Assembly: GCA_026993785.1 (NCBI GenBank)
Contig: JALWRZ010000009.1
Coordinates: forward strand, 1-55,346
From: DHVE2 group archaeon
GTDB lineage: Archaea > Thermoplasmatota > Thermoplasmata > Thermoplasmatales > Aciduliprofundaceae
Reading direction: 5' to 3'
Length of the DNA stretch: 55,346 nucleotides
A program made the position numbers and the translations under genes. The notes under the pieces are model-generated. The model worked only from the letters and a program-made list of their open reading frames with translations. It had not been told where the DNA came from and did no database searches. Positions within the stretch are counted from its first letter, which is position 1, and each line of letters starts with the position of its first letter. Below are positions 1 to 55,346 of the stretch, one piece after another.

Positions 1-590
1 ACGGTATTGTCACGCTCTCCTGGAAAGCACCGCAAGATGATGGCGGTACCAAGATCCTGTCCTACAACATATATCGCGATGGCCAGAAAATCGCTACCGT
101 GGATGCAGCTTCTCTGACATACAGAGATGAGGGAGTTGATGTAAAGAGCCAGCACACCTACTATGTCACGGCTGTCAATGCTGTTGGTGAGAGTGAGAAG
201 AGCAATGAAGCAAGCGTAGCGTGGAGCGTGCCTTCAGAGCCACAGAATGTTAAAGTAAAAACAACCACTGGTGGCGCACTTCTGCAGTGGGAGAGCCCCG
301 CAGATAACGGCGGCTCCTCAGTGAAAAAATACGAAATTTTTGTGCTGGAGAACGGAAAATGGAAGAGAGTAGGCGAGACAGATTCAACGAAATATGTTCT
401 TAAACTCGCACCCACCTTGACAGGAGGAACGGCAAAGGTAAAGATCGTCCCGGTGAACGGCGTTGGCGAAGGTAAAGAGACCGTGGTAGAGGTAACGGTA
501 CCTGTGAACCTGGCACTCTGGGGTGCCATAATCGGCGTGATAGCAGTGATAATAATCGCAGCCATTGTACTTGTGAAAAGAAAGAAATAA
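1..590 (+). CDS. Surface protein with fibronectin type III domains, C-terminal part
   Basis: The reading frame is open from base 3, so the N-terminus lies outside the window. Two fibronectin type III repeats are visible. The first begins with a TLSWKAPQDDGG strand and contains the typical YNIYRDG and YYVTAVNAVGESEKS strands. The second contains LLQWESPADNGGSSVKKYEI and a VKIVPVNGVGEG strand. A single hydrophobic helix follows (LALWGAIIGVIAVIIIAAI) and the protein ends in KRKK. This is the layout of an archaeal extracellular protein held in the membrane by its C-terminus with the repeats outside. FN3 domains mediate adhesion or act as spacers; the specific partner cannot be told. It converges with the helicase gene, which ends 18 bases further on. 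Confidence 0.85.
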   Translation, partial: GIVTLSWKAPQDDGGTKILSYNIYRDGQKIATVDAASLTYRDEGVDVKSQHTYYVTAVNAVGESEKSNEASVAWSVPSEPQNVKVKTTTGGALLQWESPADNGGSSVKKYEIFVLENGKWKRVGETDSTKYVLKLAPTLTGGTAKVKIVPVNGVGEGKETVVEVTVPVNLALWGAIIGVIAVIIIAAIVLVKRKK

Positions 591-608
591 CCTCTTCTTA
601 TCTCTTTT

Positions 609-3275
609 TTAATCCCAGAACTGCCTGTTTCTGGCGTATTTAAGCTCTTCTTTGAGCACCCTCCTAACAAGCTCATCCTCATCTTTGTATGGTATTTCAA
701 GTATCCTGGCAGCGGTGGTTAAGCCTATCCCACGACCTGCAAGCACCAGAGCCGCTGCTTTCCTATGTCTTCTGAGAAGATGAGATATACCCATTATTCT
801 ATCCAGCTCTCTTCTCTCCTCAGGAGTGAATTTCTTCTTCTTAACTAGTTTTATGAGTTCTTCTTCGTAGGGCTTTAAAAGGGCAACCCTCACACTCCCG
901 CAAAATGGACATACTGGCTTTTCAAAATCCTTCACCTTTATCCTCATATGTCCACCACAGCTGAGACACACGAGAAGCATATCCTCCTCCAACAATCGGC
1001 GATGAATTGCGTCTATCACAGGCTTGGTGGCCAGAATAGGAGAGGAGAGATCCCCATGCTCTTCCAAAAGAACCCGGGAGGCATCGCTCATCTCCCGAAT
1101 TACTATTTTTCTCTTCCCCTTCCTTATCTCCTCAAGAATTTTGGTGGCTACCGGGATATCCATATAGTCGAAAAGCAGCTTGTTCACCGCCTCTTCATAT
1201 AGCACTGTATTTCTGTATGCATCCACTATTTTCTCAACTCTCAGCTTTTTGAGATCGGCATCTTTTCTTATAACACCCATCTTCTTTGCCACATGCAGAA
1301 AAATGTAGCTAAATAGCCTGGAGTTGCGTGCCACAATTTTTATAAGTCCTTCAAGATTCGTAATTCTCTCAAGAAGCTCCTTCACATAATTAACATTGAT
1401 ATGGGGATTGAAGAACGCTATGTGGTATGGGGATATGGAAAATTCAACGCTCTCTCCTATTCTTTGAGATAAGATAGAGGATAGAATCAATGCAAGTGTG
1501 TAGTTAGCTCGAGTACCGCCACGTATTCCAAGAAAAACTATGTCGCGGCTTTTCTCTATCACTATTTTATCTTCGCCCCAGTCCATGTTCCAGCTTTTAA
1601 CCGTAGCTTTGGCAGCTTCATTGAGAAATTTGAAATCCGGAGCGGTGGATGCAACCTCATAGGGAACAGGAATCTCTTCCCCTATCCAGGAGGGAGGGAG
1701 TGCTATATCCCTTATGTACTCTACAAGCACCTTATCTTCCTTTATATCAACAATTCTCCACGCAGAGCCCTTTATGACAAAACTCTCCCCAAGATTAAGT
1801 GTGGATACAAAGCTCTCATCAAGAATACCTATGAAATCACCCTGAAGAGTCACAACCTTGTAGCTTTTCTCGTCGGGAATCATGGAGATATTGCTGTAAA
1901 AGTATCGCAGCCCGCCTCGAGTTTTACCAAAAAAAGCACCATCGAACCATATTTTCCCTATATCTCTCAGGAAATATAGGAGCTCCTGAAACTTCTCGTA
2001 GCTGAGATTTCTAAAGGGATAAGCGCTCCTCACTATCTCATAGGCTTCTCGGGCATCGCTTACCTCTCCAGAATTGGCCATGGCCACAATCTGATTGGCC
2101 AGAACGATCATGGGGTTCTCCCTCATTCGCACATGCTCTACGATACCTCTATGGAGAAGAGTAAGTATAGATGCAGCTTCCCATAGCTCTACGGGAGTAT
2201 GCGCGAATATTATCCCCTTGGAAACCTCATCTATCCTGTGCCCTGCCCTGCCTACTCGCTGAAGGAGCTTGGTTACCTGCCTGGGGGAATTGTACTGTAT
2301 AACGAGATCCACAAGACCCACATCTATGCCAAGCTCTAATGAAGAGGTGCATATCAATGCTTTTAATTTCCCCTCTTTAAATTCATTTTCCGCACGAATT
2401 CTCACATCACGACTTAAAGAGCCATGGTGCACTTCAATAGGTGGCGTGGAAAAAAGGAGATTATAGCGCATTCCTATATCCTCTGCCGTGCATCTTGTGT
2501 TAGTAAAAACTAAAGTGGCGCGATGTTTCATTATCTCATTCCACATCTCCATAAGTGTTGAAGCGTATTCCACATCGCTTCCCATAATCTCCGCTTCCCT
2601 TTCAAATCTCCTCTCCGGTGCGCGAATATCGATATGCACCTTCTTGAAAAGTTTGAGTTCAACAATTTCCACGGCTCCTTTGGGTGATAGAAACTTCGCC
2701 ACCTCCTCGGGATTGCCCACGGTCGCCGACAACCCAACAATCTGGTATGTTGTGAATCTCCTTAACCTCTCTAGTGCCACTGATAGCTGTGCGCCTCTCT
2801 CATCTCCGGCAAGCTCGTGAACCTCATCTATCACCACGAACTTAACATTCTTGAGGCTCTCTCTCAATCTTTTGCCCAGGAACATTATCTGAAATGTTTC
2901 TGGCGTAGTTATGAGCACATGGGGCGGGTGCAGGGATAGCCTTCTTCTCTCATTCTGCGGGGTATCTCCATGTCTCACCGCAACCTCTATACCCAACTTC
3001 TTTCCGAAATCCTTGAGCCTTTTGAGCAGATCCCTGTTAAGGGCACGGAGAGGTGTGATGTAGATGCACGCTATTCTCCCATGCTTCTCTCTCATTATCC
3101 TGTGAAATATGGGGAGCATCGCCGCTTCTGTTTTACCGCTTCCCGTGGGGGAAACAAGAAGCACATTCTTCCCTTCTAAAATGAGTGGAATTACCTTTTT
3201 CTGGGGCTCGGTGGGCTCGAATATGCCCTTCTCATCCAGAACCTTGAGAATCGCAGGGTCTAAGGCCTCAAACAC
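609..3275 (-). CDS. Lhr-type superfamily 2 ATP-dependent helicase
   Basis: This is an 888-residue SF2 helicase of the archaeal Lhr family, which acts in DNA repair or RNA remodelling. Walker A is SPTGSGKT (about residues 42-49), motif II is DEVH (150-153), motif III is SAT (near 183), and motif VI is QRVGRAGHR. The Lhr-type linker ELAGDERGAQL follows motif II. A four-Cys zinc knuckle lies at C770, C773, C789 and C792, and the last 95 residues are helical and basic. The start is a GTG preceded by GAG, because the frame is closed by a TGA a few codons upstream; a TATA-like box lies about 24 bases before it, so the transcript may be nearly leaderless. The family is certain; the exact subgroup (Lhr-core or Lhr2) is less so. 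Confidence 0.93.
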   Translation of the reverse strand: MFEALDPAILKVLDEKGIFEPTEPQKKVIPLILEGKNVLLVSPTGSGKTEAAMLPIFHRIMREKHGRIACIYITPLRALNRDLLKRLKDFGKKLGIEVAVRHGDTPQNERRRLSLHPPHVLITTPETFQIMFLGKRLRESLKNVKFVVIDEVHELAGDERGAQLSVALERLRRFTTYQIVGLSATVGNPEEVAKFLSPKGAVEIVELKLFKKVHIDIRAPERRFEREAEIMGSDVEYASTLMEMWNEIMKHRATLVFTNTRCTAEDIGMRYNLLFSTPPIEVHHGSLSRDVRIRAENEFKEGKLKALICTSSLELGIDVGLVDLVIQYNSPRQVTKLLQRVGRAGHRIDEVSKGIIFAHTPVELWEAASILTLLHRGIVEHVRMRENPMIVLANQIVAMANSGEVSDAREAYEIVRSAYPFRNLSYEKFQELLYFLRDIGKIWFDGAFFGKTRGGLRYFYSNISMIPDEKSYKVVTLQGDFIGILDESFVSTLNLGESFVIKGSAWRIVDIKEDKVLVEYIRDIALPPSWIGEEIPVPYEVASTAPDFKFLNEAAKATVKSWNMDWGEDKIVIEKSRDIVFLGIRGGTRANYTLALILSSILSQRIGESVEFSISPYHIAFFNPHINVNYVKELLERITNLEGLIKIVARNSRLFSYIFLHVAKKMGVIRKDADLKKLRVEKIVDAYRNTVLYEEAVNKLLFDYMDIPVATKILEEIRKGKRKIVIREMSDASRVLLEEHGDLSSPILATKPVIDAIHRRLLEEDMLLVCLSCGGHMRIKVKDFEKPVCPFCGSVRVALLKPYEEELIKLVKKKKFTPEERRELDRIMGISHLLRRHRKAAALVLAGRGIGLTTAARILEIPYKDEDELVRRVLKEELKYARNRQFWD

Positions 3276-3293
3276 CTCAATTCCTATGAAAGC

Positions 3294-3304
3294 TCATATA
3301 AAAA
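3294..3304 (-). promoter_or_regulatory. TATA-like box of the Lhr helicase gene
   Basis: Read on the minus strand this is TTTTTATATGA, centred about 24 bases before the GTG start of the helicase. It shares a short intergenic region with the divergent mazG-like promoter. The spacing fits an archaeal promoter with a very short or absent leader. Confidence 0.5.
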
Positions 3305-3322
3305 TTTATTCACCCCCAGAGG

Positions 3323-3334
3323 AAAAATATAAAA
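3323..3334 (+). promoter_or_regulatory. TATA-like box of the MazG-like gene
   Basis: The sequence AAAAATATAAAA is centred about 27 bases before the ATG at 3356. No Shine-Dalgarno sequence is needed if transcription starts at the ATG, as is common in archaea. Confidence 0.55.
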
Positions 3335-3355
3335 CCCAAAGGAATATGTCCTTTC

Positions 3356-3613
3356 ATGGAGCTAAGAGAGGCGCAAAGGATCATCGACGAATTTTATGGC
3401 GAAAGGGACAGGGAGCGAAGCGTGTGGAAGAACCTGGTCTGGCTAGGTGAGGAGGTGGGCGAACTATTTAAGGCTGTGAGGGAAAACGAGGGAATTGAGG
3501 AAGAGATTGCCGATGTCTTTGCCTGGCTATTATCGGTGGCGAATGTTCTTGGTATCGATATAGAAGAGGCTTTTCGCAATAAATATCTCAGGCCTGAAGG
3601 TCCTCCAATGTGA
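3356..3613 (+). CDS. MazG-like nucleotide pyrophosphohydrolase
   Basis: This 85-residue all-alpha protein has the MazG/dUTPase-like metal-binding pattern. The first helix carries EEVGEL (about residues 31-36) and the second carries EEIADVFAWLL (about 48-58), giving the ExxE...ExxD set of acidic residues that binds magnesium. Such enzymes hydrolyse non-canonical or surplus nucleoside triphosphates to the monophosphate and pyrophosphate. The length matches the short single-domain archaeal MazG proteins. The ATG is placed by a TATA-like box 27 bases upstream. The last 26 bases overlap the end of the convergent gene at 3588. The substrate cannot be read from the sequence. Confidence 0.85.
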   Translation: MELREAQRIIDEFYGERDRERSVWKNLVWLGEEVGELFKAVRENEGIEEEIADVFAWLLSVANVLGIDIEEAFRNKYLRPEGPPM

Positions 3614-4169
3614 GGTGCCTCAAATCCACAATATCGTCCACAAAGGTGGTGGCCTGGCTGAATTCCACATCCTCCAGCTCCTTATCCAGCATGAATATTA
3701 TGCCAACTAAGCCATACAGCCTTATCTCGTTGGTAATCGTTCTCAGGAATTTTATGAACGCCTGATAGGAGTTGTATGCTAAAAATGTGCTAACAGATTC
3801 GATATAAACAAAATTGCGCTCTCCATTGAGCACCCTTAATCCGTGTTTTATGGCTCCCTCCAGAAGAACAAGCTGCGGGCTGTCAAGGTATATCACGTTG
3901 TCTCTCTCCTCCACAGGCTTTATGGATGCGGTTATGCAATCGATGAAGAAGATACGCGAAGGATCTCCACCCAGCTTCTTTATTTTTCGCTCTACAGTTG
4001 TGTGAGGCACATTAAGCGCAATGTAGAGCCCTGAGGTATCCTCCCTCTTCAATAGCTTAGCCACTATGGCATAGCCCAACAAGCTTCTGAGCTCTGGCTT
4101 GGTCAGCACCAGCACTATCTTCGATTCTTCGATTATTTCCTCCACTACCTCTTCAAGATTCACCTTCAT
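3588..4169 (-). CDS. RecA/KaiC-fold protein lacking the Walker A motif
   Basis: This 193-residue protein follows a RAD55/KaiC-like ATPase gene and overlaps its stop by four bases, so the two are translated together. The pattern of strands (KIVLVLTKPE, GLYIALNVPHTTV, IFFIDCITAS, NFVYIESVSTFLAY, VGIIFML) resembles the RecA core of KaiC-type proteins, with an aspartate at the Walker B position. No glycine-rich GxxxxGK(T/S) loop is present where the P-loop should be, so it probably binds no ATP and may act as a regulatory or structural partner. I infer the fold from pattern and context only; function is unknown. Confidence 0.7.
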   Translation of the reverse strand: MKVNLEEVVEEIIEESKIVLVLTKPELRSLLGYAIVAKLLKREDTSGLYIALNVPHTTVERKIKKLGGDPSRIFFIDCITASIKPVEERDNVIYLDSPQLVLLEGAIKHGLRVLNGERNFVYIESVSTFLAYNSYQAFIKFLRTITNEIRLYGLVGIIFMLDKELEDVEFSQATTFVDDIVDLRHLTLEDLQA

Positions 4170-4858
4170 AGGATTATTCCCTCGTCCCTGATGTGGAATG
4201 GCATCCAGTAGGTAGGATGATTATACCCATATCTCTTCACTATTCTCAGGGCCCTCATATGCATATTTCTGTTCTCCATGTGGTCCATCACTATTGTTGC
4301 CTCACTGAAGTTGCGCATCTCCCCCAATTTCTCGCGAGCTTCATCCATTTCCTCGATAAGCAAAGTGGCTATCTTCTTCTCATGGAAGAAGCGTATCCAT
4401 GTAGCGCCCAGATACCTGAACATGGGCTGGTCTCCTATAATTTTTTCGATTGTGGTAAGGCTGTCTATAACCATGCGATCTATCTTCTTTTTGAGGTTTA
4501 GATTCTCATCAAAGAAGTCAGGCATTATCATGGGGAAGATCTGAAGCATTTTCTTCTGTGTGAATGGAATGAGGTCCCTGGGGCTCAGATACATATCGTA
4601 CCACTTTATCTTATCCACAACATCGCTCAAAAATTTCATCTTGCCATAGTAAACTACAGTAGCCTCTGCGGGTATGGTTGTGGAAATATACACGCATGTC
4701 TCACCATGTCGGGCTCCCTCTGCCAGCCACTGAACCGCGAGAATGGTCTTGCCTATTCCCGATGGTCCCACTATCAGGGACATACCGTCTCTGGGAAAAC
4801 CACCGCCTAAGGCATCATCCAGCTTTTTAATTCCGGTAGGTGCTACCTTAGAAAGCAT
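4166..4858 (-). CDS. RAD55/KaiC-like RecA-superfamily ATPase
   Basis: This 230-residue single-domain ATPase has Walker A GPSGIGKT (about residues 32-39) and Walker B RMVIDSLTT (about 128-136). The opening SKVAPTGIKKLDDALGGGFPRDGMSLIVG is typical of archaeal KaiC/RAD55-like proteins, here given only by its landmarks: TGIKKLDDALGGG then the P-loop. Such proteins are linked to signalling or to recombination in archaea. A TATA-like box at 4881-4889 lies about 27 bases before the ATG, which suggests a leaderless message. It is the first gene of a two-gene operon with the P-loop-less homologue. Confidence 0.88.
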   Translation of the reverse strand: MLSKVAPTGIKKLDDALGGGFPRDGMSLIVGPSGIGKTILAVQWLAEGARHGETCVYISTTIPAEATVVYYGKMKFLSDVVDKIKWYDMYLSPRDLIPFTQKKMLQIFPMIMPDFFDENLNLKKKIDRMVIDSLTTIEKIIGDQPMFRYLGATWIRFFHEKKIATLLIEEMDEAREKLGEMRNFSEATIVMDHMENRNMHMRALRIVKRYGYNHPTYWMPFHIRDEGIIL

Positions 4859-4880
4859 AGATGTAAGTGGTAGAAAGAGA

Positions 4881-4889
4881 ATATAAATT
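4881..4889 (-). promoter_or_regulatory. TATA-like box of the KaiC-like operon
   Basis: On the minus strand this reads AATTTATAT and is centred about 27 bases before the ATG at 4858. Spacing fits a leaderless archaeal promoter. Confidence 0.5.
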
Positions 4890-4954
4890 TTTTCATCTGA
4901 TTATCAGAGTTGATAGAACATAAGAGTTAAATATTCCCCCGAGAATTGTGAAAC

Positions 4955-5680
4955 GTGGCTGTTCTCTACAATGAAAAACTGGATGAGCTCGAGAAAATGT
5001 GCTTAAAAGATCCAGCTAAGCATCCATTTACCCTGTGGGATTTAAGAAAAGAGAGGAAAAACACAGATTTCTATATCCTATTGGAGAGAAGTAAAATTGA
5101 GGGGTATATGCTAATCTACCGCGGCGCCATGATACCCAGCGTGATTCTTCACGGAAGCAGAGATGCTATTTCCGAACTCTTGGATTATTTTCATGAGGAC
5201 AAGGCCATAATTCACATGCCCTATGTGTATCACGACCTTTGGAAAGGGAGAAACAGCATCTACAAGATATATGTGATGACCGCTAACCCCCGCTTCTATT
5301 TTCTGGATCCAGAGGTGAAGGAAATAAAGGACGCTGCTCTCCTTTCCAGGCTTTTTCAGAACCCAGAGTATCTGGTCAAGAAGGCAAAAACATATGGAAT
5401 AATAAGGGATGGTTTTGTTGTCAGCTCCGCTTCCGCGTTAGTGTTTCTCCCAGAAATATGGGTTCTCGGAGCGGTGATAACAAAGAAGGAATACCGCAAT
5501 CGGGGTCTTGCAACCCGTGTCGTTGGACATTTTATGAGCCTGGCTTCCAAGCATACCCAAAAGGTAGTTCTCTGGGTAAGAAGTGATAATGAGATTGCCA
5601 TAAATCTATACAAAAAATACGGCTTTGAGAAAATAGGGGAGGACGCCTGGATAAATGTGGGTGTGAATGTGCTGCCTTAG
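4955..5680 (+). CDS. GNAT-family N-acetyltransferase
   Basis: The C-terminal half of this 241-residue protein is a GNAT domain. Landmarks are the acetyl-CoA pyrophosphate loop EYRNRGLATRVV (about residues 177-188), the strand KVVLWVRSDN and the motif AINLYKKYGFEKIGE. The N-terminal half (about 1-120) has no motif that I recognise and may bind the acceptor. The reading frame allows only a GTG start here, and a TATA-like box (4926-4935) lies about 25 bases upstream, which supports it. It stands alone, with the AT-rich leader region of the peptide cluster behind it. The substrate is unknown. Confidence 0.85.
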   Translation: MAVLYNEKLDELEKMCLKDPAKHPFTLWDLRKERKNTDFYILLERSKIEGYMLIYRGAMIPSVILHGSRDAISELLDYFHEDKAIIHMPYVYHDLWKGRNSIYKIYVMTANPRFYFLDPEVKEIKDAALLSRLFQNPEYLVKKAKTYGIIRDGFVVSSASALVFLPEIWVLGAVITKKEYRNRGLATRVVGHFMSLASKHTQKVVLWVRSDNEIAINLYKKYGFEKIGEDAWINVGVNVLP

Positions 5681-5738
5681 TAATAATTTATACCTATGAG
5701 AATATTGATGGTGAAGTGGAAATATACTCATTTTGGGG

Positions 5739-5754
5739 TGGATAATATTATCCA
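5739..5754. promoter_or_regulatory. 16-bp perfect palindrome, candidate operator upstream of the peptide cluster
   Basis: TGGATAATATTATCCA is a perfect inverted repeat without a spacer. It lies in the AT-rich gap between the acetyltransferase and the precursor peptide gene, about 140 bases before the peptide start and about 80-100 bases before the likely TATA box. Perfect palindromes of this size are typical dimeric regulator sites. No regulator gene is visible in the cluster itself, so the assignment is tentative. Confidence 0.4.
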
Positions 5755-5834
5755 AATTCACACAAAATTCAAAAATATTTAACCGAATAGGGAGTAAATA
5801 TATTAAAAATTTTTAAATTCTAAATAAGTAAAAA

Positions 5835-5846
5835 ATATTATATACA
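5835..5846 (+). promoter_or_regulatory. Likely TATA box of the peptide cluster
   Basis: ATATTATATACA is the best TATA-like element before the precursor peptide gene. Transcription would start near 5870 and give a short leader carrying the GGTGAGG ribosome binding site at 5882-5888. The surrounding 100 bases are very AT-rich with other possible TATA elements, so the exact box is not certain. Confidence 0.45.
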
Positions 5847-5892
5847 AAAAAGTTATATCTCATCATTGCCCATCTGTGGGTGGTGAGGGAAA

Positions 5893-5991
5893 ATGGCATA
5901 TGAAGCACCAAGCCTGAAAAAAGCATCGGGAGGACCGGCACCTGCATCGCCTACTGGCGTAGCTGTATGCTGCATTTGTAACGCGGAATGA
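5893..5991 (+). CDS. Candidate RiPP precursor peptide, Cys-rich C-terminus
   Basis: This short gene encodes 32 residues. The N-terminal part MAYEAPSLKKASGG holds a YxxPxL motif (Y3, P6, L8), the kind of leader motif bound by PqqD-like recognition domains in other peptide systems, and ends in a double glycine. The remaining part is rich in Pro, Ala, Ser and Gly and ends in VCCICNAE, with Cys26, Cys27 and Cys29. A strong ribosome binding site (GGTGAGG, 5882-5888) lies five bases before the ATG. The next genes encode a radical SAM/SPASM enzyme and a PqqD-like protein, which is the classic arrangement for a ribosomally made, enzymatically modified peptide. I infer that the Cys residues are sites of thioether formation. 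No protease gene is seen in the cluster. The open frame and motif are directly visible; the function is inferred. Confidence 0.78.
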   Translation: MAYEAPSLKKASGGPAPASPTGVAVCCICNAE

Positions 5992-6111
5992 TTATCTCGG
6001 GGGATTCCCTCTTGAATAGCAAGAAATACAAAGCAGGACAGGGAGTTACCAAGAGCACTGATGCCGGTATAATCCATCTTTCTCCCTATTTTTTGAATAG
6101 CAGGTGGTAGT

Positions 6112-7288
6112 ATGCGGGGAATAGAAGTAGACTGGCATCTCACCTATCGATGTAATCTAAACTGTGTTCACTGCAGCGTAGTAAATTACCGCGATCCCGA
6201 ATATCTCAAAGGGGAATACTTTCCTTCAGGGATGCGCAGAGAGTTGGGTTACAAGGAACTACATAAATTCGTGGAAATACTCTCCAACTCTACGGATTAC
6301 AATATAACTCTCCACTTCTCACCCAATGTGGGGGAATCCACGCTCCATAAAGATTTTGTGAAGGTATGGAACGAGGTGGCAGAGCTTAAAAATGTTGAAC
6401 TTTCTCTGACATCCAATGGAGTGCTTCTCCAAAAACATCTGAATGAGATGAATCTGGAGCCTTTAAAAAATATGATTATAAGCGTGGATGGTGGCAACGA
6501 AGAAGCTCACGCTGCCATGAGGGGCCAAAATACCTTTGGGAGAACCCTGGAAACACTGCGGGAGCTTGATTCTCGAAAATCAGGAGACAGGGATTTTTAT
6601 CTTCAGATAAACACTGTGATCACACGCCTGAATATTGATTCTCTTTCCCAGCTACCAGTAATACTGGAAAATTTTGAGACATCAAACATAATTCTAAACC
6701 TTTTAAAGCTCTATACCGATGGCGGAAACGCGAGGAAAAATAAAGATAGGCTAGGGGTTTCCTGGCAGGAAATAAGAAATCAGGTAGGAGATATAATTTC
6801 CACCCTTAATCGAGTGAATGAAAGGAGAGAGAGAAGTAATAAGACTCCGATTAAATTAAGACTGGAACTATTTACTTTAAAAGAACAACTCCTATTGCTA
6901 AAACCATATTCCCATAAGCTCCACTATTCCGACATCCTTTTTGAGCTCTCTCCTGGATGGGGAAAGAGCTGCGGCGCCTATAATCTTAAGAGAATTTTTG
7001 TAGATCCCTATGGCTATCTTTTTCCCCTGCTTCAATTTTGCTGATCCCGCAATGCGCCGGGAATTTTTAAAATATGCAGGTCGCATAACACCTCCCAATT
7101 TTGTGGATGAAAAATATGAAGATTTGGGAGCTATTCTATCGCATGCCTTTTTCCAAGAAGCACGAGGGTGGCTCGGGGAGATATATGGAAAGCTTTACTG
7201 CAATTCCTGTCCTCTAAAATCATCTTGCACGGTATGTCCCGCGTATGCCTATTTCTGGGGTGTTCCAAATGTGTGCAAAGAGAGTTAG
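6112..7288 (+). CDS. Radical SAM/SPASM peptide maturase, frame broken by an apparent +1 shift
   Basis: The N-terminal radical SAM motif is CNLNCVHC (C14, C18, C21), which binds the 4Fe-4S cluster that cleaves S-adenosylmethionine. The frame that begins at the ATG (6112, preceded by GGTGG) meets a stop at 7044, just after VDPYGYLFP. The next frame continues the same family exactly where the SPASM cysteine is expected: CFNFADP, then YCNSCPLKSSCTVCPAY, ending at 7288. The switch occurs in TTTTTCCCC (7019-7027), where one surplus base breaks the frame. If corrected, the protein has about 391 residues with a complete SPASM domain for auxiliary clusters. The cause may be a sequencing error in a homopolymer, a real mutation, or slippage at the Pro codon CCC followed by C. 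The role is modification of the peptide encoded just upstream. Confidence 0.88.
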
Positions 7289-7559
7289 GATAAGGGAATA
7301 TTTCATGCTCACGCAGGATCGGTATCTTGTTGATTTCACCCGGGGTGAAGTGTACGAGCTTAATACCATAGGCTATGAGATTTTAAAATTCATATCTCAA
7401 GGAAAAGAGCTTGAAGAAATAGTCGAGCAAATAGTAGAAAGCTACAAAGTACCTCGGGAAACTGTCGAAAAGGATGTCCAGAAATTTTTAGAAATGCTGG
7501 AGAAGGAGGATATCGTGGAGGTAATCACCGATGCCTCAGAAGATATTTCTGGGAATTGA
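7269..7559 (+). CDS. PqqD-like peptide recognition protein
   Basis: About 96 residues, with the PqqD/RRE fold pattern: LTQDRYLVDFTRGEVYELN (beta strands), then GYEILKFISQGKELEEIVEQ (helices), then a helical stretch up to DIVEV. PqqD-like domains bind the leader of a precursor peptide and hand it to the radical SAM enzyme. The frame is open from 7245, but the ATG at 7269 is preferred because GGGGTG lies six bases before it. It overlaps the maturase end by 20 bases and the next gene by 29, so the genes are translationally coupled. The protein is a free-standing version, as in pyrroloquinoline quinone clusters, and fits the YxxPxL leader of the peptide at 5893. Confidence 0.8.
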   Translation: MCAKRVRIREYFMLTQDRYLVDFTRGEVYELNTIGYEILKFISQGKELEEIVEQIVESYKVPRETVEKDVQKFLEMLEKEDIVEVITDASEDISGN

Positions 7560-8595
7560 TATAGGCTCAGCGCACTTGAAAGTCGTAGCTCTCTGCCCTA
7601 ATCCCAGCGAGGAGATATATCCCGTGGGCATAATAGCGTCCAAGCTTCAGAAAGCCTCAAGATTAAGGGACATAATTTTTCCCCTTGTTAGGAAAATAAT
7701 ATCTGAAAAAAGCAAAGATGTGGAGGTTTATGCTAATATAGTAACATCCATTGACGTTGCATACCCAGAGGAGGATTATCTCTCTATTCTAAAAAAGCTC
7801 ACGCAGGAATGCAATGCGAAAATATACTTGCTTTCAGATAACCTCGTGCCAGTGCAACTTGAGAAAACAGAGAACTGGTTTTTCCTATCCTCCATTAATT
7901 CTCTCAGATATATAGCCCAAAAATATTTAGAGAACGGTGTTCTGGTTCACATGAATTCCTCTTCAACCCTCTTTATACCTGTGAAAAAAGGTATTGCTGT
8001 TTCTCTGGAACCGCACTATTCCTCAGGAATAGGCATGTGGACTGGTGCCCTTTATCGCCATGTTTTCAACATTACTGGAAACGGTGTTTATGTATTTGGA
8101 AGAAAAATATATGTTTCTCCTGTTGCTGGTTCCCTCATAGATATCTTATTCCAAATTATGCCTGAAAAGGCAGAAAAGATGCTAGAGCTTTATAATTCAC
8201 CTATGAGAATAGATGAACTTCGTAGAGACTCAGGAAAAAGAATCATGCATATACTAGGAATTTTTCCCCAAAGAGAATACAGGAATTTCAGATACGGGGG
8301 CTTATTTAACAAGGAGAACCAGGTGAGGGTGGCCAGCTATCACATCTATGCCAATTTCCTCCAGGCGTTGGTTGAAAACCTTCTGAAGATTCTATCGGAT
8401 GTGGATATTGACGTGGAAAATATGGAAGTGGCCATAAGCGGCATTGGAGAACCCATTTTAGAAGATGCATTTCATCTTTTCCGAGGAAAAATGATAAAAC
8501 TCAGTGAGAAGTTATCACCCAAGAAATCGGTTATGCTTGAAGCCTACGGCGCTGCATTATCTCTGCAGGAATATGTGGGGGAGAAAGCAAAATGA
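7531..8595 (+). CDS. ASKHA-fold protein related to H4MPT-linked/MfnF hydantoinase-like family
   Basis: This 354-residue protein opens with GIDIGSAHLKVV (residues 8-19), the phosphate-1 loop of the ASKHA (actin/sugar kinase) fold. It continues with VLVHMNSSSTLFIPVKKG (137-154), MWTGALYRHV (169-178), AISGIGEPI (301-309) and a closing EAYGAALSL (337-345). This order matches the family that includes the methanofuran-biosynthesis enzyme MfnF and related H4MPT-linked proteins. In those the second phosphate loop is usually DIGTTTTD-like; here it is HMNSSSTL, so the key aspartates are missing and ATP use may be altered. The start is supported by GGAGGT at 7517-7522. Its location between the PqqD-like protein and the exporter genes suggests a role in peptide modification or immunity. 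That link is an inference. Confidence 0.72.
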   Translation: MPQKIFLGIDIGSAHLKVVALCPNPSEEIYPVGIIASKLQKASRLRDIIFPLVRKIISEKSKDVEVYANIVTSIDVAYPEEDYLSILKKLTQECNAKIYLLSDNLVPVQLEKTENWFFLSSINSLRYIAQKYLENGVLVHMNSSSTLFIPVKKGIAVSLEPHYSSGIGMWTGALYRHVFNITGNGVYVFGRKIYVSPVAGSLIDILFQIMPEKAEKMLELYNSPMRIDELRRDSGKRIMHILGIFPQREYRNFRYGGLFNKENQVRVASYHIYANFLQALVENLLKILSDVDIDVENMEVAISGIGEPILEDAFHLFRGKMIKLSEKLSPKKSVMLEAYGAALSLQEYVGEKAK

Positions 8596-9353
8596 AGATT
8601 CACCAACAGATATGGATCATCACAAAAACAATCTTCAAGGCGTGGATAAGATATCCCGAAAACGCCGTGGGCACGGTTATATACCTTGGTGTTGTGGGAT
8701 TATTTGCCTATGTACTCATGCTAAGCGGATTGCTTTTGGAAAACGCAATCCCTTATTACATTGCTGGATTGACAATCTACGGAATAATAGGACAGACCAA
8801 TGCTGTATACCTAAATTTCAGTCTGTGGAGAGAGGAGCTCCTGGCAAGACCAATTAAACCGGATATCTTTCTCCTGGGAGTTTATATGGGTAGTTTGCTC
8901 ACCAACGCACTCCCCATGCTTATTTTATTTGGAGGTATGCTACCATTCTATTGGAGCACTCTTCATATTTTTCCAACCCTCCTATTTCTTTCCCTTCTGC
9001 TGGGAATACTGAGCTCCATTGGAATCAGCTACTTTTTCGCTTCCCTGGGCTTGAGATTTCGACCAGAAGGTTTTGTGGTAACCACTCTCACGTTCCTCTT
9101 TTCATTCTTCTGCGGCATACTTATCCCTATTTATATCATTCCTAAGCCCTTAGTTTACATTTCATATGCCATACCCTATACATGGGCCATAGAATTATTC
9201 AGACACTCGCTTCTTTCCACCCAAACTCTCCTACCCCAGTCCACAGAGTTAGTGATCCTTCTGGGCTCCACGCTGCTTTACCTGGTCTTCGGAAAGCTCC
9301 TTTTGATGCGCACATTTAAAGTCATAAGGATTAAAAAGGTGATTATAAAATGA
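8592..9353 (+). CDS. ABC-2 type transporter permease of the peptide cluster
   Basis: This 253-residue membrane protein has about six hydrophobic segments, with the layout of an ABC-2 permease: a first helix after WIRYPENAVGTVIYLGVV, a cytoplasmic loop with WREELLARPIKP, and a late re-entrant region FFCGILIPIYIIPKPLVYISYAIPYTW, named here by its ends. It overlaps the ASKHA gene by four bases and its own end overlaps the ATPase gene by four, so all are one operon. With the ATPase at 9350 it should form an exporter of the modified peptide or an immunity pump. Confidence 0.87.
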   Translation: MKIHQQIWIITKTIFKAWIRYPENAVGTVIYLGVVGLFAYVLMLSGLLLENAIPYYIAGLTIYGIIGQTNAVYLNFSLWREELLARPIKPDIFLLGVYMGSLLTNALPMLILFGGMLPFYWSTLHIFPTLLFLSLLLGILSSIGISYFFASLGLRFRPEGFVVTTLTFLFSFFCGILIPIYIIPKPLVYISYAIPYTWAIELFRHSLLSTQTLLPQSTELVILLGSTLLYLVFGKLLLMRTFKVIRIKKVIIK

Positions 9354-10198
9354 TAAAATTCCAGGATGTGTATATCTCCTATGGAGATGCTACGGTAATA
9401 AGAGGACTCACCTTTGAAGTAAAGAGAGGCGAGATATTTGGAATAATAGGCCCTAATGGTGCTGGTAAGACTACCATTCTTCGTGCCCTCACGGGAATAA
9501 TTATACCAGATAGGGGAAAAATAACCATTAATGGCAGGGATGTATCCCTTCTTAAACCCCACGAGAGAAAGATAGCTTTTCTTTTTGAAACTGCCCGTGG
9601 CGGAAGCTTTCTACGCTTAACCCCAGAGGAAGATCTTGAATTCTATGCCGCTCTTTACAATGTGAACGTATCCCGAGAGAAAATTGAGGAGACTCTAAAA
9701 CTCGTTGGTCTCTATCAAGAGAGAAAAAAGAGGCTTTATAAATTCAGTAGAGGCATGTGGCAAAAACTCTATCTTGCCCGAGTAATTTTGCCCGATTTTC
9801 CGGTGATAGTTCTGGATGAGCCTTGGCTTGGTCTCGATGTAATATCTCAGCGAGAAACAGTGGAGATATTAAAAAAATTCAAAGAAATGGGCAAAACCAT
9901 AGTGCTGACTGCCCACGAGATGCCTCTTCTGGAAAGATCCTGCTCACGGGTAATGCTCATAAAAAATGGAAGGAAGGTGATGGTGGGTGAGCCATCTCAA
10001 CTTTTTAAGAGAATTGGCTGGAAATATAAAATAAAGATAAAAGGAGAAAAGAGGGAAAGTATAATATATGTTAAAGACTTGAGAGATGCAATTACAAGGA
10101 TTAAAGAAAACGAAATTTACGAGGCAGAGATAGAGCCAGTATCTCTGGAGGACCTATATCTAAAATTAATGGGTGGGAAAGGTGAGGAACATGATTGA
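9350..10198 (+). CDS. ABC transporter ATPase of the peptide cluster
   Basis: The protein has 282 residues. Walker A is GPNGAGKTT (about 35-43), the signature is FSRGMWQKL (degenerate, about 128-136) and Walker B is VIVLDEPWLGLD (about 149-160), with the H-loop in LTAHE. The family is the ABC-2 exporter type (CcmA-like). It is the partner of the permease just upstream. The C-terminal segment after residue 220 is an extra domain of the kind seen in such exporters. The degenerate signature (SRG instead of SGG) is also seen in related exporters and does not mean loss of function. Confidence 0.93.
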   Translation: MIKFQDVYISYGDATVIRGLTFEVKRGEIFGIIGPNGAGKTTILRALTGIIIPDRGKITINGRDVSLLKPHERKIAFLFETARGGSFLRLTPEEDLEFYAALYNVNVSREKIEETLKLVGLYQERKKRLYKFSRGMWQKLYLARVILPDFPVIVLDEPWLGLDVISQRETVEILKKFKEMGKTIVLTAHEMPLLERSCSRVMLIKNGRKVMVGEPSQLFKRIGWKYKIKIKGEKRESIIYVKDLRDAITRIKENEIYEAEIEPVSLEDLYLKLMGGKGEEHD

Positions 10199-10859
10199 TG
10201 TGGAGAAGGTCACAAAATATTACGAGATAGGAAAGATTCACGCACTTAGGAATCTCACACTGAGATTTGAGGAAGGAAAATTCTATGTGATTGCTGGCTC
10301 CTCTGGGAGCGGAAAAACAACGCTCATAAATCTTATGGCGGGTATTGATTTACCCACAAAGGGATGCGTTAGCGTGGATGGGAAAAATCTTACCAAGATG
10401 AAGGAGAAGGAGCGCCGCAGATTCAGACTTGAAAACATGGGGATAGTTTTCCAGTTCTTCTATCTTGTTCCCTATCTAACGGGGAAGGAGAATGTGATGC
10501 TGCCCATGAGATACTCAAAGAAGGTAAAAAACCCAGAAGAGAGGGCGATGCAGTTATTAAAGCTTGTGAACGGAGAGCATCTGGCAGACAAGAGACCTGT
10601 GCATATGAGTGGAGGAGAGATGCAGAGAGTTGCAATTGCCCGCGCCCTTGCCAATGAGCCTAAATATCTTTTAGCGGACGAGCCCACTGCCAATCTGGAC
10701 TGGAAGAACAAAGAAAGAATATGGGATATCCTTAAAAGAATAAACAAAAGAGGGACTACGGTGATAGTGGCAACCCATGAGCGAGAATTTTTCAAAATGG
10801 GGGATGAGCTGATATACCTCAAGGACGGGATGCTGCATGCTCCTGAAAACGCTGATTAG
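10191..10859 (+). CDS. LolD/MacB-type ABC transporter ATPase
   Basis: 222 residues from the ATG at 10191; a GTG at 10173 is also in frame, but GGTGAGG (10181-10187) lies just before the ATG. Walker A is GSSGSGKTT, the Q-loop is VFQFFYLVPYLT, the signature is MSGGEMQRVAIARAL, Walker B is LLADEPTANLD, and the H-loop is ATHE. This is the family of LolD, MacB and FtsE ATPases that work with FtsX-like permeases, which is exactly the gene that follows. It overlaps the previous gene by eight bases. These systems move peptides or lipid-linked molecules mechanically, and often give resistance to antimicrobial peptides. Confidence 0.92.
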   Translation: MIDVEKVTKYYEIGKIHALRNLTLRFEEGKFYVIAGSSGSGKTTLINLMAGIDLPTKGCVSVDGKNLTKMKEKERRRFRLENMGIVFQFFYLVPYLTGKENVMLPMRYSKKVKNPEERAMQLLKLVNGEHLADKRPVHMSGGEMQRVAIARALANEPKYLLADEPTANLDWKNKERIWDILKRINKRGTTVIVATHEREFFKMGDELIYLKDGMLHAPENAD

Positions 10860-12771
10860 AAAATTGAAGTCGGAGAAAAAGGTGTTTGTCGTCCTCATAA
10901 TATTTATACTCATAGGCACCGGGTTTAATTTCTCCATAAGCGTGATAGGAAGCATGTTGAAGAATTTCAACTCTTTTCTCTCCCAGGGAGATACGGTTGT
11001 GGTGGCAAGGAACGCAACTCTTGAAAACATATCTCGCTATGGAGAAGTGGTGGATTACCAGTACTATGATCCCGCGATTATGAAGTACGGAGGAAAGGAG
11101 ATAAGGGTCTTCAACGGATACGGGGAGTTCAAGACCCTTGGAATAAAATCTCCCGGAAGAGGTAAAGCCATAGTTCTTGGAATGGATATTCCTATCGGCG
11201 CCCTTATAACTATAAACGGAAAAAATTACACTGTTGCTGCCTCTTATTTTTATATCACCTCGTCTCCCATGGTTCTCACTCAGCATAGGGGAAAAACGCT
11301 CTTCGTTTTTATGAAATGCAAAGATTCCACTGCCCTTTCCCAATATTTAAGGGAAAATGCACAAATCTTACAGTTCAATACCTGGGAAGGCGAGAATGGG
11401 CCGGGATATCAGAATATAAAGCAAGCGGAGAATTTCGTTCTCGCCCTTTTCTCTATAGTGATTCTCTCCACCCTTTTAATAATTCTTCTCCTTGGAATCA
11501 CTCATGTTATCGGAGAGCTTCGTGCCACGGGCATTCTCAAGGCCATAGGTATGCCTGACTCTTTCATCACCTCGCTTTTCATGGGCAACTATCTTCTCCT
11601 ATCCCTCATTGGCTATCTGGCCGGGATTTTATTTGGAATATTTTTAGGCATGCAACTCAGCGAGAATCTGGTCTCTCTACCCTTTAAGCTGAACGCTTCA
11701 TTTCTTATGCTATACAACTCCTTCATTTTCCTCGCTATTGTGATTTTCGCTCTTCTACCCCATCTCTATGTTAGGCGGGTGGATATAATCACTGCCTTGC
11801 GGGGTGGCTTCTCCCGCATCTCTTCCCTTAAATATTTTATTCTCTTTTTCATAATATTCTTCGCAATTTTGGCCCCCTTCACCGTGGCACAGGAATTCTC
11901 AACGCAGAAGATTGAAGTACCCTTTGATCTCTATGTTTATGGAGATGTGGGAAATTTGAGCATTGGGGAAAAGGCGGGATATCTTTATGGCGTGAAGTTC
12001 AAAAACACCTATACAGACATATATTTTATGGACTACAACAGCAGCTTCGCATCCACGGTGATGAAAGGTAAATGGTTCTCCAGAAGCGGTGAGGCAGTCA
12101 TAGGTTATGGATTGGCAGAGAGATATAATCTGCATGTGGGAGATAAAATAAGGATTCGCATGCTAGGAAAATGGGATAACTACACCCTCGTGGGCATATC
12201 TAATTCCCCATTGAATAATTATGAAGCAGTTTATCTTCCCAAGGTCAAATATATCCCCGATTCTGTCGCATTTATTAAAACCTCTGAACCTGGGAAACTC
12301 GAAAAACAACTGGAATCTGAGGGTTTCGTGGTTGAAACTGAGGAGGATATAGCAAGAGAATTTCGCAATGAAGTTTCTATGCTTAACACCCTTCTTTCCA
12401 GTCTATTTATCTCACTTCTCATAGTTTCAGTGCTCTCCCTATTCACAATGCTGTATCTGGACATAAAGAAGAATGAGAAGGTATATGCGACCTTGAAGGC
12501 TATGGGCATTCCCAACTCCCATGTTTACAGGGAATTTTTCCCCTTGATCGCTCTCTCTTCCATTACAGGTCTTCTCCTCTCCACGCCTCTGGCAATCTTA
12601 ACTGGCACAAAAATCTTCGGGATGATTTTACCATCTCACTGGAGTAGCTCTGTCATACTATACGTCATACTGTTTGGTATGGGCATACTTGGCATGTTTC
12701 TTATTTTCGCAGCAATTTTACTTGGAAGAATAATGAATAAAATGGATGTCATATCATCGCTCAGAACGTGA
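10837..12771 (+). CDS. FtsX-like (MacB-type) permease of the peptide cluster
   Basis: This 644-residue membrane protein has a first helix (VFVVLIIFILIGTGFNFSI), an extracytoplasmic domain with GKTLFVFMK, then three helices (FVLALFSIVILSTLLIILLL, NYLLLSLIGYLAGILFGIFL, LMLYNSFIFLAIVIFALL). A second half repeats the pattern: a soluble domain (VVGDKIRIRMLGKWDNY-like part near residues 440-460) and final helices with the FtsX motif ATLKAMGIPNSHVYREF. It overlaps the ATPase by 23 bases and closes the cluster. The duplicated FtsX layout fits a complete transporter with the ATPase before it. The likely job is export of or defence against the peptide. Confidence 0.9.
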   Translation: MLLKTLIRKLKSEKKVFVVLIIFILIGTGFNFSISVIGSMLKNFNSFLSQGDTVVVARNATLENISRYGEVVDYQYYDPAIMKYGGKEIRVFNGYGEFKTLGIKSPGRGKAIVLGMDIPIGALITINGKNYTVAASYFYITSSPMVLTQHRGKTLFVFMKCKDSTALSQYLRENAQILQFNTWEGENGPGYQNIKQAENFVLALFSIVILSTLLIILLLGITHVIGELRATGILKAIGMPDSFITSLFMGNYLLLSLIGYLAGILFGIFLGMQLSENLVSLPFKLNASFLMLYNSFIFLAIVIFALLPHLYVRRVDIITALRGGFSRISSLKYFILFFIIFFAILAPFTVAQEFSTQKIEVPFDLYVYGDVGNLSIGEKAGYLYGVKFKNTYTDIYFMDYNSSFASTVMKGKWFSRSGEAVIGYGLAERYNLHVGDKIRIRMLGKWDNYTLVGISNSPLNNYEAVYLPKVKYIPDSVAFIKTSEPGKLEKQLESEGFVVETEEDIAREFRNEVSMLNTLLSSLFISLLIVSVLSLFTMLYLDIKKNEKVYATLKAMGIPNSHVYREFFPLIALSSITGLLLSTPLAILTGTKIFGMILPSHWSSSVILYVILFGMGILGMFLIFAAILLGRIMNKMDVISSLRT

Positions 12772-12801
12772 ATCCCCGCTTTATGGTAATTTTCTTCGAA
12801 A

Positions 12802-12847
12802 CATTTAAATACTACTATGTCATATATTTGTCTGACATCTATATGAC
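12802..12847 (+). promoter_or_regulatory. Promoter with flanking inverted repeat, before a 64-residue protein gene
   Basis: A TATA-like box (CATTTAAATA, 12802-12811) is followed by GTCATATA (12819-12826) and its exact inverse TATATGAC (12840-12847), separated by 13 bases. The repeat straddles the expected transcription start near 12835. Such a position would let a dimeric regulator block initiation. It lies between the peptide cluster and an unknown small gene, so it probably serves the latter. Confidence 0.45.
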
Positions 12848-12862
12848 GGAGGTGTGATAAAT

Positions 12863-13057
12863 ATGGTTAAAATTCCCAAGCCCTCGAAGGAAGTGGAGAG
12901 ATGGCTAAAAAATCATACGGTAGAGGATCTTGAAGCTGCACTGTGGGAGCTGAAGGGTAAGGAAGCCGAGATGCTCGCAGAAATCTTAAGCATGATATAC
13001 GAGATAAACGACGACATTGTAGGTGTGGAGATACCGGAAATAAAGGCTCTAGCCTGA
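12863..13057 (+). CDS. Small hypothetical protein, 64 residues
   Basis: I do not recognise the family. The protein is short, charged and helical. It opens MVKIPKPSKEVERWLKN and has two predicted helices (VEDLEAALWELKGKEAEMLA and EILSMIYEIN), then ends VGVEIPEIKALA. GGAGGTG (12848-12854) lies eight bases before the ATG at 12863, which makes this start better than the GTG at 12854. It has its own promoter with an inverted repeat around the start point. Its place right after the RiPP cluster is suggestive but not proof of a link. Confidence 0.6.
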   Translation: MVKIPKPSKEVERWLKNHTVEDLEAALWELKGKEAEMLAEILSMIYEINDDIVGVEIPEIKALA

Positions 13058-13075
13058 TTTCTCTCTTTCTTTTAT

Positions 13076-13435
13076 TCATAGAAGAAAAATTATTCCCCTC
13101 CACTCAAAGCTCAGCAGCACCAAAGAGAGGATAAACATACCGAATCCCAGGGCAAAGAGAAATAGACTCTCTTTCCAGGAAATATTCATAATTTTATCCT
13201 CGTCTTCCAACGCCTCATCATCTACCTCTAAGGAAAATACCCTTTTTCTGCGAAATCTCAGGAGGTTAATTGTAGGGCTCATGGAGAGAGCACCTACGAG
13301 CATTATTCCAATACCGAAGAGGAGAAGTATGTAGGGTGTGATGATCAAAGCCACTATAATTAAGAGAGTATAGGTCACCAATTTCTTTATCATTCTTATT
13401 TTTCTCTGCCTGCGAAGCATCTCCTCTTCTTCCAT
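13076..13435 (-). CDS. Small membrane protein, 119 residues
   Basis: The family is unknown to me. The protein begins with a basic cytoplasmic stretch (RRQRKIRMIKK), followed by two adjacent hydrophobic helices (LVTYTLLIIVALIITPYILLL and LFGIGIMLVGALSM, partly overlapping), a charged segment (FSLEVDDEALEDEDK) and a further two helices near the end (LFLFALGFGMFILSLVLLSF). It is convergent with the 64-residue gene and divergent from aIF5B, so it is likely transcribed alone. Confidence 0.65.
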   Translation of the reverse strand: MEEEEMLRRQRKIRMIKKLVTYTLLIIVALIITPYILLLFGIGIMLVGALSMSPTINLLRFRRKRVFSLEVDDEALEDEDKIMNISWKESLFLFALGFGMFILSLVLLSFEWRGIIFLL

Positions 13436-13489
13436 AAACCCTCATTCACCCTTGGAATTTAACTCTTTCCCAAAAAAATTCAGCAGAGC

Positions 13490-15280
13490 ATGGTGGAAAG
13501 AAAACAATTAAAAAGCATGCTACATTCCCCAATCATAATGAACATAAGACAGCCCATAGTAAGTGTCCTCGGACATGTGGACCACGGAAAAACCACCCTG
13601 TTAGATAGGATTAGGGGCACCTCTGTGGCTCAAAGGGAAGCAGGGAAAATTACCCAGCATATAGGGGCAACTGAGGTACCCATAGATGCCATATACCGCA
13701 TATGCGGAAATCTCATAAAAAGAACCTTCAAGGTTCCCGGACTTCTTTTTATCGATACTCCCGGTCATGAAGCTTTCACCACACTTCGAGCCAGGGGAGG
13801 AAGTCTCGCGGATCTTGCTGTTCTTGTTATAGATATCAACGAAGGTATAATGCCCCAGACCGTGGAGTCCATAAATATATTGAGAAGATACCGCACTCCT
13901 TTTGTTATAGCTGCCAATAAAATAGACCTGATCTTCGGATGGAAAAACTGTGAAAATGAGCCGTTCATTCTGGCGATACAAAAACAGAAGGAAAAGGTGC
14001 AGGCGGCTGTTGATGAGAAAATTTACAGCATAGTGGAGAAACTTTACGAAATGGGGTTCTCTGCAGAGCGTTATGATCGCATATCCGATTTTACCCAGAA
14101 CGTCGCAATCATACCTATGAGTGCAAAACTTGGGGTAGGTATAGCGGATCTCCTGCTTGTACTCGTAGGTTTGGCTCAGAAGTTCCTGGAAAAGCATCTC
14201 CAGACGGAGGAAGGCCCAGGAGAAGGTACAGTGCTTGAGGTGAAGGAAGAGCGAGGGCTCGGTAAAACAATAGATGTAATTGTGTACTCTGGAACCTTCA
14301 GAAAAGGAGATGTTATAGTGGTTGGAAGCACATCCCATGAGCCCATAGTAACGAGGATAAAGGCCATCCTGAAACCAAAGCCCCTGGACGAAATGAGGGA
14401 CCCCCGGGATAGATTTCTCAGCGTTGATGAAGTGCATGCAGCTGCAGGCATAAAAATCGCAGCTCCGAATCTTGAGAACGCACTGGCAGGGTCCCCGGTC
14501 ATTGTGGCAGGCAAGAATCTGCAAGAGGCTATTGAAAGGGTGAAAAGAGAGACTGGAATAAATATTGAGCTTCAGGATGAGGGCGTAATAATCAAGGCCG
14601 ATGCACTTGGTTCCTTAGAGGCTCTTGCATACGAGCTCAAGCAGGAAGGTATACCCATAAAAAAAGCGGACATAGGAGACATTTCCAAGAGAGATATTGT
14701 GGATTCCCAAACCATAGCCAATCCACTTTATCGCATTATTCTCGGCTTTAATGTAAGAATTCTGCCAGAGGCGCAAAAGGAGGCGCATAAGGTAAAGATA
14801 TTCACAAATAACGTTATTTATAAGATTATTGAGGATTACAAGGAATGGGTCGAGCAGAAGAAGTTAGAGATGGAAAAAGAGAAGCGTATGGAGATAACAT
14901 TCCCGGGTAAGTTCAAGATCCTGCCCGAATATATATTTCGATTAAGCAAGCCCGCCATTGTGGGTGTTCGCGTACTGGGAGGCAGAATAAGGGTGGGGCA
15001 GAGAATACTTCGTGAGGATGGAAGGGTCGTGGGAAGAATAAAGAGCATAAGAAAAGAGGATACCAATGTGGTTGAGGCCATAGCCGGTGAGGAGGTTGCC
15101 ATAGCCATAGAGGATGTAACCATTGGACGACAGCTCAAGGCTGGTGAGACTTACTACATAGACATTCCCGAATCCGATGGGAGGAAACTCTTCAAGATGA
15201 ATCTCAGCTATGATGATCGGGAAATCCTAGAAGAGGTTGCAAGGATAAAGAGAAAGGATAAGCCTTTCTGGGGGTTGTAA
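13490..15280 (+). CDS. infB: Translation initiation factor aIF5B
   Basis: This GTPase (596 residues) joins the ribosomal subunits at the end of initiation. The G1 box is GHVDHGKT (residues 28-35), G3 is DTPGHE, G4 is NKID and G5 is SAK. The beta-barrel domain II and the C-terminal part (KAILKPKPLDEMRD, then GVRVLGGRIRVGQRI) are present. Archaeal homologues usually begin close to the MNIRQPIVSVLGHVD segment, so ATG 13538 is a possible start. The ATG at 13490 adds 16 residues but has a TATA-like box (13456-13463) about 30 bases upstream, which would allow a leaderless start. No Shine-Dalgarno is visible at either. The start is therefore unsettled. Confidence 0.97.
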   Translation: MVERKQLKSMLHSPIIMNIRQPIVSVLGHVDHGKTTLLDRIRGTSVAQREAGKITQHIGATEVPIDAIYRICGNLIKRTFKVPGLLFIDTPGHEAFTTLRARGGSLADLAVLVIDINEGIMPQTVESINILRRYRTPFVIAANKIDLIFGWKNCENEPFILAIQKQKEKVQAAVDEKIYSIVEKLYEMGFSAERYDRISDFTQNVAIIPMSAKLGVGIADLLLVLVGLAQKFLEKHLQTEEGPGEGTVLEVKEERGLGKTIDVIVYSGTFRKGDVIVVGSTSHEPIVTRIKAILKPKPLDEMRDPRDRFLSVDEVHAAAGIKIAAPNLENALAGSPVIVAGKNLQEAIERVKRETGINIELQDEGVIIKADALGSLEALAYELKQEGIPIKKADIGDISKRDIVDSQTIANPLYRIILGFNVRILPEAQKEAHKVKIFTNNVIYKIIEDYKEWVEQKKLEMEKEKRMEITFPGKFKILPEYIFRLSKPAIVGVRVLGGRIRVGQRILREDGRVVGRIKSIRKEDTNVVEAIAGEEVAIAIEDVTIGRQLKAGETYYIDIPESDGRKLFKMNLSYDDREILEEVARIKRKDKPFWGL

Positions 15281-15312
15281 ATTTAAATATTTCCTGGTTT
15301 TAATCCCAGAAC

Positions 15313-15762
15313 ATGGAAGATGTGGAAGTAAGAGCCCACACCGCGCTGCATGTTTTGAAAGGCGCAGTTGTGAAGGTCTTGGGAGCCAAATGGACTGCAA
15401 GTGTGTATGTGAGCGGAAACCATGGTAGACTTACTGTAAAATATCACAGAAAGCCAACGGAGGAGGAGATGAAAGAAATTGAGAGACTTGCCAATGAAAA
15501 AATAAAAGAAGATGTGCCTATTGAAATTTATACCCTGCCCAGAGAAGAGGCAGAAAAGAGATTTGGCGAGGATATGTATGATTTGTTCCCCATACCCGAG
15601 GAGGTGAGAACCCTCAGTGTTGTGGTCATCCCGGACTGGAATATCAATGCGTGTAATAAAAAACACACAAAAACTACTGGTCAGATTGGAAAAATAAAAA
15701 TTGCCAAATTCCGATTTCGCAAAGCCAAGGAGCTTCTGGAAATCAGCTTCGACGTGCTCTAA
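15313..15762 (+). CDS. AlaX-like alanyl-tRNA editing protein
   Basis: This 149-residue protein carries the zinc-binding set of the AlaRS/ThrRS second additional domain: HTALH (H9, H13) and CNKKH (C114, H118). Such free-standing proteins remove wrongly attached amino acids, usually serine or glycine from tRNA-Ala. The segment [12 protein letters not shown] following the CxxxH is typical of the editing core. A hairpin-rich element follows the stop. It stands between aIF5B and aIF1, so it is in a translation neighbourhood. The specific amino acid cannot be read from the sequence. Confidence 0.85.
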
Positions 15763-15774
15763 TGAGAACCTCCA

Positions 15775-15890
15775 ACTCTGGGAACCACCAGCGGGTTCCC
15801 AACGAGGGAGAACCTACGGTTCTCCCCTCTACCCCTCTCCCTTATCTTTATGGGGGGTGTAGAGAGGGGGCGTCAGCCCCCTTCTTATCG
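15775..15890. repeat. Tandem hairpin element
   Basis: Four inverted repeats stand side by side. Stem 1 is GGGAACC (15780-15786) with GGTTCCC (15794-15800). Stem 2 is GGGAGAACC (15806-15814) with GGTTCTCCC (15818-15826), nine pairs and a three-base loop. Stem 3 is CTCTACCCC (15827-15835) with GGGG-GTAGAG near 15853-15864, with a bulge. Stem 4 is GGGGGC (15866-15871) with GCCCCC (15876-15881), followed by TTCTTAT. The block is GC-rich compared with its flanks. It may be a terminator-like structure for the AlaX gene, a structured RNA or a degenerate mobile repeat. Its nature is not settled. Confidence 0.6.
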
Positions 15891-15893
15891 AAA

Positions 15894-15904
15894 GTTATAA
15901 ATAA
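15894..15904 (+). promoter_or_regulatory. TATA-like box of the SUI1 gene
   Basis: The sequence GTTATAAATAA is centred about 30 bases before the ATG at 15929. It starts right after the hairpin block. Confidence 0.5.
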
Positions 15905-15928
15905 AGGAATTTAATTGGATGCCTTGTA

Positions 15929-16225
15929 ATGAAGAAGGCAATAACGGGACTTCCGGATGAGCTGTTTGCTTGGGAAGAAATTTCCAAGGAACAGCAAGTG
16001 ATAAAGATATACACGGATAAGCGAAGATATGGCAAGACAGTGACAATAATAGAGGGCTTTGATCCCAAGGATGTAGACCTGAAGGACATGGCCAAATCTC
16101 TAAAGAGGAAGGTAGCCACAGGTGGCACAGTGAAGGATGGACGCATTGAGCTACAGGGAGATCAGCGGGAGAAGGCGAAAAAGTTTTTAGAAAGTCTGGG
16201 CTACACTGTGGAGATTCTAGAATGA
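15929..16225 (+). CDS. Translation initiation factor aIF1 (SUI1 family)
   Basis: The 98-residue protein has the SUI1 core: IKIYTDKRRYGKTVTIIEGF, then LKRKVATGGTVKDGRIELQGD (stated by its landmarks VATGGTVKDG and IELQGD). SUI1/eIF1 controls start-codon selection on the small ribosomal subunit. It begins at ATG 15929 with a TATA-like box about 30 bases upstream. It is followed after seven bases by the tmcA gene, so they are likely co-transcribed. Confidence 0.95.
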   Translation: MKKAITGLPDELFAWEEISKEQQVIKIYTDKRRYGKTVTIIEGFDPKDVDLKDMAKSLKRKVATGGTVKDGRIELQGDQREKAKKFLESLGYTVEILE

Positions 16226-16232
16226 GGGGAGA

Positions 16233-18443
16233 ATGAAGTATGAGGATATTCTGAATCTTATAGATGAGCTTAGCTCAGAAGCCGAGAGATGTAATCAACG
16301 CAGGATGGTTGTGATAGCTGGTAATAGGCTTGAGGGTATAGATCTACTGGGAGAAATAGTGAAAAGGGTCAGGTATCCCCAAAAAATTATTTTTACATGG
16401 CAGCGGGATTTTGAGATAAACGCCGAGATTGAAGAGTTGAAGAACTCGGAAAAGTATCTTGGCACCACATACGATTTTCTGGCCATTGATTTGCATCATT
16501 CTTTCATCCCCAATGACCTGGGTAAGCTGGTTAACATAGTGCGTGGAGGTGGTCTTATAGTTCTTCTTACCCCAGAGTTTGAAGCATGGAAAAAAAGTAC
16601 GAATTTCTTCCATCAGGTGATTTTAACTCCACCCTATACCCTGGAAGATATCAAAGGAAATTTTGTTCGATGGTTCATAAAAAAAATTTGGGAACATAAG
16701 GGAATAACAATAATAGAGAATGGAGAGATAAAAAAGAGAGGACTTGTGGATTGCACGGTGGAAGAGAGAGCACTGGAGTTGCCATCAAAGCCGAGATTTC
16801 CCAAAAAGCTCTATGAACTGGCAAAGACTCAAGACCAGATAAGGGTGCTTCAGCTGGCAGAATACCTGGGCAATAGAGGGGTGCTAGTTATCACCGCCGA
16901 CCGAGGGAGGGGAAAGAGCAGTGTTTTAGGCATGATCGCAGGAGCATATGCTGGGAGATTTAGGAGAATAGGTGTGACGGCGCCAGATATAAACAATCTC
17001 AATGAATTCTTCAAATTTCTGGAAAAAGCCTTGCAACTTAAAGGTAAAAAATTTGAGAGAAAGAGAGAAGAGCTACGGGGTAGAAACTTTAGGGTAGAGT
17101 TTCAGGAAGCCACAAAACTTCAGCCAAAGAAGTACGATTTACTGATTGTAGATGAGGCGGCAGGAATACCTGTCCCTCTTCTTCTTTCTTTTCTTAAGGC
17201 TCGTAGGGTCATATATTCCACCACCACCCACGGCTACGAGGGCACTGGAAGATCCTTCTCCGTAAGGTTCCTAGGTGAGCTTAAGAATCGAGCAAAGAAT
17301 TTTATGTGTGTGGAGATGACAGAGCCCATAAGATATAGCAGAGATGATCCAATCGAAGCCTGGATATTCGATACCCTTCTCCTGGATGCAGAGCCATATC
17401 CCATAGAGGATTTCACACTGGAGAAGCTTGAATATAGACGATACGAGATTGAAGAGCTTCTGAATCAGGAGGGGAAGCTCAGAGAATATTACGGTATATT
17501 CGTGCTTGCACATTATCGCAACAACCCCAATGATTTTGGGATATTGTGTGACGCCCCTAATCATGAGATAAGAACCCTTGAATACAATTCCCACGTGGTT
17601 TGTTCCGTGCAGCTTGCCAGGGAGGGAAATATTGAGGATTACTGTGAGGAGTTGTATTTTGGGGCAACGCCTCCCGGCAACATAGTTCCGGATGTGATAA
17701 TAAAGCATTACAGAAATAGGAATTTTGGGAAATATCGGGGCTATAGAATTGTTAGGATTGCCACACATCCCAGTTTAATGGACAGAGGCATAGGCTCTAA
17801 GATGTTAGAAAAATTGAAAGAGGAAGATGTTGACTGGCTTGGCTCATCCTTTGGTGCCACTGCAAAGCTCCTAAATTTCTGGCTTAAAAATGGATTTTAT
17901 CCCATACACATATCTCCAAAGCTTAATGAATCCACGGGTGAATACTCCGTGGTCGTGCTCCATCCGAAAAATGAGGAGATAAGAGAAGAATTCTTAGAAA
18001 TAAGGAGAAGATTTGGAAAGAAATTCATTCACAGCCTTGGAGAGATACATAGAAATTTGGATATGGAAATAGCAAGGCTTCTTCTTCAGGATTTACCAAG
18101 AGAGGAGAGCTTAGAGCTGGACGATGTGGATTGGAAAAGGTTAATAGCCTATTGCTGGGGTCCCGGTAATTACGAGGTCACGGTAGATGTCATTTACAAA
18201 ATCGCATCCACATATTTTTTTATGAAAAATAGACCGCGTCTTAATAAAGAGCAGGAGAAGATACTCATTGGAAAGGTTCTTCAGCACCGTCCATGGGACG
18301 AAGTGGGCAAGGAACTCGGGAAGGGGGGCACCTATGTGGTGATAGAGCTTAGGGAAATCATGAGAAGGTTTTTGAAGGGGGTGTTTGAAGATGAGGTACT
18401 TGAATTTCAGCGCCGATTTCATGGAGAAGATAAGAAAAGGTGA
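16233..18443 (+). CDS. tmcA: tRNA(Met) cytidine acetyltransferase TmcA
   Basis: This 736-residue enzyme makes N4-acetylcytidine in tRNA and rRNA. It combines an RNA helicase-like ATPase module and a GNAT acetyltransferase module. The P-loop is TADRGRGKSS (about 221-230), the DExx-type box is LLIVDEAAGIPVP, then TTTHGYEGTGRSF, followed by the GNAT part with RIATHPSLMDRGIGSKML, SSFGATAKLLNFWLKNGF and VVLHPKN. GAGGGGAG before the ATG (16233) supports the start. N4-acetylcytidine is abundant in thermophilic archaea, which fits the inositol pathway elsewhere in the window. The following gene overlaps its end. Confidence 0.95.
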   Translation: MKYEDILNLIDELSSEAERCNQRRMVVIAGNRLEGIDLLGEIVKRVRYPQKIIFTWQRDFEINAEIEELKNSEKYLGTTYDFLAIDLHHSFIPNDLGKLVNIVRGGGLIVLLTPEFEAWKKSTNFFHQVILTPPYTLEDIKGNFVRWFIKKIWEHKGITIIENGEIKKRGLVDCTVEERALELPSKPRFPKKLYELAKTQDQIRVLQLAEYLGNRGVLVITADRGRGKSSVLGMIAGAYAGRFRRIGVTAPDINNLNEFFKFLEKALQLKGKKFERKREELRGRNFRVEFQEATKLQPKKYDLLIVDEAAGIPVPLLLSFLKARRVIYSTTTHGYEGTGRSFSVRFLGELKNRAKNFMCVEMTEPIRYSRDDPIEAWIFDTLLLDAEPYPIEDFTLEKLEYRRYEIEELLNQEGKLREYYGIFVLAHYRNNPNDFGILCDAPNHEIRTLEYNSHVVCSVQLAREGNIEDYCEELYFGATPPGNIVPDVIIKHYRNRNFGKYRGYRIVRIATHPSLMDRGIGSKMLEKLKEEDVDWLGSSFGATAKLLNFWLKNGFYPIHISPKLNESTGEYSVVVLHPKNEEIREEFLEIRRRFGKKFIHSLGEIHRNLDMEIARLLLQDLPREESLELDDVDWKRLIAYCWGPGNYEVTVDVIYKIASTYFFMKNRPRLNKEQEKILIGKVLQHRPWDEVGKELGKGGTYVVIELREIMRRFLKGVFEDEVLEFQRRFHGEDKKR

Positions 18444-18705
18444 GAAGAGAGCTACCCTGAGACTTGGTATTAAGGATTATAAACCCGGGGAGAAGGTAAT
18501 AATAAGATGTGGCGACAAAGAGCTTGGTATCGCCGAAATCTACGAGGTAAATATAAAGAAATTCAAGGATCTGGACGAGATGGATGTCCTTATGGATGGC
18601 TATCTCTCCAAGGAGGATCTTAAAAGAGATCTGGAAAGGTTTTATGGAAAGATATCTGAGGAGGATGTCTTTACCCAGATAATTTTTGAGTTATGTGAAA
18701 TATAG
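18391..18705 (+). CDS. ASCH-domain protein, 104 residues
   Basis: This matches the small ASCH (PUA-like, RNA-binding) domain: IRKGEKRATLRLG in the first part, then YKPGEKVIIRCGDKELGIAEI (landmarks YKPGEKV and GIAEI). Those features are typical of archaeal ASCH proteins, which bind or process nucleic acids or nucleosides. The ATG at 18391 is preferred over the TTG at 18385 because GAAGGGGGTG lies about seven bases before it. It overlaps the tmcA end by more than 50 bases, which is coupling typical of an operon, so an RNA-modification role is plausible. The role is inferred from context. Confidence 0.8.
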   Translation: MRYLNFSADFMEKIRKGEKRATLRLGIKDYKPGEKVIIRCGDKELGIAEIYEVNIKKFKDLDEMDVLMDGYLSKEDLKRDLERFYGKISEEDVFTQIIFELCEI

Positions 18706-19215
18706 CAACGAGGATTCTTCCTTCTCTCCTTCCATTAGTGCCTTTCTAAGATTTTTCAAGCTTGCATTGAATTGTCCGAAGATTCTTCTTCCTCTTCCGA
18801 TTTCCAGTTCCAGCTTTTTGAGTATTTTCTCCGCAGTGCTCAATCGCCGCAAATTTAAGCTATGGTTAAAAGCGTTTACCAAAGAGAAGAAATTTCCAAG
18901 CCAGATTTGGACGATGGTGTAATTTTTCACAACATCTGCAATATACTTGTATTCCATGGAGGATGGCGGGGTGCTGCCATACATCTCAACAATCCAGCTC
19001 ATTGCCTTGGTATCCATGTCAAATCCCTTAAGATATGCGGTATAACCCTCTACCCTCTTGCTCACGGAGGCAAATCTCTTAAGAAGATGAAGGAATCTTC
19101 TGCTTGCTTTCTTTTTTTGTAACTCCATTTTAAGTAGAGCTTTCTGATCATCCATAAGATATGCAATATCCATTGGGGTGAAACCGTATTCTCCAATATC
19201 TATCTCTTCCCCCAT
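18691..19215 (-). CDS. Hypothetical helical protein, 174 residues
   Basis: I do not recognise the family. The protein is almost all charged helix: KALLKMELQKKKASRRFLHL, then LSTAEKILKKLELEIGRGRR, then SLKNLRKALMEGEKEES. It has no membrane segment and no signal peptide. It converges with the ASCH gene, overlapping by 15 bases, and stands divergent from the inositol phosphate operon across 176 bases that contain AT-rich promoter sequence. Confidence 0.6.
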   Translation of the reverse strand: MGEEIDIGEYGFTPMDIAYLMDDQKALLKMELQKKKASRRFLHLLKRFASVSKRVEGYTAYLKGFDMDTKAMSWIVEMYGSTPPSSMEYKYIADVVKNYTIVQIWLGNFFSLVNAFNHSLNLRRLSTAEKILKKLELEIGRGRRIFGQFNASLKNLRKALMEGEKEESSLLYFT

Positions 19216-19315
19216 GGGTTTTATATAGAGATGTTATAAAATATAAAACTTCCCCCATGAGTCTGGGAATTGAAACACTCCAAATTCTCTAGGAATGAGG
19301 GGATTTAATAGAAAA

Positions 19316-19324
19316 CTTTATATA
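19316..19324 (+). promoter_or_regulatory. TATA-like box of the inositol phosphate operon
   Basis: CTTTATATA lies about 70 bases before the ino1 start. Transcription would begin near 19345 and leave a leader with the GGAGGTGAT site (19381-19389). Confidence 0.45.
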
Positions 19325-19391
19325 GTAGCGCATATAATACAAAATCATCATTTTCATTTCTCTCTAAAAATAGTTGGTGAGGAGGTGATGC

Positions 19392-20576
19392 ATGATGAAG
19401 ATTTGGCTGGTGGGTATGCACGGTATAGTGGCATCCACAGCCATCACGGGAGCTAAGGCCATTGAAAGGGGATTGGTGGATAAAACAGGCCTGGTTTCCG
19501 AGCTCGAACCTTTCAAGGATATAGAAAGATATGTGCCTTTCTCCTTTGAGTTCGGGGGCCATGAAATAAGATTATTGGATGGAACAGCCTACGATGCCGC
19601 GCTCTATCACTGGAAAGAGCTTCATCATTTCAACGGTGAAATTTTAGACGGCGTGAAAGAGGATCTTGAGAAAATTAAGGCACAGAAGGGCACTGCGCTT
19701 AACTGTGGAAGTGGTATTGAAGAGTTTGGGGAAATAAGCACCCTAGAGCAGGATGGATTAACTCTAAGAGAGATAGTTGAAAGGATACTCGATGATCTTA
19801 GAAAGTTCAAGGATGATAACACCGTAGTAATAAACGTTGCATCCACAGAGCCTGTTGCAAAATATAGCGAGGAATACCATGGCTCCCTTGAAGGATTTGA
19901 GAGGATGATAGATGAGAATCGCAGAGAATATGTGACCGCAAGCATGCTCTATGCCTATGCAGCCCTAAAGCTTGGAATTCCTTATGGCAATTTCACTCCC
20001 AGTGCAGGTTCCTCAATTCCCGCTTTAAAGGAGCTCTCCCTCAAGAACAATGTGCCCCATGCAGGCAACGATGGTAAGACCGGAGAAACTTTGGTGAAGA
20101 CTACCCTGGCGCCAATGTTCTCCTATCGCAATCTACGAATCCTCGGATGGATGAGCTACAATATTCTCGGAGACTACGATGGTATGGTTCTCAATCATCA
20201 GGATAATAAGGAGAGCAAGGTTATCTCCAAGGATTCAACACTTGAGAAAGTTCTGGGATACTCACCTTACACAATCACAGACATAAAATTCTTCCCCAGC
20301 CTCTACGATAACAAGATAGCCTTCGATTTCATCCACTTCCAGGGATTCCTGGGCAGAAAGATGAAGATGCACTTTATCTGGGATGGGATAGACGCGATAC
20401 TCGCCGCACCCCTTGTCCTGGACATTGCCCGCTTCCTGCTCTTTGCCAAGAAGAAGGGAATCAAGGGCGTAGTTAAGGAGATGGCCTTCTTCTTCAAGAG
20501 CCCCATGGAGACCGACGTTATAAATACTCACAGACAGTACGAGCAACTGATTTCATGGTTCCAGCAGAACCTGTGA
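19392..20576 (+). CDS. myo-Inositol-1-phosphate synthase
   Basis: The 394-residue enzyme converts glucose 6-phosphate to L-myo-inositol 1-phosphate with NAD. The Rossmann start is WLVGMHGIVASTAITGAKA, and later landmarks are NFTPSAGSSIPALKEL, HAGNDGKTGETLVKTTLAP, and ILGWMSYNILGDYDG, then the HQDNKESKV region. This is the archaeal type of the enzyme. GGAGGTGAT (19381-19389) is the ribosome binding site; the ATG codons at 19392 and 19395 are adjacent, and the second has the better spacing. The next gene overlaps by 22 bases and uses the product. Confidence 0.96.
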   Translation: MMKIWLVGMHGIVASTAITGAKAIERGLVDKTGLVSELEPFKDIERYVPFSFEFGGHEIRLLDGTAYDAALYHWKELHHFNGEILDGVKEDLEKIKAQKGTALNCGSGIEEFGEISTLEQDGLTLREIVERILDDLRKFKDDNTVVINVASTEPVAKYSEEYHGSLEGFERMIDENRREYVTASMLYAYAALKLGIPYGNFTPSAGSSIPALKELSLKNNVPHAGNDGKTGETLVKTTLAPMFSYRNLRILGWMSYNILGDYDGMVLNHQDNKESKVISKDSTLEKVLGYSPYTITDIKFFPSLYDNKIAFDFIHFQGFLGRKMKMHFIWDGIDAILAAPLVLDIARFLLFAKKKGIKGVVKEMAFFFKSPMETDVINTHRQYEQLISWFQQNL

Positions 20577-21814
20577 AACCTATGAAGGCAGTAATTCTCG
20601 CCGCAGGACAGGCAAAGAGATTCGGTAAATTCAAACCTCTCGTCCCTCTTTTTGGATTGCCTTTAATAGAGCACACCATACTCGGACTGCGAAGGATGGG
20701 AATAAAGGAGATAGGGATAGTTTACAATCGCAAAGAATTGAAAGAGTATCTCTCCAAGAAGTATCCGAATCTGGTGTTCATTCATAACCCTCATCCTGAA
20801 AGGGAAAACGGCTACAGTCTCCTTCTGGCCAGAGAATTCGCCACAGAGCCCTTTATCCTGGCGATGGCGGACCATTATTTCTCCACAACCTTCTTTGAAA
20901 GAAGAAAGTTGAGGGATAATACCATCTTTGTGAGTACTCAATGCGTTGACCCCGAAGAGGCCACCAAGGTCAAGGTGCGGGATGGATATGTGGAAAACAT
21001 AGGGAAAGAAATCGATGAGTACGATTACTTCGACACCGGGATGTTCTTCTGCACTCCGGATATATTCGAGCATGCCTCCCAAATACAGAAGGATGTTCTC
21101 AGACTCTCGGATATAATGAAACTTCTTGCATCACAGGGGAAATTGAAATACTTAGTGGTAGAGGATTTCTGGATAGATATAGACACTCCTGAATCTTTGA
21201 AATTTGCAGAGCAGAAGATAGAAGAGAGTATAATGAAGGGAGAAGATGGCTACATTGCCAGGGCAATCAACAGAAAAATATCAATGAGAATAACAAGGGC
21301 TATTGCAAAATACTCCTGGAGTACCCCAAACGCATTGACCACAGTATCCCTTTGCATGGGGCTCTTCTCAGCGCTTCTATTTTTTCTCCATTTGCCTCTT
21401 TTGGGTGGTATTTTTACTCAACTCACCTCCATAATAGATGGCTGCGACGGCGAAATGGCGAGATTGAAAAGAATGAGTTCCAAATTTGGTGCGAGTTTTG
21501 ATGCTCTCTCTGACAGGTATGTAGATATCCTCATCGTTCTGGGATTGCTTTATAACATCTCCATTAACTGGATATCCATCCTCCTTTTCTTCTTTGCAGT
21601 CACAGGAGTTATCCTTTTCAGTTACACCTGGCATCTTACGGAGATAAGGGTAAGATTCGGAGGCCGTGATGTTCGTCTCTTTCTCATTTTCCTTCTCACT
21701 CTTCCTCTGCCTCTGCTGGGTTACTCAATTCCAGCGCTTCTTATGAGTTTAGGGGTTATTACCCATGGAGGTGCCTTGTTTTCCCTTGCAAAGCTTCGAC
21801 TCAGGGCACAATAA
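20555..21814 (+). CDS. Bifunctional CTP:inositol-1-phosphate cytidylyltransferase / di-myo-inositol phosphate phosphate synthase
   Basis: This is a 419-residue fusion. The N-terminal domain (about 1-225) is a nucleotidyl transferase with AVILAAGQAKRFGKFKP, LAMADHYF and FDTGMFFC. The C-terminal part is a membrane CDP-alcohol phosphotransferase with the motif DGCDGEMARLKRMSSKFGAS continuing FDALSD (the D-x2-DG-x2-AR-x8-G-x3-D-x3-D signature) and five or so helices. The enzyme makes CDP-inositol and then di-myo-inositol-1,1'-phosphate phosphate, the step to a solute restricted to (hyper)thermophiles. Two starts are possible: ATG 20555, overlapping ino1 by 22 bases, or ATG 20582, immediately before KAVILAAG. 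Confidence 0.95.
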   Translation: MVPAEPVKPMKAVILAAGQAKRFGKFKPLVPLFGLPLIEHTILGLRRMGIKEIGIVYNRKELKEYLSKKYPNLVFIHNPHPERENGYSLLLAREFATEPFILAMADHYFSTTFFERRKLRDNTIFVSTQCVDPEEATKVKVRDGYVENIGKEIDEYDYFDTGMFFCTPDIFEHASQIQKDVLRLSDIMKLLASQGKLKYLVVEDFWIDIDTPESLKFAEQKIEESIMKGEDGYIARAINRKISMRITRAIAKYSWSTPNALTTVSLCMGLFSALLFFLHLPLLGGIFTQLTSIIDGCDGEMARLKRMSSKFGASFDALSDRYVDILIVLGLLYNISINWISILLFFFAVTGVILFSYTWHLTEIRVRFGGRDVRLFLIFLLTLPLPLLGYSIPALLMSLGVITHGGALFSLAKLRLRAQ

Positions 21815-22181
21815 CACTCTGAAAAATTCCGGGATACCTGGCTATGAGCTTTCTTATTTTATGCTTTGGGATCCAAAATCTATCGTTGCGCTCATAAATC
21901 TCATATCCCATATCCCGAAGCAGTCGAGCGTCGCGGGAATCCATTAAATAGCCCTCGTATGATCCTGAGGGGATGAAAAAGGTAATGGGAATAAAAATTG
22001 AAGATAAGGGAAGAGATGTAACACGGGCTATATCTTCAAGCATCTCCCTTTCTATTTTGATTTTCCTGTTTCCTTCTTCAATCACTGGATTCTCAAGCAA
22101 CTTTTTGAGAGAGACGCGCTTTTTTATTATCCCTCTGTTTATTCCAAGGATTTCTTCTCGAAGTATATTCTCGATTACCAT
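21801..22181 (-). CDS. UPF0216/DUF61 family protein
   Basis: This 126-residue protein matches the archaeal UPF0216 family, from its opening [17 protein letters not shown], the [13 protein letters not shown] segment and the [19 protein letters not shown] segment. The function of the family is not known. GGAGAGAGG precedes the ATG at 22181. It overlaps the end of pdxS by seven bases, so they form one operon, and it converges with the DIP synthase gene with a 14-base overlap. Confidence 0.8.
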
Positions 22182-23185
22182 CCTCTCTCCTGAAGCCTCT
22201 CGCTGAGTTGCGATATCTCCTGACCATACATGCCCTTGAGACCTTTGGATACCTCAGCTACGGTCTCGGGCTCATCATAGTGCATAACGGCCTCCACTAT
22301 TGCCTTGGCCATCTCCTCAGGGTTGGGAGATTTGAATATACCGCTTCCAACAAAGACTCCATCGGCGCCAAGCTGCATCATAAGCGCCGCATCCGCGGGG
22401 GTAGCCACGCCTCCCGCTGCAAAGTTCACCACAGGCAGGCGCTGCAGTCTTTTTATCTCCTGCAATTCCTTATAAAGGCCCTCTATTATCTCGTTAAGCG
22501 TATAATGACCGAATACGGGTTCATCACCGCCCACCACTGGCTCAAAGCCATTTAGCTCCTTTACACGAAGAAGGAGCTTGGCATAGGACTGCGCATAGTT
22601 TTTAGCAAGCTCATGGATCTTTTCATCGTCCATATACTTAAGCTCTTCAATTGCGCGATTCACAAGGCGGATATGGCGAACAGCTTCAATGACATTTCCC
22701 GTACCAGCTTCGCCCTTGGTGCGGATCATCGCAGCACCTTCCCATATACGCCGAACTGCCTCCCCGAGATTGCGGCATCCGCAAACAAAGGGCACTGTGA
22801 ATTCCCTCTTATCTATGTGGAAAAAGGGATCCGCAGGAGTGAGAACCTCGCTTTCGTCAATCATATCCACTCCCAGAGCTTCCAGCGCGCGAGCCTCTTC
22901 AATGTGGCCAATGCGAACCTTGGCCATAACAGGGATGCTCACAGCATCCATAATCTCCTGGATTTTGAGTGGGTCCGCCATTCTGGCCACTCCGCCTGCG
23001 GCTCTTATATCTGCAGGAACCCTCTCCAAAGCCATAACGGCCACGGCGCCTGCATCCTCGGCTATCTGAGCCTGCTCAGCGTTAGTAACATCCATAATAA
23101 CGCCACCCTTCTGCATCTTGGCAAACCCTCTCTTTATAAGCTCACTACCGTATCTAACATTTTCAAGATCAAGATGGAACGGCAT
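22175..23185 (-). CDS. pdxS: Pyridoxal 5'-phosphate synthase subunit PdxS
   Basis: The enzyme makes pyridoxal 5'-phosphate from ribose 5-phosphate, glyceraldehyde 3-phosphate and ammonia with the PdxT glutaminase. Landmarks are [20 protein letters not shown] (Asp of the active site), [10 protein letters not shown] (lysine), and [20 protein letters not shown]. The ATG at 23185 fits better than the TTG six bases upstream since GAGGTGAT precedes it, giving 336 residues. No pdxT gene is visible in the window, so its glutaminase partner must be elsewhere. Confidence 0.97.
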
Positions 23186-23264
23186 CTTCAATCACCTCAT
23201 AGCCTCCATGCTTCACTTCTTTATTTATCTTTCGTCAGAAAAATAGAACCATATTTATCCCACT

Positions 23265-24230
23265 TTACAGAAATCCAAGAAGCACAGTAACGAGGAGTAG
23301 AGTAGCAAGAACAAGAGCAACACGAAGCATGAATTTTCGGGCCATCTCTTTTTCGTAGTATCTCCGGGGTCCTATCTTCAGCAGAGGAAATGCCATAAGC
23401 GCACCAGTCATCAAACCCAGAACATTTTCTATGGTTAGAAGAAAGGGAGCAAAGAAATTGGAGGGGTTAAGATTGAGCATTATACCCGCGACAACAGCAG
23501 GAGGCAATAATGCAGCTGCTATGGCAATGCCCCCTATACTCTCCGGCACACCCTTGGAAAGGGCAAGCACAGCGGCAAAGCCCAGTAGTATTGCGATAAG
23601 AAGATACACAGGACTATTTGTCAATCTCAAAAGTATTTCTGGTGTAAGGCTCAAGGGCAAAAATTTTGAAAGTGTTAAGGTGAGAATGTAAGAAAGAATT
23701 ATTACCACTGAAAGATAGAGCGCAAGATTTCCTATGCTTTTCAAACCATCTCTTGGACGACCCACAGCGATATTTATGGCAAAGGCATAGATAGGCCCTA
23801 AAAGCGGTGAAAGAAGCATGGCGCCTATGATTACAGCGATATTGTTGAGAAAGAGACCTACGAGGGCTATAACACCCGCTATGCTTGTGAGAAGGAGATA
23901 CAGGGGATCCAGCTTTGTGTATTTCAGGGTGCTGCTTATGAGCTTTTCCACAGGAGATTTTTCTGCCGTTTTTGCTCTTTTCTCCGCGCGTTGAAGAGAG
24001 GAGGATATAACAAAATCCGGTGAGGATACGGCGATGAGATTTTCTTTTTTCCTCAGATCTATGGATGCCTGAATATTCTTCAGTACTTCATCCAGCTTTT
24101 CTGTAGGCACAAATATTTCATATTTCACCGTGCCTTTGCTTACAGGGTGTTGATAGTAAATCAAATCTTTTAGAGCCTCAGCTATCTTATGGGCTTCATC
24201 CGTATCCGCTATTACGGTGATTTTTTTCAT
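23265..24230 (-). CDS. DUF389 family membrane protein
   Basis: The 321-residue protein has a soluble N-terminal domain (about 1-105) with alternating strands and helices, followed by a membrane domain of about six to eight helices. The signature of the family is GAMLLSPLLGPIYAFAINIAVG, named by its ends, and AAALLPPAVVAGIML later. The role of DUF389 proteins is unknown; they are common in bacteria and archaea. It ends 80 bases before the start of pdxS. Confidence 0.85.
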   Translation of the reverse strand: MKKITVIADTDEAHKIAEALKDLIYYQHPVSKGTVKYEIFVPTEKLDEVLKNIQASIDLRKKENLIAVSSPDFVISSSLQRAEKRAKTAEKSPVEKLISSTLKYTKLDPLYLLLTSIAGVIALVGLFLNNIAVIIGAMLLSPLLGPIYAFAINIAVGRPRDGLKSIGNLALYLSVVIILSYILTLTLSKFLPLSLTPEILLRLTNSPVYLLIAILLGFAAVLALSKGVPESIGGIAIAAALLPPAVVAGIMLNLNPSNFFAPFLLTIENVLGLMTGALMAFPLLKIGPRRYYEKEMARKFMLRVALVLATLLLVTVLLGFL

Positions 24231-24342
24231 GATCTCATATCCATAGGAGCCGGAGAATTTAATTTTTTGGAGTATTTCTTTTTTGTTGTTGTAAATTTGT
24301 TGTTGTAAAGCATGAAAAATATTTCGTCAAAAATTAAAAAGT

Positions 24343-24378
24343 GAATTCCTGGCCTGTGAGATTGTGCGTGAGCTTGTA
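24343..24378. repeat. 36-bp exact duplicate of part of the 1117-residue protein gene
   Basis: These 36 bases are identical to 26181-26216. In the large gene (minus strand) they encode YKLTHNLTGQEF. Here the same minus-strand frame reads YKLTHNLTGQEF, then T, F and a stop. The copy lies in the 207-base gap between the small membrane protein and the DUF389 gene, just past the end of the surface-protein operon. It looks like a remnant of a paralogue or of a copied fragment. Confidence 0.85.
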
Positions 24379-24437
24379 TTGCTCTCTATACAACTCTCCC
24401 ACACAGCTCATTCACTACACCCTATTCATATCTCCCT

Positions 24438-24971
24438 TCAGGGATATATCACCTCATATTCTGCACCTATTTCCTTCATCGCCTTCTTGAATCTCTCGAA
24501 CTGGTCATGGTATACAAAATCGTGCTCCATTCTTCTCCTATCATATCTCTTTGAATAGAGAACTTTCCCATTTTTTAGATAAATCTCTACTCTCTTATTC
24601 CTTAGATTGATTACTACCTTTCTTATCTCTTCCTTCGGTATCTCCTTCTTCACCTTCTTATTTCCAACTATAATTTTTAGACCTTGGTTGGATATAATTA
24701 TATACCTCAAGATATTGAGTAAATGATACCCTACTATTAATGCGAAAATTGATAAGAACAAAGCTGATGACAAAGGGGATAGTAGAAGCTTAGAGAAAGT
24801 ATAGTTTCCTCCAATTACCAAATACACCATTACCAAAACTACAACAATTACAGCTATAAATGTGGCAAAGATTCCTACCAGAATATAAACTCTCATTTTT
24901 TCCATATACTTTTTCTCACTTCGATAAAAAACTTCGGAAAAAATAGGTTTTTCAGTACTTATCCTGCTCAT
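24438..24971 (-). CDS. Membrane protein with PH-like domain, 177 residues
   Basis: The family is not clear. Two hydrophobic helices (VYILVGIFATFIAVIVVVLV and LFLSIFALIVGYHLLNILRY) precede a soluble C-terminal domain rich in strands: GLKIIVGNKKVKKEIPKEEI, VVINLRNKRVEIYLKNGKVL. That pattern resembles a bacterial PH-like domain (as in YdbS/DUF304-type proteins). It is the last gene of the minus-strand operon that begins with the large surface protein; it starts four bases after the previous stop. Confidence 0.6.
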   Translation of the reverse strand: MSRISTEKPIFSEVFYRSEKKYMEKMRVYILVGIFATFIAVIVVVLVMVYLVIGGNYTFSKLLLSPLSSALFLSIFALIVGYHLLNILRYIIISNQGLKIIVGNKKVKKEIPKEEIRKVVINLRNKRVEIYLKNGKVLYSKRYDRRRMEHDFVYHDQFERFKKAMKEIGAEYEVIYP

Positions 24972-24975
24972 TGTG

Positions 24976-25221
24976 TCATCCTCCCATAACTTCTCCTATG
25001 GCCTTCCCAAGTAATATCGAACTGTAAACGGTGGATATCCCTGTGATTATCTCTTCTATGTAAGACAGTGCGCCTCCAATAAATGTGTCTATGAAATCAT
25101 CTTTGACTACTGCTAATGCAAAGGACATCCCCGATAGAACCGTACAAAATAAACCCACTCCCAACTTACTCCATTCATTTATGATAGATAACCTTCCCAT
25201 AGATAACTCAGTATCCACCAA
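24976..25221 (-). CDS. Small membrane protein, 81 residues
   Basis: The protein has no recognisable family. It has two hydrophobic stretches (LGVGLFCTVLSGMSFALAVV and STVYSSILLGKAIGEVM). It begins with MVDTELSMGRLSIINEW and lies eight bases after the stop of the large surface protein, so the two are in one operon and the function is likely linked. The small size and the two helices suggest an accessory or anchoring role, an inference only. Confidence 0.55.
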   Translation of the reverse strand: MVDTELSMGRLSIINEWSKLGVGLFCTVLSGMSFALAVVKDDFIDTFIGGALSYIEEIITGISTVYSSILLGKAIGEVMGG

Positions 25222-25229
25222 AAATGCTA

Positions 25230-28200
25230 TTAACCAATAGCTAGAGCAAAAGTATCCATCCAGGTAAGCTCGGGGAATTTAAGATAGAAGGGCAATCCGC
25301 TTACCAATGCGTGGTTTATTGCATAATTGATTCCCATCTGAATGAAATTCACTATATCCATAAATATTCCTGAATTCCAGATTGGATTGCTCTCGGGTAT
25401 GAAGAATATAATTATAGAGGATATACCGCCAAGCGCTGCCTCTGTTAGCCCTGCCATCACTGTATATCTGATCAGCCTACCTGCAATCGCCTTAATCAGC
25501 GGATCAACTATAATCTCGGCACCACCACTCACCATCTTAATCAGAACATTGAGCGTGGTCGCTATGCTCGTGATTCCTATAGAGAGTGCCATCACCAGTG
25601 CCCACATACGCGGTGAAAAGAATGCCGTAATAAACTTTATCGCCAAACTTTTCTTCTCTTCATTATCCATATCGTTGGTACCCTGTGCTTTCGCTCCCAT
25701 GCTATGTCTCCTTGCCGATAATTGAATCAGATCAATAAATTGGCTTAAATATACCATAAAGTTATTGCTCCACTCCTTCATCATATCTTCTATCGGCTTT
25801 AAAAATTTCTGCACTGCCTGCGTAACCATGCGATGTATACAATCTATGAACGCATCCACTACCTTCTTCACCACCCCCACCGCTTTCTTCACAGCCTTAG
25901 CCCCAGTATGCAAGAGATCCATGAAGAACCTGGCTGCCACCTCTCCTGCGTGAATGAGGAAATTCCCCACTGCAATCAGGCCACGATATACAAAGCTACC
26001 AACCGTGATTACTGCGTTGATCGTCCACTCCGCCATTCCCTTGAACCAGTCCTCTATCCAGCTCACCAGATCTCCGGGCTTGTCTCCTGTCTCAGAGTTC
26101 TTGAGCCCTATGAAAGGAACGGCGCGAAGGATCTCTTCAGGAAGATTGGCCAGCTCGGGAGTTATGGCTGCGTAATGCCCGAATTCCTGGCCTGTGAGAT
26201 TGTGCGTGAGCTTGTAGAGCAGGGTTTGTAGAACTTCAGAATCCTTCACCTCGAAGAAGAACATGCCCACAAGATGCACTGGCATATCCGCATCGCCGAT
26301 CACGCCCATCTTCGCTACCTTCTTATCACTGCCCTGCAACTCAGATACATCTCCTCGCTCTATATCCCTATACAGCGCAGAGTTCACGAACATGGCATCC
26401 GGTACAATAAGAACATTGAGCCCTTTATCTATGAGCACATAGGGCCTGTGCCACGCATCCTTGCCGTAGATTGCAGCATCGCTGTTGTTGATGTACAGCA
26501 GATAGTATTTACCTTCGTACAGATAATGCGTGCCATCGGCACTGCTGCCATTGTACACCGCCACCACATGAACACGGGGTACACTCACCACCGAGAATCT
26601 CGTGGCTATGTAATAGCTTTTTAAATCGTGGATAATGTGCCCCATATCTACGGTGCCTGCATCTTCTAGCTCCACGCTGCTGTTGGGAGCTATGCTAAAG
26701 CTGCGCCATAGCTCCTCCACACTGTCGTTTGTCTGCTGGTCAGAGACGAGCGTGTGATAGTACGCCACCGCGGCCACATTTATCTCCGTGCTTATGTCAT
26801 CGGGCACGTCCACCCAGTAACTGTAGTTTCGCAGCTCATTCTCGCTGCGGGCCGTGTAATACGCAGCTCCTCCATTACCGTCTCTCCACGTCCACCGCGC
26901 ATACAGCCCGACAAATTTCTCATGCGCATCACCCTCTATATTGTAGCGCACAAGCTGCATATGCAGCACGAGATTGTGCAGCGGCTCTGCGTCACGCGAA
27001 TCTATGCAGCCGTCTCCATCACTGTCGCTGCTTAACGGATTCGTGTGGAACCCAAACCTGTTCGCATAGATGCGCCTCGACTTATAATCCCAGCTCCAGC
27101 CTCTTATTTCCAACGCATCGCTTAACCCATCACCATCACTATCTCTGCTAAGCGGCGAGGTTGCGTAACCTCCACGCCCCATAACTTCGTAGCCATCACT
27201 TAAACCATCACCATCGCTGTCCCAGCTACGCGGATCTGTGCGCTCTACCACCATGACCTTCACACTCTCTATCCAGCCACGACCACGGGCATCGAGCCTT
27301 ATGTGCCAGCCCCGTAACCCATCAACTCTGCGAGAGACTGCACCTAAACCCACGCTCAAGAATTCTGAGGAGTTCGTGGACCCGTGACCCACATTGTAAT
27401 CGTTGACGTAGACCCAGAGCTCTATGGTGCTGTTAGCTCCGCGTAGCCCTGCCACAAGCTTTGCATCTTTATAACTGCCACAGTATTCATCCTCTAACAC
27501 CCAGAAACTCAGACTACGGGTACCGTTCACATATGTCCTGTGCCTGTACTCGTAAACCTTGGTGTAATACTCCTCACTGTCACTTAACCCATCACCATCC
27601 GTATCCGCCTTCGTCGCAGCCGTGGTGCCGTTCACAAACTCATCATAATCGCTCAGACCATCTCCATCGCTATCTACACTGCCTGGATCTGTGCCGGATA
27701 ATAACCACTCTTCTAAATCATCGAGCCCGTCTCCATCACTATCACTTCGGTTGCTATCGCTTCTTACAACCCTGTACTGAACATCACCACTCATATCAAA
27801 CCATACCATGTCCCAGCCACTGCGCTCTACCACATCCGGCACAGCATCACCATCTCCATCTTCATATTCACTTACCACATTACCTATCCACGGACCTCTT
27901 AGCTCTACAACCCTGCCACGCCCCTCTTTCACTATCTTCGCAGCTATCTCACCATGTATCGTAGCAAGCTGAACTTTCGCTCCATGCAATACTAGCTTGA
28001 AACTACCTACCCCTTCTTTTTCATATTCTACCATGCTTACCTTACTATAGGTTGCAGTACCATCATCATACGCATGCGTGCCATCATCACTCATTACCCG
28101 AAGCACGCCTCCCGCAAATCTGTAATGCCATACAACACGCCAGGATTCTTCACGCACAAATCGCAGCAATAAATACGAGTATAACAACCCTCCCTTCTCG

Positions 28201-28583
28201 TATCTGTCCCTCTGCCAGTATCCTATTGCTCCTCTCATTTCAGCGCTCCGCAACTCGTATTTTAGCAGATGCCACCCCGCACCGTCGTTGGAATCCATCC
28301 GCATAGCATGGCTCAAATTCTTCCAAACTCCTTCATTTACGTAGATCTCTATACTGCCACTCATCAGCAACTCTTTATGACTGCGAACCTCTAAACTGCC
28401 ATCTTCCTTAAGCTCCACTACCGTGTACACGTTATCAAATACCCGGCCGCAGAATACTCCCCAGCTCCGCGGCTCCCTTAGCTCCTCCTCTTTTACAAAA
28501 TTTCCAAAAACTCCTCCCATCATCATTATTATACCTATTATTGCCCCTACCTTTATGTACCCTCTTATCTCTCTACTCTTCAT
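25230..28583 (-). CDS. Large secreted or membrane protein with thrombospondin type 3-like calcium-binding repeats
   Basis: This 1117-residue protein opens with a signal or anchor helix (VGAIIGIIMMMGGVFGNFV, residues 12-30). A domain without recognised family follows to about 240. Calcium-binding DxDxDGxxD repeats lie at 241-252, 281-293, 304-316, 327-338, 455-466, 481-492 and 520-531. A further beta-rich region (540-850) has no clear family. The last 250 residues are hydrophobic helices (for example LVMALSIGITSIATTLNVLI and YTVMAGLTEAALGG). The coding strand looks richer in G than the surroundings, which hints at a different origin. Ribosome binding site GGTGGGAAAGGG precedes the ATG. The function is unknown; calcium-stabilised surface structure is likely. 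Confidence 0.85.
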   Translation of the reverse strand: MKSREIRGYIKVGAIIGIIMMMGGVFGNFVKEEELREPRSWGVFCGRVFDNVYTVVELKEDGSLEVRSHKELLMSGSIEIYVNEGVWKNLSHAMRMDSNDGAGWHLLKYELRSAEMRGAIGYWQRDRYEKGGLLYSYLLLRFVREESWRVVWHYRFAGGVLRVMSDDGTHAYDDGTATYSKVSMVEYEKEGVGSFKLVLHGAKVQLATIHGEIAAKIVKEGRGRVVELRGPWIGNVVSEYEDGDGDAVPDVVERSGWDMVWFDMSGDVQYRVVRSDSNRSDSDGDGLDDLEEWLLSGTDPGSVDSDGDGLSDYDEFVNGTTAATKADTDGDGLSDSEEYYTKVYEYRHRTYVNGTRSLSFWVLEDEYCGSYKDAKLVAGLRGANSTIELWVYVNDYNVGHGSTNSSEFLSVGLGAVSRRVDGLRGWHIRLDARGRGWIESVKVMVVERTDPRSWDSDGDGLSDGYEVMGRGGYATSPLSRDSDGDGLSDALEIRGWSWDYKSRRIYANRFGFHTNPLSSDSDGDGCIDSRDAEPLHNLVLHMQLVRYNIEGDAHEKFVGLYARWTWRDGNGGAAYYTARSENELRNYSYWVDVPDDISTEINVAAVAYYHTLVSDQQTNDSVEELWRSFSIAPNSSVELEDAGTVDMGHIIHDLKSYYIATRFSVVSVPRVHVVAVYNGSSADGTHYLYEGKYYLLYINNSDAAIYGKDAWHRPYVLIDKGLNVLIVPDAMFVNSALYRDIERGDVSELQGSDKKVAKMGVIGDADMPVHLVGMFFFEVKDSEVLQTLLYKLTHNLTGQEFGHYAAITPELANLPEEILRAVPFIGLKNSETGDKPGDLVSWIEDWFKGMAEWTINAVITVGSFVYRGLIAVGNFLIHAGEVAARFFMDLLHTGAKAVKKAVGVVKKVVDAFIDCIHRMVTQAVQKFLKPIEDMMKEWSNNFMVYLSQFIDLIQLSARRHSMGAKAQGTNDMDNEEKKSLAIKFITAFFSPRMWALVMALSIGITSIATTLNVLIKMVSGGAEIIVDPLIKAIAGRLIRYTVMAGLTEAALGGISSIIIFFIPESNPIWNSGIFMDIVNFIQMGINYAINHALVSGLPFYLKFPELTWMDTFALAIG

Positions 28584-29000
28584 CCCTTTCCCACCTTTAT
28601 TTTTTTCTTTGTTTCTCCTTATTTTTTGTCTTTATTTATAGTTTTCTATTGAGCCCTTTATTTATAAAGTTTTAAATTGTAACATAAATATTTAGCAGAG
28701 TTTTCGGGAAAATGTGCCGCGGATTACCGTTCTCCCTGGATGTTATAGGAAATTTTATCGCTATGATGTTTATTTTTAAAGATAAACCACACCTCAAACT
28801 CACAACTATCATTACTTGCCTCACCAAAAGCTAAAGAGTGAAAGGGATTAGAGCAATTAATACAGATGCTCTCATCATGTTAATTCATTGCGTCAATAAA
28901 GAATCGCATTCTCTCTTCTCACCATTAGCTTGTTGAGCACGAGGGTTACCAGTAGCGCGGAGATAGAAAGAAATCCACGGCGCTTTAGGGGTTGAGGTCC
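28584..29000. other. Intergenic region between the surface-protein operon and an SDR gene
   Basis: These 417 bases carry an AT-rich promoter zone for the surface protein, with TATA-like sequence at 28631-28640 and a palindromic CTTTATTTATAAAG near 28656-28669. The rest shows no convincing gene. On the minus strand the SDR frame continues past its TGA for about 36 codons and contains a hydrophobic stretch, but this is weak. No tRNA or other RNA gene was recognised. Confidence 0.5.
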
Positions 29001-29798
29001 TCATAAGCTCTCTTTTTCTCTTATGGTTATTCTATCAATGAAATTGTAGACATATGGCCCTGCAGTTTCCCCACCATCTATGGTAATTATCGAGCCTGTT
29101 ATGTATTTTGCCTCATCGGATGCGAGAAATGCAAATAGCGAGGCAACTTCTTCCGGTTTCGCATGACGATTTGCGGGAATCAGAGAATTTACCTTATTCA
29201 ACATCTCAGGGGTATATTCCGCTTTCTGCATTGGTGTGAGAACATACCCGGGACATACAGCGTTAACGCGAAGCCAGGGGGCAAACTCCAGGGCTAATGT
29301 TTTGGCTAATAGTATTACTCCGGCCTTGGATGCATTGTAATTGGCGTAGAAAGGATGTCCATCGAGACCATTGGTGGATGCCGTGAATAGCACCACCCCG
29401 TATCTTTGTCTCTCCATTCGTTTTATGGCTTCTTTTGCCGTGAGAAAAGCACCATCCAGGTTCACATTGATAACTCTGCGCCATTCCTCATAGCTCATTT
29501 CCAAGAAAGAGCGACGGATGCTTATTCCAGCATTTGCAATGAGTATATCCACTCCGCCCATAGCAGCGTCTATTTTCTCGAAGGCGTTACGCACTTCATC
29601 GGGATTACCCACATCGGCCTTTACCCCGAGCATATTTGGATACCGGGAAATCACACTTTTCAGGGCATCTTCGTTAATATCTATTATGGCTACTCTGGAA
29701 CCCTCCTCTAGAAATCTCTTTGCGGTGGCAAGACCTATACCGCTTGCACCACCAGTAACTACAACCCTTTTTCCTTCCAGACTTTTATAAATGCCCAT
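29001..29798 (-). CDS. Short-chain dehydrogenase/reductase
   Basis: This 265-residue classical SDR has the NAD(P) loop VVTGGASGIGLATAKRFLE (about residues 12-30), ADVGNP, the NAG motif (ANAGISI), the catalytic set with S (FTASTNGLDGHPF), YxxxK (YNASKAGVI) and the final NAVCPGYVLTPM. The ATG at 29798 is preferred, since GGAGGT lies seven bases before it; a longer frame extends upstream without support. The substrate cannot be told. It is divergent from the CARF-type gene pair. Confidence 0.93.
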   Translation of the reverse strand: MGIYKSLEGKRVVVTGGASGIGLATAKRFLEEGSRVAIIDINEDALKSVISRYPNMLGVKADVGNPDEVRNAFEKIDAAMGGVDILIANAGISIRRSFLEMSYEEWRRVINVNLDGAFLTAKEAIKRMERQRYGVVLFTASTNGLDGHPFYANYNASKAGVILLAKTLALEFAPWLRVNAVCPGYVLTPMQKAEYTPEMLNKVNSLIPANRHAKPEEVASLFAFLASDEAKYITGSIITIDGGETAGPYVYNFIDRITIREKESL

Positions 29799-29907
29799 GG
29801 GGATACCTCCAAGGGAAATAAAAGAATAGGAGGATTTAATGGTTTGGAAAAACGCTTCGGAGAAAATAATATATTTCTGAAGCGGGATAGAGTTTAAGGA
29901 GGTAAGG

Positions 29908-30540
29908 ATGAGACTGCTATCAACACTGGGATGGACCGCGCGTGTTGTTGTGGAGGCAGCAAAGATAATTGAGCCTGATGAGAACATAGTCTTCTATGGT
30001 TACGTGGATGAAATTGAAGAGATAAGGGTGAAAAACGCGCTGGAAGAGGTGAAAAACTCCCTGGGTAATGTAAAGGAAGTCAGGGTGGATCCCATGAATT
30101 TTCAGGATTGCCTATCAAAGATTAGTAACTATATGGATGATGAATCCGTGGCAAACATAACCGGTGGAACGAAGATAATGGCTTTCTCTCTAGCTCTCAG
30201 GGCAGCTCTCATGGATATCCCGATCATATATGTGGTCACGCGAAACGGTAAAAGCTTTATAAAAAGGGTACCGGTGAAGCTCTCTGCAAGCCGGCGCAAT
30301 TTTTTTCGCATAAATGGCGAGTCCACAGCGATGCAGATTCTACGTTTAATTCTGGAAAAGCCCGATGGAAGGATTAAAATGAAAGAACTGCAAATCAGAT
30401 TAGGGAAAAAGTATTCCACACTCTCGGATGCAAAGCGCAAGCTCATCCTTGCGAATCTCGTAAAAGAAAAGAAAATTGGTCGGGAAAAAATATTGATTGC
30501 CAACGATGTAGCCTATCTCTTCGGAGGTGATCTTCTATGA
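29908..30540 (+). CDS. CARF-like domain with C-terminal winged helix (Csa3-like)
   Basis: The N-terminal part of this 210-residue protein has the Rossmann-like CARF pattern, including TLGW near the start and NITGGTKIM (residues 83-91), the ligand-loop motif found in Csa3- and DUF1887-type proteins that bind cyclic oligoadenylates. The C-terminal part (about 139-205) is a winged helix: MQILRLILEKPDGRIKMKEL then KYSTLSDAKRKLILANLVKE. Such a protein would be a ligand-controlled DNA-binding regulator. GGAGGTAAG precedes the ATG. The next gene overlaps by four bases and has a related layout. No cas gene is visible in the window. Confidence 0.75.
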   Translation: MRLLSTLGWTARVVVEAAKIIEPDENIVFYGYVDEIEEIRVKNALEEVKNSLGNVKEVRVDPMNFQDCLSKISNYMDDESVANITGGTKIMAFSLALRAALMDIPIIYVVTRNGKSFIKRVPVKLSASRRNFFRINGESTAMQILRLILEKPDGRIKMKELQIRLGKKYSTLSDAKRKLILANLVKEKKIGREKILIANDVAYLFGGDLL

Positions 30541-31277
30541 GATTTTTCATCTCCAGCCTTACAATTTACACGTACCCAGATGCAGATTCGCGGGAGAAAC
30601 TTAATAGAGAGGAGGTGCAGAAGTTCATGGAAGGTATGAAATTTGCAGGAGAATTTGACAGAGGAGTACTGTTTTCAGATTACAGCCAAGAAGAGATTGA
30701 GACGCTGGCGAAATCCCTGAGTGCTGAGGAGAAGAAATTATTTTTATCCCTCCTTCACAGGATCGCGAGTTTCAAGTGGATTAAGCTTGATTTGACTGAG
30801 TATGAGGAATCCTATGAAAAAATGAAAAATGTAATTGAGGATATTATTAGCTCTCATATTACTCTAGAAGACCTCTCCATAAAATTAAATCTGAGCTGCG
30901 GGCATAAAATAGGCTCCCTTGCCCTTTATCTAGCAACCATGCAAGTGATACATTTGAAGGAGTACTATCCTCATCTAAGCGCGAGAAAGAATACAAAGCT
31001 ATTCGTGGATGCATACCATGCGGAGAAGGGTGTTATTGAGAAGCTGCCAGTTATGAATTTTGATGGTGAGATGAAGAAAGAATGGGACTCTCTGCTTTCA
31101 TACCTTACAGTTCCGCAGACACTTCAAGCTTTCAAAAAGAGCGTGGGAGATGTGGGAGATAAGATTCTTATGTATTTCAAAAAGCATGGATATATAGAGA
31201 TGAGGGGCGAGAGGATTTATCTTACAAAAAGAGGGAGAACGCTCGCTAGATTACTGAAAAAAATAAAAAGAGATTAA
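30537..31277 (+). CDS. Second CARF-like/winged-helix protein
   Basis: This 246-residue protein overlaps the previous gene by four bases (ATGA), so they are translated together. The segment LSIKLNLSCGHKIGSLALYL resembles the CARF ligand loop of the first protein (NITGGTKIMAFSLAL) with changed residues. The C-terminus (about 195-246) is a winged helix: VGDKILMYFKKHGYIEMRGE, then YLTKRGRTLARLL. I infer a diverged paralogue or partner. The N-terminal 90 residues are not recognised. It overlaps the convergent ammonium transporter by four bases. Confidence 0.6.
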   Translation: MRFFISSLTIYTYPDADSREKLNREEVQKFMEGMKFAGEFDRGVLFSDYSQEEIETLAKSLSAEEKKLFLSLLHRIASFKWIKLDLTEYEESYEKMKNVIEDIISSHITLEDLSIKLNLSCGHKIGSLALYLATMQVIHLKEYYPHLSARKNTKLFVDAYHAEKGVIEKLPVMNFDGEMKKEWDSLLSYLTVPQTLQAFKKSVGDVGDKILMYFKKHGYIEMRGERIYLTKRGRTLARLLKKIKRD

Positions 31278-32491
31278 TCAGTGAGATATGCCTCTTCTCC
31301 TATCTCCGCCTCATCGAGACCTTTCCTTTCCTCTTCAAGGGGTACACGCACTGGAGTTATTCTATCTATGAGCCAGAGAGCACCGTATGTGAAAAGGAAT
31401 GTATATACAACGGTGATACTTACAGCAGCCAATTCTACAAGGAAGAAATGGGGGTTGCCATAGAAAAGACCGTTAGCGCCTCCAGCATTCACTGCAAGGG
31501 TGGAAAAGAGACCAAGAAGAACGACACCGGTAAATCCACCTACTCCGTGGACACCCCAAACATCCAGGGCATCATCCCAGCCCTTCTTATTCTTGTACCA
31601 TACAGCTGCATAGGCTACGATAGATGATATTATTCCCGTAAGCATTGCTACCTGCGTGGTTACATACCCAGCCATAGGGGTTATGGTAGCAAGACCTGCA
31701 ACGGCGCCTGTTAGCATCCCCAGTATCTTTGGTTTTCCCTCAAATATAACTGCGAGGATGAGCCATGTTATGGCAGCAAAGGACGCCGCTATGTCGGTGT
31801 TGAGGAATGCAATGGTAGTTATACTGTTCACCGCAAACTCGCTTCCCGCGTTAAATCCGTACCAGCCAAACCAGAGAAGCGCAGTGCCGAGGGCAACAAG
31901 TGGTATGCTATGTGGTCCCTTATGTATAACCCTTCTTCTTCCTATGTAAAATACCGAGGCAAGGGCTGCGAATCCCGCAGATGCGTGAACCACAATTCCA
32001 CCAGCAAAATCGTTCACTCCCCACTGCGCGAAGAGGCCACCACCCCATACGAGATGTACGAGGGGGAAATAAACGAACACCAGCCACAGAGTGAGGAAGA
32101 TCATCCATGCTCTAAATCTGACGCGATCTGCAAAGGCTCCTGTAATAAGTGCAGGTGTGATTATTGCAAACATCATTTGATATGCAACGAAAACCCACAT
32201 AGGCACACCTGGGTTTATGGGAGATGGAGTATTCATTGTTATACCCTGCAAAAACAAATATTTGGGGCCACCCACAATTCCGGCAACATCAGGACCGAAA
32301 GCCATGGTGAATCCAAAGAGAACCCAAAGAACCGTGGTCCATCCGAGAGATACAAAACTCTCGGCCATTATTGTCAAAACATTCTTTCTTCCCACGAGAC
32401 CTCCATAGAAGAATGCAAGACCGGGGGTCATCAGCATCACTAAGCTCGTGGCAACGAGCATAAATCCTGTATCTCCTGGATTGAAGGCCAT
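31274..32491 (-). CDS. amt: Ammonium transporter Amt
   Basis: This 405-residue membrane protein has the Amt/Mep/Rh layout of about 11 helices: GLAFFYGGLVGRKNVL at the start, FALGWYGFNAGSE-type segment (FGWYGFNAGSEFAVN), and VWGVHGVGGFTGVVLLG (with the pore histidine). It carries ammonium or ammonia across the membrane. No PII (GlnK) gene is near, which is unusual since amt and glnK are often paired in archaea. AGGTGAT lies just before the ATG. Confidence 0.95.
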   Translation of the reverse strand: MAFNPGDTGFMLVATSLVMLMTPGLAFFYGGLVGRKNVLTIMAESFVSLGWTTVLWVLFGFTMAFGPDVAGIVGGPKYLFLQGITMNTPSPINPGVPMWVFVAYQMMFAIITPALITGAFADRVRFRAWMIFLTLWLVFVYFPLVHLVWGGGLFAQWGVNDFAGGIVVHASAGFAALASVFYIGRRRVIHKGPHSIPLVALGTALLWFGWYGFNAGSEFAVNSITTIAFLNTDIAASFAAITWLILAVIFEGKPKILGMLTGAVAGLATITPMAGYVTTQVAMLTGIISSIVAYAAVWYKNKKGWDDALDVWGVHGVGGFTGVVLLGLFSTLAVNAGGANGLFYGNPHFFLVELAAVSITVVYTFLFTYGALWLIDRITPVRVPLEEERKGLDEAEIGEEAYLTD

Positions 32492-32559
32492 ATTATCACC
32501 TGTGAAAAGGGGAATGATTGCCAGGTAATTAAGTATTTCGATTTTTTTTGAAAATTTTT

Positions 32560-34128
32560 TTAAAAATTTAAGCTCTCCCCATTTCTCAGAATCAACGCAT
32601 TATCGAAGTTATGCGAGAACCAAGTTGGATTAGCGGTATGCACTGGGATAATTATCTCTGGATCGATGGCAGCAATAAACTCATAGATTTCTTCCCCACT
32701 GGCGTGGCCTGAAGCGTGGTAACCTTCTTCAAATTGCGGTTTTCCATCAGCATCTATGAAGAAACCCACGCTTCTGATTCCATATTTCTTCAGCCAGTTG
32801 CTGAGAGTTTTGAAATCAAGCTCCGCATCCTCTGATAGTGCCTCCGTGGAAGAATAAAGGTAGGTGCCCCCATAGCTCTTTATGTCCATCAGATTGGGCA
32901 TGTCATATAGGGAGAAGGCAAGGATATATTCCCCTGGAGATTCTCTTATCTCCCCTGGAGATACATATCTATCTTCCCATAGTTCATCTTGCATCAATTT
33001 TTTCTGCCACCACCCCACACTATCTTTAGGTTTATCATACACCCATATATCCGATAGCTCAATTATCGTTCCAGTCGATAAAAGACCTTTTATGGCATAG
33101 GCATCCTTCTCCGTCACCACAAGCTTCCTTCCATTTTCTCGAGCTATTTTTGCAAAAATGTTCAATCTTTCAAAGTTTCTAGCCGAGAAATCCGCAACCA
33201 CAAGCTTCCTCTCTTCACCTACAGCCGCAGAGCAGTTTTCCAACACTTCCATTTCTGTTGTGTGGCGATGCTTCTTCTCCGAAACTCGTGTTCCCTCAAT
33301 TATCAATATATTGCTGCCCCTCGCTCTTCTCACAAACTCTTTGGTTTTCTCTGCACGTTCTCCATGCACCCTGAAATCCCCGGTATATGCCACCCTAACA
33401 GATTCATGCTCAAAATCCATATTTACAATGTATCCCACTGCACCGTATATGGAATGGCCCACAGGATGCGCATTTACCCTGAAGGGAAGAGATGCAAGTT
33501 TTCCAAATTCCATGTTCTCTCTGAGATATTCCTCCCGCCTCTGATTGCTCTGTAGATATAGGAATTCCTTCTCCTCCTTACTTAGGCTTTCCGTGGGTAT
33601 AATCTTTCGGATACGCAGATATTTTCTTATTTTTTCTTCATTGCTTCGTATATTATTTCCCATGCTTTTCAAAACAGGGACAGAGCTTGTAACCTCTTCT
33701 CTAATAGCCGCGTATATTATGGAGGATGCGTTATCCGCTTTCCCCGCATCCTGATAAGCCTTTATTATGGCAAGAGTTTCCGGTGAGGCCACTATGGGGA
33801 TATGGAAACTCAGATAACCCATCATCCCGTAATGATCCATGTGGGCATGCGTTATAAGAACAGCATTCACCGGTATTTTTTCCAGATGCGGAATATGAAG
33901 ATCCGAGGGATAGAGATCTTCCCGATAGGCATCTATGGGCGGCAGAAGACCCATTTCCAGAGGATCATTGAGGCCCCTGATGGCCCTCATTCCCAAGAAT
34001 TCCTTGAAATATTTACCATAGGTAGCAAAATTGAGCCCGAAATCCAGGAAAATTCCATGATTTTCGTGGCCGAGATAAATTTTAGTGCCCCCGATGCCCT
34101 CGGCCCCATCATAAATTTTCAAATGCAT
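32560..34128 (-). CDS. RNase J-like metallo-beta-lactamase/beta-CASP protein
   Basis: This 522-residue protein has the zinc-binding HAHMDHYG motif (about residues 93-100), then VGHSIYGAVGY, YTGDFRVHG, ADFSARNFERL, SGHASGEEI and PVHTANP near the end. That order fits the beta-CASP ribonucleases, mostly RNase J-like, which act on RNA. The central region contains an insertion with a charged helix (residues 150-205). The substrate is inferred. AT-rich sequence with runs of T and A (32530-32560) follows its stop and separates it from the ammonium transporter. Confidence 0.85.
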   Translation of the reverse strand: MHLKIYDGAEGIGGTKIYLGHENHGIFLDFGLNFATYGKYFKEFLGMRAIRGLNDPLEMGLLPPIDAYREDLYPSDLHIPHLEKIPVNAVLITHAHMDHYGMMGYLSFHIPIVASPETLAIIKAYQDAGKADNASSIIYAAIREEVTSSVPVLKSMGNNIRSNEEKIRKYLRIRKIIPTESLSKEEKEFLYLQSNQRREEYLRENMEFGKLASLPFRVNAHPVGHSIYGAVGYIVNMDFEHESVRVAYTGDFRVHGERAEKTKEFVRRARGSNILIIEGTRVSEKKHRHTTEMEVLENCSAAVGEERKLVVADFSARNFERLNIFAKIARENGRKLVVTEKDAYAIKGLLSTGTIIELSDIWVYDKPKDSVGWWQKKLMQDELWEDRYVSPGEIRESPGEYILAFSLYDMPNLMDIKSYGGTYLYSSTEALSEDAELDFKTLSNWLKKYGIRSVGFFIDADGKPQFEEGYHASGHASGEEIYEFIAAIDPEIIIPVHTANPTWFSHNFDNALILRNGESLNF

Positions 34129-34192
34129 GGATGAAAATTCTCGATGGGCTATTTTAAGGTTTTCACATAGTGCAGGATGTAGAGAAATATAA

Positions 34193-34202
34193 CCTTTTTA
34201 TA
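34193..34202 (+). promoter_or_regulatory. TATA-like box of the COG2108 radical SAM gene
   Basis: CCTTTTTATA is centred about 28 bases before the ATG at 34226. No Shine-Dalgarno is seen, so a leaderless start is likely. Confidence 0.55.
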
Positions 34203-34225
34203 GGGCGGGGTCTTCATCTCAACCT

Positions 34226-35287
34226 ATGATCAAATTGCCCTTGGGTGCTGTCACCAACAAGCCCGTGGTGGAAGGCTGCAGATTATGCGCCTTAGGTGCC
34301 AAAATGGTGCTATTTGTCACGGGACTATGCGATGCTGGATGTTTTTACTGTCCTTTGAGCCGTGAAAAGATGAACAAAGATGTGATTTACGCCGATGAAA
34401 TGCCGGTAAAGCGAGATGAGGATATTCTTCTGGAAGCAAGGTTAATAGATGCCCTTGGCACCGGCATTACGGGCGGAGACCCCATGAAGAAGGTGGAGAG
34501 AACAGCGCGTTATATAACCCTCCTCAAGGATAATTTTGGAAAGGAGCATCACATTCATCTTTACACCGCAAGTGGGGGGAGAGAGGATATAGAGATGCTC
34601 GCATCCGCAGGGCTCGATGAAATAAGGTTCCATCCCCCACCTGCACTGTGGGACAAGATGCAGGGTAGCATATATGAGAGAAGGCTGCGCTGGGCCCTGG
34701 AGACGGGGATGGATGTTGGTATAGAAGTCCCTGTGCTTCCCGATATGGAGAAGGAGCTCGTAGCTTTGGTGCAATTTGCTGACGATATGGGCGTATTTGT
34801 GAATCTCAACGAGCTGGAGTTCTCGGAAACCAATTACGAGGAGCTCAATGCCAGGGGCTATGAGCCGAAGAATGATATATCCTCCGCCGTTAAGGGTAGC
34901 GAGGAGCTTGCTTACAAGATCGTGGGCATGGACTGGGATATCGCGGTTCATTACTGCTCCGCCGCGTTCAAGGATGGAGTACAGATGAAAAACAGGTTAA
35001 TGAGGCGAGCAAAGAACGTTAAGAGGGATTACGAGGAGCTCACTGAAGATGCGACGCTCATTCTTGGGGTGATAAAGGGGGAGAATCTAAGAGAAATCTA
35101 TGAATATCTTCGCAGAGAATACGAGATTCCCGAGAATCTAATCTTCATTAACTGGGAGAGAAACAGGGTGGAGATATCCCCCTATATACTGGAAGATATA
35201 GCTTCTGAGCTTCCCTGGAGATGTTATGAGGTGGAGGAGTATCCCACCTGGGACAGGCTGCAGGTTGAGAGAATTGAATTAAATTAG
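34226..35287 (+). CDS. Radical SAM protein of the COG2108 type
   Basis: This 353-residue protein has the radical SAM cluster motif CDAGCFYC (C35, C39, C42) and an extra CxxC pair upstream (C18, C21). It continues with GTGITGGDPMKK (SAM-binding GGD-like segment), IHLYTASGG and DEIRFHPPP. The archaeal family related to pyruvate formate-lyase activases, COG2108, fits. The function is unknown. It lies alone before the lipid genes and is leaderless according to the TATA box position. Confidence 0.85.
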   Translation: MIKLPLGAVTNKPVVEGCRLCALGAKMVLFVTGLCDAGCFYCPLSREKMNKDVIYADEMPVKRDEDILLEARLIDALGTGITGGDPMKKVERTARYITLLKDNFGKEHHIHLYTASGGREDIEMLASAGLDEIRFHPPPALWDKMQGSIYERRLRWALETGMDVGIEVPVLPDMEKELVALVQFADDMGVFVNLNELEFSETNYEELNARGYEPKNDISSAVKGSEELAYKIVGMDWDIAVHYCSAAFKDGVQMKNRLMRRAKNVKRDYEELTEDATLILGVIKGENLREIYEYLRREYEIPENLIFINWERNRVEISPYILEDIASELPWRCYEVEEYPTWDRLQVERIELN

Positions 35288-35324
35288 AGAAAGGGTTATA
35301 ACCAACCTCCCTATCTTCTATTCC

Positions 35325-36140
35325 GTGAATCCGTATATAAGGCTCATTCGTCCTGTTAACTGCATTATGTCATCTTTGGCGGTTGTGCTTGTGGGTGTAA
35401 TCATTCAGGGGTATGAGATAGGGAATTACTGGCTTGCAACTCTTCTGGGCAGCGCGGTTGTATTTCTCGTTACGGCAGGTGGCAATGCTCTGAATGATTA
35501 TTTTGACCGCGAGGTTGATTTAATAAATCATCCCGAGCGCCCAATTCCTTCGGGAGAGATTACCCCTCGAAAAGCTATATTTTTCGGCACGCTACTCTTT
35601 CTTCTGGGTATAATAATCTCTGGATTAATAAATCTCCTCACCTTTATCATCGCAGTTCTTGCTACAGCCCTCCTCCTTCTGTACGAGAGAAACCTTAAGA
35701 AGCTTGGATTTGTTGGGAATGTTACCGTAAGCGCTCTGGTGGGCCTGCTTTTCATATTTGGTGGCGCCATCTACGGCAAAATTCCCCTGGTTTCTGTTTT
35801 TGCAATGATGGCCTTTTCCTCCAATCTCGGACGTGAGATAGTTAAAGATATAGAGGACATGGGCGGAGATGTTGATAGAAAAACCCTGCCTATGAAAATA
35901 GGAAAGAAAAATGCGGGTATCACTGCCACCATCTTTTTCCTTATTGCTGTAGCATTGAGCCCTCTTCCCTATCTTTTTGGATATTTTGATATGTATTATC
36001 TTCTTGCTGTGACCATCTCGGACATAATATTCATATACTCATCCATAATTCATTTTAAAGATCCGCATAGGGGACAGAAGAGCGCCAAGGCTGCCATGGC
36101 TTTGGGATTGCTGGCCTATCTGGTAGGTGCCCTTGCATAA
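35325..36140 (+). CDS. Digeranylgeranylglyceryl phosphate synthase (UbiA family)
   Basis: The 271-residue membrane prenyltransferase has the first acidic motif NDYFDREVDLINHPERPIP and the second SNLGREIVKDIEDMGGDVD, and about eight helices. It attaches the second geranylgeranyl chain to sn-2 of GGGP, the second committed step of archaeal ether-lipid synthesis. The start is a GTG (35325) with a TATA-like GGTTATAACC about 27 bases upstream. GGGP synthase follows after 12 bases, so the two steps are encoded together. Confidence 0.95.
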   Translation: MNPYIRLIRPVNCIMSSLAVVLVGVIIQGYEIGNYWLATLLGSAVVFLVTAGGNALNDYFDREVDLINHPERPIPSGEITPRKAIFFGTLLFLLGIIISGLINLLTFIIAVLATALLLLYERNLKKLGFVGNVTVSALVGLLFIFGGAIYGKIPLVSVFAMMAFSSNLGREIVKDIEDMGGDVDRKTLPMKIGKKNAGITATIFFLIAVALSPLPYLFGYFDMYYLLAVTISDIIFIYSSIIHFKDPHRGQKSAKAAMALGLLAYLVGALA

Positions 36141-36152
36141 GGAGGTAAAAAA

Positions 36153-36890
36153 ATGAAGGTGATGGAATATATAGAGAGAAAATTGCAGGAAAAAAAGATG
36201 CACATGACCCTGATTGACCCTGCAGAACAGAGCCCTAAGGAATCGGCTAATATAGCCTATGAGGCCTATCTGGCAGGAACCGATGCCATCATGATTGGAG
36301 GCTCTACAGGTCTCACAAGAGAGCTGGTAGATGACACCATTCTCGCCATAAAGAATAAAACAAATTTGCCGGTAATAATATTTCCCAGCAGTGCGGAGGT
36401 CATATCCAGATATGCAGATGCCATATATTTTATGAGCCTCCTCAATTCCAACAGCGTGGAGTATCTGGTAAGACAGCAGGTTAAGGGTGCCCCATACATC
36501 AAGATGCTGGGTCTTGAACCGATATCCATGGGCTATTTAATCGTAGAACCAGGAATGACCGTTGGGCGTGTGGGCAAAGCTGAGCTCATAAGAAGAGATG
36601 ATTTGAAGACTGCAGTGGCCTATGCCCTTGCCGCCCAGTATTTTGGTATGAAGCTTGTTTATCTTGAAGCTGGAAGCGGCGCTCCCGAACCTGTGCCCGT
36701 AGAGATGATAAACGCTGTTAAGAAGGAGATAGATATACCCCTAATTGTGGGTGGCGGAATAAGAACTGCAGAGCAGGCCAGGAGCATTACGGAGGCTGGC
36801 GCGGATATAATAGTCACTGGAACCATAGTGGAAGAGGTGAAGGATGTTAAGGAGGCTTTAGGCAAAATAATAAAGGCTATCTCCCCCTAG
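36153..36890 (+). CDS. Geranylgeranylglyceryl phosphate synthase
   Basis: The 245-residue TIM barrel joins geranylgeranyl diphosphate to glycerol 1-phosphate, the first step in archaeal lipid formation. Landmarks are HMTLIDPAEQ, GTDAIMIGGSTGLT, VYLEAGSGAPEPVP and PLIVGGGIRTAEQA, the phosphate-binding end of the barrel. GGAGGT lies a few bases before the ATG. It overlaps the convergent RNase P protein gene by 14 bases. Confidence 0.97.
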   Translation: MKVMEYIERKLQEKKMHMTLIDPAEQSPKESANIAYEAYLAGTDAIMIGGSTGLTRELVDDTILAIKNKTNLPVIIFPSSAEVISRYADAIYFMSLLNSNSVEYLVRQQVKGAPYIKMLGLEPISMGYLIVEPGMTVGRVGKAELIRRDDLKTAVAYALAAQYFGMKLVYLEAGSGAPEPVPVEMINAVKKEIDIPLIVGGGIRTAEQARSITEAGADIIVTGTIVEEVKDVKEALGKIIKAISP

Positions 36891-37149
36891 CTTTGAGTTT
36901 TTCTATAATCTTCTTTCCCTTCTTAATTGTGCCAGTGGTAATATAGGTCTTAACCCCATGGGAGTTCAGGAACTCAATAACCTTCTCCTTATACCAGTGC
37001 CTGCATCTTATAAGCGCGTAGCTTTCATCAAAATAGGCAATTTTAGCCGCGGGATCTATCTTTCTTATCTGAGATATCAGCCTTCTCAGCTGCGGAGTGT
37101 TTCTCGCAATAATGTATCTTCTCCTACCAACTCTGTCCTTTACGACCAC
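36877..37149 (-). CDS. Probable RNase P protein of the Pop5/Rpp14 family
   Basis: The 90-residue protein from GTG 37149 carries three Pop5-like landmarks: GRRRYIIARN near the start, YALIRCRHWYKEKVIEFL in the middle (compare the IIRC...V pattern) and YITTGTIKKGKKII near the end (the GTI-K pattern). Pop5 is a subunit of RNase P, which removes the 5' leader of tRNA precursors. The GTG is favoured because TTTATATA lies about 25 bases upstream on the minus strand, giving a leaderless start. A longer frame up to 37191 exists but would put that TATA element inside the gene. The family call rests on pattern only. Confidence 0.6.
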   Translation of the reverse strand: MVVKDRVGRRRYIIARNTPQLRRLISQIRKIDPAAKIAYFDESYALIRCRHWYKEKVIEFLNSHGVKTYITTGTIKKGKKIIEKLKARGR

Positions 37150-37191
37150 AGGGTGATATGGAATACACCCTATATAAATTTGCAATCTCAT

Positions 37192-37860
37192 TTATTTTCC
37201 AAGGCAATAGAGTCGATATATATTGCCAATTACTATTCTTCTGTGACCTCGGAGCATATGAGCTAGGGCCTTTCTGGCAACTTTTTGAAGAGATAGCATT
37301 AGCTTTCTTAGCTTTCCAACAGGCCAGTTGGCCACGCGCCAGAAATCCGTGTCAGTGGGCCCCAGGAGTAAATAAGAGAGATGAATACCAGGAGGTGCTT
37401 CCTGGATGAGAGAGCGTGTGAGATGCTCCACATAGGCCTTTGTGGCAGCATAGACGGCAGCTCTTGCCAGAGGTTTGCAGGCTGCAACAGATGCCACATT
37501 CATTATATATCCTTCCTTCATTTTCTCCATGGCTTTTTTGGTGAGATAGGTAAGAGCCTTCACGTTGAGGTCTATCATCTCAAGAAGCCTATCTTCATCC
37601 TGAGTAACGAACTCTCCATAGAGTCCAAATCCAGCATTGTTTATCACCACTTTGGGCTTTCTCTTCTCTATTATCTTCCCCACTTCCTTAAAATCCCTGC
37701 TGAGATCTATGGCATAGCCTTCCGCCTCAAGTTCCTTGGCAGCCCTTAAAACTCTCTCTTCGTTCTTTGCAATGAGTATCACATGATATCCCCTCCTCCT
37801 GAGCTCCTTGGCGAGATAATAACCAACACCGCGACTACCTCCTGTTACCAGGGCAAGCAT
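37192..37860 (-). CDS. Short-chain dehydrogenase/reductase, 222 residues
   Basis: The NAD(P) loop is ALVTGGSRGVGYYLAKELRR (residues 3-22), followed by VVINNAGFGLYG, the serine in IMNVASVAAC and YxxxK in YAATKAYVEHL. The short length and the sequence after the active site resemble the DltE-type SDR subgroup. No substrate can be assigned. Its end touches the RNase P protein frame. Confidence 0.9.
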   Translation of the reverse strand: MLALVTGGSRGVGYYLAKELRRRGYHVILIAKNEERVLRAAKELEAEGYAIDLSRDFKEVGKIIEKRKPKVVINNAGFGLYGEFVTQDEDRLLEMIDLNVKALTYLTKKAMEKMKEGYIMNVASVAACKPLARAAVYAATKAYVEHLTRSLIQEAPPGIHLSYLLLGPTDTDFWRVANWPVGKLRKLMLSLQKVARKALAHMLRGHRRIVIGNIYRLYCLGK

Positions 37861-37873
37861 GCTGGAGAATTGT

Positions 37874-37883
37874 TTTAAATATA
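37874..37883 (+). promoter_or_regulatory. TATA-like box of the 71-residue protein gene
   Basis: TTTAAATATA is centred about 26 bases before the ATG at 37904, fitting a leaderless promoter. Confidence 0.5.
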
Positions 37884-37903
37884 TCTAAGCATTTTCCCAC
37901 AAT

Positions 37904-38119
37904 ATGGATATCAGACTCGATGAGCTCGACGAGAGAACAAGATTCGAGGTAAAGCTTCAGATTGCACTCTACAACACCGCATTGAAGGTTATGGATGAGA
38001 AAAGAAAGGAGGAGTTCGAATTCTACATGCAAGAGAGAGTTGAGAAGATAAAAAATATTCTCGATGCCCATGGCGCGGTTAGAATATTTGAAAACGGGAA
38101 ACTCATTTTCGAGGGATGA
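37904..38119 (+). CDS. Small hypothetical protein, 71 residues
   Basis: I do not recognise the family. The sequence is charged and helical: LDERTRFEVKLQIALYNTALK, then MDEKRKEEFEFYMQERVEKIKN, named by their ends, with no membrane segment. The gene is followed after three bases by the TatD-like hydrolase, so the two form an operon. Confidence 0.65.
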   Translation: MDIRLDELDERTRFEVKLQIALYNTALKVMDEKRKEEFEFYMQERVEKIKNILDAHGAVRIFENGKLIFEG

Positions 38120-38122
38120 GCC

Positions 38123-38941
38123 ATGATCATCTTCGATAACCATCTTCACCTGCAATGGAGAGGTGAGAATGTTCTTGCCGTTAAGAGATTTGAAAAATTA
38201 GGGGGTACCCATATAAACCTAACAAATGTGCCCAATTATGGGTATCCTATGGATGAGAGCTACTATAAAAAAATCTATGAAGATACGCTTAAACTCGCGG
38301 ATCTTGTGAGAAGGGGAACAACCGTGAAGGTTCTCGTTACTATCGGCCCTTATCCCGTAGATCTTGTTGAACTTGTAAGGCGTGGGTGGAAAATTGAAGA
38401 TGCGAAATCTCTCATGCTCAAAGGTATGGAGCTCGCAGCTCGCTATGTGGAGGAGGGAAAAGCCCATGCCATAGGTGAGATAGGCAGACCGCATTTTCCG
38501 GTATCACAAGAGATATGGGATGCCAGCAATGATATTCTTGTGGAAGGTATGAAGATGGCCAGAGAGATAGATGCTCCCGTAGTGCTCCATACCGAGAGCG
38601 CCACGGAAAACACATTTAGAGAGCTTGCGCTTCTGGCCAATAAAGCCGGGATATCCAAGGATAAGGTGGTAAAGCACTTCTCCCCGCCCTTCGTGGATTC
38701 CAGGAACCATGGCGTATTTCCTTCTATCATAGCTTCACGAAAGAACGTGAGGATCGCATTGGAACAGGGCACAAGATTTCTTCTCGAGACCGATTTTATG
38801 GACGAGCCCTCGCGACCCAATGCGGTGCTTCCCATAGAATCTGTTCCCAAGAGAGCAAAATGGATAGTTCAGGAATATGGCGAAGAAACCTGGTGCAGGA
38901 TAATGGAGAATATGAAAAAAATTTACGGGGTGGAGGAATAA
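38123..38941 (+). CDS. TatD-related metal-dependent hydrolase (COG1099 type)
   Basis: The 272-residue TIM-barrel enzyme has the metal set DNHLHL (H7, H9) at the start, GEIGRPHFPV in the middle, VVLHTES and VVKHFSPPF later, and a closing LETDFMD. This order fits the archaeal TatD-like/COG1099 group. TatD enzymes are nucleases or amidohydrolases; the substrate of this group is not known. Confidence 0.87.
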   Translation: MIIFDNHLHLQWRGENVLAVKRFEKLGGTHINLTNVPNYGYPMDESYYKKIYEDTLKLADLVRRGTTVKVLVTIGPYPVDLVELVRRGWKIEDAKSLMLKGMELAARYVEEGKAHAIGEIGRPHFPVSQEIWDASNDILVEGMKMAREIDAPVVLHTESATENTFRELALLANKAGISKDKVVKHFSPPFVDSRNHGVFPSIIASRKNVRIALEQGTRFLLETDFMDEPSRPNAVLPIESVPKRAKWIVQEYGEETWCRIMENMKKIYGVEE

Positions 38942-38947
38942 CATCAC

Positions 38948-38956
38948 CTTTTTATA
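38948..38956 (+). promoter_or_regulatory. TATA-like box of the 108-residue protein gene
   Basis: CTTTTTATA is centred about 26 bases before the ATG at 38978, consistent with a leaderless start. Confidence 0.5.
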
Positions 38957-38977
38957 GAGGTTCCAACTATCCCCCCT

Positions 38978-39304
38978 ATGGACGAAGAGTACTGCAATAT
39001 GCTGGAAGAGTATGTAAATGAGCTTGTTGTGGCTCTCATAGTGGATATGATGAAGCATGGCATATTCGAAGACAAAAGCGATGATATTAAAGTTACGAAA
39101 AGATTTGTAGAAGAAGCCAAAGAGATTCTCGATAGAATTGACTCGGGAGATAAATATGATAGAATCACCAGGGCCGTTTATGCTACCCTTGCCTCCTACT
39201 ATCCAGAGGAGATGTACGAGGAAGAAATGGTGGCCCGAGCTAACATCCTGCTCAATTATGTGGGAAACATACTGGAAGAGCACCTAAGCGGTGAAAAACT
39301 TTAA
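38978..39304 (+). CDS. Hypothetical protein, 108 residues
   Basis: I do not recognise the family. The protein is strongly acidic and helical (LEEYVNELVVALIVDMMKHG, FVEEAKEILDRIDSGDKYD, EEMVARANILLNYVGNILEE). No membrane segment or metal motif is visible. It has its own TATA-like box 26 bases upstream and lies 38 bases before rps6e. Confidence 0.65.
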   Translation: MDEEYCNMLEEYVNELVVALIVDMMKHGIFEDKSDDIKVTKRFVEEAKEILDRIDSGDKYDRITRAVYATLASYYPEEMYEEEMVARANILLNYVGNILEEHLSGEKL

Positions 39305-39342
39305 AATAAAAGTTCCTATTATGCGGATAAAGGTGATGACGG

Positions 39343-39732
39343 ATGGCTACATTCAAAGTGGTGATTAATGATACGCAGACCGGCAAGTCCTACCAGAAGG
39401 AGATTAGCGGCACCAAGGCCAACTCTCTGATAGGTAAGAGAATAGGCGAGGAAATTGACGGGGTATTCGTGGACCTTCCAGGCTACAAGCTTGTTATTAC
39501 CGGTGGCACCGATAAGGATGGCTTTCCCATGAGAAAGAACCTCCAGGGTCCTCGCCGCAAGAAGCTTTTGCTCAAGGGCGGCATAGGTTTTCATCCCACG
39601 CGCAAGGGAATGAGAAAGAAAAAGATGGTGCGCGGCAATACCATTTCCGCGGATATCGTGCAGATAAATATGAAGATTGTACAGTATGGGCCAAAGCCTA
39701 TAGAAGAGGCCATAAAGGAAGGTGAAGTATGA
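39343..39732 (+). CDS. rps6e: Ribosomal protein S6e
   Basis: The 129-residue protein matches archaeal S6e, from [59 protein letters not shown] and the basic [20 protein letters not shown] (landmarks only). It is a small-subunit protein. It overlaps the aIF2 gamma start by four bases, as expected for the conserved archaeal arrangement. Confidence 0.97.
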
Positions 39733-40955
39733 GCATGCCCAGACAGCCCGAAGTTAATATCGGTATGGTTGGGCATGTGGACCACGGTAAGACCACTTTA
39801 ACCAAGGCTATAACGGGAAAATGGACGGATACCCATAGTGAGGAGATGAGGAGGGGCATAACAATCAAGCTGGGCTATGCCGATGCCGCGTTTTATAAAT
39901 GTAAGGATGTAGAGGAACCCATGTGTTATGTGTCGAACCCTTCTAAATGTCCCGATGGCGCAGATTTGCTGCGTGTGGTATCCTTTGTGGATGCTCCCGG
40001 TCACGAAACTTTGATGGCCACCATGCTGAGTGGCGCGGCTATTATGAATGGCGCTTTGCTCGTGATCGCTGCAAATCAAAAATGCCCACAACCTCAAACC
40101 AAGGAGCATCTTATGGCCCTGGATATTGTGGGTGTAAAGAATATTGTGATTGTGCAGAACAAGATAGACCTTGTGGATGATGCCAGGGCCAGGGAAAACT
40201 ATCAGGAGATTCTTGAATTCGTAAAAGGCACCTCCGCCGAGGGCGCGCCCATAATCCCCGTAAGTGCCCATCACGACGCAAATATAGATGTGTTGATAGA
40301 GGCCATCGAAAAATATATTCCCACGCCAAAGTTTGACCCATCAAAGCCCCCGCGCCTATACATCGCCAGAAGCTTCGATGTGAATAAGCCCGGCACAAGG
40401 CCCAAGGACCTTGTGGGCGGGATCATAGGCGGCTCTCTTATCCAGGGGAAGTTCAGGGTTGGAGATGAGATAGAGATTTTGCCAGGTTTCTATGTTCCGG
40501 AGGGAAACAAAATTGGATGGGAGCCCATATATACCACAATATCCTCTTTAATGGCAGGGGGCAGGTACTGGGATGAGATAAGGCCCGGAGGGCTTGTGGG
40601 CATAGGCACCAAACTGGATCCTGCCATAACGAAGAACGATGGCCTTATTGGCAGGATGGCAGGCAAGCCAGGAACCCTTCCTCCAGTGCTTGAAGAACTT
40701 ACTTTAGATACGCATCTTCTTGAAAGGGTTGTAGGCTCAAGAGAAGAGAGAGAAGTGGAAAAGATAAGGAGCCGCGAAGTTCTCATGCTCAATGTGGGCA
40801 CCCTTGCAACCATAGGGATGGTAATGAGCGCCAGGGATAATGTGGTGGATATACGGCTCAAATATCCTGTGGTGGCAGAAAAGGGGCAGCGTGTAGCCAT
40901 AGGAAGAAAAATAATGAATCGCTGGCGCCTTATTGGATATGGAATAATTCTCTAA
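39729..40955 (+). CDS. Translation initiation factor aIF2 subunit gamma
   Basis: The 408-residue GTPase brings methionyl initiator tRNA to the ribosome. G1 is GHVDHGKT (residues 15-22), G2/G3 lie in [11 protein letters not shown] and DAPGHE, and G4 is NKID. A cysteine set between them ([20 protein letters not shown]) fits the zinc-knuckle of archaeal aIF2 gamma. GGTGA precedes the ATG. It ends next to the convergent winged-helix gene. Confidence 0.97.
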
Positions 40956-41543
40956 TTATAGAGTTTCAAGCTTCATCTGATGGCTTTCTCTATTCACAAA
41001 TCCCTTGAGATTATAGGCTTCCACTATAAGCTCCCAGAGAATCTGCAAATACTCATCATCATAACTCTTCGTTGGCTGATATGCAGAATTGTTCTTGGGT
41101 ATATTCATTCCCTCCTGTAGAAGCTGAAGCAGGGCTTTTTTCCTCTCCTCACCATACACCTTTTCCTTGTGATATGGCACACCCACACCGCATTTTTCAA
41201 GCTCCCTCATAAAAATGGGTCTTTTGAATAGCTTATAGAGGGTGTAAAGCGCGATATCCGATGCGTCCTCCTCACTTATGCTTTTTGCCTTCTCTCCCAC
41301 TATTTCATAGATGCTCTTCTTTCTGTTTGGGGGAACGCTGAATACCTTGGCAGGCTTGATTATTCTCTCCCGTAGTATGCCGAGATCTGCAAGAGCCTGG
41401 AGATAACCTGTGAGTATCAATCTATGCTTCTTTATCCCTCTTTTCTCAAGCTCCTTGGATAAGTCATTGATGGATCTTCCCTCCTTACCCAGCAGTTCGA
41501 TTATTATATCCTTTAAAGACCTCTCCACTATCTCTTTCCCCAT
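40956..41543 (-). CDS. Winged-helix protein, probable transcription regulator
   Basis: The first 70 residues of this 195-residue protein form a winged helix (IIIELLGKEGRSINDLSKELE, RLILTGYLQALADLGILRER, KVFSVPP), the rest is charged and helical with FMRELEKCGVGVPYHKEKVYG. It may be a DNA-binding regulator. The family is not known to me. It lies divergent from the formate dehydrogenase operon, separated by about 158 bases, so it might control that operon. Confidence 0.6.
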   Translation of the reverse strand: MGKEIVERSLKDIIIELLGKEGRSINDLSKELEKRGIKKHRLILTGYLQALADLGILRERIIKPAKVFSVPPNRKKSIYEIVGEKAKSISEEDASDIALYTLYKLFKRPIFMRELEKCGVGVPYHKEKVYGEERKKALLQLLQEGMNIPKNNSAYQPTKSYDDEYLQILWELIVEAYNLKGFVNRESHQMKLETL

Positions 41544-41668
41544 GAAAATCCGAAAGAGTAATTCACAACACTCTATAAATATGTTTTCATGCGTCTATTG
41601 TCGTATATCTGCAATCTCTCTTTTCATTTTTCGTCATCTTGCAATTCTTTTTTTAAAGGCATTCGTAA

Positions 41669-41678
41669 AGGATAAATA
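41669..41678 (+). promoter_or_regulatory. TATA-like box of the formate dehydrogenase operon
   Basis: GGATAAATAA is centred about 28 bases before the ATG at 41702 and lies in the gap next to the divergent winged-helix gene. A leaderless start is likely. Confidence 0.5.
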
Positions 41679-41701
41679 AGTGGTTATGATAATTCATTCC
41701 C

Positions 41702-42151
41702 ATGGAGGAAAGAATCAGGGAGATAATTCTAAAACACTCAGATAGGGATGCAAAGCTTCTTGGAATTCTCCATGACATCCAGGATGAGTTTGGCTATATA
41801 CCCAGAGAGGCCATAGATATCGTAGCTGAATGGTTAAGCATCTCTCCCGGTGAGGTTTATGATACCGCAAGCTTCTACTCCTTCTTCCGGTTCAAGAAGG
41901 CGAAGCATGTGATCAGGGTGTGCAACGGGATAGTCTGCAATCTGAAGGGCTCAGAAGAGATAATAAGGGCAATAAAAGAGAGATATGGGATAAAGGAGGG
42001 AGGAGTAAGTGAAGATGGTCTATTTGCACTTGAAATTGTGGAATGCATAGGCCGCTGTGATGGCCCTCCTGCGATGCTTGTTGATGATGATTCCTACGGG
42101 AATCTCACTCCCCAGCGAGCTTTGGAAATTCTAAGGGGGTATGAGGAATGA
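41702..42151 (+). CDS. NuoE-like 2Fe-2S subunit
   Basis: The 149-residue thioredoxin-like subunit has the 2Fe-2S cysteine set RVCNGIVCNL and VECIGRCDGPP. It also has DTASFYSFFRFKKAKH, typical of NuoE/HoxE subunits. It transfers electrons within the NADH-binding module. The next gene overlaps by four bases and encodes the NuoF-like subunit. Confidence 0.93.
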   Translation: MEERIREIILKHSDRDAKLLGILHDIQDEFGYIPREAIDIVAEWLSISPGEVYDTASFYSFFRFKKAKHVIRVCNGIVCNLKGSEEIIRAIKERYGIKEGGVSEDGLFALEIVECIGRCDGPPAMLVDDDSYGNLTPQRALEILRGYEE

Positions 42152-43362
42152 TGCTCCTGCGAGATGCCAAAACATTGGACGCGTATGTTTCCTCGGGAGG
42201 GTTCTCTTCGCTTAAGAAGGCGCTGAGGATGAAGCAGAGCGAGGTGATAAAAGAGATTTCAGTTTCAGGACTTGTGGGAAGGGGTGGCGCCGAGTTTCCC
42301 ACGGGTTTAAAGATGAAATTTGTAGCCCAGAATCTAAGCACACCGAAATATGTGATTGCCAACGCCGATGAAGGAGAGCCGGGCACATTTAAAGACCGTG
42401 TTCTTATGGAAAGAAATCCATATCAGATTCTTGAGGGAATGATTATAGCTGCCTATGCTGTGGGTGCCCGTAAGGGATTCTTCTATATAAGGCACGAATA
42501 CAGGAAGATAGCCAGAGAAATAGAAAAGGAGATAGATGAGCTCTATAGCGAGGGATATCTGGGCTCGAATATCCTTGGCTCCAAATTTTCCTTCGATATA
42601 GAGCTGGTAATCGGTGCGGGCTCCTATGTGTGCGGTGAGGAAACAGCTCTCATGGAAAGTATCGAGGGGAAAAGAGGATTCCCGCGGATAAAACCGCCCT
42701 ATCCTGCCCAGCGGGGACTGTGGGGCAAACCCACGCTCATAAACAACGTGGAGACCCTTGCAAATCTTCCCCTCATAATAGAGCTTGGAAGTAAAAGATA
42801 CACGGAATTGGGAACGCATCTATGTCCAGGTCCTAAGCTTTTCAGCGTGAGCGGCTTTGTGAAGAACCCCGGGGTTTATGAGGAGATTCTTGGTAAAATA
42901 ACGGTAAGGGAGCTCATTGAGAGAGCAGGTGGTGCAGAGGGAAACCTTAAAGCTATTATGATTGGGGGTGGAGCTGCGGGATACATAGTGGACAAATCCT
43001 TTTTAAGTATGCCCCTTTGCTATCATCATGCCCGGGAAAGAGGCATATTCCTTGGGACTGGTGATATAATAGTGCTCAATGATGAGGTAAATCTTTGGAA
43101 GGTGCTGCTTCAAATAGCGAAATTCTTCGAGCATGAATCCTGCGGCCAGTGCTTCCCATGCCGCTATGGCACCAAGAGAATGAGAGAGCTTATAGAGAAA
43201 ATACTCCGGGGTGAGGGTAAGAGAAGGGATATAGAAAGATTGGATGCGATTGCCAATGCTCTGAAAATTGCTTCCCTATGTCCCCTTGGCAGTAGCGCGG
43301 CATTGGCCTATGAATCTGCCATGGAATATCACAGGGATGAGCTTATGGAGGTGATTTCATGA
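42148..43362 (+). CDS. NuoF-like NAD(H)/FMN-binding subunit
   Basis: The 404-residue flavoprotein binds FMN (GRGGAEFPTGLKMKF; ANADEGEPGTFKDR) and NAD (GAGSYVCGEETALMESIEGKR) and has the C-terminal 4Fe-4S motif SCGQCFPCRYG followed by a later Cys (SLCPLG). Such subunits link NAD(P)H to formate dehydrogenase or hydrogenase. It overlaps both neighbouring genes by four bases. Confidence 0.95.
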   Translation: MMLLRDAKTLDAYVSSGGFSSLKKALRMKQSEVIKEISVSGLVGRGGAEFPTGLKMKFVAQNLSTPKYVIANADEGEPGTFKDRVLMERNPYQILEGMIIAAYAVGARKGFFYIRHEYRKIAREIEKEIDELYSEGYLGSNILGSKFSFDIELVIGAGSYVCGEETALMESIEGKRGFPRIKPPYPAQRGLWGKPTLINNVETLANLPLIIELGSKRYTELGTHLCPGPKLFSVSGFVKNPGVYEEILGKITVRELIERAGGAEGNLKAIMIGGGAAGYIVDKSFLSMPLCYHHARERGIFLGTGDIIVLNDEVNLWKVLLQIAKFFEHESCGQCFPCRYGTKRMRELIEKILRGEGKRRDIERLDAIANALKIASLCPLGSSAALAYESAMEYHRDELMEVIS

Positions 43363-45995
43363 TTACAATTACCATCAATGGAAAGAGTATAGCCGCAAAT
43401 CCAGGAGAGACTATACTTCAGGCTGCCCGAAGAAACGGTGTGGAAATTCCTGCACTATGTCTTATGATGGAAGATCGCCCCATAGGTTCCTGCGGACTTT
43501 GTGTGGTGAAAATTCTGCGAGAAGATAGAACCTCTTATGTAAGGGCTTGCACAACAAAGGTGGAGGATGGAATGCTCATAGAGACGCATCCACCGGAGAT
43601 AGAGGAGGCAAGAAAAACAATCCTAGAGCTATTGGCAGAGGAGCATGAGGTGGGTGGTGAGCTCCAAGCGCTTCTGGATAGATATGGTATAAATGTGGAG
43701 AGGAGAGAGGTAATAAGAGAGGAGTGGCCAGAGAACCCCTTCATATTTTTCAATCCCAAGGCATGCATATCCTGTTTCAGATGTGTTCAGACCTGCGGAG
43801 AGATTAAGGAGAACCATGTTCTTGTTCGTCGTGGGAGAGGTGCAAGAATAGAAATAGTTGCAGGTGTCAATGACTCTCTTAAGGATGCTGGCTGCGCCTT
43901 CTGCGGTGCCTGCATAGACGCATGCCCAACTGGAGCGCTCATTGAAAAAACTGCTATTAGGGCAAAAGGTCCCTTAAAAAAGGTTACCACCATATGCCCC
44001 TATTGCGGAGTGGGCTGTGCCATAGATTATTTTGTCCAAGGCAATCGTATAGTATATGCAAGGGGAAATCCCGAGGGTGTTAATCGTGGCGATGATTGTC
44101 TTAAGGGACGCTTTGGCTGGGAGTTTGTTCATAGCGAAGAGAGATTGAAGAGACCGCTAATTAAGAGAGACGGAAAATTTGTGGAAGTTTCCTGGGATGA
44201 GGCCCTAGATTATGTGGCCCAGAGGCTAAGAGAAATCAGAGAAAAATACGGTGCCGATAGCATCGCTGGTCTATCATCTGCAAAATGCACAAATGAAGAG
44301 AACTATCTCTTCCAGAAATTCATGCGCACGGTTATCGGAACCAACAATGTGGATCATTGCGCCAGATTATGTCATGCCTCCACGGTGGTAGGTCTCTTCA
44401 AAGTCTTCGGAAGTGGAGCCATGACCAACAGCATCGAGGATCTGATGACCTCAGAGGTATTCTTTGTGATAGGCTCCAATACCACCCATGCTCATCCGGT
44501 GATAGGAACCCTGATAAAGAGAGCTGTGAAAAGAGGTGCAAAGCTTATAGTGGCAGATCCCCGCAATATAGAACTTGCGAGATATGCAACCATTCATCTT
44601 CGCCACAGACCGGGCACTGATGTAGCTCTAATAAACGGAATGATGCATGTCATTGTGAAGTACAGGCTCGCTGATTATAAATTTGTAGAGGAACGCACAG
44701 AGGGTTTTGAGAAACTTAAAGAGGTAGTTGAAAAATATACTCCTGAAAGGGTAGAGAGGATAACCGGCGTGCCGAGGGATGACATAATAAGAGCAGCCAT
44801 ACTCTATGCGACCCATAGATCCGCCATAATTTACGCCATGGGTATAACCCAGCACACAAGTGGTACAGCCAATGTTGCATCTCTCGCAAATCTCGCCCTT
44901 CTCACGGGAAATGTGGGAAAAGAGGGGTCAGGAGTCAATCCCCTCAGGGGTCAAAACAATGTACAGGGCGCCGGTGATATGGGTGCGCTGCCCAATCTTC
45001 TTCCCGGTTATGTAAGATTGGATGCCCCGTATGCAGATGAGATAGAGAGAATCTGGGGCACGAAAATACCGAGAGAGCCAGGACTTACTGTTGTGGAGAT
45101 GATGCATGCCGCCTTAAAAGGCAAGATAAAGGCCATGTACATTATGGGTGAGAATCCTGCGGTTAGTGATCCTGACCGGAGCAGGGTTATAGAATCCCTC
45201 AAGAATCTGGAATTCCTGGTTGTTCAGGACCTTTTCCTGAGTGAGACTGCACAGCTTGCTGATGTGGTGTTGCCTGCAGCTTCTTCTCTGGAAAAGGAAG
45301 GCACATTTACCAACACGGAGAGACGAGTGCAACTTCTACGCAGGGTTATAGAGCCTGTAGGAGAGGCAAAACCCGATTGGTGGATAATAACCCAGCTTGC
45401 CAACAGGATGGGTGCTTCATGGAGCTATGGGTCTCCCAAGGATATCTTTGAAGAGATAAGAAAGGTTGTGCCTCAATACAGGGGAATAACCTACAAGAGG
45501 ATAGAGAAATTGGGTATTCAGTGGCCATGTACCGACGAGGAGCATCCGGGCACACCCATTCTCCATGTAGATAGATTTCCCACTCCCACAGGACTGGCAA
45601 GATTTGCGCCTTATGAATACAAGCCCCCTGCGGAGGAGTCTGATGAGGAGTATCCCTACATTCTCACCACGGGTAGAACCTATGAGCATTTCCATACGGG
45701 AACCTTAACAAGGAAAATGGAAGGTTTCAACGAGCTGATGCCGGAGGCATTTGTGGAGATATCCTCAGATGACGCAGAGAAGCTCGGGATTAAAAATGGA
45801 GATTGCGTTGTGGTTGAATCCCGGAGAGGAGCAATAAGAGTGAAGGCGAAGATCTCCAAAATAAAGAAAGGTGTGGTCTTCATACCCTTCCACTTTGCCG
45901 AGAGCGCAGCCAACACCTTAACCCTAGATGCCCTTGACCCAGAGGCAAAGATTCCAGAGCTCAAAGTAGCTGCCGTGAGATTGAAACGCTGTTAA
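43359..45995 (+). CDS. fdhA: Formate dehydrogenase catalytic subunit, Cys type, with N-terminal ferredoxin domains
   Basis: The 878-residue protein begins with a 2Fe-2S domain (C34, C45, C48, C64), two 4Fe-4S motifs (CISCFRCVQTC; CAFCGACIDACP) and the molybdopterin oxidoreductase domain. That domain opens with CPYCGVGCAIDYF, carries RLCHAST with C338 at the site where many formate dehydrogenases use selenocysteine, and has GENPAVSDPD and the C-terminal GDCVVVESRRG. Together with NuoE/NuoF it should form a NAD(P)-linked, possibly electron-bifurcating, formate dehydrogenase. Substrate choice (formate rather than another oxo acid) rests on family similarity. It overlaps the convergent deaminase gene by four bases. 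Confidence 0.9.
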   Translation: MITITINGKSIAANPGETILQAARRNGVEIPALCLMMEDRPIGSCGLCVVKILREDRTSYVRACTTKVEDGMLIETHPPEIEEARKTILELLAEEHEVGGELQALLDRYGINVERREVIREEWPENPFIFFNPKACISCFRCVQTCGEIKENHVLVRRGRGARIEIVAGVNDSLKDAGCAFCGACIDACPTGALIEKTAIRAKGPLKKVTTICPYCGVGCAIDYFVQGNRIVYARGNPEGVNRGDDCLKGRFGWEFVHSEERLKRPLIKRDGKFVEVSWDEALDYVAQRLREIREKYGADSIAGLSSAKCTNEENYLFQKFMRTVIGTNNVDHCARLCHASTVVGLFKVFGSGAMTNSIEDLMTSEVFFVIGSNTTHAHPVIGTLIKRAVKRGAKLIVADPRNIELARYATIHLRHRPGTDVALINGMMHVIVKYRLADYKFVEERTEGFEKLKEVVEKYTPERVERITGVPRDDIIRAAILYATHRSAIIYAMGITQHTSGTANVASLANLALLTGNVGKEGSGVNPLRGQNNVQGAGDMGALPNLLPGYVRLDAPYADEIERIWGTKIPREPGLTVVEMMHAALKGKIKAMYIMGENPAVSDPDRSRVIESLKNLEFLVVQDLFLSETAQLADVVLPAASSLEKEGTFTNTERRVQLLRRVIEPVGEAKPDWWIITQLANRMGASWSYGSPKDIFEEIRKVVPQYRGITYKRIEKLGIQWPCTDEEHPGTPILHVDRFPTPTGLARFAPYEYKPPAEESDEEYPYILTTGRTYEHFHTGTLTRKMEGFNELMPEAFVEISSDDAEKLGIKNGDCVVVESRRGAIRVKAKISKIKKGVVFIPFHFAESAANTLTLDALDPEAKIPELKVAAVRLKRC

Positions 45996-47212
45996 TCTTT
46001 AACAATTTTTCCCTCGGATGCCACAAGCCTTCCATTCACAATGGTATGTTCCACATTGAGACCGTTGAGAGCGTAAACAATATTGGAAACTATTGTGTCT
46101 TTGCGCAGAGGTAAGCCGTTGGGTCTTGGATTCACGACGATTATATCGGCAAGCTTTCCCTCCTCTATGGATCCAGCATTAAGACCTATAGCTTTTGCAG
46201 CGTTGATGGTTGCGAAATCAAGAATCATCTGAGCAGTTGTAACGCTGGGATCCCACCTTTCGTTCTTGTGAAGTATAGCGGCTATTTTCATAACCTCGAA
46301 CATGTCGAGATTATTATTGCTCACCGTGCTATCGGTACCTAGGGTAATCGTGACATCATTTTGAAGCATCTCAACTAAAGGCATGGAGCCCCCATTACCA
46401 AGCTTCATGTTGCTTGTGGGATTATGGGATGCCTTAACCCCATGGCTCGCCAGTATTTTTACCTCATGAAGTGTGAGCCACACCAAATGCACGCCCAGCA
46501 GCTTTTCATTCAGAAAATCTATTTTTTCGAGCCATTCCACGGGTCTCATACCATACTTCTTTCTGTGATCATAAACTTCCCTGCGGGTCTCGGCAATGTG
46601 CATGGTAATGATGGTTCTATATCTCTCCGCAATATCCTTTGCCTTGAGCAGCGTTTCCTCGCTGCAGGAATAAACAGCATGAGGCGCAATTAGAGGTACT
46701 ATAAGCTCCTCGCCGCGGTACTCCCTTATGAAATTCTCTGCGTTCTGAAGAGGGCTACCTTCCTGAGTTGTTAGCTCTTCATCCACCACGGCCCAGCCTA
46801 GGTAGGCTCTTATTCCCAGCTCCTTGGAGGCTTTGGCAACGGCATCCTCGTAATAATACATATCCACAAAGCTCGTAGTGCCTGTGAGGAGCATCTCCTC
46901 TATACCCAATTTCGCACCCTGGTATATCTCCTCCCTTCCTCTATTTTCCTCCAGCTTCCACATCCTCTGAAGAAAATCATCCAGGGGAACATCATCTGCA
47001 AGTCCCCGGAGATCACTCATACCCACATGGGTATGGGCGTTTATCAATCCCGGCATAACTATCTTATCTTTTGCATTAAGCACGAAATCAGCTTCAGTGC
47101 GAATTTTTCCTATCTCCACAATTCTTCCATCCTCTATAAACACATCTCCCCGGAGAATCTCGCGCTTGGAGTTTTGAGTCACTATCCAGCCATCCTTTAT
47201 TAAAACACTCAT
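45992..47212 (-). CDS. Adenosine-type deaminase (MtaD/DadD family amidohydrolase)
   Basis: The 406-residue amidohydrolase has NAHTHVGMSDLRGLADDVPL (metal-binding HxH), HIAETRREV, ASHNPTSNMKLGNG and TLGTDSTVSNNNLDM. This matches the group that deaminates S-adenosylhomocysteine, 5'-methylthioadenosine or 5'-deoxyadenosine. The last is produced by radical SAM enzymes, of which the window holds two. Which nucleoside it uses cannot be said. It converges with fdhA. Confidence 0.88.
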   Translation of the reverse strand: MSVLIKDGWIVTQNSKREILRGDVFIEDGRIVEIGKIRTEADFVLNAKDKIVMPGLINAHTHVGMSDLRGLADDVPLDDFLQRMWKLEENRGREEIYQGAKLGIEEMLLTGTTSFVDMYYYEDAVAKASKELGIRAYLGWAVVDEELTTQEGSPLQNAENFIREYRGEELIVPLIAPHAVYSCSEETLLKAKDIAERYRTIITMHIAETRREVYDHRKKYGMRPVEWLEKIDFLNEKLLGVHLVWLTLHEVKILASHGVKASHNPTSNMKLGNGGSMPLVEMLQNDVTITLGTDSTVSNNNLDMFEVMKIAAILHKNERWDPSVTTAQMILDFATINAAKAIGLNAGSIEEGKLADIIVVNPRPNGLPLRKDTIVSNIVYALNGLNVEHTIVNGRLVASEGKIVKD

Positions 47213-47320
47213 TTCAGCACCTCATCATGAAAATTGGTTTTTCCTATATTTCGTTTGTGATTCTCCCTTCCATCTTTCACATCCCAAGTATTATATCGGA
47301 GAAAACTATTAGCTTTAAAG

Positions 47321-48103
47321 GTGACCCGAATAATATTCCTAGGTACTGGTGGGGGACGATTTGCCACCATATATCAGATACGCGCCACTGGAGGGGTATA
47401 TATTGAAGATACTTTGAGAATCCATATAGATCCTGGACCAGGTGCCTTGGTGCAGATGCATCGCTTTAATGTAAATCCTACAAAGACTGATATTATTGCG
47501 GTTTCCCATGCACATACGGATCATTATACAGATGTGGAAGTACTCATAGAAGGGATCACAAATGGCGGCACCAAGAAGAAGGGTGTGCTCTTAGCCTCAA
47601 AAAGCGTTATTGAGGGCTATGATATCTATGATCCTGTGATATCCAAATATCATATGGGACTCGTGGATAAAGTTATGGCAATGCAACCGGGGGATGAATA
47701 CAGGGAGAAAGGGTTGCGAATAAAGGCCACGAAATCCTTTCACAACGATCCAACTACAGTTGGATTCAAGATCTGGAGCAGTAACGGGATTATATCATAT
47801 GTGGCCGACACAGATTACGATAGGAGTCTCATACTCCAGCATCGGGGGGCTAGGGTGTTGATTCTTCCTGTCACGAGACCCCTGGGTGCCAAGATACCCT
47901 ATCACCTGAGCACCGATGACGCTGCCAAAATAATAAAAGCGGTAAAACCAGAGATTGCAATCATAACGCATTTTGGGCTCAAGATGATAGATGAAGACCC
48001 GGATTTTCAGGCTGACTGGATATGGAAAGAAACAGGTATAAGAACCATCGCCGCGGACGATGGAATGATAGTGGAAGTGGATAAGGAAATCGAAGTTACT
48101 TAG
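47321..48103 (+). CDS. Metallo-beta-lactamase-fold hydrolase
   Basis: The 260-residue protein has the metal motif SHAHTDHYTD (residues 66-75 approx), an early loop FLGTGGGRFATIYQIRATGG and later VADTDYDRSLI and IITHFGLKM. It begins at GTG 47321, with a TATA-like TATTATATC (47289-47297) about 28 bases upstream. The specific substrate is unknown; similarity is greatest with the tRNase Z-like/MBL-fold groups in overall order, but there is no family-specific motif. It overlaps the convergent nob1 gene. Confidence 0.8.
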   Translation: MTRIIFLGTGGGRFATIYQIRATGGVYIEDTLRIHIDPGPGALVQMHRFNVNPTKTDIIAVSHAHTDHYTDVEVLIEGITNGGTKKKGVLLASKSVIEGYDIYDPVISKYHMGLVDKVMAMQPGDEYREKGLRIKATKSFHNDPTTVGFKIWSSNGIISYVADTDYDRSLILQHRGARVLILPVTRPLGAKIPYHLSTDDAAKIIKAVKPEIAIITHFGLKMIDEDPDFQADWIWKETGIRTIAADDGMIVEVDKEIEVT

Positions 48104-48545
48104 CCCTCACTCTTCTCAATTTCCCGCCGCAAACAGGGCAGGATGGATAATATTTGCTATAGTATCTGCCACAGGACTCGCATCTCCATTTCCATTTTCT
48201 CTTCTCCGTTATACCGCTCTGATGCACCCCAACCCATTTAACACCGAGATGCGAGGCCACATTCTGAATGGCGTAATCATCCGTTAAAATCGTTGCATTC
48301 TCCTGCAGAGCCAAAGCAATCACCTCTACATCCACAGGAGAGAGAACCTCCAGATCCCCTGTTCTTTTAGCAATCTCCTTCACTCTCTCCACATATTTTG
48401 GCTCCGGAGCCAATATCCTTGCCAGGGGAATCTGGCATCCCTTCTTCTTAAGCTCCTTATCCACCCCTGGAGTAATTAATATCTCCCAGTCTGAAGGTGC
48501 TATGAAACCCTCGACCACCACCGAGGAATCCAGAACATATTTCAT
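48096..48545 (-). CDS. nob1: rRNA maturation endonuclease Nob1
   Basis: From ATG 48545 the protein has 149 residues: a PIN nuclease domain (YVLDSSVVVEGF; VIALALQENATILTDDYAIQN) and a C-terminal zinc ribbon with CESCGRYY and CPVCGG. Nob1 cleaves the 3' end of small-subunit rRNA. GAGAGGAGAG precedes the start. The upstream gene overlaps by four bases. A longer frame reaches 48620 but lacks support. Confidence 0.93.
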   Translation of the reverse strand: MKYVLDSSVVVEGFIAPSDWEILITPGVDKELKKKGCQIPLARILAPEPKYVERVKEIAKRTGDLEVLSPVDVEVIALALQENATILTDDYAIQNVASHLGVKWVGVHQSGITEKRKWKWRCESCGRYYSKYYPSCPVCGGKLRRVRAK

Positions 48546-48895
48546 ACGTTCTCTCCTCTCTGGCGGGAGAAATATAGATCCTCTTCCTTTAACTCTTGGA
48601 GAAGCTCGTTTAGTTTCCATTGAAGGGATGTTGGAGTAGTTGTGGCAAAAATTATGTGAAAGGGCACGATTTCTCTCAAACCCCTCATAACTTCCGAGAT
48701 TCTCTCGCGAGGGACATCATGCATTATAACAAACCTATCTTCCCCCAATCTACGCGCTCCTCTGGAGCTCTCGCTCTTTATTATATCCTCCAGAACCCTG
48801 TCTTTATCTCCCTCCCTCAACACCATTATCTTTTCTCTGATTCTTTTCTTTATTACCCTTATCTCTTCTTCAGTGAAGCCTACAAGCAGGAGCAA
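48542..48895 (-). CDS. DUF3783-like protein, 117 residues
   Basis: The closing region FHIIFATTTPTSLQWKLNEL followed by LQELKEEDLYF resembles the DUF3783 family pattern (P-x-ATVT-x4-W-x-L-x2-LL-x2-L). The N-terminal half has LLLVGFTEEEI and FVIMHDVPRERI. The start is TTG 48895, supported by GGGGGTGATT directly before it. Function unknown. It sits between an ArsR regulator and nob1 with four-base overlaps or contact, so all are one operon. Confidence 0.65.
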   Translation of the reverse strand: MLLLVGFTEEEIRVIKKRIREKIMVLREGDKDRVLEDIIKSESSRGARRLGEDRFVIMHDVPRERISEVMRGLREIVPFHIIFATTTPTSLQWKLNELLQELKEEDLYFSRQRGENV

Positions 48896-49246
48896 TCAAT
48901 CACCCCCACAGATCTCAGATGCGTATTTCCTACCCAGGGATGTGACCTCGTATATAATATAATTTCCCATTTTCTCTCCGGAAATCAAATTTGCGTTCTT
49001 CATAACCGAAAGATGATAGGAGAGCTTGGAGTAGGAGAGATTTACGATTTCCCTTATAAGGCAGACACAGGACCTCTGCTTTGCCAGAAAACACAGAATT
49101 CTGAGTCTTGTGGGATCTCCCAGCGCCGAAAAAATCTTTGCATAGCTTTCAATTCTCTCTTTCCCTGGAATCGCAGCGATTAATTTTTCCAGGCCACCTT
49201 TTTCCTCGATTTCCTTCTCTATTTTCTCGGGGATGCGGGATGGCAT
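48896..49246 (-). CDS. ArsR-family winged-helix regulator
   Basis: This 116-residue regulator has the ArsR helix-turn-helix: KIFSALGDPTRLRILCFLAK, then CVCLIREIVNLSYSKLSYHL and MKNANLISGEKMGNYIIYEV. The CVC element near the metal-binding position of ArsR proteins (SCVCLI) could respond to metal or thiol, but this is a guess. It begins the operon with the DUF3783-like and nob1 genes. Confidence 0.87.
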   Translation of the reverse strand: MPSRIPEKIEKEIEEKGGLEKLIAAIPGKERIESYAKIFSALGDPTRLRILCFLAKQRSCVCLIREIVNLSYSKLSYHLSVMKNANLISGEKMGNYIIYEVTSLGRKYASEICGGD

Positions 49247-49285
49247 ATGTTGAGTATGGATATAGTGGTATAAATTATTACCTCC

Positions 49286-51085
49286 TCAAAGCTTTATTGC
49301 TATTTCAAATCCTTCGTTTACAGCGGAGTATATATTGCGTACTCCCTTGGCATCTCCAATGATATAATTTGGTATTCCCTCGATTCTGAAGGGTACATAG
49401 GGTTTGCTTCCAAACGCGGCAACCAGGGCATCCGCTTCTATGAGATGCTGCTCTCCATCTTGCTCCACTATGAGCTCTCCTCGACCAAGATCAACGATCC
49501 TCGTGTTAGTCAATATTTTCACACCTTTCCCTTCCAGCTCTTTGAGGAGATATTTACGGGAGAGAGTCTCCATGCCCATGGCAACTTCGGGAAGCATCTC
49601 TACGATTGCAACTTCATTGTCCTCCGCCAAGAGGTTAGCGGTCTCGCATCCCACCAAACCACCGCCACCAACAACTATTCTCTTGTTCTCAAACCTCACC
49701 TCTCCCCTGAGAACCTCGTCAAAGAGATACACGAAGTTGCGCAGCGGGGGGCATGGAAGCAAAGGTTTGGAGCCCGTGGCGAGAATCACTGCGTGGGGTT
49801 CTAAATCGAGAACATCACCCTTCAGAGCCTTCTTTTTATGCATCTCAATATCATATTTCTCCAACTCCTGGCTATAATAATCTATGAGCCATTGTATCTT
49901 CTCCTTTTCCGGAGGAAGCTTCGCGAGGTTAAGTGTGCCCCCGAATTCATCATAGAAAAGATGGACCTCATGACCGCGCATTGCTGCAATTCTCGCAGCT
50001 TCAAGTCCTGCGGGACCTCCTCCAACTATAGCTATTCTCTTTCTCTCCGCAGCCCTTTTTATCTCGATCTCTCTGCCAACCTGGGGATTGATGCCGCATC
50101 TGATTTGCGTGTCCTCATCATGCCGGGCTTTTATGCATTCGCTGCATCCTATGCATTTCCTTATCTCTCCTATTCTCCCCTCTCTAACCTTTATGAGCCA
50201 ATCGGGATCAGCAATGAGTGTACGACCCAGGGCAATCATATCTGCCTTGCTGCGAAGTATCTCAGCAGCAATATCAGGTTCGCGAATCATACCCACAGCA
50301 GCTACCGGAATTTTTAGAGGTCGGACTTTCTCGGCAAGATAAGCTCTCCATCCCTGAGGGAATGGCATGGGCTCCAGGCGCAGCTCTTTAGGACCGAGAC
50401 CTATATCTGCCTGAATCATATCGTAATCATCCTGGAGGGCATTGGCGATCCTTTTACCTTCCTCTAAGGTTATTCCGCCTTCCCGGAAATCATCAACGGC
50501 AAGGCGTATGGTAACTGGAAAATTCCAGCCACATCTTCTGGCTATCTCCTTCCTGATTTCCACAGCAAATTTGATACCGGGACCCCAAGAATCGCTGCGA
50601 TGATTAGTAAGTTGCGATAAGAATTGGTTCACCAGCAATCCATGGGCACCCTGAATCTCCACCATATCAAAGCCAGCCTTGCATGCTATTTCTCCTGCCC
50701 TACCATAGGATTCGATGATTTTCCAAATCTTCTCCTCGCTGAGAAAATCCACGCCCTTCTTCTTCCACCCCTCGTGGGTGAGCTCCACAGAAGTTCGAGA
50801 ATCATATTTCTTGAGACAGTTGACGAATTTTTTCCAATCATCGTAAAATTCCCAGGAATCTATCCTTGGCTCATAGGCCCCATGCTTACCCTCGGGATAT
50901 GATATGCAGGAGTTCTCCGCGATGAGGAGACCCACACCTCCCTTAGCTCGTCTTTCATAGTGCCTTAAAAATAGAGATGTGAGATGCCCATCATCCCTTG
51001 CAAAATTTGTGGAAAGTGGCGGAAAGATGGCTCGATTGGGAATTTCAATTTTTCGAATCTCTATAGGCTCAAAGATCTCGTGCAT
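49286..51085 (-). CDS. OYE-type NADH:flavin oxidoreductase with FAD domain (2,4-dienoyl-CoA reductase family)
   Basis: From the ATG at 51085 the protein has 599 residues. The N-terminal barrel is the OYE domain (FEPIEIRKIEIPNRAIFPPL, MVEIQGAHGLLVNQFLSQ, ALGRTLIADP), followed by the 4Fe-4S motif CIGCSEC with a later Cys (RCGINP). The C-terminal part carries two dinucleotide-binding folds (AIVGGGPAGLEAARIAAMRG, then VVGGGGLVGCETANLL). It should reduce enoates or enoyl-CoA. The frame also begins at a TTG (51115) with a TATA-like box (51141-51147) about 29 bases upstream, so that start remains possible. Confidence 0.9.
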   Translation of the reverse strand: MHEIFEPIEIRKIEIPNRAIFPPLSTNFARDDGHLTSLFLRHYERRAKGGVGLLIAENSCISYPEGKHGAYEPRIDSWEFYDDWKKFVNCLKKYDSRTSVELTHEGWKKKGVDFLSEEKIWKIIESYGRAGEIACKAGFDMVEIQGAHGLLVNQFLSQLTNHRSDSWGPGIKFAVEIRKEIARRCGWNFPVTIRLAVDDFREGGITLEEGKRIANALQDDYDMIQADIGLGPKELRLEPMPFPQGWRAYLAEKVRPLKIPVAAVGMIREPDIAAEILRSKADMIALGRTLIADPDWLIKVREGRIGEIRKCIGCSECIKARHDEDTQIRCGINPQVGREIEIKRAAERKRIAIVGGGPAGLEAARIAAMRGHEVHLFYDEFGGTLNLAKLPPEKEKIQWLIDYYSQELEKYDIEMHKKKALKGDVLDLEPHAVILATGSKPLLPCPPLRNFVYLFDEVLRGEVRFENKRIVVGGGGLVGCETANLLAEDNEVAIVEMLPEVAMGMETLSRKYLLKELEGKGVKILTNTRIVDLGRGELIVEQDGEQHLIEADALVAAFGSKPYVPFRIEGIPNYIIGDAKGVRNIYSAVNEGFEIAIKL

Positions 51086-51140
51086 GCTTTTCGGTATGCC
51101 TAAGCAGTATTTCAAATTATCTTTGAATATTGCGAAATTT

Positions 51141-51147
51141 AATATAA
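51141..51147 (-). promoter_or_regulatory. TATA-like box of the OYE-type oxidoreductase gene
   Basis: The minus strand reads TTATATT, centred 29 bases before the TTG at 51115 and about 59 before the ATG at 51085. It lies between the divergent oxidoreductase and transporter genes. Confidence 0.4.
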
Positions 51148-51176
51148 GCCAATTTCATCAACAGGTGGTGATTTAA

Positions 51177-51617
51177 ATGATGCCATGGTATGCCTATGCC
51201 GTCTTCACCATGCTTGCCTTCGGAGCAACCAATTTTCTCCTAAAGTATGTTGGCGAGAAGGGAATGAATAGTATATTTGCGACAGGTATACTTTGGGGTG
51301 CGGTTGGCATCGCATCCATAGTGTATTTTGCATACGCCTACCTATCCGGGGAATGGCACAGGAATATCACACAGATTTCAGAAAAATGGCTTATTGCGCT
51401 GCCTCTCGCTGCTGGATTTTCCCTGGCCGTGGGGATGTACACCATAAAAAAGGCAGTCACTCTTGGTCCTGCAGGACCAGCGGTAGCAATCGTTGCGGCC
51501 AATGCCATAATCGTCGCAATTCTCGCCTGGATACTGCTAGGCGAGACCCTATCTCCCATAAAAATGCTCGGTATGGCACTGATCCTCATTGGCACCTTTG
51601 TGGTGGCTCTCTTCTGA
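51177..51617 (+). CDS. Half-size DMT-family transporter (single EamA domain)
   Basis: The 146-residue protein has about five hydrophobic helices with a single EamA-type repeat: MPWYAYAVFTMLAFGATNFL, then KAVTLGPAGPAVAIVAANAI and IVAILAWILLGETLSPIKML. Typical DMT transporters have two such repeats, so this is a half-size version that probably acts as a dimer. GGTGGTGAT precedes the ATG codons at 51177 and 51180. The substrate is unknown. Confidence 0.82.
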   Translation: MMPWYAYAVFTMLAFGATNFLLKYVGEKGMNSIFATGILWGAVGIASIVYFAYAYLSGEWHRNITQISEKWLIALPLAAGFSLAVGMYTIKKAVTLGPAGPAVAIVAANAIIVAILAWILLGETLSPIKMLGMALILIGTFVVALF

Positions 51618-51665
51618 TTCATAATTTCAAGAAAAATCAAAATACCGTGAGTGCATGAGGTATAT

Positions 51666-52586
51666 GTGAATGTAATAGAGGTAGAAGGTCTTACAAAATA
51701 TTACGGAAATTTTTTGGCCGTGGATCACATAGATTTTGAGGTAAAGAAGGGCGAGATCTTTGGATTCCTGGGTCCCAATGGGGCAGGAAAAACTACGACG
51801 ATAAGAATGCTCACTGGAATACTGAGACCCAGCGAGGGGAAAATAAGGATATTTGATATGAATCTGCGGGAGAAGATGCTTGATATCAAGGAAAGAATGG
51901 GTATCGTGCCAGAGATGGCCAATCCCTACATAGATCTCACAGCTTTGCAGAATCTCATGCTTGTGGGTCGTCTTTACGGGATGAAGAAGGGGGAGATAAA
52001 GGAGAGATGCGTTGAGCTGCTTCGTCTCTTTGGCCTATATGAAAAGAAGGATAAAAAGGTGCGTTCCTTTTCCAAGGGATTAAAGCAAAGATTAAGTTTA
52101 GCCATGGCATTGCTTCCCGATCCCGTATTACTGTTTCTCGACGAGCCTACTTCAGGCCTCGATGTGATGTCTGCCAGGCTTATAAAGAGAGTGATAAGGG
52201 AGGAGAATCGGAAGGGAAAGACCATTTTTATGAGCACCCACAATATGGCAGATGCCAATGAGTTGTGCAGCAGAATTGCGATAATAAATCACGGCAGGTT
52301 GGTTGCCATAGATACTCCTGAAAAATTGAAAAAGATAGGAGAGAGACATACGGTGATAGAACTATCCCTGGAGCCATTCAAGTTTGATGCGGAGAGAATA
52401 ACCAGCGCCGATAGAATTGAATTGCTTGGAGATAAGGTAAAGATCTATACCCGAGATGCGGATAGTGTGATTAAAGAAATTGTAGATTACGCAAAGAAGG
52501 AGGATCTGAAAATATTATCCCTCACCACAGAAAAGCCCTCCTTGGAAGATGTCTTCGTATATCTCGTGGGTGATAAAAGTGAGTAG
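51666..52586 (+). CDS. ABC-2 type transporter ATPase
   Basis: From GTG 51666 (GAGGT five bases upstream) the protein has 306 residues. Walker A is GPNGAGKTTT, the signature is FSKGLKQRLSLAMAL, Walker B is LLFLDEPTSGLD and the H-loop is MSTHN. The layout fits DrrA/CcmA-type exporter ATPases, with a C-terminal extra domain after residue 220. Substrate unknown. The permease follows with an eight-base overlap. Confidence 0.93.
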   Translation: MNVIEVEGLTKYYGNFLAVDHIDFEVKKGEIFGFLGPNGAGKTTTIRMLTGILRPSEGKIRIFDMNLREKMLDIKERMGIVPEMANPYIDLTALQNLMLVGRLYGMKKGEIKERCVELLRLFGLYEKKDKKVRSFSKGLKQRLSLAMALLPDPVLLFLDEPTSGLDVMSARLIKRVIREENRKGKTIFMSTHNMADANELCSRIAIINHGRLVAIDTPEKLKKIGERHTVIELSLEPFKFDAERITSADRIELLGDKVKIYTRDADSVIKEIVDYAKKEDLKILSLTTEKPSLEDVFVYLVGDKSE

Positions 52587-53328
52587 CCTAGCATCGCAGA
52601 TAGGAAGGTCATTTGCTATAGCTAAGAAGGACATGCTCATCTTCTATCTCAAAGGTCCCGTGGTAATTATGGGGCTTCTCTTCCCCCTCTTCCTATTCAT
52701 AGCCTTTTTGATAGGAAGGGATCTTAGTCACGAGTATCTTTTTGTGGCACTGATAGCCATGACTGCCTTCTTCACCTCCACCGCCGTGGGACCAACCATC
52801 ATACCCTGGGAGGCAAGAAGCAAAACATTTGAGAGATTAATATCCACACCAATATCCATAACGACAGTACTTCTTGGAGATATGCAGGCCTCCTTCTGCT
52901 TCGGGTTGATAATCACCTTTGCCATATCTCTTTCATCCATTTTTCTTCATATATCCCTAAATCTGCTCATCTTCATTCCTGCTGCTCTTCTCTCGCTTCT
53001 CACCTTCTCTGCAATGACCATCCTGATGTCTTCATATCCCCCGACAGATGTGCCTGCGGATGTGATGATGCTCTCTTCGCTGGTGAAATTCACGCTGCTT
53101 TTCGTAAGTGGAATTTTTGTACCTCTTGATAAATTGCCAGGATATGCAAGGGCAATAACCTACATCTCGCCCCTTACCTATTTGGTTGATGCTCTGCGCT
53201 ACTCTACAGGACTCAATGGCTTCATCCCACTATGGATTGATTTTCTGGCACTGTTTATCTTCGGAATATTATTCTTTGCCCTTGGAGTAATGGTGCATAA
53301 GAGGGTGCTAGAAGAAAGGTTTATGTGA
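52579..53328 (+). CDS. ABC-2 type transporter permease
   Basis: The 249-residue membrane protein has six hydrophobic segments and the ABC-2 motifs PWEARSKTFERLISTPIS in the first loop and FVSGIFVPLDKLPGYARAIT near the end. GGGTGAT precedes the GTG at 52579, which is why this start is chosen over the ATG at 52549 within the ATPase gene. It completes an export system with the gene before it. Confidence 0.9.
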   Translation: MSSLASQIGRSFAIAKKDMLIFYLKGPVVIMGLLFPLFLFIAFLIGRDLSHEYLFVALIAMTAFFTSTAVGPTIIPWEARSKTFERLISTPISITTVLLGDMQASFCFGLIITFAISLSSIFLHISLNLLIFIPAALLSLLTFSAMTILMSSYPPTDVPADVMMLSSLVKFTLLFVSGIFVPLDKLPGYARAITYISPLTYLVDALRYSTGLNGFIPLWIDFLALFIFGILFFALGVMVHKRVLEERFM

Positions 53329-53447
53329 GAGTTCGTGACCCTACGCTCCTTTTTGAGGGCACAATTTTAATTATTTTGACGAATGTTCGTTGCCCCTTCA
53401 CTTCCCATAATTTTCGGGTTTAATTTACTTCCTTGCAAAAAAAGAAG

Positions 53448-54647
53448 TTAAGAATATTCGGTTTTAAGACCTTTCCATATCTCTCTTATGAAGTTCTTCA
53501 GATCGCTTATCGATCTCACCTCTAATCTCGCTTTCGCTCTCACAAGGTACTCAACAATCCCAGGATAGTTTATGGCATACCTGCCAACAAGCTGTGCCCC
53601 GTATATCCTATCTCCCTTTACAAATATCTTTGCAATGTTTGAACCATGCCAGAATTCCTTTTTATTGCCTTCAAATATACCTATTGAAGCGAATACTTTA
53701 TCAAATATAGTGATGATGTTCATATTTATTGAACCACGATACCTTTTCTCTTTACCAATCATATTGAATCCCGCGACTCTACCCTGTTCTCTTGCCAGAG
53801 GCCAGATTGCAAAAATTCCGTATCTTCCTGATATGGCATCCTTGGTCTCTACACAATCACCGCCTGCATAAACATCCTTTACGGTGGTTTCCATTCTCTC
53901 ATTAGTCAAAATGCCCCTATTTTCTCCCAGTTTAACTCGATTATCAAGAAAACTCAAATCTGGCTTAACGCCAAGCGCAGCTATCACCAAATCTCCATAG
54001 ACAACCCCACATGGAGCTCGAATTCCCTCTACAGGCTCGCCTATGAGTTGAATATCTCTCTCAAACAGAACCTTTACACCATTGAGGATCATCACATCCC
54101 TTATTATGTCAGATATGTCCTCATCAAATAATCTCCTGAGAATTCTTGAGCGACAAATTATTAATGGGTCCACTCCAATTTTTTTAAGTGCTATTGCAGT
54201 CTCGACTGCTACAGGACCTGCACCTATTATTATCACCCTTCCTCGGGTCTTTCTTATCTTCTCCGCATCCTCTAAGGTTCTCACACCGATCACACCTTCT
54301 CTTTGATACTCAGGATAAATCTTCGGTTTTGCACCTGTGGAAATAAGAAGCTTATCGTATTCAATGACCTCTCCGTTATCAAGAATAACCTTCTTCTTTT
54401 CTGTATCTATTTTGACTGCTTCTCTTCCCATAACATAATCAATGCTGTTTCTTCGCACAAAGCTCCAGTCCCATATGAAGAGATTATCCCTCCTCAATGT
54501 TCCCTCAATGTAGTAAGGAAGCACAGCAGGAGAATACGGCAGAGTTTTTTCTCTTGTGATGATTATTATCTCATCCTCGGTATTCGCTCTTATCGTTTCT
54601 GCGGCCGATGTTCCTGCTCCACCTGCACCAATTATAACATGCCTCAT
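53448..54647 (-). CDS. NAD(P)/FAD-dependent oxidoreductase
   Basis: The 399-residue protein has the FAD-binding start VIIGAGGAGTSAAETIRAN, a second dinucleotide fold VIIIGAGPVAVETAIALKK and the FAD motif VYAGGDCVETKD. This fits NADH oxidase-like or ferredoxin/rubredoxin-reductase flavoproteins. No redox cysteine in the CxxxxC motif position is seen in the first fold, so a thiol-disulfide reductase is unlikely. It follows the aldehyde:ferredoxin oxidoreductase with a five-base gap, so it may transfer its electrons. Confidence 0.88.
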   Translation of the reverse strand: MRHVIIGAGGAGTSAAETIRANTEDEIIIITREKTLPYSPAVLPYYIEGTLRRDNLFIWDWSFVRRNSIDYVMGREAVKIDTEKKKVILDNGEVIEYDKLLISTGAKPKIYPEYQREGVIGVRTLEDAEKIRKTRGRVIIIGAGPVAVETAIALKKIGVDPLIICRSRILRRLFDEDISDIIRDVMILNGVKVLFERDIQLIGEPVEGIRAPCGVVYGDLVIAALGVKPDLSFLDNRVKLGENRGILTNERMETTVKDVYAGGDCVETKDAISGRYGIFAIWPLAREQGRVAGFNMIGKEKRYRGSINMNIITIFDKVFASIGIFEGNKKEFWHGSNIAKIFVKGDRIYGAQLVGRYAINYPGIVEYLVRAKARLEVRSISDLKNFIREIWKGLKTEYS

Positions 54648-54652
54648 TCATA

Positions 54653-55346
54653 TCACCTCAAATCGTATTTCTTCAAAATTTCATCCATGGGAATGCCATT
54701 TTCATTCCAACCTCTCAACTCGTAATACTTCTTCTTAATTCTTTCTAACTTCTCTCTGTCCAGCCTAACCTCCCCCTTAAAGAGCCTTGGCGAAATTTCG
54801 TCCTTTATACCTGCATATTCAATGTTTACAATTCTCTCCAGCGTTCTTATTTTCTCCGCATAATGTATAAGATCTGAAGGTTTGATTCTATTACCTGTGA
54901 TTGCATAATATGCCCTGCACCAGAGTTCCAATGGCGTTGTGAGAAGTGCTATAACACATACCCCCAGGGAATCGGCTATTATGTGCATATTTTCCCACAT
55001 AACGGTGAATTTCACCTTTGCATCACTATAATCCCATGGATACGCCGCATTCTTTTCGCCCACAAACATTTCCGCCATTTTCTCTGCCTGCTCCTTCTTG
55101 ATATAATAATAGAACTCTGGAAATCCGTAAAGCGCACGATTAACACCGCCAGAATCTGCTACTGTAGAGATCAATGCAGAACCTACAAATGGCCTGATAT
55201 CGCTGCTCCAGGACTCCATGCCACCCTTAACATATACCGCAGGTACACCATAATATTCTGCGGCTTTCTTTATCCCCTCTGCAAATATATTTCCTTCGCC
55301 CACCCTATTCACAATTTTATCTATGAAATCGAGAATCTCTTCGCTT
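54653..55346 (-). CDS. Aldehyde:ferredoxin oxidoreductase, C-terminal part
   Basis: The frame stays open to the window edge; only the last 231 residues are visible. The segments GNIFAEGIKKAAEYYGV, DIRPFVGSALISTVADSGG and LGVCVIALLTTPLELWCRAY fit the C-terminal domain of tungsten-containing aldehyde oxidoreductases. The cysteine in LGVC matches the position of a cluster ligand in this family. It probably oxidises an aldehyde to an acid and gives electrons to ferredoxin. The FAD protein follows as a partner. Confidence 0.85.
   Translation of the reverse strand, partial: SEEILDFIDKIVNRVGEGNIFAEGIKKAAEYYGVPAVYVKGGMESWSSDIRPFVGSALISTVADSGGVNRALYGFPEFYYYIKKEQAEKMAEMFVGEKNAAYPWDYSDAKVKFTVMWENMHIIADSLGVCVIALLTTPLELWCRAYYAITGNRIKPSDLIHYAEKIRTLERIVNIEYAGIKDEISPRLFKGEVRLDREKLERIKKKYYELRGWNENGIPMDEILKKYDLR

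Follow-up and report, generated by a model that had tools for sequence, protein, structure and literature searches.

The reading frame at 5893-5991 of the window, by which we mean the whole 55,346-nucleotide stretch analysed here (contig C9 of the 1.66 Mb genome, in 14 contigs, of an archaeon related to Aciduliprofundum), very probably encodes the precursor of a RiPP modified by a radical SAM (rSAM) enzyme. That this precursor peptide gene is real and conserved is confirmed by comparison with Thermoplasmata archaeon AUK260 (locus L022, genome G002), a public metagenome-assembled genome of the same genus. The gene is the first of a six-gene cassette spanning 5893-10198, which encodes the precursor, an rSAM/SPASM enzyme, a discrete PqqD-type RRE (RiPP recognition element), an MfnF-like ATPase-fold protein and an ABC-2 exporter pair. 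The features are as follows.

5838..5845, + strand: TATA-box-like TTATATAC, probable archaeal promoter element (same 8-mer in AUK260)
5882..5888, + strand: GGTGAGG, Shine-Dalgarno-like site read from the sequence, four bases before the ATG at 5893
5893..5991, + strand: precursor peptide, 32 aa, with YxxPxL leader motif, GGPAPxSP and CCxC end (ORF translation and AUK260 ortholog)
6089..6094, + strand: T6 tract between the precursor and rSAM genes, speculatively a partial terminator (T tracts at this site are longer in AUK260)
6112..7288, + strand: radical SAM/SPASM enzyme, frame split by one extra T (intact 391-aa ortholog in AUK260)
7269..7559, + strand: discrete PqqD-type RRE, 96 aa (Pfam PqqD, E 8.9e-17; fold match to TbiB1/TfuB1)
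7531..8595, + strand: ATPase-fold protein, weakly MfnF-like, presumed accessory (NF040623, E 5e-9, far below cutoff; PDB 3c0b, E 2.4e-5)
8592..9353, + strand: ABC-2 type permease, probable exporter (PF01061; absent from cassette-less genomes)
9350..10198, + strand: ABC transporter ATPase, DrrA-like, permease partner (PF00005, TIGR01188; absent from cassette-less genomes)

The precursor gene and its ortholog

As the first-pass annotation had proposed, 5893-5991 is a gene of 33 codons, comprising 32 residues and a stop, and its translation is MAYEAPSLKKASGGPAPASPTGVAVCCICNAE. The sole tyrosine of the peptide sits in the leader motif YEAPSL (residues 3-8), leaving the core without tyrosine. The double glycine (residues 13-14) and the three cysteines within the last seven residues (26, 27 and 29) are likewise where they had been described. 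In a scan of both strands of the window for products of 20-80 aa with ATG, GTG or TTG starts, this is the only ORF with three cysteines in its last eight residues, and therefore also the only short ORF in the window that combines YxxPx[LIVM] near its start with terminal cysteines. No relatives of the precursor were found elsewhere in the host genome. A phylum-wide profile search with both known peptides returned only weak partial matches (best E 0.0018), which were dismissed as chance on account of their short partial coverage, without one-by-one inspection.

The ortholog in AUK260 (contig JAGHBQ010000173.1, 3224-3319) encodes MVYEAPSIKKVAGGPAPTSPAGAVICCFCTK and lies between the GNAT and rSAM genes, as in the window. 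The two peptides are 61% identical and share the motifs YxxPx[L/I], GGPAPxSP and CCxC, with M1, Y3, E4, A5, P6, S7, K9, K10, G13, G14, P15, A16, P17, S19, P20, G22, C26, C27 and C29 invariant between them. Of the 27 base changes that separate the two genes, 6, 4 and 17 fall at first, second and third codon positions, respectively, and when 27 substitutions were placed at random, just 0.05% of trials gave a stop-free frame that matched at least as well (P 0.0005). Stop codons or a lack of similarity in relatives had been named beforehand as grounds for rejecting the gene; the precursor is known from two sequences only, and the single same-genus ortholog keeps both frame and motifs.

The expression signals are also shared. 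The TTATATAC element recurs in AUK260 at 3173-3180, 43 bases before the start codon there and 47 in the window; the start-site motif GGTGGTGAG is common to both, and GGGTGGTGAG adjoins the start codon in both precursor genes. A GGTGAGG motif had been placed five bases before the ATG, and the motif itself stands, at a spacing of four. One might speculate that the poly-T tracts found in both genomes between the precursor and rSAM genes could end some transcription and so raise precursor levels. The region 5600-6200 has no Rfam matches.

Cassette limits and component proteins

The precursor gene lies directly upstream of the rSAM/SPASM gene, an order kept in AUK260. In two other genomes of the genus, G001 and G003, the GNAT gene is followed directly by a LolD-FtsX pair and then a 67-aa gene, with all six cassette genes absent; in G007, a genome of the same family, and in G009 and G011 no gene separates GNAT from the 67-aa gene. 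Because the six genes are gained or lost as a unit at the GNAT locus, we delimit the cassette as precursor to ABC ATPase, 5893-10198. It is discrete, small and movable, and is present in 2 of the 4 genomes of the genus examined; AUK260 is 75% and G003 85% complete, and the empty site of G003 is contained in a single contig. The LolD-like ATPase and FtsX-type permease of the window (10173-12771) were rejected as cassette members because they occur without the cassette in G001 and G003. This pair, which was not found at the site in G007, G009 or G011, is a further insertion that varies between genomes at this locus. Nothing was found in the viral contigs and plasmids searched, and a match of 50% identity in G006 (L005) proved to be a spurious short reading frame.

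The first-pass annotation likened YxxPxL to lasso-peptide leaders bound by PqqD-like domains, a comparison supported by both the fold and the leader-contact residues of the RRE. The predicted RRE model is confident (pLDDT 85.9), and its six best PDB fold matches in Foldseek are chains of TbiB1 and TfuB1, lasso B1 proteins solved with leader peptides; E is about 1e-5 against lasso B1 versus 0.013 against PqqD 5sxy. TbiB1 is also the best match by sequence (E 1.7e-9 with a two-sequence RRE profile), and WgkC is the second-best NCBIfam match, at a score far below cutoff. A conserved YxxPxL motif has been reported for lasso leaders (PMC10368454), and lasso RREs bind the more general [Y/W]xxPx[L/V/I/A/F/Y]; in LppB the kinked backbone at the proline is held by N33 and the tyrosine by D70, and N33A nearly abolishes binding (PMC13381572). 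By alignment, the equivalents of N33 and D70 are N32 and D69, kept in the window and in AUK260. The further contact positions, Y29, L31, I34 (L in AUK260), I38 (V), I55, Y59, V61, F73, L77 and I82, are all identical or conservatively replaced between the two. Given the lasso-like fold and the Asn and Asp that hold YxxP, recognition of the leader by the PqqD-like protein is well supported, and strong indirect evidence from model and alignment predicts that the RRE binds YEAPSL. The same contact residues occur in many PQQ RREs and so do not name the RiPP class. No RRE orthologs were found outside the window genome and AUK260, and where PqqD matches do occur in the rest of the order, it is mostly as fusions to different rSAM proteins.

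Two further PqqD-rSAM neighbourhoods were seen elsewhere. G001, which lacks the cassette, carries a different rSAM protein with a fused PqqD-like domain adjoining an ABC transporter (L052, G001:C24), possibly another RiPP system. In a related genome, a 41-aa ORF (L051, G053:C14, 1283-1408) precedes a PqqD-like domain and an rSAM gene, and is a candidate precursor of another system.

The extra T in the rSAM gene lies in the run CTTTTTCCCC (7018-7027), whose AUK260 counterpart is GTTTTCCCC, and splits the window gene into two ORFs. The two halves still resemble the ortholog, at 64% and 57% identity, and their base changes favour third positions, so the frame was either lost recently by mutation or misread in sequencing. 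The second may be the case; if the frameshift is real, the window strain could be non-producing. The enzyme has the CX3CX2C motif as CNLNCxHC, together with all seven cysteines of the SPASM type (C287-X13-G-X4-C306, C363-X2-C-X5-C-X2-C375 and C388). Its NCBIfam matches are spread over MoaA, viperin, mycofactocin and tungsten-enzyme maturases and all fall far below the curated maturase cutoffs, so its chemistry is not readable from homology. A viperin-like reading prompted by a PADLOC match was rejected on the score (58 bits against an NCBIfam viperin cutoff of 180), the full SPASM cysteine set and the RiPP context. No rSAM orthologs were found in 61 relatives or 390 phylum genomes beyond the window genome and AUK260; in the phylum-wide draws the window's own genome was the sole match for the rSAM, RRE and ATPase-fold proteins. 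A scan of 84,980 species genomes with two short conserved rSAM patterns, which would miss divergent homologs, yielded no further orthologs.

The ATPase-fold protein is seen only with the cassette, in the window genome and AUK260, and no further homologs were found in the 61 relatives, the 390 phylum genomes or plasmids. Its AlphaFold model is unusable (pLDDT 35). A literature search gave no report of an rSAM RiPP cluster with an ATPase of the actin-like or hydantoinase-like kind.

Proposed maturation and alternative readings

In the route we propose, the discrete PqqD-type RRE would bind the N-terminal YxxPx[L/I] of the precursor, the step best supported by fold and contact residues, and would present the C-terminal part of the peptide to the rSAM/SPASM enzyme. 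This enzyme would then modify the CCxC region, whose conservation makes a crosslink through a cysteine-derived thioether the likeliest chemistry; we judge the prospects that the enzyme forms such a crosslink in the precursor to be about evenly balanced. The cassette ABC-2 transporter would probably export the product. The MfnF-like ATPase-fold protein may play an accessory part, perhaps by carrying out a second modification that depends on ATP. A bolder version, in which the cassette represents an archaeal RiPP class combining a discrete lasso-type RRE, an rSAM/SPASM enzyme of a new subfamily and a dedicated MfnF-like ATPase-fold enzyme that modifies a CCxC peptide a second time in an ATP-dependent step, seems to us unlikely.

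A host protease encoded away from the cassette may remove the leader, or the leader may stay on. The cluster had been said to hold no protease gene, and indeed none is present among the six cassette genes. Peptidase_C39 (PF03412) has no match in the genome, which thus contains neither a detectable C39 peptidase nor a peptidase-containing transporter, so cleavage after the double glycine can be put forward only as a possibility. The double glycine is conserved, but the GGPAP stretch that holds it might just as well belong to the core or to a linker. Three TldD/E-family genes elsewhere in the genome encode, by analogy, candidate processing proteases.

The peptide could be the cassette substrate and yet undergo an rSAM change other than thioether formation, such as epimerisation, a carbon-carbon link or modification of Pro, Ser, Thr or Val, with the cysteines binding metal or forming disulfides. 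We regard this as possible, if somewhat doubtful: within the core, conservation at Pro, Ala, Ser and Gly equals that of the cysteines, and the rSAM scores commit to no thioether-forming family, but CCxC is kept while surrounding residues change, and the complete SPASM cysteine set is typical, though not exclusive, of peptide thioether formers (PMC8326336). Far less probable is a product like PQQ or mycofactocin, with the peptide serving as raw material for a small redox cofactor or signalling compound instead of being exported. PQQ leaders do share the lasso-like YxxP motif, and PQQ biosynthesis uses a discrete PqqD with an rSAM enzyme (PMC13381572); MfnF, which the ATPase-fold protein resembles, is itself a cofactor-biosynthesis enzyme. 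However, the core is without tyrosine, the cassette is without a peptidase or oxidase, a dedicated ABC-2 exporter pair lies within it, and its presence in only half of the four genus genomes argues against an essential cofactor.

The least probable reading, to which we give very little weight, is that the ORF is not a precursor gene but a chance frame or a small regulatory ORF 5' of the rSAM operon. It is very short, known from two sequences and set in an otherwise untranslated stretch, and on the opposite strand another frame is likewise open in the two species. Against this stand the conservation at the protein level with third-position bias, the shared start-site motif and a leader motif that suits the neighbouring RRE.

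Relation to known RiPP systems

Short precursor gene adjoins modifying enzyme in a pairing conserved in AUK260, and the RRE is predicted to fit the leader motif by its fold, N32/D69 and a conserved hydrophobic pocket; both are expected of a RiPP system. Lasso systems with a discrete B1 RRE (TbiB1, TfuB1, PbaB1) share with the cassette the PqqD-family RRE fold and leader pocket, the YxxPxL leader and an ABC exporter, but the cassette has an rSAM/SPASM enzyme in place of the cyclase and Transglut_core3 protease. We reject membership among lasso peptides because no asparagine-synthetase-like lasso cyclase occurs among the six cassette genes and the B2 transglutaminase-like protease (Transglut_core3, PF13471) has no match in the genome. 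The PQQ system (PqqA, PqqD, PqqE) likewise pairs an rSAM/SPASM enzyme and a discrete PqqD-type chaperone with a short precursor, whereas here the core is Cys-rich, an exporter is present and the RRE model is nearer lasso B1; the cassette contains none of the other Pqq enzymes or later enzymes of the PQQ and mycofactocin pathways, and the lack of a core tyrosine excludes both classes.

Sactipeptide and ranthipeptide systems (AlbA, CteB, PapB, StsB) act with an rSAM/SPASM enzyme and an RRE on a Cys-containing core, and the cassette enzyme does carry SPASM-type auxiliary cluster motifs. It belongs to no curated maturase family, however, its NCBIfam matches all being below cutoff; the RRE is a separate protein, and CCxC lies at the extreme C terminus. 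Either label, sactipeptide or ranthipeptide, would depend on the bond type. WgkB/WgkC and GeoRSP-type rSAM-PqqD systems also join a discrete PqqD-family chaperone to an rSAM maturase; in contrast, the present precursor is without a WGK motif, scores are far below cutoff and the ATPase-fold protein is an extra accessory component.

Taken as a whole, the cassette works like an rSAM RiPP system with a discrete lasso-type RRE. Genome mining has found archaeal RiPPs, rSAM classes among them, to be abundant and identified products scarce, with Thermoplasmatota, among the richest phyla, holding 17.6% of archaeal biosynthetic clusters (PMC12144867). The general kind is therefore already known; the present gene set adds a new variant, marked by an ATPase-fold protein of its own. 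With a precursor that is short and defined, an RRE to match and an ortholog that is intact, the cassette is directly testable by co-expression. The ATPase-fold protein may mark a step not described for RiPPs, and the cassette as a whole points to a natural product made by peptide modification, a type familiar from bacteria but hardly explored in these archaea.
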